Origin: Gordius sp. MW1
Lineage: Eukaryota; Nematomorpha; Gordioida; Gordea; Gordiidae
Reading direction: 5' to 3'
Assembly: GCA_964036665.1 (NCBI GenBank)
Contig: OZ038530.1
Span: 8,260,501 to 8,324,500 of the forward strand
Length of the DNA: 64,000 nucleotides
Below are positions 1 through 64,000 of this stretch, piece after piece. Every line of letters starts with the position of its first letter. Position 1 is the first letter of the stretch. A program made the translations under genes and the position numbers. The notes beneath the pieces are model-generated. The model was not told the origin of the DNA. It saw nothing but the letters and a program-made list of their open reading frames with translations, and made no database searches.

Positions 1-99
1 ATCCTACCTAAAGATATAAAAAAAATTCAAGATGAAAGGTGTTTCAAAAAAAATTGCTTGCTAGTTCTGTCCATTTCTAATTTTAATTAAAATTAAGAT

Positions 100-345
100 T
101 AGTGCTTTGCTCGAGCTCGCACACTGAGTTGTTTAATATGCGCGTTAGAACAATCTGTGCTCGCTGTTCGGGTGCACTAGGCAGAATAGTAGCAAATAAA
201 AAAGCTCGAGCGGCGAGTCGAATAAGCAAAATCTGTCCCGAGCAGAAACTCGAGCAGATAGCAGATTTAATAGACGCAATTACTACGAGTTAGTAACTTT
301 AAATATTTGCTCATATTATATATTATAAATAAATTGAGAACAAAA
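100..345 (+). repeat. Fragment of the foldback family seen complete at 38231-39674
   Basis: The stretch shares spaced blocks with the left half of the foldback element at 38.2 kb: a CTCGAGC-rich block, a GTGCACTAGGCAGAA-like block, a GAGCAGATAGCAGATT block and an AT-rich tail ending in ATAAATTGAGAAC. A further relative lies at 6072-6250. No end with a target duplication is visible here, so it is taken as a fragment. The small open frame in it is not supported as a gene. Confidence 0.45.
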
Positions 346-422
346 GTTGGAAAGGGAGACACGGGGGGTCTTCTATAGTCCATAATTCGTTACTAAACAT
401 TAAAATAATGGAATCTAACTTA

Positions 423-1486
423 CAGCGCTTCTCTAAAAGTTTGAACATCTTGACTCCCCTCCCGCACACTAGTAGGAGAGAAAAGGGTGATCAATCAAAG
501 CTTTTAATAGTGAACGCTCTTTCCTTCCCTCTCCTTTCTTCGCGTGCAACTTACTCCCTCCCTGACCATGTATATGCCTTCGCCACTCTTGCATTAATGT
601 TTGCCCTTTTTATATAATTTGGTGGTTTTGGTCAGAAATTTGTTGATTTGTTTGCCAAATTATTTGATAAAAAAACGTGGCCGAATTTTTAAAAATATTG
701 CGTGTAAATTTTTGAATTAAAAGTCTGTTATTTTTTTAAGTTTACGATTGTAATTTTCTTAAAAATTTGGTGGTTTTTGTCAGAAATTTGTCAATTTTTT
801 TGCCAAATTGTTTGATAAAAAACTGTTATCTTTAAATTTAAATTTATAAAATTTATTACAAAATTGGTATGAAATTTGAATGAAATATTTTTTAAGGTTT
901 AAAAAAAATAATTTAGTTATTACATTTTTAACCAAAAATTTATGAAATTGGGAAAAAAATTTGTAAAAATTTATTTATAATAAATAAATATTTTAATTTA
1001 AACCTTAAAACTATTATTAAAAAAATTAAATAAAAATGTCATTCTATATTTTAAACTTGTGATTAAGTTATTTTGCTTTTTTTAATTGTTGGTCGTTTAA
1101 AAAATTTGGCGAAAAAATCGACAAATTTCTGATAAAAACCACCAAATTTTTAAGAAAATTACAATCTTAAACTTAAGAAATCAACAGTTTTTTTATTCAA
1201 AATTACCCGCAATATTTTTAAAATTTCGACCACGTTTTTTTAATTAAAAAATTTGGCAAAAAAAGAATCAACAAATTTCTTACAAAACCCACCAAATTAT
1301 AAAAAAGGGCAAACATTAGTGCAAGAGTGGCGAAGGCATATACATGGTCAGGGAGGGAATTAGTTGCACGCGAAGGAAGGAGAGGGAAAGAGCGTTCATT
1401 TTTAAAAGCTTTGATTGATCACCCTTTTCTCTCCTACTAGTGTGCGGGAGGGGAGTCAAGATGTTCAAACTTTTAGGGAAACGGTG
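423..1486. mobile_element. Foldback MITE, Tc1/mariner-like, TA target site
   Basis: The two ends are long inverted repeats. The left end begins CAGCGCTTCTCTAAAAG and the right end, reversed, begins CACCGTTTCCCTAAAAG. Both continue through TTTGAACATCTTGACTC, a GGAGAGAAAAGGG block and CATGTATATGCCTTCGCC. The inversion continues inward through GGTGGTTTTGGTCAG blocks, so nearly all of the roughly 1,064 bp can fold on itself. TA dinucleotides flank both ends (421-422 and 1487-1488), as expected for Tc1/mariner targets. There is no transposase, so it is non-autonomous. It lies just downstream of the last BAP1 exon that can be read. Confidence 0.75.
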
Positions 1487-1681
1487 TAATACTTTAATAG
1501 GTATTCGTAGTTTACTTATGGTCGGGAGTGACTATTTTCAAAAAGGTGGGGGAAAACTAAAATCAGCATAAAAACTACAATCATTAATTATGACAAATGT
1601 TTGCCGATTTCATGCACAAAATAATATACCTATAGAATAAGAGTAAAGAAAATCATTGTTAATATTTAAAATTTTGCTCTA

Positions 1682-1840
1682 TCAAAAAAGGATATATTTT
1701 AAAAAATGAATCAAATTGGAAGTCAAGCGATTCAGTTGGCTTGCCTTGAGAATAAGATCGCAGGCGTTTTGGACTATTGATTCCTTAGCGGGATTGTTGA
1801 ATAGCTGGTTGAAAACGGGAGTACTGAGCAATTTTAGAAC
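1682..1840 (-). CDS. Possible terminal coding exon of the BAP1-like gene
   Basis: An open segment of 52 codons plus TGA follows a good acceptor (TTTTTTAG) on the minus strand, and its phase (0) matches the donor at the end of the preceding BAP1 exon (2054). It would add a leucine/asparagine-rich helical tail containing STPVFNQLFNNPAKES. I do not recognise this tail and it is not the ULD domain that normally ends BAP1 or UCHL5. It may be the true C-terminus, part of another exon, or chance. Mobile elements fill the next 1.5 kb, so further exons, if any, lie outside the window. Confidence 0.35.
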   Translation of the reverse strand, partial: VLKLLSTPVFNQLFNNPAKESIVQNACDLILKASQLNRLTSNLIHFLKYILF

Positions 1841-2053
1841 CTAAAAAACATTCGAAATTACTTTAAAAATTATATCGTCTTAATCATCTATAGATACGTA
1901 TCTAAAACAATAGATAGGTGACGTCCATTTCTCTTCAATTCATGTTAAAATAATTAGTCACTCGTTCTCTATGTTTCTTATATGTATATTGTATATCTTA
2001 TGTTTAAATTAAATCACCCTTATAAATTTTTTAAATTAACAAAATAAACACAC

Positions 2054-5000
2054 TTTTGGCAAGGATTCTAGGGCTGAAGACAGTTCGGACCTTCGAGCGT
2101 GCAATTTTTTCTTGATTTGAGATCTTTTATCCGCTACGACTGCTAACAAATTGTACCTTATCTCCCGACTACATTCTAAGGATGGACTATTAAAATTCAA
2201 AATGAATAAATAGATTATACTAGACAAGTTGCCAAAAAAATTTTTGGTATAAAAGTAATCAGTCGGGCCTATAAACATAAAAATTTAAATTTGGCGAGTT
2301 AAAAAATTAAAGCCATCTAGCGGTCAATAGCTAATCTATTTGTGAAAGCAAAATAAAAGTCTTTTATAGAGGCATAAGTCCACAGCAATTAAAAACGCAT
2401 ATCCACAGCAAGTATTGAAAAAGTACAAGTTAAACAGGACGGACAACCAAAAGCGAACCCATAAATTGCATAGCAATTAATATAATTACTTGGATGTAGC
2501 GTTTATTCTTTCGGACAGGATAGATCGGAACTTATCGGTCCAGGACTCGTTTTCTTGCCACTTGCCTGTAATTTAATTAGAAACCATAAAAATTTATATA
2601 ACTTGAGTTTCTTAAAGAAGATAGAAATTCCCCTTCAAAATTTTAGTACAAAATAAATATCCAGCCTTTTAAATGTTTTCCATATCAATTCATTTTGTTG
2701 TTATACGCATTAGAGATCTGCAGGCCGGCCCGCCCGTACTCGTTTTCAAAACTTCAAGACCCGTCCGAGCCCGCCCGTAATTTTTTTTTCAACACTTTAG
2801 GCCCATCCGAGCCCGTCCGTAAATTTCCAGGCCCGTTCGTACCCGTTTATAAAAACGTCAGGCCCGCTCAAGCCCGTTTAATTTTTTTTAAAAAATCTCC
2901 GCGCCTTGCCCAATTCATCTAAAATTTGGCATAATTTTATTTTATGACATATTCATAAAAAAACATCAATAAAAATTAATATGTAAAAATAATAAATCAT
3001 CAATTATTTCCGCAGAATACACCTAAAAAATTTAAATATAGTACTTTATATTACTATAAAAAATTACATGAGAATATTCCACTTTCAACAATTTACTTGT
3101 ATTGGATTAATTTAAGTTAATACCTACACTTAAGAAGTTAGAATTCGGTAATACCATTAATTTAAAATAATCTAATAAATTTACATGAGTATTTAACTTT
3201 CAATAAGCAGTTTACATAGAATTGGTTAATTTATATGGGTTAATGCACCTAAGTCTTAGATTAGAACAAAAGTATTTATTAAATTATATGGCCTTTAATT
3301 ATACCAGTAAAATTTGTAATAAAATTAAACACAAAAATTTTGGTGCATTGTAACTAAATAATTGAACTTACTTATAAAAGAATATACGAAGCTATAATCT
3401 TAAATTATGTAAACGAAAATCTCAAGCAAATAGAATAAAAATGTTTTAAAGTCAAATTTAGCGTTTGAAAAAGGAATAAATGCTACAGGATTTACAAAAA
3501 TTAAGCAATTAATAATCTATATATTTAATAAAAATTATATATTTATATGATTGTTTGACTTTTAAGGACCTTTGAATTCCATGACCGTTTATATAATTTA
3601 GCCCGTTCAAGCCCGTTAAAAAAATCTCAGGCACGCCCGAGCCCGTTCCATTAATTGTTAAGCCCGTCCGGGCCCGGCCCGTTAAAATTTTTATAATATA
3701 AAGCCCGTCCGTACCCGCCCGCGGGCCGGGCCTGCCCGTGCAGATCTCTAATGCGCATTGGTCCCATAAAATAGCTTGTAAATCCAGACATGAGTGTATT
3801 CGACAGAGTGTGGAGGGAGGTTTAAAAAGTTTCAACACAATGGTGTAAGTGAATAAAATTTAGCCCTGGTTCCATAAAATTAAAAAAACAAGCCAAAATA
3901 ATAAATTTACACATTTACGACTTATTTTAAAATTTTAGATCTGGGACCTTTATTTTGCACGTGGCTCTAAAAAAGTCAAACATGTATATGAAAAATACAA
4001 AAATAATGCCCCCCCCCTCCCCGTGCATGCTAATTTAGTTATCTATAAATTTATTCCTGCCAATAATAACCAATCCAACATTTTACTTCATTATATAAAA
4101 AAAAGAAGAGATTACTCATTATTTAACTATACCAAACTAATTTTTAAAAAGATTGTACATTTTTTGTCTACTTTTGCATTTACCATTTTTAATAATGTAG
4201 ACTTTTTAAGTCTGTCTATACCTGGAGCATAAAATTGAGATACCCTAAAAAAACTAACTCACATAAACTTATAAAGTTGCATACCATGATTGATTGGATA
4301 TGGTTTGAGGCCATCCAATTCATACAGGGTTCCAGAGATGGGTACAAAACTGACATAATGAAAAGAGTCATCCTCACTAGCACTCAGAGTAGTGCTATTA
4401 TTATTTCCACAGCTACTGACAAATGAGACGGGGGTTGAATTAAAATGTGATAATGGGGAATTTATTGTTGTAACTGGTTGTTTTGGAGATAGTATGGCGG
4501 GAGTGGGAGGGGAACTGGCTGCATTTGGATTTGTAGTATGTGGTAAGATTGTTGATTTATCTTGGAACATAGAATTGTTGTCTTTTAGGTGTGGATCATG
4601 ATTCTTTTGAGGCGATGAAATGATAGGTGATGGAAACTTTGAAAGAAACGAATGGTGATGATGATGCCAGTCTCTTCTATATAAATTGTACAGCTTAAGT
4701 GAAACAAATTAGTGCTATTAAATTTATGTTCAGCATTCATAATTAAATGACAAATGATAAAATAAAACTAGAATTTTCTACATCTAATTATTATCTTTAA
4801 TAGTAAAAAGTGTAAAGGTATGATTAAAAACAAAATTATTCTGCTATAGTATACATTTATGAATTCTTTCTTTAATTTTATAAATGTTCTTCAGGGTCAG
4901 AATAAAATAATTAAAATATTTTAATTAACTTTTATACTATTTAATTAAAAATTGGATAATACTTAGCATGCTTGTTATGAGCTTGGGCCAATTCTTCCAT

Positions 5001-5648
5001 ACTAGCAATTGCATAGCCTTTATTCTAATTAATTTCTTTAATGTATTAGCTTAATGTACTTCTGGAGAATAGAGAGAGGTATTTTCCTTCAGCTTTTCCA
5101 AACATTTTCCGATTACAATGTCAGGGCAGTTGAGTATAACACTTAGTAAAGCATGTGTAGCACATGAGTTAGGAACTATCTGGTAAAGGATTAATTTTTA
5201 ATTTATTAAATTATTCAATATTATAATTACCTGTTTGGCAAAAAACATTGAATTGACTTTTTCCACATCCATTAAATATGAGTACTCAAAAGAATTCTCC
5301 ATTTTTCTCCTACTTCTTTTATCCTCCACCCATTTAAATAAGAATATAAATCCATAAACAAATCTATATATTTTTTAAAAATAACTAAATAAGGGAACAA
5401 ATATGATTTTAATAAAATATAATATAGAATAAATAAATTACTGATTTTCAAATGATTTATTTAGTTCATAAATTTCTTCAACTTCAATGCCTTTAACGCC
5501 TAAATCGTGGTTTTTAGCAAAAAAAATTAAATACCGAAATCCTCAACTAAAAGTGAGAAGAGACCTATTTAAATTGATAAGCCGAAAAACTATTTCTACC
5601 TGGATCGCTTTCTAACTCCAACCAACTCTCTATATTGTTTTTAGTCAT
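2054..5648 (-). CDS. BAP1: Ubiquitin C-terminal hydrolase BAP1/calypso
   Basis: Nine minus-strand exons join with all phases agreeing: 5600-5648, 5536-5565, 5442-5499, 5231-5363, 5060-5179, 4963-5024, 4285-4676, 2490-2565 and 2054-2186 (351 codons before any further exon). The family is the nuclear cysteine deubiquitinase of the PR-DUB complex, which removes ubiquitin from histone H2A. The start resembles BAP1 ([40 protein letters not shown]). The UCH catalytic set is present: Gln90 in FFAKQ, Cys96 in [10 protein letters not shown], His257 in SFHYVSF and Asp272 in LYELDGLK. After Asp272 come the BAP1-type WTDKF and [13 protein letters not shown] segments. Residues 152-252 form a long His/Ser/Pro/Asn-rich linker. 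Four introns are 34, 36, 51 and 35 nt. Intron 7 (1,719 nt) holds a hAT-like element. The C-terminal ULD part is not seen. Confidence 0.93.
2245..2485. repeat. Interspersed repeat ending AATTGCATAGCAATT, in BAP1 intron 8
   Basis: This stretch matches 48445-48710 in order: GTAATCAGTC, AGCGGTCA, GCATAAGTCCACAGC, AATTAAAAAC, ACAAGTT, ACCAAAAG and CCCATAAATTGCATAG. The palindromic end AATTGCTATGCAATTTATGG recurs at about 34403, 43190, 44718, 45012 and 46084, so it is the terminus of a dispersed family. Here the end lies a few bases inside the donor of BAP1 exon 8. Confidence 0.6.
2711..3750. mobile_element. Non-autonomous hAT-like element in BAP1 intron 7
   Basis: Ends are inverted: TAGAGATCTGCAGGCC on the left and, reversed, TAGAGATCTGCACGGG on the right. 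Flanking 8-mers ATACGCAT (2703-2710) and ATGCGCAT (3751-3758) differ by one base, as an aged 8-bp target duplication would. Sub-terminal zones are packed with CCCGTCCG/GCCCGCCCG motifs in mirror orientation (2725-2915 and 3598-3735). The middle is AT-rich and non-coding. TAG-type TIRs and an 8-bp duplication indicate hAT. Confidence 0.8.
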
Positions 5649-5683
5649 AAAAATAATTATTTTCTATAAGGAGAAAATGTTAA

Positions 5684-6000
5684 ACGATGCCAATGTTACA
5701 CGATCCAAATTCTTGTACTGTATAAGCGATCTGACATTCCATTTTCTTATTCGAACCCAAAAAAATAATTATGTATCTTGAACCTAAAATGACTTAACCC
5801 TAACCCTACAAAACCTGCCCTTGCGAGACCGAAATCACAATATGAAAACGTGAGTGAGAACTTTTGTTTATTTCTTACGATTTGTGTTTTTCCGAATGCG
5901 AAAAACACAAATCGCTGCTTCGTTATTTTTTGGATCGAATAAGAAAATGGAATGTCAGAAAGAATTTGGATCGTGTAACATTGGTCGTTAAACGACGGCT
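5684..6000. repeat. Inverted repeat with nested perfect hairpin upstream of BAP1
   Basis: Arms of about 70 bp face each other: 5686-5766 carries CCAATGTTACACGATCC, GACATTCCATTTTCTTATTCG; 5926-5996 carries its reverse complement. Between them is a perfect 14-bp stem, CGATTTGTGTTTTT (5878-5891) and AAAAACACAAATCG (5901-5914), around a 9-base loop. The left arm lies about 40-120 bases upstream of the BAP1 start codon, so it may overlap that promoter. It could be a small foldback transposon; clear TSDs are not seen. Confidence 0.6.
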
Positions 6001-6071
6001 AATTTTAGCAATTCACTTGTTAAGATTAACGACTGCTCGATACATCAACAAATACATAGACTTATTAGTCT

Positions 6072-6250
6072 ATGAACTAGAGTTGTTAAATTGCTAGCTT
6101 TCTTCAACTCCAGCTACCATCTGCTTGCGTTTCTGCTCGGCCCTCGAGCACTTTTATATGCAACTGTTCTGCCTAGTGCACTGAACAGCTAGCACATATT
6201 GTGCTAACGCCCATATTAAGCAACTCAGTGTGCGTGTTCGCGTCTGGATT
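6072..6250. repeat. Divergent copy of the TAGAGTTGTTAAATTGCTA foldback family
   Basis: It begins TAGAGTTGTTAAATTGCTAG, the terminal sequence of the element at 38231-39674. It continues with CTGCTC, CTCGAGCA, a TAGTGCACTGAACAGCTAGCAC-like block and AAGCAACTCAGTGTGCG, which mirror the fragment at 100-345. It looks like an element whose middle has been lost. Confidence 0.5.
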
Positions 6251-6370
6251 TGAAGAAAGTACCCTACTATAAAAAATATCAAATATATAAGGGAAAAGAA
6301 GTATTATCTGTCGCAGTATTCTTGATTTTATAACTTACAGAATAAATATATATGATAATTTATATATGAC

Positions 6371-8069
6371 CAGAGACTTGCACGGGGGGCGCGAGGCCCG
6401 GCCCGGAAAAACCCGGGCCCGGGCAATTTTGAGGCTTTAAAATTCCAGGCTGAGTCGGGCCTAATTCATAAATTATAGGTCCGGCCCAGGATAATTTAGA
6501 AGTAGTAGCCTAAATAGTCTTTTATTCTGTTTAAAACAATAATTACTAAAAAATTAATTAATTACAAGTTTTTGATTCATTCATTTGCGCTTTTTCTGAT
6601 ATACAAACAATTGAGTATGGAACAACAAAAATCTACTCCTAATAAATGAAAAAAGTAAGAAAAATTTTTATAAAGTAAAGGAAATTGAGATCTACATAAA
6701 GTTAAAGATCAACGAGAAAAAATAGAAATATTTGAATGGTGGAAAGGAAAGTACGCCTCTGGGAAATATTCGAATCGAGATTCGATTCGAAGGTCTAAAT
6801 CTCGAGAATATATACCTGATGAGATTCGAAAATCCGAATCAAATCTTTAAAAAGGGATTCAAAAAATTTTTTATACTTGATAGTTATTTTAAATATACAA
6901 GACGAAAATAATTAAGCTATTTTCATCTTTCCGCAAATTAGTTATATCCCCGATCACTAAATTAAATTTTGTAAGAATACCCAAAATATAAAAACAGCAC
7001 TTTACATAGAATATGGGGTTCTTCAAAAAAAAATTCGAATATTTTTGCTAACATTTTACGTCAACTATTATTTAATGTTTATTATTATTTATGTACATAT
7101 AACTTTAACATAAATCATTAAACTATAAATAATATATTCTGATATGCATTAACCTTATATGCGAAGATTTTATTTGTATACATAAACATTATTTATAATA
7201 AAACAAGATAATAACCCGTTGTACGAGTCCCGAAACTAAATAATAGATAAACTCTAATTAATGCCATCTAGGCGAAATTTTTAATAAGAGACTATATTAA
7301 TTTAAATAATTTTGATACTGAAGAATAAAAATAAGTTAATGGTTTGGGACCATAATAAATCATCGAATTTAAAACTTGAAATCATCGTGTAAATTTTTTA
7401 TATAACAAATACAAACTCAATAAAATATCTATATTTTATAATTTTCGCCTTTAATATTTTTATATTCAATCTTTGCATTTTGATGAATAAATTCATTTAT
7501 AGAGATATTTAGAAATTAAAAAACTTGAAAAATATTCAAATCGAATTCGAATCTTAAAATTTTTTTCGAATCGAATTCGAATCCTTATTTTATTATGCGA
7601 TGACTTTCGAATCAAATATTTATTCAAATAAAATTTTCGAATCCGAATCCAATAATCAAAATATTTGACGAATCGAAATCCAGAGGCGTAGTGGAAAGAC
7701 CACAGTGGTCAATTTCTAGCGCTTAGCTCCCTTGTTTTAAGATTTTTGACGCCTGCTTCATCTGCCTCGAGTGAGAGGTGTCTTTCGTTAGCGGGCCGGA
7801 TTTATGAAGACCGGAGAACAAGTTTAAAGGCGGAAATTTTTGATGCCTATTTTTTGCATCAAAATAATTCCATTACGATTTATATGTGTGTTTTATTTTT
7901 TAATTGAAAATTTTACCAAAATTAAGTTTTATTAAATTTCTGCAATTATTTGTGGCCGGGCCTTGTTTTTAACGATGCTAAAATTCGGGCCCGGGCCGGG
8001 CCTGATTTTTTCCATTTTAAATTTCGGGCCCGGGCCGGGTCTTAAAAAAATCGATTTTGCAGATCTCTA
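6371..8069. mobile_element. Non-autonomous hAT-like element with GGCCCGGGC sub-termini
   Basis: Left end CAGAGACTTGCACGGG, right end (reversed) TAGAGATCTGCA. Flanking 8-mers TATATGAC (6363-6370) and CATATGAC (8070-8077) differ at one position. GC-rich GCCCGGCCCGG/CCCGGGCCC clusters sit at 6395-6495 and 7950-8042 in mirror orientation inside an AT-rich body. It is a close cousin of the element at 2711-3750 and carries another element inside it (6752-7689). No transposase is seen. Confidence 0.75.
6752..7689. mobile_element. Nested element with ATTCGAATC sub-terminal repeats
   Basis: Inverted ends ACGCCTCTGG (left) and CCAGAGGCGT (right) bound about 940 bp. Next to each end are many copies of TCGAATC/GATTCGAAT-type words (6769-6845 and 7540-7675). 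The flanks share GGAAAG, a possible worn duplication; a TA target is an alternative. It sits wholly inside the GC-ended hAT-like element at 6371-8069, so it inserted later. Confidence 0.6.
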
Positions 8070-8107
8070 CATATGACCGTAAGTAAAAGAACGGGTACTT
8101 TGACAAT

Positions 8108-8452
8108 TTAAAATTGCTATATCTTATATATAAAAATGAAACTATGTGTGTATGTGTGTATGCCGCCACCAATTTTGTAAAACTAACGGACCGATTTAGC
8201 TCAAAATTTCACAGTTTATTCCCCACACTCCGGAGCATGTTTTAGGATTTGTTCGAGCCAAATCGGTCCAGTAGTTTTCGAGTATTCGTACGCGTTGTAT
8301 ATACGGAAATAGAACAATAGAAGTAGAACCAATAGACATCAAACTTTATTTTTCCTTCAATAACCGCTTTATCATCATATAAGCCCTAAAATTCCAACAT
8401 AATTTAATACACCCGGGTAAATGGCAAAACAACGTTTGCCGGGTTCATCTAG
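8108..8452 (-). repeat. Microsatellite-tailed repeat, AGCTGACCCGGCAAACG family
   Basis: On the minus strand it starts TACTAGATGAACCCGGCAAA and CGTTGTTTTGCC. It ends with ACCGATTTGGCTC-type sequence, then ACAAAATTGGTGGCGGC and a CATACACACATAC tail. The same parts recur at 10053 (head), 11440-11695 (tail, other strand), 57628-60304 (head and a huge TACA tail) and 63110-63800. Family class is not assigned; it behaves like a short retroposon with a simple-repeat 3' tail. Confidence 0.55.
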
Positions 8453-8469
8453 TAGAGTATATATAGGAG

Positions 8470-10050
8470 TCCTCGAGAATAGGTATTATTGTTATAAACA
8501 CTAGCTTTAAGATGGCTTATATAATTATACCATTCCCGGTTAGCCTTACTAAATTCATTAAAGATCACATCAAAAATATTCAAGTATTGATTAAAGCTTG
8601 ACTGGAATAAACCTACACACTAAAAAGATATTTGATTGATGATATCTGGAGATACCTATAAATATTATACTAAAATAAAGTTTGACGAAAAGAAGTTATA
8701 TTGATGTATCATACACAATCATTTGGAATATAACTTTAGCTGAAAAAATTAACTATTTTAGAAAATTGAGTTTTAAAAGTTTCATTCATAATGCGTAGTA
8801 AGCAGATTTTTAACAATAATCCTTAAGAATATTGTATAAAATATTAAATTAAAAATGGTTAATCCTAGAGTAAAATTATGCTATAGCGATAATGAATTTA
8901 ACGGCTATATGGTCACCGGTTGCCTCTGAAACTTTGTCACTATGCTCGCTAAAAAATTTTGGTATACATTTTTTACAATCTATTGAGTACAATATAAAAG
9001 TCGATGAAAGGCATTATTTCCCTTTTTAAGGTAAAGTATTGTCTTTGAGTTTTTGGCAGCAAAAAGTATATAGGGCTTTATCACTACGTTGTTAAAGTAT
9101 AGTGATGAAGATCATAAGAAATTCAACTGGACGTTTTCATGGACTGGCCATGCCTTAAATAAGGGTAAGTAAAAAGTGCGGTACAAATGCCTCTCCTGAT
9201 GTTGGTTCGAATCCCGGCGAAGGTTCAAAATTATGAATTGAATGAAGGAATGCAGGTAATACTTTAAGGAAAATAAAATTTAATCTATTATTATATAAGT
9301 CTAGAATTTTAAATTATAATAAGGCAATAATTTAGAGAGTCTTGAACTAAATTTAGAACTTAAGGATTTAAGTCAGATGTCCTTCTACGGTTGAAAAAAT
9401 ATTAACCATCACTTTATTTAGCTATAAAGTTTGTGTCAATTCCAGCAGAGAGCGCCACTAATACGGGCAATTTTAGTATGGCAATTAGTCTTATAAAAGA
9501 TAAAAGGATCAGATAGAAGCTCCTTTTTAACGACAATATTAAATTATAAAGTTGTATGAGTCCTAGAATAGTAACTTTATATACAACGTTTATATGATAC
9601 AAAAAAAAACATTTAAAGCATTGTGGGCCTGCTATAAGTACGCGCCTGGTGCCGCGCAGTTTCATAATTAAATCTGCAGGCTGAGTGCGGGCCAAAAGAA
9701 TTGCTTAGGAGAGACCGTAAACTCGGTAGCCATAAAAAATTAAATAGCAAAGACGCTAAAAAATATTTTCGGAGGGAAAAAAGTAATATTTTATCACAAA
9801 TTAAGTTTAAAAAACTAAAATTCCCTGCTCTAGTCATAGTCCCTTTCGTGGGATAGATTAACCTTTACGTTTTCACTTCTTATGCTAACGCTAACTATAA
9901 AATTTTTTTTTTATAAATTATAGAGAATGAAAATGTAATATGGTTATATTTAGCACATAACATAAAAAAGGGTTATAATGACGCGATGGCTTTAGTATCC
10001 ATAAAAGGCAGATTCTGCAATGGAGAAAATCTTTAATAGTTTATTAATGT
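8470..10050. other. AT-rich spacer without a supported gene
   Basis: No coding exon with recognisable protein or consistent splice phase is seen on either strand. At 9180-9235 there is a tRNA B-box-like stretch (GGTTCGAATCCCGGCGAAGG) preceded by CAAATGCCTCTCCTGATG, the same module that recurs at 37405, 43606 and 47318. Small open frames at 9414-9837 look like chance. Confidence 0.5.
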
Positions 10051-10052
10051 AC

Positions 10053-10562
10053 TAGCTGACCCGGCAAACGTTGTTTTGCCATATTAAAAATATTTAAAAA
10101 AAAAATTAAAAAATTTAAATAAGAAAATTTAAAACTACCAAAAAGCAAACGTTGTTTTGCCATATTAAAAATATTTTAAAAAAAATTAAAAAATTTAAAT
10201 AAGAAAATTTAAAACTACCAAAAAAAAATTTAAAAACTTAACTAAACGAAAAATAACAAATAATTGATATTTTTAAGGGTGGTTAAAAACACAAAATTTT
10301 ACCTCAATAATGTTCGAATTCAAATTTTCATGAAGCAAATTTTTTTAAGTCAAATTTACCTATAATCAAAAAAAAATATCGCGCCTGGCCTTTATGATCT
10401 AATATAAACAAAAGGCGGATACGGATACGCATATAGGTTATTTAACGAAAAATAACAAATAATTGATATCTTTAAGGGTGGTTACAAACACAAAATTTTA
10501 CCTCAATAATGTTCGAATTTAAATTTTCATGAAGCAAATTTTTTTAAGTCAAATTTACCTAT
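10053..10562. repeat. Local duplications next to an AGCTGACCCGGCAAACG head
   Basis: TAGCTGACCCGGCAAACG starts at 10053. A unit of about 80 bp beginning GCAAACGTTGTTTTGCCAT occurs twice in tandem (about 10063-10143 and 10144-10223). A second unit of about 122 bp beginning AACGAAAAATAACAAATAAT occurs at about 10242 and again at about 10444, ending CCTATAATCA. No coding content. Confidence 0.65.
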
Positions 10563-10565
10563 AAT

Positions 10566-11188
10566 CATGGGCGCAGCCAGGTTTTGGATTAGGGGGGGGG
10601 GCAAAACGTTTAAAAGTTTAATTAGAGGGGGGCAAAACATAAATTTTTTAAATTTTTCAATGTTTTTGCATTGAAAAAAATTTGGTTTCGCAAATTAGGG
10701 GGGGGCAGCCGAGGATTTCAATACAAAAACCCTTAAAAATTAAAAAAAAAATTATGTTTTGCCCCACGCCCTAATTAGCCAGGCAGGCGGGGGCAGGGGG
10801 CGCGGCTGCCCCCCCCCCCTATTTGAACTTAACTCCATTAATACAGATGCTTATTAGCGAATTTACACAAAAATAAAAGATCACTGTGGAAATCGTCAAA
10901 TCTAACACGATTTCCATACACGGATCAATGCCATCCAATTAGATTTTAACGCGCTTTCTTTTTAATATTTTATTTACCAATGTATTTTACCCATGTGATT
11001 ATTAGAATAAACTACTATTTGTTTAAAAAAAAATTGTTTTGGTAAAATAAAATTTAAATTACGGTTGCATGAAAATTTTTGGATAGTCGAGACCTTTTTT
11101 TTTTTGCTCTCAGGAAAATTGTTGGGTAGTCAAGACCTTTTTTTTTAATCTGCCCCCCCCCCTAATTCAAAACCTAGCTACGCCCATG
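10566..11188. mobile_element. G-tract MITE of the CATGGGCGTAGCCAGG family, composite copy
   Basis: Ends are inverted: CATGGGCGCAGCCAGGTTTT at the left and the reverse complement of CATGGGCGTAGCTAGG at the right. Runs of 8-10 G or C follow each end, and further internal G/C runs (10680-10700, 10780-10822) suggest one element inside another or a rearranged pair. The 8-mers outside the ends do not match, unlike the three short copies at 12370, 29039 and 33620. Confidence 0.6.
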
Positions 11189-11439
11189 GATATATCAACA
11201 TTTATTGGCACTTTGTTAAAAGTATTTTCATTTTTCTCCTTGTTTAACGTGCAAAAAATGACAAAATTAGATTTTTTAATTTATTGAGCCACGCAGGAGG
11301 GGGGGACACGACCGTCCTATAATAATAATAATAATTGAAGCAAAAAATGGCTTTAATAGTGCGTAAAAAGTTTTCATTTACCACAACACATGCCTACTGC
11401 ATTTATCACCAGACTACCTACACGATAGTAGATAGATAA

Positions 11440-11695
11440 GATACGCAGCAGTACGTGATGAGGGCAGGGCGTTTGATTGACGTTCGATACCGCGTCAAAA
11501 CGCATAAAACCCGATATCTCAAAAACTACTCGACCGATTTGGCTGGAACATATATTAAAACACGCTCCGGAGTGGCAGGAATAAACTGTGAAATTTTGAG
11601 CCAAATCGGTCTGGTAGTTCTCCAAAATTGGTGGCGCCATACATATATACACACACACATATATACATAGTTTCATTTTTATATATGAGATAATC
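11440..11695 (+). repeat. Tail half of the microsatellite-tailed repeat family
   Basis: The segment ACCGATTTGGCTGGAACA, ACACGCTCCGGAGTG, ATTTTGAGCCAAATCGGTC, TGGTAGTTCTCC and AATTGGTGGCGCCATACA leads into an alternating ATATACACACAC tail and CATAGTTTCATTTTTATATA. It is the opposite-strand counterpart of 8108-8300. The open frames here on both strands are repeat-derived. Confidence 0.55.
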
Positions 11696-11699
11696 ATAG

Positions 11700-12361
11700 T
11701 CTATTTCTATTCCAAAATACACAGAGTTAAATTGTTATAGAAAGGTTTTGTTTTTTAAATCTTGTCTCCTTATAAGGTAAGACACAATAAAAAACGGCTA
11801 ACTCCTCTCCAACTAGCCACGACCCCTATTTTTTTAACAATTAATAATTTAACATGTTAATTGCAAATAAAAAATTTAGTCATTTGACGGTTTTTATATA
11901 AAAAAAAGTCTATAAGATCAAACTAAAATTAATCTAAATATACAACCAAAAATTTTAAGGTTCAAAATTTTGTCAGGGCTACTAATGGCCCCCAAAAAAC
12001 GTTTTCCCTCACCTTTTAATTCTTCCCAAATATAGTTTTTTTCACTTATACCTTATGACAAATATAATTTAATGTTTTATGATCATTATTTTTAAAAATA
12101 ATTGAAAAGATATAAGTAACCCCGGTCTACTTTTAAAGCCCTAATTCAACACAGCTGCAGGGCAGAGTCCTGTAATAGTCAGATGTCGCTATTCAAATTT
12201 TAACTCAAATCCGACCCAACTATAATATGAATTTTTACCCAAACTTTCCTTTCAAAATGATCATCTTTCAAAATAATCAGTTGAAAAGAAAAACATTTTG
12301 AACATCATTACTAAACTAATTAAGATATTGTTTTTTTTGAAATTATTATCAAAAATGTACA
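11700..12361. other. AT-rich spacer, nothing recognised
   Basis: No coding similarity, terminal repeats or RNA gene can be supported in this stretch. Confidence 0.5.
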
Positions 12362-12369
12362 CAAATACA

Positions 12370-12540
12370 CATGGGCGTAGCCAGGTTTTGAATTGGGGGG
12401 GGGGGGCGAAACGTTTAGAAGTTCAATTAGGGGGGGGGGGGGTAAACATAATTTTTTTTTAATTTTCAAGGGATTTTGCATTGAAATGTTTTTTTTCGTC
12501 ATTTAGGGGGGGGGGGGCTGCCCCCCTGGCGACGCCCATG
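12370..12540. mobile_element. hAT-like G-tract MITE with perfect 8-bp TSD
   Basis: The 171-bp element starts CATGGGCGTAGCCAGG and ends CTGGCGACGCCCATG, each followed inward by a run of 8-12 G. CAAATACA flanks it on both sides (12362-12369 and 12541-12548), a perfect 8-bp target duplication. Non-coding. Confidence 0.85.
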
Positions 12541-12548
12541 CAAATACA

Positions 12549-13579
12549 TGGCAGAATTCCGCAAGATCAATTAAAACGAACGCAATCTATATGTTTTAAG
12601 CGCAGTTCGGCTTGGAATTCAAAAATACCAGGGTATAGATCTTAATTTTTTTATACATTTTTTAGGGAATTGATGGGGGAAAAATCATTTACATCATTAC
12701 AAAATGAACTATTTTCATGATATGCAAGAGTTATAAGTTAAAATATTATTATTATTGAAACATAACGAATAGTCAATTTTCTAGGCCGTTTCGTAAAGAA
12801 ATAAAGAAAAGCATTTTCAGGACTAATAAAATTTTAGATTTCCTTCAGAAATGAAAAGAATTTTTCTTTTAAATCTCATTAAAACAAAGATGAAGAGATG
12901 TGAAAGTGTAATGGAAGAATGCTCAACATAATAAATTTAAATCAAAAAAATTAAAAATGATATTTAATAACCCTAGGTTACTAAAGTTTTAGCTACAGTT
13001 TTAATAGCTAACATATTTTACGTTTTTTAAGATCTAGAGATGGGTTTTGAGTTCCCAATGGTATGCTGGATACATGCAAATATAGTCTATGATTCAGAAT
13101 TGGGTCCCAAAAAAGGTGCTATAAAAAGCAAAGAAAACATATTTTTTTAATATGACAACTTATTTTAACTAATATTTGCTTTAGTATGTCATAGTCAAAA
13201 AATAACAAAAAACGATTCACTTAATCAAAGTATTATTTCGGTTGATTTCACAAGGTCAAAATTTATTGGCTTACAACTATAATAGATCTAATTTTCTTTT
13301 AAGCTTACATTAAGGTACCATCATAACACACAAAAAACAAAATGCATGTTACGGTCTTCGTAGACAGAATACGTTAATATAATAAACTCAATCACATAAT
13401 CTTAAAATAAGTTGTATAACATTTAAGTATGCTTTTTGCATGTGTAGATTACAATATTAGTGACATTGTAAAAACCTAGTATTCCAACGGCAAACAATAA
13501 AAATGAAAAAAAAAATAGATTAAACTATTATCTTAACTAAATTCCTATTAATTAGGGCAGTTTTGTAATGTAGTGTATA
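12549..13579. other. AT-rich spacer downstream of Mic10
   Basis: No gene is supported. It presumably includes the Mic10 3' UTR next to the stop at 13580-13582, but no clear polyadenylation site can be chosen. Confidence 0.45.
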
Positions 13580-14473
13580 TTAATGGTCTTTCTTTAGGGA
13601 AGAACTGACTTTATGGGCCGCACTTTCTACATGATCAGCTGCGTTAATGAGCCCGCCCTGGACATGTTTGCCCACTTGTTCAGTAGTTTTTTCTATTTTA
13701 TCACCAACCCGTTTAACTTTTTTAAAGCTGCTGTCAACTGTATCTTTAAAACCATCACCAACCTTTTTGGCAGCGGTATCAAGGCCATCTTCTATTTTGT
13801 CTATTAATTTTTCACCATGAACTCTGACTTTGGTAGCCCCCTCTCCTATGTCCCGTTTAATGCGATTGGCTGAGGGAATTTTATAGTAATCGTCCTGAAA
13901 AATAAAATAATATAATTTTTTTTATTAAATCTCCCATTTAAATGTAGTTAATGTTACATCTAAAAATGTCTAAGAATACATCTACTGAGCTAGGCTATTA
14001 AATAAAATCTATCTATATTTAATAATTCTTGGCAGCTTTATTGATGCTAAAAAATATTAATAATTTGATAAAACATAGAAGGTCTCAGACAACTTAGTAA
14101 ACAAAATTAAAATATTTTGTTATACTTGAATGTTGAATATTTTATCCAATTTATTAAATTAATTTTAGCATTTAGATATTACCTCTTCTTCAACAATTTT
14201 TTTGCCACCAAAAAAGAAGCCTTTCCTTTTGTGGTGTCCATCTTCAACTCGCAGATCTCGATTCATTATGTGTTGACAATTAGATAATGCCATACCCAAT
14301 CCAGTTCCCATACCCAATGCAATGGGCCAAGGTCTGCGATGGAAGGCAACTACACTGAACAAAACACCTAAACCAGTACCTACTGCTGTTTTGAGAAATG
14401 CATCTGATAAGCACAAGTCCCATCGTCTACCTAATTTATCTTCAAGAAAGTGTGCTTTTGGTTTGTCTGACAT
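13580..14473 (-). CDS. Mic10: MICOS complex subunit Mic10 with extended C-terminus
   Basis: Two exons, 14183-14473 (97 codons) and 13580-13894 (104 codons plus TAA), join at GAG|GTAATA and TTTTTCAG|GAC in phase 0, giving 201 residues. Mic10 is a hairpin protein of the mitochondrial inner membrane that oligomerises to bend cristae junctions. Exon 1 is a complete Mic10: RRWDLCLSDAFLK, a first glycine-motif helix (VGTGLGVLFSVVAF, residues 31-44), the positive loop HRRPWP, a second (GMGTGLGMALSNCQH, residues 54-68). Exon 2 is hydrophilic, rich in Lys, Asp, Glu, Val and Gly, with a VGD-F/K-periodic pattern (KVGDGFKDTVDSSFKKVKRV) suggesting amphipathic helices. Family members usually stop at about 80-105 residues. 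Reading through the intron would end at residue 102, a normal Mic10 length, so two isoforms are possible. Confidence 0.93.
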
Positions 14474-14871
14474 TTGAGGCTATATAACAGGCCAAATAAA
14501 TAAATTTTAATATATTTTATAGTTAATTATTTACTAACTAAAGAGTCTAATTTAAATTTTTATTTGAAATATTAAATCTGCCATACACATAAAAATCATT
14601 GAAATAATCCCAGTTAATTAACATATTATAAAAAGCCAGATTGGTAATAACTAAATTTGATAATATATGCCAAAATATATTACCGAATGAATATTGTAAA
14701 TTAGATTCAAGCCAATTCGATACTAGTTAAATAAACTACAGCAGCTGTAGCGAAATTTAACTTCAACCTGTTTTTCATTTTTTGCTTAATTCTGACTTGC
14801 CTAACCATAACCAAGTGTCTTTTAAATCTCTGTAAGGTAGATTTTGGTTAATAATAAAAAATTCGGTTATT
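14474..14871. other. Mic10 upstream region
   Basis: AT-rich sequence between the Mic10 start codon and the first LTR element. TATATAG just upstream of the ATG on the minus strand could be an acceptor for a 5' UTR exon; no promoter motif is clear. Confidence 0.35.
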
Positions 14872-14876
14872 ATCGC

Positions 14877-15027
14877 TGTAATGATTGTGTATTTGCATGA
14901 TATAGTTTTATTATAAATACTTTTAAGTTCGATATACCTTGTGGAATATATATATTCTTTTTGTTACATGTGATCTAAATTAGAAAAATAAAACTTACCA
15001 CTTGAGAGCAATACGTAATATATTTTA
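14877..15027 (+). repeat. 5' LTR of element A
   Basis: Starts TGTAATGATTGTG and ends ATATATTTTA. It matches the 3' copy (18925-19076) almost base for base apart from scattered changes and a one-base length difference, which suggests fairly recent insertion. Confidence 0.88.
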
Positions 15028-15059
15028 TTGGCGCGGTAATGGAAATTGGAACAATACCA

Positions 15060-15835
15060 CCATATAAGGTATGAGATAATATCTCTACATATATATTAAC
15101 TATTACAAATATATTTGATGCCAAAAATGTTACCAAGGACATCAGAAAGAAGTTGATACTTGGGTATATGGGACAACACAATGTGGAATCCATAATAAAC
15201 TTTCCTTATCCTAAGGATGTTATATCTTTGGATTATGAGGAATTTATCAAATTGATGAAGAAGGTATTTGCTCATAAAACAACTCTTTTTTATTCTAGGA
15301 TCCTTTTTATGAGATGCATAAGGAGACCTGAAACTCATACAGAATATGTGTCAAGATTAAAATCTGTTTCAGAAAATTGCAACTTCAAAACAAATCTGGA
15401 CGAGAGACTGCGCGATCAAATGTTATGTGGCCTTCAAAATTTAACATTAGAGATTCAAGTTAGAACTCAATGGCCTGAAGGTGTAAATAATGCTGGTGAA
15501 TTTATATCTTTTAATGATATATATAATTTAGCTGAATCTATGAAAACTAATAGGGAATTAAACACATCACAAGAGATAAACAAAATACAAAAAAACACCA
15601 AATTCTAAATACACAGATAAAAAAGTTACAAACAAACAAAATTTCATAAGCAAGTGCTCTAGGTGTGGTAAGTCACATCCAAGCAATAGATGTGATGCTT
15701 ATAACAAGGTGTGCTATAAATGTAACAAGAAGAATCATTAGGCTAAATTTTGTAAAAGTTTAAAGGAGGTAAATCATATTATCAATTCTATTGAAATAGT
15801 TTATGATGTTAACAATATTACCCAATTCAAACCTT
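15060..15835 (+). pseudogene. gag of element A
   Basis: The main open part (15153-15608) is a retrotransposon Gag with capsid-like sequence (MRCIRRPETHTEYVSRLK, NLAESM). One frameshift near 15600 leads to two CCHC-type zinc knuckles: CSRCGKSHPSNRC (about 15656-15694) and CYKCNKKNH followed by a stop where the knuckle continues to C (about 15714-15755). The start upstream of 15153 is in another frame. Gag packages the element RNA. Confidence 0.8.
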
Positions 15836-15870
15836 AACTCAATGTTGTCATCAACAATAAAACTGTTGAA

Positions 15871-18660
15871 ATGTTGTACGATACGGGATCTTGTGTCAGC
15901 CTAATAAATAAGAAGATATATAATATTATTAATAAACCACAATTACATACCTGCCAAAAGATCAAGGCTTTGGGAAACAACCCTGTGTCAATTTCTGGTC
16001 AAATTGAAGTTTGTGTAAAATTCAATAACATGACATTGAAACTTCCAGCTATCGTTACAAATGAGGAAGAGGAACCAATATTTGGATTAAATTGGATGCA
16101 GGCATTTAATTTAAAACTCCCTATTCAAGTTACAATAAATTCGATTAATTATCAACCTGAAAATGCATTGATTGAGAAATATGGGGAGATATTTAATGAC
16201 AGCATGGGTTGTATAAAGAATTATGAGGTAAGTATTTTTTTGAAGGAAGAAGCAAAGCCAATAGCTTGTCCTGCGCGGAGAGTTCCTTTCCCGCTGCGTA
16301 AGAAAGTAGAAGAGGAACTAAAAAGATTGTTAAATGAAGATGTTATTGAAGAGGTAGACCCATCAGTTACAGCAATCCAATGGGCAACGCCTATAGTAAA
16401 TGTAGTTAAGTCAAATGGCTCAATTCGGATATGCGGGGATTTTCGTGCAATTATAAATTCTCACTTAACTTTAAACAATTATTTGCTACCAACCTTTGAA
16501 TGTCTTAATTATAAAGATTGCAGGAGGCCAAAAGTATACAGTCATGGATTTGCGGGATGCATACTTACAGATGAAGGTCGAGAGAGAATCATGACATTAC
16601 CTCACAATAGCAACTCATATGGGTTATTATAGAACTACCATTCGGATTATCAATAGCTCCGAATTTATTTCGGGGGGGGGGGGGAAATCTATTGGATGGC
16701 ATACCTCACGTGGGTGTTTTATCAGACGATATCATCGTAATTGGAGCAACAGAACAGGAGCATATTAAAAATTTAAATGAGGTAGTACAAAGAATCCACC
16801 AGGCTGGGATAAAAGTAAGAAAGGAGAAGGTGAAATTCTTCCAAACATCAGTAACTTACTTGGGCCATATAATTGACGCTTCAGGGATCCATCCAACCGA
16901 AGAAAGAGTGGAAGCGATAAAAAAATTCAAAATTCCTACGAACAGGAAGGAACTCCGTTCTTTATTAGGATTGGTTAACTACCAAGAAAATTTTATCCCG
17001 CAGCTACATGAAAAGTGCACACCACTATATGCTATCACCGATTCTCTAGTTCAATGGCGTTGGACGAAGAAAGAACAGAAGATATTTGACGAGGTGAAAA
17101 GTCTTTTATTAGCTACAGATACACTAGTGCCATATTCGTTGGACTTAACATTAGTCTTATCCGTAGACGCATCTGATTCGGGGTTAGGAGCCATACTAAC
17201 ACATGTATTTCCCGAAGGTATGGAAAAACCGATAGCCTATGCTTCACGCACGTTGAGCGAATCTGAAAAGCGTTACTCAACGATTGATCGGGAAGCTAGA
17301 GCGATCGTCTATGGTGTCGAAAAATTTAATCAATATGTACGTGGACGGAAATTCACGTTAATGACGGATCATAAGCCCTTAGAGCGATTGTTTAGAAATA
17401 ATCGCGATTTACCTAAAGTGGTCAATAACAGATTAGTTCGATGGGCATTATTTTTAAATACGTATCAATATAAAATTAAATACAGATCGGGTAAATCAAA
17501 CCAATGCGCAGATGCTTTATCAAGACTCCCAAATCCTACAAATAATGACACCAAACACATAAATAACATAAGCCTATTAATGTTGGATGATTTGAAATTA
17601 GATCACAACACATTAAGAAACTTTATCAAACGTGATTCGTTGTGCTGCGAATTAATTTCGTCAATGAACCGGGAACGGAGACTCGAGTTAAAAAAATGTC
17701 GATTTGATTTACGACCTTATTATAATCGTAGAGATGAATTATCATTCGAGGACGGATTATTATGTTGTGGAAATCGTCTGATTATACCAAATAAACTCCG
17801 AAGGCTTGTTTTAAAGATATTACATCAAGGTAATCCAGGGATTTCGGGAATGTTAAGTTTGGCAAGATATTATGTGTGGTGGCCTGGGTTAGCCAAAGAT
17901 ATTGAATATTTTGTAAAAGAATGTGACGCCTACCAAGAAGTACGACTAGCCGAGACAGAAGTACCTCTATATTCGTGGTCCTTACCATAACGAAATTGGG
18001 ACCGAGTGCATATTGATATCGCAGGACCAGTAGAAGGAATTTATTGGCTAGTATTAGTTGATGCCTTATCAAAGTGGGTAGAAGTCGCCACGTTAACATC
18101 TATTAAAGGACCACAAATAATTCGCCAGTTACGGTATTGGTTTTGTAGGTTTGGTATCCCATCACAAATTGTATCCGATAATGGACCTCAATTTGTTGGT
18201 GGTGAATTCGCTAAATTTTGCTCAAACAATAACATTAAGCATATATTCTCTTCACCTTATCACCCGAAAACAAATGGGTTAGCAGAACGAACAATTCGGA
18301 CATTAAAATCTAGGTATTATGCTGCAAGGAAAGAAGGTAGGGATAAGGAAATCTGTCTACTACAAATACTACTGACCTATCGAAATACGCCTCATAATAC
18401 TACAGGTAAAGCTGCATCAGTAATGCTAATGGGAAAAGATTAAGGACGGCGATAGATTTAATTCGATTCGATCCTAGGGATAAATGGAGAGAAAGATTGG
18501 CAAAGCAAAAATTTTATCATGATCGTAAAATCAAAATCGGGAATTCTGGTCGGGCGATCTGATATGGATTAAAAATGAAATAAACCCGGTTGGTATAAAG
18601 GCGGAATTGTTGAACTAAAAGGGGAACATTCTTTTAGTGTACGAACTGATAATGGTTTCC
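15871..18660 (+). pseudogene. pol of element A: protease, RT, RNase H, integrase
   Basis: Protease starts LYDTGSCVSLINK. RT follows (ARRVPFPLRKKVEEEL, NGSIRICGDFRAIINS) but frame is lost around 16500-16690, where a run of 13 G sits. RT resumes with a catalytic box that reads LSDD instead of YLDD (about 16720). RNase H (VDASDSGLGAIL, STIDREARAIVYGVEKF, TDHKPLERL) and integrase follow; an in-frame stop at 17988 breaks the integrase. Its DDE residues are seen in VHIDIAGP, SDNGPQFVGG and NGLAERTIR. After 18443 the C-terminal part is frameshifted. A short near-duplication (CTACTTTAAGAAGGTCAAAT, about 18776 and 18846) lies before the 3' LTR. Confidence 0.88.
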
Positions 18661-18924
18661 GAAGAATACACGCGGATCAATTAAGATCTAGATATAGGTC
18701 TCGATACCAACGACAGAGAATAGAACCGACGTTAGTAACGTACCGAATATGCAGCCGGAGGTTCAATTGGAAGCTACTACTTTAAGAAGGTCAAATACCG
18801 ATGTTAGTAACGTACCGAATAACCAGAGGTTCAATTAGAAGCTACTACTTTGAGAAGGTCAAATAGAAGACCGATACCGCCTTTAAGGTATCATGATGAG
18901 TACGATCTTTAAGATAAGGAGAAA

Positions 18925-19076
18925 TGTAATGGTTGTGTATTTGTATGATATACGTTTTATTATAAATACTTTTAAATTCGATATACCTTGTGGAATATAT
19001 ATGTTCTTTTTGTTACATGTGATCTAAATTAGAATAATAAAACTTACCACTTAAGAGCAATATCTAATATATTTCA
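18925..19076 (+). repeat. 3' LTR of element A
   Basis: TGTAATGGTTGTG to ATATATTTCA, 152 bp. It ends directly on ATCGC, which is shared with the next element. Confidence 0.88.
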
Positions 19077-19081
19077 ATCGC

Positions 19082-19215
19082 TGATACGTGTCAACGCAAT
19101 TCGTTTATTAGATAAAGAATGAACGCCATTCCAGAATATTCAAATCATATATGGTTGTCGATAAAACACGAACGATAATTACAATTCGATGTTACAAACA
19201 TAAAATAGTACAACA
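19082..19215 (-). repeat. 3' LTR of element B
   Basis: On the minus strand it starts TGTTGTACTATTTTATG and ends GACACGTATCA, 134 bp, and matches 22274-22409 closely. Confidence 0.88.
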
Positions 19216-19229
19216 TCTCTCCCCGCTTA

Positions 19230-19568
19230 ATTATTTACATCCTCACATCTCTTCAATCAATCTACGTGGCGGTTTTTTGATTCAATCCTTCCTTCTTAGG
19301 AAAACATTTTCGTTCTCCGGTGTATCTATTTCAGCTGGCATTAATTCCTCTTGTACTGACTGTTCAAATACCAATGAGGCTTATCTCGACATTTGTTGAT
19401 CATGCGTTTCCTCCACCTCTTCTTGAAATTTCTCCACTGGTATCGATGCCGCTGAACTTAGTGCCTGTTGATCTTTGACTTCTTCTTCCCTCCTCCTTAA
19501 TTGGTCCGCAGGCTTCCGTAAGACTTTATTATTACTTTCTACATCGTACGACAACAAGCCTTTCCTAG
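19230..19568 (-). other. 3' internal region of element B
   Basis: Sequence between the end of integrase and the 3' LTR. On the minus strand it reads as low-complexity Glu/Lys/Gln-rich fragments with stops, probably the decayed C-terminal end of pol. No separate gene is supported. Confidence 0.4.
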
Positions 19569-19919
19569 CTAATATTTGACCTTTTCGCCACTAAACGTTA
19601 ATTCATTTTTCACCCAAACCGGATCATTAAATTTGAAATTCCTTGAATGAGCCGTCCTATCGTGGTGGTTGGTTTGTTTATCAATCTGACGTTCTAAATT
19701 AGTTCGAGGATTTGGTCGAGACCCATCTAGCATGGTCCGGTTCCTTCGACCAAGTAGCATCTTCGACGGCGACCTACCTGTTGAACTATGTTCGGACAAT
19801 CTGTGTGTAGATAGAATCTCATTCATACAATCCTCAGGATCCTTGATGTCTTCTCTGGGTGCGCTTTGTTCTAATGCATGTTTCAGCACATCCATTGGTT
19901 TTGGGATGATACGGGGTTG
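19569..19919 (-). pseudogene. C-terminal part of the integrase of element B
   Basis: From the junction at about 19919 the minus strand reads STPYHPKTNGCAETCIRTK, the catalytic-Glu region of a Ty3 integrase. After frameshifts it reads STGRSPSKMLLGRRNRTMLD and FKFNDPVWVKNE, the usual integrase C-terminal zone. Similar segments occur in element A (SSPYHPKTNGLAE) and element C. The N-terminal zinc-binding and first two catalytic Asp regions are absent. Confidence 0.85.
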
Positions 19920-20735
19920 AATAATAGCCGGAATAGTAATCAGGGTACCCAAAATTTCCAGCATAATAGCCAGAATAATCATAGTTGACGTAATTGTTGC
20001 CACCATAGCCTTGATAGTAGAGAGTTTTGTTTCCAACCAGCATTGGCTTGGTTGTAATTAATTTGACTGGCTTGCTTTGCTGAGGTGCTTTGCTGGATGG
20101 TGTAGCCTTTTATACATCACACTCTTTGCCTTTGATGACAATTTTAGAGTTCTTAGTTTTCCTGTACAATTTCTGGATTATCAAATGCAAGAAAGCAACA
20201 TTTTCTCTTTTGATTCTTTACTTTATCAATAGGCTGCTCAATTTTTTTAATATTGACATATTTATCAAAAATAGCTTTTATCTCATCTTCTGTGGTGGTG
20301 CGTAAAAGCTCTCTACCAGGTCTACTTTAAGCTCTTTTAGGATCGATTTGTTTACCATTAATAACATGAGGCCCAGATGCAATTAAAATTTCAACAGCTT
20401 CAACGGTTTCAAATAAAACAAAGCCAAATTTTCGTGAATTCCCTGTGTGAGGATCCGTCTTAATATTAGCATCAATTACGTTACCAAATTTGGTGAGGTA
20501 TGTTTTAAGATCATTTCTGTAGTTTTCCAGCTAATCCCGCCAATGAACAATTTTCGTTCATCATCATCTTTTTTTGTTGTATTTATGGTTTCCCTTTTAG
20601 AGAACCCGTCACCTCCGCCATTTTGGTCTGACTTAAAATTTTGATCATTTTGAAATTCCATTGGTTGATTTTGATCAGAATTGAATTCATTATTTCTGTG
20701 ATGTGCATTTTCTTGCTCATTTAAGGTATTTTTGC
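19920..20735 (-). pseudogene. Captured intronless hnRNP (Squid/hrp40-like) segment
   Basis: The minus strand encodes a two-RRM hnRNP with no introns. An Asn/Gln/Asp-rich lead is followed by RRM1 with RNP2 KLFIGGISWKTTE (about 20553) and RNP1 RKFGFVLFETVEA (about 20434), ending GKQIDPKRA. RRM2 lacks its first strand but has TEDEIKAIFDKYVNIKKIE, PIDKVKNQKRKCCFLAF and KGKECDV. The tail is the Gly/Tyr-rich end (QGYGGNN, YDYSGYYAGNFGYPDYY). This layout matches Squid/hrp40-type proteins that bind and localise mRNA. It is fused in frame to RT at its start and to integrase at its end. Damage: one base lost near 20515, TAA at about 20328 and two or more breaks near 20115-20160. Confidence 0.88.
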
Positions 20736-21420
20736 AATCTCCACAAGATCTAATAACACCATTGTTTTTTCTCACATATACAGTTGGTGTAGCCCATTCA
20801 ATTCCAATTTTAGTAGGGTCCACTTTTTCAATTATGTTAGTCGCAACCAATCTTTCAAGCTCCATCTCAATCGGTTTTCTTAAGGGAAAGAAAACACGAC
20901 GGGCAGGAATTATTTTACCTCATGCATCTGTTTTTACATTTAGATGAACTGGATTGCTATTGATTTCTCCGTGACTGTTATCCAAATTTTCTGAAAATTC
21001 TTTAATTAAATTATTTAATCTGCTACGAATGATCAAATTGTCTATTTTCGTGCTCGAGTTCCTATTGCTATTAGATGCCACTTGTTGAACATTATATATT
21101 TTTACACACCTAGGAATCTTTAAACCAAATTTTTGTATCCATGGCAACCCAAATAAGGAGCACCCGATGCTTTCGTAACAATAACAGGAACTATGTGACT
21201 GTTATGTCCAAGTCCCACTTTGATATCTGTCTCGCCTAAAACATCTAATTTTTGGTGGCCATAAATGTGAAATTATATGTTGGCCTCAGTAGCGGCTTTC
21301 CAATCCGCTTCCATATAACTTCATTTATGACCGATACCTGGGCACCGGTGTCGTCGAGATGCGACATCATTTAAATTGGCGTCGATAGTCGCTCTTTTCG
21401 ATCAATTTTTATATGTGGTT
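20736..21420 (-). pseudogene. Protease and N-terminal RT of element B
   Basis: The protease motif DDTGAQVSVINEVIW is at about 21360-21315. RT begins near 20890 with PLRKPIEMELERLVATNII, VDPTKIGIEWATPTVY and NNGVIRSCGDCKNTLN, the first RT blocks of the same lineage as element A. RT stops at block 2: the polymerase catalytic box and RNase H are absent and host hnRNP sequence follows in the same frame. Confidence 0.85.
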
Positions 21421-21429
21421 GATGGAATT

Positions 21430-22255
21430 TATTTCGGCAAATTCTTCTAATTCTAAATCATCAAACACTTTATTTATCCTTTTTATTTCTGCAAGCTCGA
21501 GAGAAATGACAAACTTTTTTACAATTGAAACATGCTACCATAGTCGCTGTACATTTATTACGAGCATGTGATCTCCCACATCGATAACATCTTGAAGAAC
21601 TATTAGCCTCCTGGTGCTCTCTATTAATACTTTTAACATTACGACTATCTTTGATTTTATTAATATTCGCGGTGTTAACTTCGTTTTCCGCTCTTTCCCA
21701 TGCCAACGCCATATCCAAAATTTGTTTAAACGTAAGGCATCTACCATCATGTTCATGATCCATCATACTTGGATATTTACTTCGAATTTCAACTTCCAAT
21801 CTTGGATAACGAATTCCAGCTATAAATTGGTCACGCAGACGTTCTTCGACATCTTTTTAAATTTTGCTAGCTGAGCCGTTTCTTTCAAACGTTTTGTAAA
21901 TTCCACAACAGTCTCTCCTTTAGCTCTTATAATCCGAATGAAATCGAGTCTTGACGCTTTGACAAGTTTCCAAAATTTCATCAAAACTGGCCTCTAAGAT
22001 ATTTTTTGGAAATAAAATTTTTTGACTTGAATAACGTTGGCGATTCCAAAGTATGCTAAGAATAATTTTTTTAAAATACGCTTCAGTTCTTCCCCCTCGG
22101 CATGAATTCCTTTAGCCAACAATGTATACTTTACATTGTCGAAATATTCTTCCACTGGAATCTCCGGAGCGAATGGTTGTAGAACGATTTTTCATATATC
22201 GACTACGTTGTCAGTATCAGTTCCATTTTTTATAGCATCATTCATCCTTGAATAA
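21430..22255 (-). pseudogene. gag of element B
   Basis: Open part 21470-21799 encodes a Gag end with two zinc knuckles: CYRCGRSHARNKC and CFNCKKVCHFSRAC. Upstream, in broken frames toward 22250, are capsid-like fragments (RLRDQFIAGIRY-type at about 21840-21800). Frameshifts and stops are present. Confidence 0.8.
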
Positions 22256-22273
22256 TAAGTTTCTCGTCGCCAA

Positions 22274-22409
22274 TGTTACGTGTCAACGCGATTCGTTTAT
22301 TAGATAAAGAATGAAGGCAATTCCAGAATATTTAAATCATATATGGTTGTTGATAAAACACGAACGATAATTACAATTCGATGTTACAAACATAAAATAG
22401 TTCATAACA
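22274..22409 (-). repeat. 5' LTR of element B
   Basis: On the minus strand TGTTATGAACTATTTTATG to GACACGTAACA, 136 bp, ending next to the primer-site-like TTGGCGACGAGAAAC. Confidence 0.88.
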
Positions 22410-22414
22410 ATCGC

Positions 22415-23168
22415 GACTTGTATAATATGTTTGCTACAAACACATATATCAATAGAGTTTGCTTAAAATATAAGGTAGTGAATAAAAACAAAGAAGAGTT
22501 GTTTTTGCTAAGCACTAAGAGCTATTTCTATTGATTGAGAAATAGTATATAAAATGCATGCGAATAGATGGCGTTATATATTAAGGGTAAGGTAAACATT
22601 CAATAATATTTAAAAATATTTACACTCTACAAGGCAAAAAATAAATACATACGCGTCCAAGAAGATTAATAGTTTAAATTGCAATTAATTATACAAGGTA
22701 TAATATTAATACCAATAGTCAACTAATAAATCTTTTGTGATATTAATCTGGAGGAGTTTAAAAAAATTTAGAAATTCAGAAATTAGTTTTTTGTTTTTTC
22801 AAGTTTTTATAGGTGTAAAGATGGGAAAAACATTTGCCCCTTTTAAAGGTACAGGCTTCCAAAGCAATTTGATTTTGGCTAGATATGGGGGCGGGAGTAA
22901 AGGCGAAGAAGAAAGGGGGAAATTGATGTGTTAGTAAACATTGCGTATGTAGTATGTAATCTAATGTTCTCCGTTTTTCAGACATAGCGAGACGAATTTT
23001 GATAAAAAGAAACAGAGGAAATCTCATGCGAGGTTTCCCCTGGGGATGGTTATGCAATTGTTTCGCCATCTCCATTTTATTTTATTTTATATACACCATA
23101 AGAAAGTTACATCTACGGATACATAAGTGAAAGACAAAATTTATATGTATAAGCAAAATCTTGGTAAG
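22415..23168. other. Spacer between LTR elements B and C
   Basis: AT-rich, no recognisable gene. Open frames on either strand (22343-22534, 22737-22934, 22776-23075) show no known domain and no splice support. Confidence 0.45.
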
Positions 23169-23173
23169 GTATC

Positions 23174-23353
23174 TGTAGAGAGGTAATTGGAGTGCGAAGT
23201 GCCTCCGGGGATATGTTATTTACCGATGTGTTGTCAATCAAATTACCGTTAATTGGTTGTAACTTATATATTAGTTTGGTATACACGATTTAGTTACTTT
23301 CTATTTTGGTATCCCTTCGTAACGTGTATTAAATAATATCCCCAGCTTTAACA
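23174..23353 (+). repeat. 5' LTR of element C
   Basis: TGTAGAGAGGTAATTGG to CAGCTTTAACA, 180 bp. It differs from the 3' LTR at a small number of positions. Confidence 0.9.
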
Positions 23354-23383
23354 GTGGCGACGTGAGCAGAAACCTACGCGGAG

Positions 23384-24010
23384 ATGCAGAAGTATAAAAT
23401 ATCGGAGAACATTGACGCTTTAATAACACAATTTGAGCTATTCCTAAGGAGCAATAAGCCTGAGACAGACGAGCTAAAAGCGGCTCTGCTATTAACCAGC
23501 CTCGAGGGGGAGGCATTCCAATTAATATTAGAGGACTAAAGACTTCAAAATTTGTAAGGAATTACATATGAAGATGCTAAAAATCGCCTAAGAAAATTGT
23601 TCCAGAGGAATTCATGCGCGAGGCAAAGAAATATCTCAAAGGTTCGACAAGGCCAGGGAAGGACGATAGACGCGTACGCAAATAGACTCAAGGCTGGAGC
23701 TAACAGCTGCAACTTCGGGAACGAAGAATTGCAGAACAGAATTGTTGACCAATTCATTATAGGATTACGAGATAGAGGCTTACAGGCAAGGTTGTTGGCT
23801 GAAAATGGCAATAAATGGAACCGCCTACGAGAGCTGGCGGTAACGGCCGAGACGATAAAGGGGGGGGGGGCTAAGCACCTTGCAGGACGGGTCCGAAGAG
23901 GCGTGGAGCGTAGTGGCGAGACGAGAAGCGTGGCCTGGGCTGGTCCGGATTCCCAGCTTAAACCATGCTTTAGATGTGTTAACAGTAGATATATATATTA
24001 ATAACGAATT
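23384..24010 (+). pseudogene. gag of element C
   Basis: The first ATG after the primer site (23384) opens QKYKISENIDALITQFELF, a Gag N-terminus, stopping near 23537. It continues in another frame (23597-24001) with RQGQGRTIDAYANRLK, LQNRIVDQFIIGLRD and LRELAVTAETIK, typical of Ty3 Gag. A G-run at 23861 shifts the frame, and only a remnant CFRC of the zinc knuckle is seen near 23966. Confidence 0.8.
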
Positions 24011-24089
24011 GTTTCATCGAAAATACCGGCGCGAAGATGGACGAAGGAGATCCCACGCAACAAGGAGCCCGTCCCGACGGTGTACGCGT

Positions 24090-26940
24090 ACGGCCACGAG
24101 GAAATAACGATCGTAGCCAAGGTGCAAGCCGATGTCCGAATGGGTAACACGAGAAAACAGCTGTCGTTATTGTTAGCAAACGTAGCTGGGCCGCCGTTGT
24201 GCGGGATTGATTGGATCCAAGAATTCGAGCCTGAAATTGGGCGATGAATTCGTTGGAACTCGAGAGCTGCGGCCGAACGGTTCGCCGGCAATTACATGGA
24301 AAGACCGAAGGATACCAAGTCCGCTATCCGGCACGTGATGAAGCAATGGGATGGCCAGCTAAACGAATTCCCAAAAGCAGTCAAAGGGTAATAACGGTGG
24401 AAGTACCGTTAAAAAAGGGCATAGATCCCGTTTTGATCCCCGCTCGAAGAGTGCCGATGGCGTGGAAGAAAGAAGTAAAAGAAGAGCTGAATAAATGGGT
24501 CAGAGACGGGGTGATAGAAACAATCAATTTCTCAAGATGAGCCAGCCCAGTGGTACCCGTAAAAAAAAGCGATGGGAGCCTACGATTATGCATAGATTAC
24601 CGGTTTACGATAAATAAAAACGTACAAGGTTTGTTGTACCCCTTACCCAAAATCGACGATTTGTTATATAAACTCGATAACGCGTGTTGTTTTACTAAGC
24701 TGGATCTAACTAAAGCGTACCTACAGCTTGAATTAGGTCCAGAGACGAGCCAACGATTCACTATCTCCACGCACAAGGGCTTGTTTAAAGTGAATCGGAT
24801 GCCTTTTGGCTTAAATTGTGCCGCGGCTATTTTCCAAAAAACTATGGATTAAATATTAGGAGGCATGGAGGGGGTAGCGGTATATATCGACGATATATTA
24901 ATTGTAGGGGAAACGGAAGAAATCCACAACGAACGGTTACTCAAAGTACTAGAAACGTTACAAAAATGGGGGTTCGTGCTAAACATTTCCAAGAGCATCT
25001 TGTGGGCTAAGGAAGTAACATTTTTGGGATACGTAATAAGTAACATGGGGATTCAAATCAACGACAATAAAGCCGAATTAGTCAAGCAGGAAATTTAACG
25101 AACAAAAATGAAATAAAATCGTTCCTTGGGTTAACAGCATATTTTTCGAAGTTCATTAAGGACTACGCCTATATCGTGCACCCGATTCAAAAACTCATGA
25201 AAAAAACGTGACGTACCACTGGGTGGAGAACAACAAGGCGCATTTGAAGCAATCAAATCCGCGCTTACGAAAGCCCCCGTACTGGCATACTTTAATGGAG
25301 ATTGGGAGACTGGCCTGGTGGTAGACGCTTCTGGTACAGGGTTAGGGGCCATCTTACAGCAACGTGCACCAGGGGAGAATTGGAGAGTGGTGGCCTATGC
25401 TTCAAGAGCGTTAAATCATAGCGAAAGCCGGTATTCGACGATCGAACGAAAGGCCCTTGCGGTGGTTTATAAGCTAAAAAAGTTCAATGAATATATACAA
25501 GGACGAAGTTACTATTATGACGGATCATAGACCCCTAGTATATATATTTGATCAGAGCAAAAGGGGCAAGGAACAATGGTCACCACGTCTAACTAGGTGG
25601 GCGCTCATGGTATCAGGCTACACGACCAAGTTTGAGTACAAAAAGGGATCCGAAAACGCGGCAGATTTCTTGTCCAGAAAACCGAACGAAAACGCGTATC
25701 AGGTTAGCGAGGAATGCCAGAAAACTCGACAAATCCATTTATATCATTGGACGTAGTAAAACAACACACCTTGGTTGATCCCGGGCTAAGTTAAAAGAGT
25801 GGATGAGATGTAAACAAAACACAATGGTTACTTATGGTCTAAAACTCTCCTACGACAAAACACCTGCCAAAGTTACAAAAAACATAATATTTTACAAAGG
25901 GCGACGAATATTAATCCCGTCTTAGTTAAGAGGAGCGATCCCCCAAAGACTACATAGGGGCCACGTGGGTATCAAGCGATTGCAAGAAGTGGCGCGGCAG
26001 TATATATGGTGGCCTACTCTCGACGATGACTAATTGAGCGTAGCGAAAGGGTGCCGGAATGCAATTACACTGCCACGGCGGCGAAGAAGGCACCGTTGAT
26101 AGAGTGTCAACCTAGCCATAGACCGTGGGTTCAAGTACATATCGATATCATGGGTCCTCTTTCATACCTGGTGATGGTGGACAATAGCTCGAAATGTATA
26201 GAGGTGTTTAAATAAAAGACACCACATCGACCACCATTATTTAAAAACTCTCCGAAACGTTTGCTAGATTTGGAAATCCACCATGGTTACTATCAGATAA
26301 CGGCCCGCAATTCAAAGGGCAGGAATTACAGAAGTTTTGCAAAAACAGCGATGGACAGCTCCTTACCATCCTGCGTCTAACGGTCTGGCAGAAAAATATA
26401 TACGATTAATTAAGGAAGCCATTATTAGAAACGAGTCGGAAGTAGGGCTAAGTAGATTTTTGGAAAACCACAGATCTACTAAACACCCCACAATCAATAA
26501 AAGCCCAGCAGAGGTGATGCTAAAAAGGCCTATGCGAACCGAATGAGAGGTATTGAAGGAAACCATACCACAACAATGGTTAGAGACCGGGGACGCGGAT
26601 GTTCAACGTAGGAGACTTGGTTTGGGTACGCATGTTTTTGGGACCAAGCAAATGGGTAGAAGGCACGATAAAAGCCGAGACGTTAGTCGTTCCTACGATG
26701 TATGGGCACAGGGAAGAAAGCACCACCCACACGTGGATCATGTAAGGAAACGGAAAATCCTGGAATTGGACCACACTAGGACAAGAGAATGGGTGGCCGC
26801 TAAGGATATCATCAGAAAGGGAACAAATGCAAAACCGGGGAACAAGTGCTACAAGGAAATAAATTCAAAACCAGTCAGGAACGCCTAGAGAAGAATCTAA
26901 ATACCCACAGCGTAGTCGGAAACCGCCAGCATTCCTTAAG
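24090..26940 (+). pseudogene. pol of element C: protease remnant, RT, RNase H, integrase
   Basis: A protease C-terminus (LLANVAGPPLCGIDWIQEF) lies near 24165-24230. RT: ARRVPMAWKKEVKEELNKW, SDGSLRLCIDYR, FTKLDLTKAYLQLEL, MPFGLNCAAAIFQKTMD, then YIDDILIVGETEE, so the YIDD box is intact. RNase H: VDASGTGLGAIL, YSTIERKALAVVYKLKKF, TDHRPLVY. Integrase: HVDIMGPLSYLVMVD-like zone (about 26130-26185), DNGPQFKGQE (about 26297) and YHPASNGLAEKYIRLIKE (about 26352-26410). Stops at 24538, 24850, 25096 and 25528 and several frameshifts break it. Confidence 0.88.
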
Positions 26941-26966
26941 GATTTAGTCTGTGAAAAGGGGGGAAC

Positions 26967-27145
26967 TGTAGAGAGGTAATTGGAGTGCGAAGTGCCTCCG
27001 GGAATACGTTATTTACGATGTGTTGTCAATCAAATTACCGTTAATTGGTTGTAACTTATATATTCGTTTTATATACACGATTTAGTTACTTTCTATTTTT
27101 GTATCCCTTCGTAACGTGTATTAAATAATATTCCCAGCCTTAACA
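26967..27145 (+). repeat. 3' LTR of element C
   Basis: TGTAGAGAGGTAATTGG to CAGCCTTAACA, 179 bp, abutting GTATC. Confidence 0.9.
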
Positions 27146-27379
27146 GTATCTGTGTAGTGGGACGTGACAAAACCCGAAATTATTAAGTTAAAAAAGGGGG
27201 GGTGTAATTATACTTTCATTTTTAGACTATTTTACGTTTTGTGCAACAATGACTGATTGTTTTTCTAAGTCGCTTAAATTGTCGGGGTTTCGTCAGGTAC
27301 TGGAGTATTTAGGGAGTGTTGAGAGATGAGGTCCCACATGTCACCTTTGAAGTTCTCTCTGGAGGGGAGGTCCGCCATG

Positions 27380-28537
27380 TTTTAATTAATGGGGTTCCAA
27401 GTCAAGCCGTTTTTTGTGCCCATCACTGCTGAGAAGCCGATAGTGAAAAGGATTTCGTGAGAGCTCCTTCAAGGTGTGGAGCGTGAGCAGAAGGTGTTGG
27501 AGTCTGTGTGTATGTTGGGTATTGCGTTTGGATATTCTACTTTGACTCTGAGGTATGCAAAGGGGATGGCTAATAACTAAGTTGATTGTTGGAATATAAT
27601 TTTGACATTTGAAAAGGGAGAGGGCGTCCGTTATTTGCACCGACATGAATTGTGCCTTAAAATATTTCGATGAGTTTTTCCGAAGCATCACCTTATGCGG
27701 AATGGTTGTAAGTGAGGCCATGGGGACTTCTTCCCCCAGAGATGACCTGAGCGCTTTCAGTTTTAGTAAGAGTAGTTGAGAGTTGAAAAGGATTTCATGG
27801 TTGGCCAAAAAGATATTATATAGGGGAGGGGAGTTTGGTCCATCCAATAATCATATAAGTGTAGTGGGTTAGGATTCCTAAGCAGATTTGGGAGACTAAC
27901 GGATGTGTGCAATCATTAGAGAGAATATAATGTTGAAGGATCTTAACTGCAGCGTCCATCTTTTTAAGGAATTTATTATTGATTGAAAGCTTGGAGTTGT
28001 TTAGGGCTACATGGATTCCTAAATAGTTAAGTTCTTTAGAAGGGTGTAATATTGATTTAAGGGGTTTTATGGAAAGGTTCCGTGTTCTGTACGTCTTGTT
28101 TATTGTCACCTTATATTAAAATATCGTCAAACGTTATAATGGCGCTTTTTAATTTATTTTTTGCACAAATCAGGCATAATCTGCTGAAGTACGAAGGGCT
28201 AAATGAGGCTCCCATCGGGAGGACTTTGTAAGAGTACTTTCGTTTCCTTAACTGAAGCAGAAGATGGAGAAGAATGCGCATTTCATATCTTTTTCGTGGC
28301 GTAATGTACTTCCGCTTAAGATCGAGCGATCATAGGGAAGGTTTTGAGGGAAAAGGAATAATCTATAAATTTTTTGCTGATAATGGAAATGTCAGCAATT
28401 AATCTGTGTGAACCATCATTTTTAGGTATAAAATACTTTGGTGCAGGAATGGTACCCGAATCTTTGAAAACAATGATAGAATCAATCATTTGTTTCGCCA
28501 AGGGTTGATGATGTAAATAATGCAAATTAAAATACAC
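27380..28537 (-). pseudogene. Reverse transcriptase remnant, family uncertain
   Basis: On the minus strand KYFIPKNDGSHRLIADISII (about 28425-28366) matches the first RT block. After a gap, ITFDDILI (about 28137-28114) resembles the catalytic box. NYLGIHVALNNSKLSINNKF (about 28034) and a helical C-terminal region follow to 27386. Stops and frameshifts separate the parts. No LTR, target duplication or poly-A tail is found, so clade (non-LTR or tyrosine-recombinase type) is left open. Confidence 0.6.
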
Positions 28538-28563
28538 AATAATTACTAAAATCTTATGGTCAT

Positions 28564-28708
28564 AAAAAGCCGAGATCTCGCTAAAAAATCTCAGGTCGTC
28601 TCATCTTGTCTCGACATCGAAATTTGCGTCTCCGCGGGTCAGTATTTCAAATTCTCGTCTGGGACAAGACGAGACCGAGAATTTTCTCGGTTTTTCCGCA
28701 TCACTAAA
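28564..28708. repeat. GAGACGAGAC-type short element, copy 1
   Basis: Bounded by AAAAGCCGAGATCTCG on one side and CTCGGTTTTTCCGCATCACT on the other, filled with GTCTCGTCTCG-like words. Copies 2 and 3 are at 37459-37610 and 46264-46386 in the opposite sense. Probably non-autonomous. Confidence 0.6.
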
Positions 28709-29038
28709 TGATTGTATCTCAATATTTTATATTCGTGTTGCGTGTTAAGAGCTAACAGATTCGATTTCTGGGGCCTCATGATTAAGCCTCCTTAGGGTGA
28801 TTTAGAAGTAAGACAAATCTTACAAGTTTGCAAAAAAATTTTGAAATAAACTCTTCAAAATAAAGATATTTAAGGGGGAATATGTAAGATCAAATAATCA
28901 AAAGGGTATGAACGTTTTGTTTAATATTAAGATAAATTTTTAGGGACATAAGGGACAGCCTTGCTTACTTATAATGTTATGTATTAGTGGTCTGAGAGAC
29001 AATTCAAATGTTTTAAGAGCATAAAAATGACCCTTATA

Positions 29039-29204
29039 TATGGGTGTAACCAGGGGATGGCATGGAAAGGCGGCTGCGCCCCTCTAAATCCAAAAAATCT
29101 TACAGATTTTTATCAAATTATGACTAGTAATATAAAAATTGTTATTTTCCCCCTCCTTAAATTATTATTGCTTTCCTTTAATTTCAATCCTGAATACGCC
29201 CATG
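29039..29204. mobile_element. hAT-like G-tract MITE with perfect 8-bp TSD
   Basis: Ends TATGGGTGTAACCAGG and, reversed, CATGGGCGTATTCAGG. CCCTTATA flanks both sides (29031-29038 and 29205-29212). 166 bp, non-coding, same family as 12370 and 33620. It lies about 170 bp upstream of the DAP start codon. Confidence 0.82.
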
Positions 29205-29375
29205 CCCTTATACATATTTATAATTTTATTGACTCTTTTTATTTCCGATTTTCCTTGTTTCTCATTTTTCTAAGTCAACAATTAAGGGCAGGTACATTTG
29301 GTTAGCCAATTATTTTTGATAAAACCATTAGTTAATATTTTATTTAGAATTTGCTTTACTACCTTAAATACTATT

Positions 29376-29804
29376 ATGGCTGATAATGATCATTCAGAAG
29401 CCCCAGAGTTAAAAGGTGGACATTTGCCAGCAGGTAATATATTTTCATTAATAATCAAATTTCTTTAGTCAAAGTTGGTGGTATGCGTATTTCACAGCAT
29501 TTACCTCCCGTTGCTCACGTTGAAAAGGAGAAGGAAGAGGAAAAAGAAGATAAAATGTAACAATTTTAATTGTATTTATACTTTTTTATAGAGCAAACAA
29601 GAATGAGAATGTTAATATATCTGGGTACATTTCAAAGGTATAAACAATATTGCTATTTTATAACTCTCTTGTCAGGGCAATGCTGATTTTACAACAGAAG
29701 CTGTTAAAAGTTTTCATGATAAACCACCCCAGCCAACAAAAGATGCACCTAGACCATCTAACTATTTTGCTAATAATTTTGCAATTCAGCAACCAAGAAA
29801 ATGA
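29376..29804 (+). CDS. DAP: Death-associated protein 1 (DAP) homologue
   Basis: Four exons, 29376-29433, 29469-29556, 29592-29637 and 29676-29804, splice with consistent phases into 106 residues. DAP is a small, proline-rich, largely disordered protein known in mammals as a substrate of mTOR and a brake on autophagy. Family marks are present: LKGGHLPAVKVGGMRI near the N-terminus, the acidic EKEKEEEKED stretch, SGYISKGNADF and the invariant end IQQPRK. Human DAP has 102 residues, so this is full length. The three introns are only 35, 35 and 38 nt. AATAAA overlaps the stop (29804) and another lies at 29946. Confidence 0.92.
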
Positions 29805-29809
29805 ATAAA

Positions 29810-31905
29810 TTATTTGTTAAATTAATGTTAATTTAAATCATTGGTTCATAGTCATCTTATTGTTATTTATAATTTTAATCTTAATATTTATATTATTAAA
29901 CAAAAAATAAGTGATATTATTATTTTTAAATTATAATTTAATTTCAATAAAATATATTATGTTATTTAATTCACATCTGATATTGAATTTTTTATTTTCT
30001 TTATATAATTTTCAAAAACTATTGCAAATTTTTTTATTAATTTAATCTTATACATGTAAATTAATAATAACAATCATGACAAAACCTTATAAAAGGCCTT
30101 GACACTCATTGGATGCATAACAAAAAAGGTTAAATTTTGCAATTCTAATTAGGTATATAGAATATACAGCATTTATCAATTTCTTAATTATAATTTAAGG
30201 CCTAACCAAGTATATTCTTGAAAAATATATAAAAATGGGTATAAGGGCACCTTTTTTTAAAAACAGATAATTTTAATCGTTAGTTTTTGTCCTATTTTAT
30301 AAGTGTAATATCTATACTTTTAGTAAACATCATTTGCAATATTTTGAACCAATCTTTCATTAAATTAAGGTGAAATTACATTATAAAATTTTTTTAATTC
30401 ATAAGGTTACTAATGTAATTTTTTTATATCTCATTTTCTCACTCTATTACACATATATATATCTCTAAGTAAAGTTTTAAAAAACAAGGAATATAATCAC
30501 AGAAAGATCTTTTAACATACTATCCAAGACCAAAATAAAATATTTAAGCCTGAACAAATTATGTAACTAAATGGAGAAAAAATAGATAAATGATTTCTTT
30601 GGTAAATGAGTTTGTAACATAATATAAAAGACAGTATAGTTTAATAATTTCCTGATATAATAAATTCATAGACTAGATAGACTGCTCTTGCCATATGTTG
30701 CATATGGTTAATTGTGTGCCAAATTTTCCTCTATTTTGAAGAGAACAATTGGTGTATTTAACCATGTAATTTTGCCCTATAACAATAAATTAAAATGAAC
30801 GTCAATAAATTGATATTATACAAAATAGCAATTAATATTGATGGCGCTATATTATTAAACAAACTTTAATTGCATTTTTACATTTAATTTGCGAAAATTA
30901 CGAATTTCTACATGATCACCACTTTCAAAATGATGGAAAAAAGGGTACACATTTTGCGTTGATGAGCAGTCTATGAATAAATCATATTTTCATATATACA
31001 TTTTTGCAAATTAAATAAATCATTGCTTATTCATGACTAAAATGTAATTTACATGAGAGACCAGCAAAGTCCAGCCCTGGTCAACAGTTTTAAATTTAGA
31101 CTTTCAAATGGGGTCAGGCAAGCATTATAAAAAAATTTGGACAAAGGTTTAATGAGATTTAAAAAAAAATATGTTATTTTGTTTTGGTGTTAGTCACTTT
31201 TTGATTGTGTAATATTTATTAATCATAGTTTTATCCAAAAAGAATCCTGAATAAATTTAATAAAACCAAAGTAATGACTAAAATAGAAATTTTTGGGGAG
31301 GGCAGCTCAAATAATTTGGGCATGACCTGGTGGACACTTCAAGGGGTTTGGGCAGCTCCAGGTGGTCATTTTAGTTTAAAAATCAGACTGGGCTGGGTTT
31401 GGGCTGAAAAATATAATAAATCTGACTTATTATCTTACAAATAAAGGCTAAAACAAAATAAATATTTAAGGTATTAATTTATATAACCAAATCTCTAAAA
31501 ACACATAGCAATAAAAACTATTAAAAAGCTTTAGTAAATATATTTAAGGTATTAATTTATATAACCAAATCTCTAAAAACAGATAACAATAAAAACTATT
31601 AAAAAACTTTAGTAAATATTGCAAACAATTGTTACTTATTAGATGCAACAAATTATTTTTATTTAGAGGCAATGATTAAAAAAACTTACAGTAGAAATAT
31701 GAGATAAAACCATCATACACACCAGCCAAAACAAAATTAACAAGACACAATGTTTTATCATTTATTTATAAAAATTACAGGATTTTATATACTAATAATG
31801 ATGCAACAATGATTTGCATGGACGCATATAACAAAATAAATAAGTTATGAGCTAAAAATTTATATATTGCCATAAAGAATACCGCTTTAAAAATATAATG
31901 ACATT
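29810..31905. other. Spacer between DAP and the membrane-protein gene
   Basis: Very AT-rich with no supported gene. It includes the presumed DAP 3' UTR (AATAAA at 29946-29951). A unit of about 80 bp (AAGGTATTAATTTATATAAC to AGTAAATAT) is duplicated in tandem at about 31468-31545 and 31546-31620. Confidence 0.5.
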
Positions 31906-31907
31906 TT

Positions 31908-33138
31908 TTATGAATGATTGCTAGATTGTGGCAGCTGCAAATTCTGAATAGATTTTAGTGTGTCCTTTTATAAAAATAAATATAATATATGTACTTATTT
32001 TTGATATTTCATATAAAATATATGCAACTAATTACATTTTTTGATTGATTCCACTTATGAGATGATAATAAAGAGATAAGGTTTCTATCTTTATGGTCAT
32101 TATCAATGACAGGTGCAAGTTTATCCTTAAATGAGTTAAGTATAGATTTCATACCCGATATTTCTGCTTTCAAACGACCCAAATCACTACCCATAAGTCC
32201 TAAGGACTAATACATTAGACATAGGATAAATTACAATTATAATACATTTAAATCTATTGATTTGTGTGACATGAACCAAATATAATTTAAATGTAATATA
32301 AGAAAATTTAATAGCAGAAGTCAAGACCAGTTCAAATTTAATGGGTGGTTGTACAAAGATTACTTAATTTGTATTTTATGGGTTAAAGCACTCAAATTAT
32401 CTATATTGTATAAATGTTTGACAACATTAACAAAAATCTAAAAATATTGAAATGCCATACAATTAGCAATTTGCTTAAAAAATCATATAAAGTGCTAAAT
32501 TATTGGTGAAATTTAATTAAGTTGCATAGCAATTAAAAGACAAAATACTTTTTCTAACAAATTTGGCCCCAATTCATCCTGATTGACATTTTTAAAATTA
32601 AGCGTTTTTGGTTTATCAATCTATATATAAGGTGAAAAAGTAAAAATAATATAATTTACTGTATATGAATTATTTAATATATGGTCTAAGCTGGATTTAA
32701 GATTTCTATTTCCTTCATTCAAAGCCATATTTTGATACTCAACTAATCAAATCAGGTCATGAAACTGATATATATTTACCATGTTTAAATCTTTCAGCCA
32801 AATTTCTAATTTCAAGTTTAGTTTCCATGTGCATTAGGATAATTGAAGCACTTAAAATTAATGAAAGGAACAATAAGAAAACCAAACATACGCTACATAT
32901 TTTAGAAAAGGTGCCCGAATTCCTTCAATAATAAATTAATGTAAAAAAATAAAAACTTTGTGATTTGTTCTCTAAAATCCAATTCATCTAACGAAGAGCC
33001 ACTATCCAACACATCTTTTTCAACATCCAACGTATCCATATTTTTAATGTTTGCATAACCTTTATTTTTTAGCAAAAAAGGCCGTTTAAACTTCATATTA
33101 TTGGATAATAAAGAATTTAACTCTTTGCGTTTTTTCAT
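31908..33138 (-). CDS. Unrecognised single-pass membrane protein with coiled-coil tail
   Basis: Six exons, 32957-33138, 32780-32892, 32660-32742, 32549-32620, 32036-32206 and 31908-31964, join in phases 2, 1, 0, 0, 0 to 226 codons including TAA. All introns are GT-AG, though the first donor (AAA|GTTTTT) is weak. The first 60 residues are cytosol-like, basic then acidic (DVEKDVLDSGSSLDELD). Residues 62-80 form one hydrophobic helix (VCLVFLLFLSLILSASIIL), with no cleavable signal, so a type II topology is likely. The rest is heptad-like (ETKLEIRNLAERF, LGRLKAEISGMKSILNSF). I do not recognise the family. Consistent phases over six exons are strong support for a real gene. Confidence 0.75.
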
Positions 33139-33540
33139 ATAAAAAAAGCAGGGTAATTACAAAAAGACCAAATTACTAAAAAAAACCTTGGAGAAAAAAT
33201 GAGGCATTGGCAATAAAATCGAATCTAGTCAGATACACAGAATCGATATTGTTTAGATATTTTTCGATCAACCTGATATATTAAACGTTACCCCCTCCAT
33301 CCTAGCAAAATTAATAAATATAAAGATGTTTGTGATTGTGTGGATAATTATAACTATATTGCGCATACGATCCATGCAAACGGAGCATATTTCCTTTAAA
33401 ACTAATGGCAGTTCTATAATATAATAAAAAATCGTTAATTCTTTACACCACCTGTATGCAAGCAAATCTATAAATCTTTATATATCCTGAGGCATTCAGC
33501 GCTTGGATAACTAGGCAGTTATATCATCTTGTAATGGTGA
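33139..33540. other. Upstream region of the membrane-protein gene
   Basis: AT-rich, no recognised element. The small open frame on the minus strand at 33268-33465 shows no family and is not supported. Confidence 0.4.
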
Positions 33541-33543
33541 CAA

Positions 33544-33800
33544 TCTGTGGCGTAGCTAGCGTTTTTGCCTTGGGGGGGGGGGCAAGCTTTGATTTTACAC
33601 AAGTGGGAAGGGGTCAAACCATGGGCGTAAGTGGAGGGGGAGGCGACCAAAAAAATTTTGAATAAAAAACCCTTAAAAATTAAAAAAAAATTATGTTTTG
33701 CCCCCCCCCCCCTAATTGAACTTAAAACATTTTCGCCCCCCCCCTAATCCAAAACCTGGATACACCCATGGGTCAAACGCAATTGAAAATGTTTCCCTCA
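33544..33800. repeat. Second G-tract element interrupted by a MITE
   Basis: GTGGCGTAGCTAGCG followed by a nine-G run at 33544-33583 looks like the left end of another relative of the CATGGGCGTAGCC family. The MITE at 33620-33770 lies inside or next to it. The matching right end is not clear. Confidence 0.4.
33620..33770. mobile_element. hAT-like G-tract MITE with perfect 8-bp TSD
   Basis: 151 bp, ends CATGGGCGTAAGTGG and, reversed, CATGGGTGTATCCAGG, with G/C runs inside. GGTCAAAC is repeated exactly at 33612-33619 and 33771-33778. Confidence 0.85.
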
Positions 33801-34399
33801 TAAATGAGGACAGACTTAAAATTCCGCTACTACTTTGTGTATTTTTTCTAATAACATCACACTGGTCTCAGCTCATCAGACCCTTATGCTTATAGGTTAA
33901 ATAAAATTTATTCATAAATAAAACAAAGTAATGTAGTTGAAAGCAATATGGAAAATTTCACATGGCATAACAAGTTTTTTGGAACGGGGATATAGACAAG
34001 AAATCTTTAACATTTAACAAAATAATACAAATAGTAAAAAAACTATACAGCAAAGTTTTATACAAAAATTTTATTGCCAGAACCCCAAACAATCTTGGCC
34101 ATATATATAACAAATTTTAATTTTACATATGTAATATTGGCAGCATTTTCAGGTAGCATTTATATCAGGAAAACAATAAGTTCATTTGAAAGCCTTTTTA
34201 AGGTTAGATCCCCAAAAGGCGAAATTAAAACATAAAATATCAAAATAATTAATTAAAAGTTATTGCCCTGATGATATTATAGATGTATTTGCACCCCCCC
34301 CCCCCCCTTTACACCACCTAAACATCAAAATGAACTAATAAATTTAACGGCTAAATGAACATTAAAAATATTCTGTCAAAATTAAAAGAATCAAAATTT

Positions 34400-34535
34400 T
34401 AATTGCTATGCAATTTATTGGCTTGCTTTTTGTTGTCCGTCCGTCCGTCCAATGTTCTTAATTTCTGGTTCGATACCCGGAGAGGGCAAAAAAATTTCTT
34501 TTTAATTAAATTAAAATATTGTTCTTGTTAATACC
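34400..34535. repeat. Left half of a B-box/hairpin repeat unit split by the BEL element
   Basis: AATTGCTATGCAATTTATTGG and TGTCCGTCCGTCCGTCC are followed by GGTTCGATACCCGGAGAGGG and ATATTGTTCTTGTTAATACC. The unit resumes after the BEL element at 37180 with ATACCATTGATAATATGAC, the same order as in the 43-47 kb field. Confidence 0.7.
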
Positions 34536-34992
34536 TGTTAACACATAACATGAACATCATATACACACATGTTAATACATAACATGAACAACGTATATAC
34601 ACACATGTTAATACATAACATGAACAACATATACACACATGTTAACCCATAACATGAACAACGTATACACACATGTTAATACATAACATGAACAACGTAT
34701 ACACACATGTTAATACATAACATGAACAACGTATATACACACATGTTAAGACATAACAAAAAACAACACACATTCATTGATCAGATGATTATGGTTTTCT
34801 AGAACATACATGTCATGATAACATATTCACGTACATTCAATTTCAACCAACATCACCTATATACATACATTAAAACATCATCATCCTACACTTAAGCATT
34901 ACCATTTACTTTATTTACATTATCATATCTTACATATTTACTATTCAATAAACTTCCATTAGTTCAATAAACTTCCATAACTTCCATATTCA
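34536..34992 (+). repeat. 5' LTR of the BEL element with internal minisatellite
   Basis: Starts TGTTAACACATAACATG and ends TTCCATATTCA, 457 bp. The first 220 bp are tandem copies of a unit of about 33-36 bp built on ACATGTTAATACATAACATG and AACAACGTATACAC. It is longer than the 3' LTR through indels, including a CACTTAAGCATTACC stretch. Confidence 0.88.
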
Positions 34993-34995
34993 TTT

Positions 34996-36754
34996 TGTTA
35001 AAGTTGACAATTGGCATCATGTACAAACAAGTGACAAACCAGCCGACTCTTTATCAAGAGGCTGTTCACCAAGTGAGTTGATTAATGATATAAAATGGTG
35101 GACAGGACCCATTTGGTTATCCACCGACTGTCCTATTATTGAGCATTTGTCTTTGAGGGATATGTCCAATATACCCGAACACAAAAAAGTGCACTGCTCT
35201 ACTATTTGTAAGACTAATCCCTTGTTAACAAAATATTCTAATTTTCGGAAACTGACACGAATTATAGCATATTGTTTACGGTTTTATTCAAACATTAAAT
35301 GTAAAAATCATTTGAAATATGGATCCTTGTCAACCACAGAACTTTCTCAAGCTACATTAACTGTGTTAAAAATAGTCCAAATGGAATGTTTTTCAACAGA
35401 TTTACATACCCTTGTAAAGTTTAATAGGGTATCAAACAACAGTAAAATACTCAGTTTAACCCCTTTTCTTCACGATGGTGTAATCAGAGTAGGCGGAAGA
35501 CTAAGAAACGCAAGTATCCCTTTTAGTCAAAAACATCCTGTTCTTCTTCCAAAAAATCACTTCATTACTAATCTCATAATTAAAATGTACCATGAAGAAT
35601 ATTTGCATACAGGTGTGCAAAATACTATAGCTAATGTTCGAACCGCCTATTGGCCCATCAGTGCCAGATCTCTTGTCAAGCAAGTAATACGAAAATGCAT
35701 TACCTGTTTTAAGGTTAAGCCAAGACCACAACAATGTATCATGGGCAATCTTCCAACTTGTCGGGTTGTACCTACCAGACCATTCTATAACACCGGTCTA
35801 GATTACTTTGGACCATTACAAATTCGGGAGAGTAAACGTCGAAATAGCAAGCTCATTAAGGTCTATTCTGCATTGTTTGTTTGTCTTAATACAAGAGCAG
35901 TTCATCTAGAGTTAGTATTAGACCTTACCACTGAAGCATTTCTTAATGCTTTAAAACGCTTTATAGCTAGGAGAGGTAAACCACTCAATATTTATTCCGA
36001 TAATGCAACCACTTTTACTGGAGCTAACAAGGAATTATTACAGCTACAGTCTTTACTTAATCCCAGCAACCACGAAAGAATAAAGTTGAAACTAGCAGAA
36101 CAGGGCATTAATTGGCACTTTATTCCACCTAAAGCACCTCATTTTGGTGGTTTATGGGAAGCAGCCGTCAAATCTACCAAACATCATTTGAGAAGAGTAT
36201 TGGGTCAAGCCCTATTAACATATGAAGAAATCACCACACTTTTGATTCAAATCGAAGCCATCATTAATTCAAGACCTCTTACACAATTGTCAGAAGATCC
36301 AAATGACTTATCATGCTTAACTCCCGCGCATTTTTTGATTGGCTCTTCTTTCACTTCTATCTCTGAACCTAATTGGACATCTGCAAAATTGAATACTTTA
36401 TCTCGATGGCAGCACACAGAATTATTACGACAGCAATTTTGGCGCCGATGGTCAAAGGAGTATTTAAATCAATTTCAGATGCGTAAAAAATGGAAAAAAT
36501 CATTTCAGAATGTAAAGGTCGGTCAACTTGTAATAATTAAGGAGGATAACACGCCACCTCTCAAATGGCCTTCAGCCCGTATTCAAGAAATTCACCCAAG
36601 CTCCGATGGAGTAACTAGAGTAGTTACTTTAAGAACATCAGCTGGTTTGATCACAAGGCCAGTAACAAGACTGCATGTATTACCTATCGATGATATTCTT
36701 CACGAATCTACCAATTTGGATGATAGTACTTTCAACGGGGGGGCAGAATGTTAA
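34996..36754 (+). CDS. BEL/Pao integrase with RNase H remnant
   Basis: The frame is open from the LTR edge; no ATG begins it. The start (NWHHVQTSDKPADSLSRGC) is the end of the RNase H region. Then come the HTGVQNTIANVRTAYWPI zinc-binding zone with CITCFKVK, and the integrase core with its DDE residues: Asp in NTGLDYFGPL, Asp in IYSDNATTF and Glu in FGGLWEAAVK. The conserved INSRPLTQLSEDPND, LTPAHFLIG and RWQHTELLRQQFWRRW blocks of BEL/Pao follow. About 585 codons without interruption. The TAA stop lies in the first bases of the 3' LTR (TGTTAA). Confidence 0.88.
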
Positions 36755-37179
36755 CACATAACATGAACATCATATACACACATGTTAATACACAACATGA
36801 ACAACGTATATAATACACACATGTTAATACATAACATGAACAACATATACACACATGTTAACCCATAACATGAACAACGTATACACACATGTTAATACAT
36901 AACATGAACAACGTATACACACATGTTAATACATAACATGAACAACGTATATACACACATGTTAAGACATAACAAAAAACAACACACATTCATTGATCAG
37001 ATGATTATGGTTTTCTAGAACATACATGTCATGATAACATATTCACGTACATTCAATTTCAACCAACATCACCTATATACATACATTAAAACATCATCAT
37101 TTTACATTATCATATCTTACATATTTACTATTCAATAAACTTCCATTAGTTCAATAAACTTCCATAACTTCCATATTCA
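36749..37179 (+). repeat. 3' LTR of the BEL element
   Basis: TGTTAACACATAACATG to TTCCATATTCA, 431 bp, with the same minisatellite as the 5' copy. Confidence 0.9.
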
Positions 37180-37184
37180 ATACC

Positions 37185-37458
37185 ATTGATAATATGACTT
37201 TTTGACCGTGTCCTGGCTACTGACCAATAAAAAAAATGACCATTGGCCAAATTGTGATTCGAAAATTTTTTTTTTCGATTTTTGAATTAGTATATTAGGT
37301 TAACATTGATAATTACCCTTGCCCCCCCCTAGAAGGACCTATGCCTCTACTGATATGGGTCCCTTGCCCCCCCCCCTACAAAAGCCTATGCCTCTACTGA
37401 TGTGGGTTCGAATCCCGGCGAGGGTAAATTCTTAATTGCTGGTTCGATACCCGGAGAT
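37185..37458. repeat. Hairpin repeat plus two B-box-like segments
   Basis: TGACTTTTTGACCGTGTCC, GACCAAT, AAATGACCATTGGCC, then CCTATGCCTCTACTGATGTGG, GGTTCGAATCCCGGCGAGGG and GGTTCGATACCCGGAGA. This is one full copy of the module that fills 43.2-47.8 kb. Confidence 0.65.
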
Positions 37459-37610
37459 AGTGATGTGGAAAAACCGAGAAAAATCTCGGTTTCGAGACGA
37501 GACGAGACAAGAATTTGAAAAATTGAGTCGAGATCGAGACGAGAATTTTAACCTCGAGACGAGACGAGACGAGACGAGATTTTATCAGCGAGATCTCGGC
37601 TTAATTTTTG
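37459..37610. repeat. GAGACGAGAC-type short element, copy 2
   Basis: AGTGATGTGGAAAAACCGAG at the left and GAGATCTCGGCTTAATTTTT at the right, with CGAGACGAGAC words between. It begins within a B-box-like GATACCCGGAGA; copy 3 at 46264-46386 also abuts CCCGGAGA. Confidence 0.65.
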
Positions 37611-38222
37611 TTTTTAACTATTGAGTCTTAATTTAGCTAATTAGGCATTTTTATTTTATGAGATTTACATTTAGGATATTAAATGCAAATTAATTCGATT
37701 TGACCATCATAGGGATTACTATAACCTTTACCCTACTCAAGTTAATAAGGCAAAACTATCCTAAAAATTTTTTCAGCCAACCTAGATGCTTAAGGGAATG
37801 TAAGCATTTAACATTTATTATATATAAAACATAATCATTAAAAATGACTAAATAATTATTTATAATATATATTATACAATTAGTTATGCAATAATATTTC
37901 CACAAATGCATTGGACAAATTTCATAAAAGATCACTGAATTTTTTGCAAAATGCTGCAATTTATCAATAAATTAAAAAATAGGAACATAAGCTTTATTAT
38001 AAATGGATTAAGTAATTATTTTGTTGTATATAATGGGATGTCACACTTGTTGTAAGACAAAAAATAAAGACCCATTCAAGGTGGGGCTAAATGTTTCAAA
38101 ATTCTTCCCATTGGAAAGTAATCTAATTAGTGGTGGGAATAATGTTTGAATTATGTGAATAAATGGGTGAGAAACTATTTATCGTCTGCGGGAGATTCCT
38201 AATTAATGGTTTGTTTGAGGCA
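37611..38222. other. AT-rich spacer
   Basis: No supported gene or repeat ends; the short minus-strand frame at 37756-37959 shows no family. Confidence 0.45.
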
Positions 38223-38230
38223 CTAATTAG

Positions 38231-39674
38231 TATAGTTGTTAAATTGCTAAGTAGCTTCAACTAAAACGCGAGCACGAACAGTAGCTGGGTAATATGCTAG
38301 TTTTTAACACAATGAGTGCTAGCTGTTCGGTGCAATAGTTTTAACAATAGCACGTAAAAATGCTCGAGAGGTTAGTCGAAGCAGCCAAATCTGTTAAAAA
38401 TTTAGCAGGAGGTCTAGCAGTAAATTCGAGCAGATAGTAGATTGAATTGCTATTTGTTAAAATCACAATTTTAATCATATTATATATCACAAATAAATTA
38501 AGAACTTTGCCCCCCCCCCTTATATTTTACCCTCTTTCTTACCAGATGTGAGGGGGGGGGGGTATTTTGCCTCCCCCCCCCCCTTATTTTTTACACTCTT
38601 TCTTACCAGAGGGGAGGGTGGGGGGTGTTTTGCCCCCCCCCACCCCCTTATTTTTTACCCTCTTTCTTACTAGAGGAGGGGGTTTTTTGGCCCCGCTCCC
38701 TTATTTTTATCCTCTTTCTCACCAGGGGGGAAAGGGGGGGGGGGCCCTTATTTTTTACCCTCTTTCTTACCAGAGGAGAGGGGGGGTGTTTTGGCCCCAC
38801 CACCTTATTTTTTATCCTCTTTCTCACCAGGGGGAAAAGGGGGGGGGGGGGGGGGGAAAGAGTAAAAATTAAGGTTTGAGGGCAAAACCCCCCCTCCTCT
38901 CTGGTGAGAAAGAGGGTAAAAAATAAGGGGGGGGCAAAACACCCCCCCCCCCCCCCATCTCCCCTTTGGTGAGGAAGAGAATAAAAAATAGGGGGGGGGG
39001 GGCAAAACATCCCCTCCCCCATCTCCCCTCTGGTGAGAAAGAGGATAAAATATAGAGGGGAGGGGCAAAACACCCCCCCCCCCCCCCATCTCTCCTCTGG
39101 TGAGAAAGAGGATAAAAAATAAAGGGGGGGGGGGTGGGCAAAACACCCCCCTCCCATATCTCCCCTCTGATGAGAAAGAGGATAAAAAATAAGGGGGGGG
39201 GGAAAAAAACACCCCCCCCCCATCTCCCCTTTGGTAAGAAAGAGGGTAAAAACAAGGGGGGGGGGCAAAACACCCCCCCCCCCCCCCCATCTCCTTTTTG
39301 GTGAGAAAGAGGATAAGAATGGGGGGGAGGGCAAAACAAGAGGATAAAAATCTGGTAAGAAAGAGGGTAAAATATAAGGGGGCGGGCAAAGTTCTTACTT
39401 TATTTATGATATATAATATGGTAAAATTGTAATTTTAACTAATAGCAATTCAATCTACTATCTGCTCGAATTTACTGCTCGAGCTCCAACTAAATTTTTT
39501 AACAGATTTGGCTGCTTCGACTAACCTCTCGAGCATTTTTACGTGCTACTGTTATAACTATTGCACCAAATAGCTAGCACTCATTGTGTTAAACTAGCAT
39601 ATTACCCAGCTACTGTTCGTGCTCGAGCATATCACATAGTTAGCATTGCTAAAGTTAGCAATTTAACAACTCTA
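38231..39674. mobile_element. hAT-like foldback element loaded with G/C-tract tandem repeats
   Basis: Ends TATAGTTGTTAAATTGCTA and, reversed, TAGAGTTGTTAAATTGCTA. CTAATTAG is repeated exactly at 38223-38230 and 39675-39682, an 8-bp duplication. Arms of about 270 bp are near-perfect inverted copies. Between them lie tandem units of roughly 60-78 bp (G or C run of 8-17, TTATTTTTTACCCTCTTTCT, CACCAGAGGGGAG) in one orientation at 38511-38870 and reversed at 38880-39390. Long open frames of Pro/Phe/Gly repeats here are by-products of the tandem units. Confidence 0.85.
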
Positions 39675-39961
39675 CTAATTAGAAGCAGACGAATATGTAA
39701 AAGGCATGCCTCATGCTAATTGAGAAGTGCAGTACATCGACCGGAACTCGATTGTCCTGCTGCAACGACCTCCGATAAATCAAACCGCCCCTAACCCAAT
39801 ACCTGTTATTAGTCCACAGACATCACCCAATATCACTTATTTTCCCCACTGTCCCCCGCCAATCGTCCAACGTCTACCTATATATCCAAAATATCATTAT
39901 CCTACCGATTTAATTAGATAACATTATTCCGCAGAAGCGTTCATTGGTCATACGCCATTTT
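39675..39961. other. Spacer, possible pseudo-coding stretch
   Basis: A plus-strand frame of 64 codons (39727-39921), Pro/Ile/Tyr-rich, has no recognisable family. Nothing else is supported. Confidence 0.35.
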
Positions 39962-39979
39962 ATTTCTTCTTCTTCTTTA

Positions 39980-41866
39980 TCATTTATTGGGTCCCAGATT
40001 CGTGGGGTTTGTTTTGATAAGCTTCTTCCATCTTGACCGGGTGAGTGCCATGTCTTGACTAATCTCTTTAGTTTTCATAACTTTATCGACTTGCCCTTTC
40101 CACGTGACACGGGGTCGTCCTCTTCCTCTCTTCCCCGGTACCTCCATGTCCAGTACTTTTCGATTTACGTCATCCGTGTCACTTCTTAGTATATGCCCAT
40201 ACCACCTTAGCCGATTTTCGTTAATCATGTCCGCCATAGGTTGAATACCCATTTTTGTCATGAGAAAGTCATTCGTCATATGGTCGAGCTTAGTATACCC
40301 CAAGCTCCACCGTATCATTCTCATCTCTGTGGCTTGTAATAGCTTGCCTTCCGTGGTGTTTAGTGTCCATGTTTCACTTCCATATAGTAACACCGGTCTT
40401 ACGATGGATTTGTAAGCTTTGCTCTTCGACCATATTGGCATTTTCTTGTCGCACATTACACCGGATATACTTCGCCATTTAAGCCATCCTTTTTGGATCC
40501 GGGCATTGACTTCTGTTGTGCAACCTCCCTCTTGATGTAGCATCGAGCCGAGGTATGTAAACCTGTCTACTTTGGGGTACTTTAGATGGTCATCCAGCGA
40601 TGGGGTGCTTGTACCGTTCATTTCCATGTATACCGTTTTTCGATCGTTGACCTTTAAACCATATCCAGCTAAGCGCTTCGACCACTTTTCGGCTTCTTCG
40701 AATACTTTGTCTCTTGTTTCCTCGCATAGTACTATATCTTCGGCATATAGCATACACCATGGCGATGGCTTTTGAATGTCCATCGTTATCGTGTCTATAA
40801 TTATATTAAATAAAAAGGGACTTAAAGCAGATCCTTGATGTAATCCAATTTTAACCCGAAAAGATTTAGAGTCTCCAACTGTCGTCCTATCGCAAGAGTT
40901 TGAGGCTTCATAAATATTTTTCATAAGCCGTATATATGCGTCAGGAATATTTTGTTTTCTCAGGCACCACCATATTAAATCGCGGGGGACCGTGTCATAA
41001 GCTTTCTCCAAGTCGATAAAGACCATATGTAGGTCTTTCCTCTTTTCACCATACTTATCCATTATTTGTCTTAATGCGAAGATTGGGTCGATTGTGGATT
41101 TGCCGGCCACAAATCCGAATTTATTCGCCGATATTTCCACCTCGTTTTTCAGCCTTGTTACTAAGATCCTTTCCATAAGCTTCAAGGAGTGGCAAGTTAG
41201 CTTGATACCTCTGTAATTGCCACAGTCTTGAGGGTCTCCTTTGCCTTTAAATAAGGGTATAATCGTGCTTGCTCTCCATTGATTAGGAATTCGCTCTTCT
41301 ACCAATATCTTGTTAAAAAGGTTCGTCATGGTGGTGACTCCTTCTTCACGACATCCGAGCAATGCTTCTATAGAGATTCCATCTGGGCCATTTGCTTTTC
41401 CTTTTTGCATCTTGTTCATTTGTGTCCTAACTTAATCCTCCTGAAAGAGTTCGACCAAACTTATATTCGGCTCAATTTTGGGAAGGGAATCCTTGTCATT
41501 TGCAATATTCATAAGTTTCTTAAAATATCTTTTCCACCTTTCCATCACTTCTTTTGGCTTGAATAAGGTTTGACCCTTCTCGTTTTTGACTATTTTAAGA
41601 AATCCGACATCGCGACTTTTCTTCTCCCTTATCTTGGCCAATTTGTACATAAGCCTATCGCCCCCTTTATGATCCAGTTTGTTTGCCATCTCGGTGTAGG
41701 CGGCATTCTTCGCTATTGCAACGGCTTTTTTTGCGGCCCTCTTTGCGTCCCTATACTCTTGATAATCCTCCGACTTTTTTGATTTATGCCACCGTCTATA
41801 TAGATTTTTCTTTCTTTCGATGAAATCCCTAACCGATTTATCCCACCACCATAGTTCCCTATTCAT
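39980..41866 (-). pseudogene. Reverse transcriptase of LINE copy A
   Basis: Linker from 41866 (WWDKSVRDFIERKKNLYRRW) runs to ELFQED and then TAA, where copy B reads HEDEVRTQM, so one GAA-to-TAA change splits the frame. RT blocks follow: KANGPDGISIEAL, DCGNYRGIKLTCHSLKLMER, FGFVAGKSTIDPIFALRQ, MVFIDLEKAYDTVPRDLIWW, GLHQGSALSPFLFNIIID, and the catalytic box MLYAEDIVL, in which the first of the two metal-binding Asp of YADD is Glu. The C-terminal MIRWSLGYTKLDHMTND, NRLRWYGHILR and GRGRPRVTWKGQVDKVM blocks are typical of RTE. Copy B keeps YADD. Confidence 0.88.
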
Positions 41867-42031
41867 AGCTTTGCCTCCTTTGGTCTGTCCTAGAACATTA
41901 ATCGCTGTTTCCTTAAGGTCCTTAGATAGCGTCTCCCAATCGTCGTCACGTCTCTTTGCAACTTCCTTGCACCCAAGAGTGAGGAGGCTTTTTGATGATA
42001 TTTTTCGCTTGTCGACGTATCGTTCAGCCTT

Positions 42032-42874
42032 TTATATCGAATTCGAGGTGACCTTTCTTCTTTCGGTAAATACTCTTCTATCAAGATCCATAACAAGGGA
42101 ACGATGTTGCCTGGCAATTTCTTCTCCCGGTATTACTTTGCAATCCTTGATACTCCATAAGTCCTTTCGCCGTATAAGCAAATAGTCAATTTGACTAAAA
42201 TGCTTCTCACTTCTATAGGTCACAATATGTTCTCGTTTTTTAAAATAGGTGTTAACGATCGCCATGTCATATGCTTGGGATAATTGGAGAAGTTTTTCCC
42301 CTTCTTTGTTCTTTAGACCATGCCCATAGCCTCCATGATTACGTTCATACCCGAGACGATCTTTCCCTACGTGAGCGTTGAAATCGGCCCCAATAATTAG
42401 CCTTTCTTCGGGTCGGATTCCTTGTATTTCTTTTTCCAATGAATCGAAGAATATGTCTTTCTCTGATTCCATACACCCAATTTGGGGAGCATACGCGCAC
42501 ATAACGGTTAGAAGGCCCCCTTGATCTGCAATCTTCACCCACATTAGCCTGTCGGAACAACGCTTGACTTCCACCACCTTGTCCTTGAACGATTCGCTAA
42601 GAACGATACCGACCCCGTTTCTACGATTTGGTGACCCACTGTAGAAAAGCTTGTATCCTTCTCCTAATTCCCGAGCTTTCGTTCCGTTCCACCTCGTCTC
42701 TTGTAGGCAGGCGATGTGTACCTTTCTTCTTTTTAGCATTTGTGCAACCTCGATGCTCTTCCCCGTCAACGTTCCCACATTCCAACACGTTATTCGCATT
42801 CTTTCAACAACTAATTTCCTTAACCTCCTTCGTTGTGAGTTGGGCAGTGACCCTAGTGTATTTTCACATTGCAC
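42032..42874 (-). pseudogene. AP-like endonuclease of LINE copy A
   Basis: Residues in order: MRITCWNVGTLTGKS (Asn), IACLQETRWNG (Glu), LIIGADFNAHVGKDR (Asp, Asn), FSQIDYLLIRR (Asp) and ARQHRSLVMDL (His). All catalytic positions of the endonuclease-exonuclease-phosphatase fold are there. The enzyme nicks target DNA to prime reverse transcription. The frame runs off after the end of the domain near 42032, before joining the RT linker. Confidence 0.87.
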
Positions 42875-44107
42875 GGGCGGGGTATGCAGTGCGCGTCGTT
42901 TGTGGAGGACGCCCTAGCCTTTTCTTGTAAAATCTTGCTTGAAACTATCATAATTTTGGAGTTGGTTTTTATAGCCGGTTTCAGACCTGACGCCAACCCT
43001 CCACTTTTTGCACACGGACTTGGGACCGTCGTATTTTATTTGTTTGACAATAAACCAGGACTACGAAAACATTATAATTAATCGTTATGCAATTTATGGG
43101 CTCGCATTCCATTTTCCGAAGTCACGGTAACGCACCGAACGCGTCCGCACCGAACGTGTAACGCACCCATAACGCTTATTATATTTAATTGCTATGCAAT
43201 TTATGGTTTAACTAGTTTTTGGGTTCGAATCCCGGGTTTTTTTTGACTCTTATGATTGTTCTTGTTGCCACCATTGATAATAAGACTTTTTGGCCGTCCG
43301 TTGGATGCTGACCGATGAAAAAAATGACCATTGGCCAAAATGTGAATCCAAGTTTTTTTTTCGTTTTTTTTGACTATTATGATTGTTCCTGTTACTACCA
43401 TTGCTATTATGACTTTTTGGCCGTCCGCTGGCTGCTGACCGATGGAAAAAATGACCATTGACCAAAATTTAAATCGAAATTATTTTTTTCGTTTATTTTG
43501 GCTAGCATTGACAATTACCCTATGCCCTCCCCTAGCAGAGCCTATGCCTCTACTGATATGGGTCCCTGTGCCCCCCCCTACAAAAGCCTATGCCTCTCCT
43601 GATGGGGGTTCGAATCCCGGAGAGGCCAAATTTTTTTTATTTTTTTTGTTTAAATTAATATATTGTTCTTGTTAATACCATTGATAATAAGACTTTTTGG
43701 CCGTCCGTTGGCTGCTGACCAATGGAATGAAATGACCATTGGCCAAAATGTGAATCGAAAATTTTTTTTTCGTTTTTTTTGACTCTTATGATTGTTCTTG
43801 TTAATACCATCGATAATATGGCTTTTTAACCGTCCGTTGGCTGCTGACCGATGAAAAAAAATGACCATTGGCCAAAATTGAAATTTTTTTTTACGTTTTT
43901 TTTTGACTTTTATGAATTTATATCTACTTTTACCGTGTCCTGGCTGCTGACCAATGGAAAAAAATGACAATTGGCCAAAATGTGAATCGAAAATTTTTTT
44001 TTCGTTTTTTTTGACTCTTATGAATTTATATCCACTTTTACCGTATCCTGGCTGCTGACCAATAAAAAAATGACCATTGGCCAAAATGTGAATCAAAAAT
44101 TTTTTTT

Positions 44108-44330
44108 ATCGTTTTTTTTACTAAATAATTAACTAATCATTTTGCATTTAATACCCCCCTATAGGCATTCTCGCCCCTTCCCACCTTTCTCGCCCATAAA
44201 TTGCATAGCAAATATGCTACTTTTATACAGAGTATAGAAGAGTTCGCCCTTCCCTTCCCTTCCCCTCTTTCCTTCCCCCCTTCCCTTCCCCTCTCCCCAT
44301 TCCCACGAGGGCCGAAGGCCCGAGTATTGT
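44108..44330. repeat. Repeat with GAGGGCCGAAGGCCCGAG end, copy 1
   Basis: CCCCCCTATAGGCATTCTCG, CTCGCCCATAAATTGCATAG, a CCTTCCC-rich tract and CACGAGGGCCGAAGGCCCGA. It recurs almost whole at 46020-46205 and partly at 48165-48235. No coding content. Confidence 0.7.
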
Positions 44331-46019
44331 TTAAATTTTCTATTTAACAACATTAATTAAATTATATATGCAATCAACGTAAGATATGAAAGATTTTATG
44401 TTCTTCCAACAATAATGCCTAATTCATTGTTTACAATGTTCAGATAATTAATTACTTGTTATAAATAATGAGATTATTTTTAAAAGTTTTTATATAAGAT
44501 TTCAAGAAATTCATTATGTTAAAATATGATGATATTATTAAAATTTATCCTTTTAATGAGTCATAGCTAAGAAATAAAATTTATTTATTAGCAACTTTAT
44601 ACCTTCGAGTCATCTAGTATATAACACCTATATTAATGCTTCCTACCTTAAGTTACTCATTTAGCTTGTGTTTTGGGTTTTAAGATAAAAAATTGGTTCC
44701 ATTTTGACAAATTTATATTAATTGCTATGCAATTTATGGGCTCGTTTTTTGGTTGTCCGTTGTCCGTTGTCCGTTGTCTATCTACCCTCCCTATCTATTT
44801 GCATTGGGTATATTAGGTTATCGATTTTTTAAATTAATGCATGAGAAAGAGGTGCCCCACCCCTCATCTCTATCTCCCTCGCTGTGTTAATTTTTAAATT
44901 AATGCATAAGAGGTGCCCCACCCCTCATCTCTATCTCCCTCGGTGTGTTATATATAAGATTTGTTAAATTATCTGTTATATAATAAACATAAATAAAAGT
45001 TGTTTACTTTTAATTGCTATGCAATTTAACTAGTTATTTAATAAACATAAATAAAAGTTGTTTACTTTTAATTGCTATGCAATGTAACTAGTTTTTTAGT
45101 TAGAATCCCGGAGTTTTTTTTTACTCTTATGATTGTTCTTGTCACTATCATTGGTAATAAGAGTCCGCTGGCTCCTGAGCGATGGAAAAAATGACCATTG
45201 GCCAAAATGTGAATCGAAATTATTTTTTTTGTTTTTTTTTGACTATTATGATTGTTCCTGTTACTACCATTGCTATTATGACTTTTTGGCCGTCCGCTGG
45301 CTCCTGACCGATGGAAAAATGACCATTGGCCAAAAAATCGAGATTATTTTTTTCGTTTTTTTTTGACTATTATGATTGTTCCTGTTCCTACCATTGGTAT
45401 TATAACTTTTTGGCCGTCCGCTGGCTGCTGACCAATGGAATAAAATGATCATTGGCTAAAATGTGATTCGAAAATTTTTTTTTCGTTTTTTTTTGACTAT
45501 TATGAATTTATATCCACTTTTACCGTGTCCTGGCTGCTGACCAATGGAAAAAAATGATCATTGGCCAAAATGTGATTCAAAAATTTTTTTTTCGTTTTTT
45601 TTTACTCTTATGAATTTATTCCACTTTTACCGTGTGCTGGCTGCTGACCAATAGAAAAAAATGACCATTGGCCAAAGTGAGCATCAAAATTTTTTTTTCC
45701 GTTTTTTTGGCTATCATTGACTTATAGAGTATCTGTTGGTACTGACCAATAGAGAAAAAATGACCATTGGCTAAATTTTTGATTTTTTTAATTAAAAATT
45801 GTTCAAATTCAACAAAAAATTTCTCCCAACAATTCTGCAAATTCTTAACATTGTGATGTTTTATAATATAATGTTTGTTAGACCTATAATCACTAAAGGC
45901 CATAAAAACTAATGTAATACGCAACTAGATGCAAACACTAAATCTAACCCTAACCCTTGCCAATATTACATTTTTGCCTACATTACATTTTGCCTATAAA
46001 TGGAAAATTTGTATAAATA

Positions 46020-46205
46020 ATTAATTAATCATTAGGCATTTAATACCCCCCTATAGGCATTCTCGCCCCTTCCCACCTTTCTCGCCCATAAATTGCATAG
46101 CAAATATGATACATTTATACGAAGTACAGATGAGTCGTCCCCCCTTCCATTCCCCTCTTCCCTTCCCTTCTCCCCCTTCCCACGAGGGCCGAAGGCCCGA
46201 GTTAT
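46020..46205. repeat. Repeat with GAGGGCCGAAGGCCCGAG end, copy 2
   Basis: Second copy of the unit at 44108-44330, in the same orientation. Confidence 0.7.
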
Positions 46206-46263
46206 TTTATATAATAACTCATAAGAGCCAGAAAAAATATCTAGGGTATCATTTTTTTTGAAA

Positions 46264-46386
46264 GTCGAGACAAGATCGAGATTTTTCTAGGCCGAGACGA
46301 GACGCGATCGAGATTCTAATAATCGCACCCGATACGAGACGAGATTTTGCTTTCGAGACCGAGACGAGACGATATCGAAACACTAC
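46264..46386. repeat. GAGACGAGAC-type short element, copy 3
   Basis: GTCGAGACAAGATCGAG to GAGACGATATCGAAACACTA, directly followed by CCCGGAGAAGGC, the right part of a B-box-like segment. Confidence 0.6.
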
Positions 46387-47850
46387 CCGGAGAAGGCAAC
46401 TTTTTTTTTTAATTAATTAATATATTGCTCTTGTTAATACCATTGATAATATGACTTTTTGACCGTGTCCTGGCCACTGACCAATAGAAAAAATGACCGT
46501 TGCCTAAAGTGTGAATCGACATTTTTTTTTCGTTTTTTGAATTGCTATATTGGGTTAACATTGATAATTTCCTATGCCCCCCTTACAAGAACCTATGTCT
46601 CTACTGATATGGGCCCCTGTGCCCCCCCCCCCCACAAAGGTTTATGCCTCTACTGACGTGGGTTCGAATCTCGGAGAGGGCAAATTTTTTTTAATTTTTT
46701 TTTTTAATATATTGTTCTTGTTAATACCATAATATGACTTTTTGGCACCGCTGGCTACTGACCAATGAAAAAAATGACCATTGGCCAAATTGTAAATCAA
46801 AATTTTTTTTCGTTTTTTGAATTGCTATATTGGGTAACCTTGATAATTACCTATGCTCCCCTTACAAGAGGCTATGCCTCTACTGATATGGGTTCCTGCC
46901 CCCCCCCCCACAAAGGCTCATGCCACTACTCATGTGGATTCGAATCCCGGAGAGGGCAGTTTTTTTTATTAATACATTGTTCTTGTTAATAACATTGAAT
47001 TGATAATATGAATTTTTGGCCGTCCGCTGGCTACTGACCAATGAATAAAATGACCATTCAAATTGTGAATCGAGATTTTTTTCGTTTTTTTCGTCTCTTA
47101 AACTAATATCCTTTTTTACCGTGTCCTGGCTACTGACCAAAGAGAAAAATGACCATTGGCCAATGTATAAATCGAAATTTTTTTTTCGTTTTTGAATTGG
47201 TATATTAGGTTAACATTGATAATTACCCTATGCCCTCCCCTAGAAAGGCCTATGCCTCTACTAATATAAGTCCCTGCGCCCCCCCCCCCTACAAAAGCCT
47301 ATGCCTCTACTGATGTGGGTTCGAATCCCGGCGAGGGCAAATTTGCTGGTTCGATACCCGGAGAGGGCAAATTTTTTTTATTTATTTTTTTTTAATTAAT
47401 ATATTGTTCTTGTTAATACCATCGATAATATGACTTTTTGGCCGTCAGCTGGCTACTGACCAATGAAAAAATGACGATTGGCCAAATTGTGATTCGAAAT
47501 TTTTTTCGTTTTTTTTCGTCTCTTATGTATTTATATCTTTTTTGACCGTGTCCTGGCTACTGACGAATGAAAAAAATGACCACTGGCCAAAGTGAGATTA
47601 AGATGAAAATTTTCCTCTAGCTTATAATTATTGGCCAGTATTTGGCAGTCTGCTGGTTACTGACCAATGGAAAAAAATGACCACTAGCCAAAGTGAGATT
47701 AAAATAGATTTTTTTTTTTAGATTATAATTATAGCCTAGTTATTTGGCTGTCTGCTAACCACTAAAAAAAATGACCACTGGCCAAAGTGATGGAAAAAAT
47801 GACCCATGGCCAAGGTCTGATTGAAATTTTTTCGTTTTTTTAATATCTTA

Positions 47851-48440
47851 TTCATACTATACATATGCGCATGATTTGAATAGAGTTTATAGTCATAATT
47901 CAAATTATGGGTCGCCTACACCTTGTTTAATTTTATACAGTATCAAAAAAACTCTAAATTGAGGGTTGTAGGTTTTGGAAGGATGACTATTGGCTTTTCC
48001 AAAGTCACACCCTCTATTTGCGTTCCTTTCGTCATTTTGATTAATTTAAAAGTTGATAAATAAGAATGATTGAAAGGAAACCTATTCTTCAATAAATAAA
48101 GTATTACAAAGTGTTTTAAAGCAGGTTTTACAAAAATTTAACTTTTTAAATATTTGTATAAATAATTAACTAATTATTTTGCATTTTATACCCCCCTATA
48201 GGCATTCTCGCTCCTTCCCACTTTTCTCGCCACCATTTTAAATAATAAGGTTATTGATATAAAATGAGAAAATAGTGATAAAAGTAACTTGAGGAAATAA
48301 ATTTTAGAATTTTTTTCTAAATTTGTTAATGATAAGATAATGAGTATATAAACTTCGGCATTTGGCTGTGGTCAGATAAAGTAGAAGTTATCAACGGTCA
48401 GCATTAATTTGCAAGGAATTATTTAGCCAGTTTAGCATTC
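47851..48440. other. AT-rich spacer
   Basis: Contains a partial copy (48165-48235) of the CCCCCCTATAGGCATTCTCG repeat. No gene seen. Confidence 0.45.
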
Positions 48441-48444
48441 ATCC

Positions 48445-48710
48445 GTTATAAATTAACAACCTAGACAATTGACAAAATAAATTTATTAATAAAGGTAATC
48501 AGTCAAGCACAAAAACAATAATGGAATTTGAGCTTAGGCGAGGCCGAAAAAAGTAAAGCCAATCAGCGGTCAGCTAAATTATAGTCTTTCACAGAAGCAT
48601 AAGTCCACAGCCATTAAAAACCCGTATAAGTTTCCACATTATTGAAAAATTACAAGTTGGATAGGACAGGACGGGAAACCAAAAGAGAGCCCATAAATTG
48701 CATAGAAATT
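48445..48710. repeat. Second full copy of the AATTGCATAGCAATT-ended repeat
   Basis: Matches 2245-2485 block by block (GGTAATCAGTC, AGCGGTCA, GCATAAGTCCACAGC, AAATTACAAGTT, CCCATAAATTGCATAG). No coding capacity. Confidence 0.6.
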
Positions 48711-49063
48711 TAAATAAAAGATAATTTTAAATAATATTAAATTAATTAACTCAATATTGCTAGGGGGTATAAATGGGGAGGCAAATATGGGCAGCTGCAC
48801 CCTTCCAAATTCAAAAATTCCTGATGAAAAAAACATTTTTTGCTATATTTAAACTGCCCCCCCTCCAATTTAAATTGGCTCCGGCCAAGGGATCACGTGT
48901 ATAAATTATCTTTAAAATTTATAATGCGGGTTGAGCTATTGGTGAATTAATGAACTAGGATGGAAACAAAATTTAACTTTCTTTGTTAATTTAATATACA
49001 TAAAATAATTCCAAATTAGAACATTATAAAAACACATTTTTTATACTAAATCTAATTAATTTT
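48711..49063. other. AT-rich spacer with a worn MITE-like stretch
   Basis: GGGCAGCTGCACCCTTCCAA and CTGCCCCCCCTCCAATTTAA (48789-48890) resemble the inside of the CATGGGCGTAGCC family, but the ends are not recognisable. No gene. Confidence 0.4.
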
Positions 49064-49142
49064 TAACGGGCCTTAAGTATAACTAGGCCCGGCCCGAGCC
49101 CATTACGTTATATATCGGCCCGTCCAGGCCCGGCCCGTTGTT
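49064..49142. repeat. Fragment of the GGCCCGGCCC-type hAT sub-terminus
   Basis: GGCCCGGCCCGAGCCC and GGCCCGTCCAGGCCCGGCCC in an AT-rich setting resemble the sub-terminal zones of the elements at 2711 and 6371. Ends are missing. Confidence 0.5.
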
Positions 49143-50300
49143 TTACTTTTAGGCAGAAGCTCGTCTTAGCCTAACATAGATTATAATATATTAAATAATT
49201 TTTTGCCATTATTATTTCGGCATCTTGCAGTTTTAATTCATTGTGCCTTACATATTATATTTGTATTTAGGCAATGTAAGGGGTGTCCTGAATGTATGTC
49301 CACAGGTTAAGGGCAATTGGGCAAGATATACCGAGTGTTGTTTCATAGCGCGTAAGACCTGCGTTAAAAGGAGAAAACAGTCTTAGTACCATCAGCATTA
49401 GTCTAGCGTGAAATGCGAACTTGTACTCTTTTACTGAATCCCTCTCCTGTGGTCCAAAATATTAAATAAAATTACTATGGGGCGAGAGTTGTAAATTTTA
49501 TAGCACTTTATATGTGCCGTATTTTTTTGCTACATTTGTGAATCGTAGATTTATATATGACTGCAGAGCACAACACAGAGCGTGTTGTTGACAATAACAA
49601 CTAGCTAAGCATATATCTAGTTGCACATTCGAGTCTCTGTGACAAAAGAATCTACTTATGGTCGGTATCAAAAAGAAAATGAGACTTTAAATTTAAATGT
49701 GGGTATTTTATGCACACTATGATATCACTCTAGCAGACCCCTTGTAACCCCCCCCCCCCCACAGCGTGCCCCATCACTAGGTATACCCAGTCTACGGGCA
49801 ATAGAGTATGAGATCTAATGATTCTTCACATCAATCAAGAAAGTGAACTAGGATAAGGTTATGGCCATCCATAGAACCCAAAGATTTTAGGTTAAAACGC
49901 TGGCAGGATCGCAGCTCAATAAGAGGTAATCAAGGGAGCGCGATACACGGCCAGCATCCCAATATTTTGTCTTGAGGCTATAGAAAATGGAGTCACAGAG
50001 TTGACTTAGGCGGACAGCCAGCCCAATGGATGGGTTGTTACATGGTGTTGTAAACTTACCGATTAAATTATGGATGTATTTAAAGGATGTGATGAAGGCT
50101 GTCAGTCTAGGCCTTTGAAGCTGAGCGTTTACCTAAACTGGCGGCTTTTGCGGGTAGTGCGGGTTGAAGCCAGTTTGAAGTGTCAAATTTAGAATTTTTT
50201 CAATGAGCTTTATGAAACCATCGTAGCTTTTTTAAATTCCAGGTGGTAGGAATGCAGCCGACAAACGGAAACAATGTTGGATTCTGGATACATTAAAATA
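49143..50300. other. Spacer and unresolved remnant
   Basis: No gene is supported up to about 49840. From there the minus strand has broken frames (SLKTKYWDAGR-like) that may be the decayed downstream part of the RT at 50554-51300. A C-run of 12 is at 49749. Confidence 0.35.
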
Positions 50301-50553
50301 GTTTGTAATTATAAAAAGGGCATGGTGTTTGGGAAGGTTTCTAAGGAGTTTAGATAAGTGATCTTGTAAAAAAACTTTTCAAAGCGGTTTGGTCACCTAT
50401 AGGAGAGCCCAGGGGTGTTTTTATTCATTTTGGTTTTTAGGAAGAGTTAACAAATTAGAAAATTTACGTTGCCCGGGCATTGAACTATCTCGCATTTGGA
50501 GATATTAAACTTGAGGTTTAGAGCGGGGTGTAAATCGTGGATTAGTTATCTGC

Positions 50554-51300
50554 CTAGGAAATTTCTTCGGGAGGGCCACATAAGGTAGCATCATCCAAGC
50601 CAAGTCGAACATTTAATGTTGCGCATGGAGTAAATGAGTGAATTAAATTCTTTATCCTTAGGCAAAATAGGTGTGGACCTACAGGATTACCCTTTTGGAT
50701 ATCTTCAGCTGCCTTGATATAGAATTTTCCTAACTTAAAACTTGATATGAAACCGTAACTTAACATGATGTAATTCGAAAATTCATGGTATTAATCAAGC
50801 AAGGTGTTATTTCTACGAATATAATTAAATGTATTGGCAAAGTCCAATTTTACCATACAATAATAGAAAAATTTGCTGCAGGCCTATCTGCGCAGCGTGG
50901 CTGGCAGCATAACAACCGCCTTTTACGCAGAATCTTAATTCATGTGGAATTTTATCACTTAGACTAGGTATGATAATTTTTGCAAATGAGTTTCGATATA
51001 ACACGTCGAAAACACTGCCAATAACAAAGGGTCTTGCAGAATTATGAGGCTTTTTGATAGTGATAAGTTTGATGCCAAACAAAATGAATTACTTCACGAG
51101 GAATTTTTACGTTAATTAATAAGTTGCATTGAGAGATAATAGAGTTGAGTAAGGTTGTTGCGTGTGCGTTTTCAAGGTTAATTAAGTTTTGTAAATAAAC
51201 CGGGCGAAGACCATCAAAGCTAGCTGCAAAGTCAGGAGCTTCGCGAATTTCGGTAGTTGAGTTTTATGAAAGAAGAGGAGGTAGAGAATCGTTCGTCGGA
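50554..51300 (-). pseudogene. Reverse transcriptase remnant, non-LTR-like
   Basis: On the minus strand RPFVIGSVFDVLYRNSFAKI and GGCYAASHAAQIGL (50825-51082) match the early RT blocks RPI-G and GF-x-GCEAA-HAAR of a widespread family. IQKGNPVGPHLFCLRIKNLI (about 50705) matches the QQGDPLGPLLF block, and LGLDDATLCGPPEEI (about 50600) holds the catalytic DD. Stops and frameshifts separate them. No ends are recognised. Confidence 0.7.
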
Positions 51301-52189
51301 AAAGGTTTGTGGATGCTTATATTTGAGCTGCTGGTATGAATCAAGGGAAAAGGGAGCTATTGAATAGTTAGCGTAAAATATTCTTAGGGAATTTTTTGGG
51401 TTAAAGTTATTAATTTTGTTGAAAACTTGTTTAAATGTATGCTTAACAGTGGGGGAGATTGGAAGTGGTTTATTTTATGGGGTGCTAATGATGTTAACCA
51501 AAAAATTAAATATTGAATTTGTTTGGACAATTTTGTTCATTAGGGCTTCTAACATTAAGGATGTAAAAGGTAAGTTAATCCCTGGCTGTGAGATTTGTAG
51601 GGAAAATCATAGACCTTGTGTAAATTAAAAAATATATATTATCGTCTTTTAAAATCCGCGACTGTTTATTCTAGTACCAGATATGAATCGTCTGCATTTA
51701 TTAAGCTCTTGATTTCTTATTGTATTACAAATGTGGTATATTGTGTAGAGCTGGGGAGAGATTTTAGGTTTGGTAGGGGAGGAAATGGTGGGTAAGTTTG
51801 GAAGATGCAGATTGTATTTGGATAATTCGGTTAATCATGTTTATGTTCAAGGAAAGCTGGATTTAGACGATCGATCGAAACGTTGTTCTTTTCCTTGTTA
51901 TAACAAAATATTTATCATGTTTTTCGATCACTTAAAAAGGTCCTTCATAGGGTGAAACCAATCAAGGCTTTGTGTAGACTGTCAATCCTAATAAATAAAT
52001 GAGTAACTGTAATTAAATTTTCTGTATGTTGTCTGATGTTCTAAAGTCGGGGAGGTGTGCGGGGCATTTATGTCGAAATTTGATCGGGTAAAGAATTACA
52101 ATATACCAGCTCAGCACAGAACAAAATAAATCCTCAGACAGTGTTGCGAATTTTGAGGTCCTTTTTCTTTATCAAGTATAACTCCCAGA
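51301..52189. other. Spacer, possibly decayed 5' part of the RT element
   Basis: Short frames on both strands; none has a recognisable domain. Confidence 0.35.
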
Positions 52190-52385
52190 TGAGTTTCTTC
52201 CATCTTTATGGGGCACCCGTTTTAATTAATCTTCTTAGTGTTTATAGCTTTGTCGACTTGCCATTTCCACGACACACGAAGCCGTCCTCGTCATCTCTTT
52301 CACAGTACCCTCATGTTCAATAATTTTCGATTTACATTATTCGTATTCCTTCTTAGTATATGCCCATACCACTATAGCCGAGGAG
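52190..52385 (-). mobile_element. 3' fragment of the RTE LINE, copy C
   Basis: Matches the 3' end of LINE copies A and B (TTTGTCGACTTGCC, CTTCTTAGTATATGCCCATA, CCACTATAGCCG) over about 200 bp and stops abruptly at a junction with an integrase fragment. Confidence 0.75.
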
Positions 52386-52995
52386 TATAAGGGGAAATAA
52401 CTGATTAAATGATAACGCTCCCCTTTTGCGGTGATTGAATTTTTAAATTGCCGATTAAATCGTTCTACCATTTCATTCGCTTGAGGATAATCTGTTGTAG
52501 TTATATAGGTATCCCCGTTGATTATAAAGTTGTTTAAAACGGACCGATTTAAATTGTGGTCCTCAATCTGTTGTAGCTCGTAGTCCTAGATTGGCTAAGG
52601 GTGACGGTCTAGGCTATGACGTCATTGATCGGGATCGCAATTGGCCATTGGGTGAAAGTCTACAACTGTAAAATTGTTGTAACGTTAGGTGGTGAATGAT
52701 CCTACGAGATACAATTTTACGTGACTAAACCATGCGCCTGGTTCGGTGAACCTGCCTGGGGTTGACATAAGGAGTTTATTTGCTTTGCATTTCTGGCATG
52801 CAACTCAATGCTTTGTTCTAGCGCGTACATCTTTGTTCGTTCTCGGCTAGACAAAATGTTGAAAATTAGTTTAAATGTTGGGCGTGAGGGTGGGTGTGGA
52901 AGTGCATGAAAGTGTTCAAAACTGTACGTCTCCTAGTTTCTAAAGGTCTTGGAATTGTTGTAGATGTATCGCACGTAAAATTTAAATTAACACCA
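52386..52995 (-). pseudogene. Integrase fragment of a second element D-family copy
   Basis: The minus strand encodes pieces in integrase order: CDTSTTIPRPLETR (about 52975), CQKCKANKLLMSTPGRF and GAWFSHVKLYLVG (about 52790-52700), then TTTDYPQANEMVERFNRQFK (about 52500-52440). They match element D at 56170-56750 (CQKCRVNRHVISTPGTF, MVERFHRQLK). Several stops. Confidence 0.75.
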
Positions 52996-53428
52996 GGGAT
53001 TAAATATTATTCGAGTTTAAGGGCTTTGGGCTTTTCTAGTTGATATTATTTTGTTTCTGTGATATCGTGATGTTCTTTATACGAGGGTGTCTCAGTTCGT
53101 GAAAGAGTATTTGTTATTATAATTACATTCCCTTTATAATTTGTAAATGTCTAGCAATTATGTTAGCCAGTGTAAAACTTTTATCAGGCAAATAATTTTA
53201 AACGATTTATCACTAATCATGGACCAGCATATGGCTAATATTTATTTAAGCTTATAAAGTCTGCATCATATAAAACCTAGTGATGCTGGTGAACCTAGGT
53301 TATTTAGTTACATAGAGCAAATATCGTTACACTTATAAAATCAATCAATTCATGATATTCAATCTTACAGTCTACCCACTAGCAGCTGCTCTAGTATAAA
53401 TGACATGGCCATTACAAAATTACTATAA
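52996..53428. other. AT-rich spacer
   Basis: No gene, repeat end or RNA is recognised. Confidence 0.4.
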
Positions 53429-53583
53429 TTATCCCCAAATTAGGGATTTTTTAATATAATAAAATGTAAAGTTGTCTGTTTTTTCATTAAATTTTGACGG
53501 TTTAAAATTATTCTCTTGGACAAAGTAATTATAAGAATGAAATTGTTTAGGATGCGGGCTGCTTTTAAAACTTACCCCATAAT

Positions 53584-53668
53584 CACGTGAAAATTTAAAA
53601 TCATGTCGGGCGTTTATAGGGTTTCTATTATTATCCTTCCATAATAATTCGTACAATCTGCATTTAAA
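53584..53668 (-). CDS. Possible orphan exon of an unknown gene
   Basis: On the minus strand ATTTAAATGCAG is followed by an open stretch reading LYELLWKDNNRNPINARHDF and KFSRDYG, then GGG|GTAAGT, a strong donor. Both splice signals are good. No neighbouring exon with matching phase was found, and the larger open frame continues to 53429. Family not recognised. Confidence 0.3.
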
Positions 53669-53952
53669 TGCCTTCTGCTACACAAAAATAATAACTTACA
53701 TCGTTGTTAATAAATTGCTTTTCTATTTTTAATTTAAAAAACAATAACAAAATAGTGAATATCGATAAATTTATAAACAGTTAATCCGCACATAAATGGC
53801 TTCAAAAATTCAATGCCAGTTGTACGTGGCGTGCATGACCTCAATCAACATTGCCGCCCCACATGTTTTAATATGAAACAGATCCCCCATTATAGAATTA
53901 TCAAAAAAATTTAAATAAGATTTCACTTATCTTAATTCTACTTATATATTTT

Positions 53953-54494
53953 TTGCCTCAAATATCCAACGTCGCCCCTGCCACACAGAGATCAAACAAT
54001 GATATCGAGACGCTCAGAGACATGGTCAATAAACTGAGCGTGAGCATCGAGACATTGCGGCAAGAGGTCAGTCAAAAAAATTGTTTTCAGTCGAGAAGTA
54101 GGTCTACATCAAGGCAATTTCGATCCCCTTTTCAACCCCTCGCAGACGTTCCCCAGGATTGGTGTTGGTATCACCAAAGATATAAAGAAAAGGCCACGAA
54201 ATGCCATCAGCCTTGCAACCATATCTCGCCTTCCTCGTCAAATTTATAGGCCTGCCAGAATCCGCGACACCTGGTTCAGGCCACATCAGTCGCTTATTTT
54301 TTATTTACGATAAATTAACCAAATTTCGTTTTTTAATAGATACTGGCGCGGAACTAAGTGTCGTACCACCCCCGCGTAACCACGATCTCACCCCCTCACA
54401 CATCCTTCTCCAAGCTGCAAATAACAGTTTCTTACTGACCTATGGCCAGAAATCAATGGAACTGGACCTTAGCTTACGGAGAAGTTTTCAATAA
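53953..54494 (+). pseudogene. gag tail and protease of element D
   Basis: NDIETLRDMVNKLSVSIETL is a short coiled coil, an Arg/Ser-rich stretch follows, and WYHQRYKEKATKCHQPC is the zinc motif (about 54155-54222). After a frameshift, FRFLIDTGAELSVVPP is the aspartic protease site (about 54330-54372). Confidence 0.8.
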
Positions 54495-57251
54495 GTTTTT
54501 ACAATCGCGGACGATAAGACACCTATCATCGAAGCTGATTTTTTAAATCATTATAACCTTCTCGTTGATATACGCCGTAAATGTTTGTTAGATACTTTAA
54601 AGTCATATGGGCTATATTAACTCGAACTTGTATATTTGCAACTCGCATTAAAGATCGATTCACCGTATTTTAAAAATGTGTTGAAAGAGTTCCCCGATAT
54701 TTATGCTCCTTCAAATTACAGATCACACGTAAGCCATCAAGTAGTCCACCACATACGTACACAAGGACCACCCGTTTATGCCAGACCTAGACGCTTAGAC
54801 CATGTCAAGCTAAAGATTGTTAAACAAGAGTTTGCACACATGCTAGAACTAGGCATAATTCAACCCTCAGAAAGCCCCTGGAGTTCTCCACTTCACATGG
54901 TTCCACAAAAACTCCAGGAGATTGGCGACCGTGTGGAGATTACCGAGCACTTAACGTTCTAACGATACCGGATCGTTACCCCTTACCACACCTGCACGAT
55001 TTCTCACTTAACCTAGCCGGCACAACAATCTATACCAAAATAGTACTGGTAAGAGCTTACCATCAAATACCCGTAGCCTTGGAAGACATCGCAAAGACCT
55101 CAATAACTACACCTTTCGGTCTTTATAAATTTTTGCGAATGCCTTTTGGTTTACGAAAAGCTGCTCAAACATTCCAACGCTTCATTGACCAAGCTCTCCG
55201 GTCTCAATTTTACCTTCGCATATTTGGACGATATTTTAATCGCAAGTACATCAACTAGTGAACATTTAGACCACTTACGTCAGGTTTTTACACGATTAAG
55301 AGAGTTTGATATAAAAATTAACCTGGACAAGTGACAATGGGGATGTTCTCTCTGGATTGCCTTCAAGCTTCCCCACAAGGTTTAACGCCAATACCGGATA
55401 AAATCTCGGCCATCAAGAATTTTGCCACCCCGACCACTATGACACAACTACGTCGTTTCGTGGGAATAATAAATTTTTACAGGCGTTTTATACCCAACTG
55501 TGCACTCCTTCTACAACCACTGACTGATCTCCTCAACGACACAAAAGGACCATTGGACATGGCGCAGAGCGCACACGGCGCATTCCACAAGATTAAAATA
55601 ATGATCGATGAAATCTCGACTCTTAATCATTTAGTGGATGGTGCCAACATCTCTATTATAACCGACGCGTCAAACTCTGCCATTGGAGCCGTTTTACATC
55701 TCGTAAAAGGGGAAATCAGTCCTTTATTCTTTTCTCCCTTAAATTGAGCCAAACACAAACTCGATATAGTACATTCGGGAGAGAACTGCTAGCAATTTAT
55801 CTTTCAATTAAACATTACCGACACAATTTAGAAGGTCGCGACTTTACAATTTTTACTGATCACAAACCGTTAACTTACGCTCTCACTTCTAAATCCGATA
55901 AATACTCGCCGCGCGAAATACGACAATTAGACTATATCTCACAATTTACTTCAGATATACAGTTTATTAAAGGTAAGGCGAATATAGTAGGAGACACTTT
56001 TCCCGAATCGATATCGATTCCATACAACAACCAAACTCCATTCAACAACCAAACACATCACTCACAGAAAGAATTGCTATGACACAAAAACAAGAGCAAT
56101 AGAAGAGCTCGAAAGCCTTAAACTGGAACAACGCTTAATTCCAGGTACAAATTTAACTATTACGTGCGATACATCTACATCGACTTCGAGACCTTTAGTT
56201 CCTAGGACGCTCCGACGCATAGTTTTAAATCAGCTACATGGTCTTTCTCACCCAGCTTTACGCCCAACACTTACGTTTCGTCTGGCCGGGAATGAACAAA
56301 GATGTACGCAATTGGACAAAGCAATGCATTGCATGTCAAAAATGCAGGGTAAATAGACACGTAATATCAACCCCAGGCACGTTCGCTAAACCAGACGCAA
56401 GGTTTAGCCACGTACATGTAGATCTTGTCGGACTCTTACCACCTTCTAACGGCCACATTTACATTTTTACTGCCGTTGATCGTTTCACCCGATGGCCGAT
56501 TGCAATTCCCATTAATGACGCAAGAGCCGAAACCGTTGCACGCTCATTTTTGACACACTGGATAGCTAACTTTGGTGTTTCAGCGACATTAACCACGGAC
56601 CGGGGACCGCAATTCCAATCACCCTTTTTAAACAATTATCTATTTTACTAGGTTATCACCATATCACTACGACAGCTTCCCATCCACAATCCAATGGGAT
56701 GGTAGAGCGATTTCACCGACAGCTCAAACGTTCAATCATGACAAAAGGTGATGTTACCCGTTGGTCCGAACTTATTCCCCTTGTTCTCCTAGGCATTCGC
56801 AACACCGTCAAGGAAGATCTCGCCTGTTCAAGCGCTGAGCTGGTATACGGTACTTCTTTACGACTCCCAGGAGATTTTTTACAACCGTCGGATTGCGACA
56901 TAAACGCCGCCGATTACATCCAACGCCTTCGACAGCAGTTCGATGATGTACGATTTACACCTTCCAGACCATCGAACATCAAACAACAAATTTCGAAAAT
57001 TTATTTATATCAACCCATGTTTTTGTTAGGACTGACCGGCTATGCAAAGCCTTGATTCCCTCTATGAAGGACCTTTCAAAGTGATTGAAAAGCATACTAA
57101 ATTTTTTATCATAGACCAAATGGGAAGAAAGACACTGTCTCGATTGATCGATAAAAGCCAGCTTTCCTCGAGCCTAAGGTTGATAACCCGAATTCATCAG
57201 TTGACCCAAATTCACCCAAACCAAACAATCACCCCCCGAACCAAATTTTAA
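54495..57251 (+). pseudogene. pol of element D: RT, RNase H, integrase
   Basis: [40 protein letters not shown], then, in another frame, [18 protein letters not shown] and the intact catalytic [11 protein letters not shown] (about 55220). RNase H: SIITDASNSAIGAVLHL, YSTFGRELLAIYLSIKHYR, FTDHKPLTYAL. Integrase: WTKQCIACQKC, HVHVDLVGLLP, TTDRGPQFQSP and SNGMVERFHRQLKRS, so all three acidic residues are visible, then RLPGDFL and the C-terminal SLYEGPFKVIEKH. Stops or frameshifts lie near 54960, 55334, 55747, 56080 and 56650. Confidence 0.87.
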
Positions 57252-57627
57252 ACCAACCTACCATTGTTTCTTCTACGAAACCTAGCGCACCACTTCCTAA
57301 CCCAACCATTATCAAGTCTGGTCGACAAGTTCATTGGCCCAAAAAATTTGTTAATTTTGTATGAACTCCGTTTTTACCCAGCGGAATATTTGTTGCGTCA
57401 ATTACTATTTTGCTCGCAGCATATTAATGTCTACTTTGAAATTTAATGGACTCGATTACATTACCTTACTACTTCGCGACGTTAATTGACCAATCACATA
57501 TAGCTTGCGGATTCACCACTAAATGTTAATTGGTTTAATGTTGTCAATTAATTCGCGATTATATAAAGACGTGTAAAACACTTCTTTACTTACTTACTTT
57601 TCTCGCAAACGTTTGACATTTATGGAT

Positions 57628-58287
57628 ACTAGCTGTGCCCGGCAAAGCGTTACTTTGGCTTAGTCCCTTATTAGCTAAATAACTGTAAGAGAACATCGCA
57701 CTTTTTGACCTATTAAAATAAAAATACCAAATAAATATATAAAACGGTTGTAAATCTATTCAATCGTTTATAAATATACCTTTTCCTATTATAAAACTAT
57801 ATAATATATATTTAAAAAATATAGCATTCTATAATTTAAATTATACAATAATACCATTATTTAATTTTTCTAGTTAGCTGATTTATTTGAAATACAATTT
57901 TCTTTAATATAATAAAATAATTAATCGAAAGATGGATAATTACTAAAAATATGCTTCTATGATCGACCACGTGATAATAATGGCAAAAATTGCATAATTT
58001 AAATTTTATTTATTGAATTTAAATAGTTTGTTAAACCCCAATAATTTTGACCGTATACTGTAACATTTTTATTATACTTTTAAATATCTAATTCGAGAAA
58101 ACTTCAGCCTTGTATGTATGACGTCATTATTGTATATGATGCTGTAAATAAAACTGGCCGGGAAATGTCCGATATTTTTGAAACGAAAAGGTTAGGAATC
58201 TGAAAAAGCTATTTTACCCCTGGCCGCCCTGGGCATCTACGGCTAAATTTTCGCGCAAATCGGGCTGGTAGTTTCAGAATTTAGCCC

Positions 58288-58318
<31 letters not shown>

Positions 58319-60304
58319 CATACATACATACATACATACATACATACATACATACATACATACATACATACATACATACATACATACATACATACATACA
58401 TACATACATACATACATACATACATACATACATACATACATACATACATACATACATACATACATACATACATACATACATACATACATACATACATACA
58501 TACATACATACATACATACATACATACATACATACATACATACATACATACATACATACATACATACATACATACATACATACATACATACATACATACA
58601 TACATACATACATACATACATACATACATACATACATACATACATACATACATACATACATACATACATACATACATACATACATACATACATACATACA
58701 TACATACATACATACATACATACATACATACATACATACATACATACATACATACATACATACATACATACATACATACATACATACATACATACATACA
58801 TACATACATACATACATACATACATACATACATACATACATACATACATACATACATACATACATACATACATACATACATACATACATACATACATACA
58901 TACATACATACATACATACATACATACATACATACATACATACATACATACATACATACATACATACATACATACATACATACATACATACATACATACA
59001 TACATACATACATACATACATACATACATACATACATACATACATACATACATACATACATACATACATACATACATACATACATACATACATACATACA
59101 TACATACATACATACATACATACATACATACATACATACATACATACATACATACATACATACATACATACATACATACATACATACATACATACATACA
59201 TACATACATACATACATACATACATACATACATACATACATACATACATACATACATACATACATACATACATACATACATACATACATACATACATACA
59301 TACATACATACATACATACATACATACATACATACATACATACATACATACATACATACATACATACATACATACATACATACATACATACATACATACA
59401 TACATACATACATACATACATACATACATACATACATACATACATACATACATACATACATACATACATACATACATACATACATACATACATACATACA
59501 TACATACATACATACATACATACATACATACATACATACATACATACATACATACATACATACATACATACATACATACATACATACATACATACATACA
59601 TACATACATACATACATACATACATACATACATACATACATACATACATACATACATACATACATACATACATACATACATACATACATACATACATACA
59701 TACATACATACATACATACATACATACATACATACATACATACATACATACATACATACATACATACATACATACATACATACATACATACATACATACA
59801 TACATACATACATACATACATACATACATACATACATACATACATACATACATACATACATACATACATACATACATACATACATACATACATACATACA
59901 TACATACATACATACATACATACATACATACATACATACATACATACATACATACATACATACATACATACATACATACATACATACATACATACATACA
60001 TACATACATACATACATACATACATACATACATACATACATACATACATACATACATACATACATACATACATACATACATACATACATACATACATACA
60101 TACATACATACATACATACATACATACATACATACATACATACATACATACATACATACATACATACATACATACATACATACATACATACATACATACA
60201 TACATACATACATACATACATACATACATACATACATACATACATACATACATACATACATACATACATACATACATACATACATACATACATACATACA
60301 TACA
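57628..60304 (+). repeat. Microsatellite-tailed repeat with a giant TACA tail
   Basis: Head ACTAGCTGTGCCCGGCAAAG (compare AGCTGACCCGGCAAACG at 10053 and 63110), an AT-rich body of about 570 bp, then GCGCAAATCGGGCTGGTAGT, CCCTTACA and the TACA array. Relatives at 8108-8452 and 11440-11695 end with similar AAATCGGTCTGGTAGT sequence and short microsatellites. Confidence 0.65.
58289..60304. repeat. (TACA)504 microsatellite
   Basis: 2,016 bp of TACA with no interruption visible in any line. The three long minus-strand open frames of repeating Met-Tyr-Val-Cys are translations of this array and not genes. Confidence 0.98.
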
Positions 60305-60479
60305 CTTTACTTTATATATTTAGATATAATAAAGTATTTATTACTTTATTCTTTGGCATTTACTTCCCGATATTTTTATCTTTGCATTTACTTCCCGATA
60401 TACACATAATTTATCGATAAAACATTATATTTATTCCCATTTTACAAAGAACTTAGTAATATTAAATTATACATTTTTA

Positions 60480-62966
60480 TTCTTTATCAGTTATTTGGTT
60501 CCACAGTCGTGGCCCGTGGGGTTTGTTTTAATAAGTTTCTTCCAACTTGACCGGGTGAGTGCCATGTCTTGACTAATCTCATTTGTTTTCGTAACTTTAT
60601 CGACTTGCCTTTTCGACGTTATACGGGGTCATCCTCTTCCTGTCTTCCCCAGTACCTCCATGTCCAGTACTTTTCAATTAGCGTCATTCGTGTCCCTTCT
60701 TGGTATATGCCTATACCACCTAAGCCGATTTTAGTGAGTCATGTTCGCCGTAAAATACCCATTTTTGTCATGAGAATCATTCATCATATGGTCGAGCTTA
60801 GTATACCCCAAGCTCCATCGTATCATTCTCATCTCTGTGGCTTGTAATAGCTTTTCTTCCATGATGTTTAATGTCCTTGTTTCACTTCCATAGAGTAAAA
60901 CCGGTCTTGCGATCGATTTGTAAGTCTTGCTCTTCAACCATAATGGCATTTTCTTGTCGCACATTACACCGGATATAATTGGCCATTTAAGCCACCCTTT
61001 TTGGATCCGAACATTGACTTCTGTTGCGCAACCTTCCTCTTGATGTCGCATCGAGCCGAGGTATGTAAATTTGTCTACTTTTGGGTATTTTAGATGATCA
61101 TCCAGCGATGGGCTCCCTGTAACGTTCATTTCCATGTATACCGTTTTTCAATCGTTGACCTTTAAACTATATCCAGCTAAGAGCTTTGACCACTTTTCGG
61201 CTTCTTTGAATACTTTCTCCTTTGTTTCTTCGCTTAGTACTATATCATCGGCATATAGCATACGCCATGGCGATGACTTTTAAATGTCTCGCATCGTGCC
61301 TATAATAATATTCAAATAAAAAGGGACTTAAAGCAGATTCTTGATGTAATCCAATTTCAACCCGAAAGGGTTTAGAGTCTCCAACTGTCGTCCTAGGGGT
61401 TTGAACCCCCCCCCCCCAAATAAAATCGGGTTCGTGTTCGGGTTCGTGTTCGGTTTAAGGAGTTGGGTTCGGGTTTGTGTTCGGTTAAAGGAATTGGGTT
61501 CGGGTACAGGTTTGGGTTCAAGAAATTGTATTATATCAGTTATATATATAATACTTACAAATAATTCTTGAGATAATTAGTATCGATTAATGAATGAAAA
61601 ATGCCGGAAACATAAAAATATTGAAACTACAATCGTATGGTTCTCGTTAGATTGTCATGGTAGAGAAAACTGAGATATTCAATTCACAATATATTTTTGA
61701 ATTAAAAACCCGAACCCGAACCCTTTTTTGTATTTATCGAGTTCGGGTTCGGGTTTTGGGGGTATTTTTAAAAATGGGTTCGAGTTTGGGCTCGGGTTCT
61801 GTAAAACATCGGGTTTTACCCGGTTCGGGTTCACGGGTTCGGGTTCGGGACAAACCCCTGGTCCTAACGCGAGAATTTAAGACTTTTTAAATATTATTCA
61901 TAAGCCGTATATATGCGTCAGGGACATTTTGTATTCTCAGACACCATCATACAAGATCGCAAGGAGCCGTGTCATAAGCTTTCTACAAGTCATTAAAGAC
62001 CATATGTGGGTCTCTTCTCTTTTCACCATATCTATCCATCATTTGATTTAGTGCGAAGATTGGGTTGATTGTCGATTTGCCGGTCACAATCCGAATTGGT
62101 TAGCCGACATTTTCACCTCGTGCCATGTTATTAAGATTCTTTCCACACAAGGAGTGGCAAGTTAGCTTAAATACCTCTGTAATTGCCACAATCCTGAGGG
62201 TCTCCTTTGCCTTTAAATAAGGGTATAATCGTGCATGATCTCCATTAGAATTCGCTCTTCTACCAATATTTTGTTAAGGAGGTTCGTCATTGTGGTAACT
62301 CCTGCTTCACGGCATCCGAGCAATGCCTCCATAGGTATTCCATCTGGGCCAATAGCTTTTCCTGTTTGCATCTTGTCATTTGTGTCCTAACTTCATCCTC
62401 ATGAAGGAGTTGGACTATACTTATGTTTGGCTCAATATCGGGAAGGGAATCTTTGTCATTTGCAATAGTCATAAGTTTCTTAAAATATCCTTTCCACCTT
62501 CCTATCACTTCCTTCGGCTGGAATAAGGTTTGACCCTTCTCGTTTTTGACTATTTTAAGAACTCTGACTCGCGACTTTTCTCTCATATCTTGGCCAATGT
62601 TTACATATATCGTCCCTATGTTCTAGTTTGTTTGCGATCTCGATGTACGCGGCATTCTTCGCTATTGCAACCTTTTTTGCTCCTCTCTTTGTCTCCCTAT
62701 ACTCATGACAATCGTCCGACTTTTTTGATTTATGCTACTGTCTTAAATTTTTTTTTCTTTCGCTAAAACCCCTAACCGATCGATCCCCACCATAGTTCCC
62801 TATTCATAGCTTTGCCTCCTTTGGACTGTCCTAGAACTCAATCTGTTGTTTCCTTTATGTCTTTAGTTTTTGTTAGAAACTATCATAATTTTGGAGTTGA
62901 TTTTATATCCGGTTTCCGACCTGACGCCAACCTTCACTATTTGCTCACGGACTTGGGACCGTCGTA
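60480..62966 (-). mobile_element. RTE-type LINE, copy B (degraded)
   Basis: Aligns along copy A: 3' end TGTGGAACCAAATAACTG, the KGWLKW/GVMCDKKMP region (60731-61135), catalytic MLYADDIVLSEE (about 61270-61235), then, beyond the nested element, the FGF/LEKAY region (about 61900-62110) and the RT linker (62287-62586). The endonuclease is deleted: the linker runs near 62860 into the 5' end seen in copy A (GACGGTCCCAAGTCCG). Many frameshifts. Confidence 0.82.
61396..61858. mobile_element. Foldback element with GGGTTCGGGTTCG repeats nested in LINE copy B
   Basis: Starts GGGGTTTGAACCCC and ends GACAAACCCC. Flanking 8-mers TCGTCCTA (61388-61395) and TGGTCCTA (61859-61866) agree at 7 of 8; boundaries could shift by 1-2 bases. 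Near each end GGGTTCGGGTT words repeat; the middle is AT-rich. In LINE copy A the same site reads uninterrupted (GTCGTCCTATCGCAAGAG), which proves the insertion. Confidence 0.8.
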
Positions 62967-63108
62967 GGTAGTGTTAGTATTAAATTATAAATTAAAAATA
63001 TAATTTGACCTAAGATAAATAATTTTATGACGCATATTAAAATTTTTTGAAAAGAGTTTAAGTGATTAGAAGTAACTCTATTAGGGAGTTAGGAGGACCG
63101 ATTTTATT
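62967..63108. other. AT-rich spacer
   Basis: Nothing recognised. Confidence 0.4.
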
Positions 63109-63109
63109 A

Positions 63110-63800
63110 GCTGACCCGGCAAACCTTGTTTTGATATATATAGTATTGCTTAAAAATACTGAAAGTGTGTGGGGATGTGGTTATGATTGAAATAGGAATG
63201 GAGCGTTGTGACAATGATGGTATATAAAACGACAATACACTAATTATATATTTATTTTATTTTTTATACTTTATTAAATTAACAGATATATTTTAAATTA
63301 CATTTTTCGATAATATACATCAGATTATGGCAATTAAAAAATAAAATAATATAAATGACGAAATGAAGTAAATTAATCTTACATTTTGATATTAATTATA
63401 AATTATTATTTTATATAGTGGCATTAATTTAAAAGACATGCCTATTAAGAAATATAGGATTTAGAACCTTAAACCCGACCCGAACCCCGCAGTCTGCATC
63501 GGAATTAGAGGGGAGGAGGAAATGATTTTGGAAGGGGCAAAATAAAATTTTGATAATAATTTAGCCAGAATTTAAAGAATTTTTGGGGGTTGAGAGGGCA
63601 AGACCGACTATATACATAATAATCTATAAATAATGGACCCTCTTATCACTTAGATTTAAAAAATAGTTCAAAACCTATTCTCAGAACTACCAAATATGCA
63701 CAGAAATTGTCACAAAAATCTTTCAAGCCGTTTCGGAGGAGAATTACAAACACCGTGACTAGAGAATTTTATATATATTATATTAATATAAGTAAATGTG
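63110..63800 (+). repeat. Member of the AGCTGACCCGGCAAACG repeat family
   Basis: Head TTAGCTGACCCGGCAAACC at 63108, TTTCAAGCCGTTTCGGAGGA near the end (63721-63740), then a TATATATTATATTAATATA tail. The order head, CCGTTTCGGAGGA-type block, simple tail matches the other members. The last 200 bases of the window after it hold nothing recognised. Confidence 0.5.
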
Positions 63801-64000
63801 GCAAACAATTGCGATTATATGGATACAATAACATTAAATATAAACCGTGTTCGGTAGCGCAAGGAAAAAAAATAATTGTGTGAAAAGGAAAAGTTCAGTT
63901 ATAAGATATAGTATAATATATATAGTGCCGCTGGGCATACAGGATTTCGCAACTTTTATGTTTTTAAAGCCTAATCAGTATTGAAAGATCCCACTCAATT

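Follow-up and report, generated by a model that had tools for sequence, protein, structure and literature searches.

The analysed window comprises 64,000 nucleotides of a Gordius sp. MW1 contig (OZ038530.1, positions 8,260,501 to 8,324,500), and positions given below without a contig name refer to it. Two LTR elements lie there back to back in opposite orientation, element A on the plus strand (14877-19076) and element B on the minus strand (19082-22409). The motif ATCGC occurs at 14872-14876, 19077-19081 and 22410-22414, which by eye gives the order ATCGC-A-ATCGC-B-ATCGC, and the later of the two insertions seems to have gone into precisely the 5-bp site of the earlier one. A location of element B inside the 3' LTR of element A was also considered and rejected, as B abuts A at the common ATCGC. 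The 3' part of element A features a 43-nt direct repeat (18755-18797 and 18823-18865, 93% identical). Further gag-protease-RT-like frames are found by eye on the plus strand at 23360-25100 and probably belong to another LTR element.

Element B has the TG...CA ends of an LTR element and carries a host hnRNP coding sequence between pol fragments. Its features, in the order of its own sense, are:

22410..22414, no strand: target site duplication (TSD) ATCGC, right of element B
22274..22409, minus strand: 5' LTR (TG...CA)
21090..22273, minus strand: leader, gag and protease region of backbone I, 87-95% identical to the non-chimeric relatives L028 and L029 in ten 120-nt bins
20722..21089, minus strand: end of the protease region and N-terminal RT fragment of backbone II, up to CGDCKNTL, 92-96% identical to the chimera L013 in three bins and 63-69% to backbone I, with an upstream limit resolved to the bin only
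19922..20721, minus strand: captured hnRNP cDNA, mRNA nt 46-872 of the parent gene on contig C8, first seven introns absent
20328..20557, minus strand: captured RRM1 (KLFIGGI ... RKFGFVLF), with a frameshift in the window copy and hand-set limits
20300..20301, minus strand: site of a 27-nt in-frame deletion that removes strand 1 of RRM2 (KVFIGGLDP), found in 18 of 19 copies and not in L020
19213..19921, minus strand: integrase remnant (STPYHPKTNG...) and 3' part of backbone I
19082..19212, minus strand: 3' LTR
19077..19081, no strand: TSD ATCGC, left of element B, which by eye doubles as the right TSD copy of element A

An earlier sequence-only reading had described a spliced hnRNP cDNA captured in frame inside this element, and the structural part of that description holds. 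The LTRs, 131-136 nt long, are 95% identical over 131 nt (7 differences in 131) and have ATCGC on both sides. ORF 20476-20919 leads from RT (CGDCKNTLN) into the hnRNP lead and the start of RRM1, the minus-strand frame reading VYVRKNNGVIRSCGDCKNTL up to the RT/hnRNP junction and NEQENAHHRNNEFNS after it. At the other end, ORF 19834-20109 leads from the hnRNP tail (PDYYSGYY) into integrase as FGYPDYYSGY/YSTPYHPKTNG. Over 795 aligned bases the hnRNP part matches the spliced parent at 93.7%, and it is broken by indels of 1, 27, 2, 2 and 5 nt and by two in-frame stops (codons 147 and 229). The RNP1 motif of RRM1 reads, by eye, RKFGFVLF where the parent has RGFGFVLF. Pfam found no RRM in five of the window's own broken frames, and RRM_1 is present in the parent and in the chimeric copy L013.

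The parent gene (L009) is located on contig C8 at 7710442-7711939 and appeared as three pieces when the genome was searched with the hnRNP part. It has a 326-codon CDS with eight introns, all GT-AG and 37-484 nt long. The encoded protein features two RRM_1 domains (Pfam) and a Gly/Tyr-rich tail, and its best match among solved structures is the hnRNP D-like 7zir (E 9.6e-52). The two RRM_1 domains and the hnRNP D-like match point to an assignment to the A/B/D group that would fit the "Squid-like" label first given to the captured sequence. The two-RRM organisation claimed at the outset is that of the parent, whereas RRM2 of the window copy lacks the strand KVFIGGLDP through the 27-nt deletion. 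All eight introns are gone from the copies that span mRNA nt 46-935 and the first seven from the window copy (nt 46-872), which also confirms the claimed absence of introns in host sequence lying in the sense of the element. Such intron loss speaks against capture of genomic DNA.

The genome search with the hnRNP part, as proposed in the sequence-only reading, recovered the intron-bearing parent on C8 and at least 19 chimeric places (20 candidates scored, 22 match rows), a family count that is a lower bound; all 19 chimeric copies were examined (18 fetched and the window). Nineteen loci exclude a chance match or a single assembly join, the latter having been named as a possible refutation. The hnRNP part of these copies is 89.5-93.7% identical to the parent mRNA over aligned bases, and its extent defines several structural types. 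Backbone I chimeras (the window, L010-L012) carry nt 46-872 and backbone II-short chimeras (L013-L019) nt 46 to about 821 (819-824). The fullest copy, L020, has a backbone II and spans mRNA nt 46-935 with the eight introns gone; L021 reads by eye as reaching nt 934-935 too, in degraded sequence. Type III copies (L022-L025 and L027) carry nt 161 to about 935, and in L026 the 5' end is that of type III, the LTR is that of backbone II and the hnRNP part stops near nt 745. Two of the copies, L019 and L021, are incomplete. The 5' junction thus lies at mRNA nt 46 in 13 of the 19 copies and at nt 161-163 in the other six, while six copies (L020, L022-L025 and L027) have the 3' capture junction at nt 934-935. 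The 27 nt encoding KVFIGGLDP are kept only in L020, so that RRM2 is without its first strand in the remaining 18, window included (the L010 alignment is untidy there).

In a parent-rooted ML tree of the hnRNP part L020 splits first, with a support of 97 for the rest together. The structural types form clades, with ultrafast bootstrap values of 100 for III and of 83 for I and 93 for II-short, the latter two under the usual 95 mark; L021 is placed beside III (68). The basal position of L020 and its lack of the 27-nt deletion indicate that one capture, in backbone II, most likely founded the family. Structure and sequence agree on one capture followed by trimming, and it is well supported that the family arose once and that L020 stands closest to its root. 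Fifteen copies have both LTRs, and in eight of them, among which the window, a 5-bp duplication is found beside the TG...CA ends, different in each; as the search covered several ends and L011 gave two candidates, an occasional chance match is possible. No 5-bp duplication was found in the other seven of the 15, several end positions having been tried, and four of the 19 copies are without an LTR pair. LTR divergences in the family range from 0 to 0.089 (K2P; 69-143 aligned nt). The eight different duplications and this range of divergence suggest separate insertions over an extended period. L020 itself has LTRs with 0 differences in 69 aligned nt and is flanked by a direct repeat of about 390 nt (plus-strand positions 3464-3856 and 7402-7798 of the locus, 92-93% identity).

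Identity profiles in 120-nt bins, made for three of the 19 chimeric copies, revealed that backbones are mosaic. The first 1320 nt of the window element are 87-95% identical to non-chimeric relatives with backbone I. From about 1320 nt to the hnRNP part the element is 92-96% identical to the backbone II chimera L013 and 65-69, 63 and 67-68% to backbone I. At the step near sense nt 1320 identity to backbone I drops from 93/91% to 65/69%, and that to backbone II sequences rises from 68-74 to 90-96%. Sequence 3' of the hnRNP part is again of backbone I, 89-97% identical to L028. Element B is thus probably a later recombinant in which an RT-hnRNP cassette derived from II sits within backbone I, its STPYHPKTNG junction being secondary. 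The type III copy L023 has the order I, II, hnRNP, II, I, and the type III LTR is a hybrid whose first half matches I and second half II.

The four non-chimeric relatives that were fetched (L028-L031) all continue from the 5' junction point into further RT, with integrase downstream; L028 reads CGDFKVTLNPFLLKDYHILPTF there. This finding runs counter to the idea, raised earlier as a possible refutation, that the hnRNP part belongs to the pol of other elements. By Pfam, RT is followed by RNase H and then by integrase both in L028 and in element A, and integrase is present in L031, which seems to be without RNase H; the frames of L028-L031 are interrupted to varying degrees. Membership in Ty3-type elements (Metaviridae) is in line with the protease of L013 (where CCHC is below cut-off), the TG...CA LTR ends and the 5-bp TSD. 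The complete RT, RNase H and integrase of an autonomous element are replaced by hnRNP in the chimeras. An element at C3:25229412-25230541 has type I gag matches beside a backbone II protease, as type III does, and no hnRNP match; it may represent a recombinant that predates the capture, or else a deletion.

The 5' capture junction lies inside RT, where the element sequence ...CCTTAAA meets the mRNA sequence AATGAGC with a 2-nt overlap. The 3' capture junction connects mRNA nt 935 with backbone II at RTLLDW, which belongs to the C-terminal portion of integrase, and leaves about one base unaccounted for. Microhomology is slight, 2 nt at the 5' end and none clear at the 3' end. Looked at by eye, the capture junctions feature no UTR, no poly-A and no duplication of their own or internal to the element. 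Junctions inside the CDS, without UTR or poly-A and with the intervening element stretch missing, fit two template switches between co-packaged RNAs, a process described for LTR elements in the available portions of PMC5408686 and PMC13317346.

The reading that we favour, with a probability of about 0.9, is that a backbone II Ty3-type element captured a spliced hnRNP mRNA and that the product then spread by mobilisation in trans and repeated template switching. The element would have co-packaged a spliced mRNA of the hnRNP A/B/D type, and the polymerase would have switched from element RNA to mRNA and back during reverse transcription. Codons 16-311 of the hnRNP would in this way have taken the place of the stretch from the interior of RT to C-terminal integrase, with both ends in frame. 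The resulting non-autonomous chimera, which has no RNase H and only a minor part of RT and of integrase, was presumably mobilised by relatives that keep these domains. Later switches would have carried the RT-hnRNP cassette into backbone I, as in the window, and into the I/II mosaic backbone III, and would have shortened the hnRNP part at its 3' end, to nt 872 or to about nt 821. The structural steps shared by the copies kept the frame, with a coding content little constrained and individual copies decaying. The sequence-only reading had likewise proposed capture of a spliced mRNA, transposition of the whole chimera with help from a relative and later decay, all in agreement with the intron loss, the loci, the junctions and the indels and stops. 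Its template switching during reverse transcription fits the junction structure, but capture probably took place in backbone II and not in the own lineage of element B. Its RT(part)-hnRNP-integrase(part) architecture is real; the original cDNA was probably longer, however (nt 46-935), and the integrase junction of the window is secondary.

The kept frame and the presence of the cassette in three backbones would also be explained if the hnRNP module were a working accessory domain of a Gag-protease-hnRNP polyprotein, RRM1 and the low-complexity tail helping to package, traffic or stabilise the element RNA. This is considered unlikely, even though frame retention argues for it. Shared structural changes keep the frame in seven of seven cases against 13 of 63 private indels of the hnRNP part (Fisher 6.5e-5), in a tally made by hand with events picked after seeing the data and with junctions compared to small indels, which are unlike kinds. 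Of the seven shared events, four are junctions (both of those made by the capture, and the 3' ones of types I and II-short) and three are deletions (that of 27 nt and two of type III). A 42-nt deletion (L021, L024 and L027), frame-keeping as well, was left out of both indel counts; it is probably recurrent since it lies by eye between direct repeats and is scattered on the tree. The 5' junction is locally in frame in 18 of the 18 copies read (all but L021) and the 3' junction in 16 of 17 (L021 and L026 not read), L019 being out through private indels.

Substitutions tell less in favour of a working protein, the tree-based counts giving no clear purifying selection in the hnRNP part. In RRM1, internal branches carry 4 nonsynonymous and 5 synonymous changes and terminal branches 85 (74 nonsynonymous, 11 stop) to 25 (P 0.044, post hoc and uncorrected), which would favour a role of this domain. 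For the whole hnRNP part, in contrast, omega on inner branches is 0.69 (P 0.098), the changes there being 38 nonsynonymous (42.1 expected), 18 synonymous (13.7 expected) and 3 stops (3.2 expected); of the three stops, the one at codon 263 is spurious and comes from reading two neighbouring changes one at a time. No significant difference separates inner from terminal branches, either in nonsynonymous and synonymous changes taken together (P 0.088) or in stops (P 0.13). In the same tree omega is 0.90 on terminal branches, and the value of 0.35 on the stem mixes the host gene's own evolution with that of the element. RRM2, whose first strand is lost in 18 of the 19 copies, is unconstrained on inner branches (15 nonsynonymous, 3 synonymous, 1 stop). 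The upstream protease/RT fragment has 23 nonsynonymous to 4 synonymous changes on inner branches, an omega of 1.9 not different from 1, in a tree built from one outgroup and 14 of the 19 chimeras, in which the type III copies cover only part of the fragment. Stops common to pairs of copies, E186 in L010 and L011 and Q293 in L023 and L025, suggest that transposition took place without a full ORF, a parallel origin of these stops being the alternative. It may be that an open message was favoured, and a role of the hnRNP module as protein is possible, if unproven. It is a shade less probable than the accessory domain as such that the lineage traded RT and integrase for a host RNA-binding module that aids packaging or movement, and that the module was for this reason kept in frame and spread across three backbones.

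Capture with subsequent spread in trans is likewise preferred over a role at the RNA level, in which transcripts or small RNAs of the chimeras target or buffer the host hnRNP gene. This is very improbable, although 19 copies are 89.5-93.7% identical to the parent mRNA and retrocopy-derived silencing RNAs against a parent gene were reported for Plutella Masc (available portion of PMC9674220). Least credible of all is a LINE-type processed pseudogene that inserted into an LTR element and moved with it thereafter: the copy is intronless, as a pseudogene of this kind would be, but the capture junctions lie within the CDS (nt 46 and 935) and run straight into pol, they feature by eye none of the poly-A or own duplication of the separate retropseudogene against which the sequence-only reading had weighed its claim, and the RT-to-integrase stretch of non-chimeric relatives is missing.

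Host cDNA inside LTR elements is already known, the process being better known from plants and vertebrate retroviruses. Oncogene-transducing retroviruses also are LTR-bearing retroelements that carry host sequence, unlike the present Ty3-type elements in being vertebrate rather than invertebrate. Here, as in Bs1-like elements and in LTR-mediated retroposition, an intronless host CDS lies between LTRs with a TSD, and an intron-bearing parent is present in the genome. Bs1 of maize is described in the available portion of PMC13317346 as an LTR element with pieces of three host genes, none full-length. It shares with the chimeras the presence of host coding pieces inside an LTR element and a hybrid reading frame, but it is a plant element; in the animal studied here one hnRNP is nearly complete (codons 16-311 of 326 in L020, before private indels) and its cassette is present in three backbones. 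LTR-mediated retroposition in metazoans (Tan et al. 2016, as cited in the available portions of PMC5408686 and PMC8232201) similarly yields an LTR-flanked intronless copy by switching between element RNA and cellular mRNA. Set beside what these citing texts tell of it, the hnRNP copies are in frame at both ends, occupy at least 19 loci and were reshuffled by recombination. Crocodilian endogenous retroviruses underwent gene capture, according to the available portion of PMC4299795, and also carry host sequence in an LTR-bearing retroelement, though not in Ty3-type elements of an invertebrate. In the open-licence literature, by title and start of abstract, no capture of an hnRNP by an LTR retrotransposon and, for animals, no transfer of a captured cassette from one element backbone to another were found. 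With the parent, a near-root copy, intermediates and recombinants in one genome, the steps of capture and spread can be read directly. The preserved frames, set against unconstrained substitutions, make it possible to test here whether a retroelement benefits from the host RNA-binding domains that it has captured.

Other observations concern the genome at large. An exact 30-nt run of TTAGG, the arthropod telomere repeat, was searched for and not found. COX1 on contig C12 is open only with TGA read as a residue, and under the invertebrate mitochondrial code it presumably yields the expected protein; the host is accordingly regarded as an invertebrate. COX1-like repeats with in-frame TGA also occur on a contig of nuclear size, at C4:356383-379815 and C4:1458719-1486890, with equal scores, in opposite orientation and about 1.1 Mb apart; they are read as nuclear mitochondrial copies, and their arrangement is perhaps an inverted duplication or an assembly feature.
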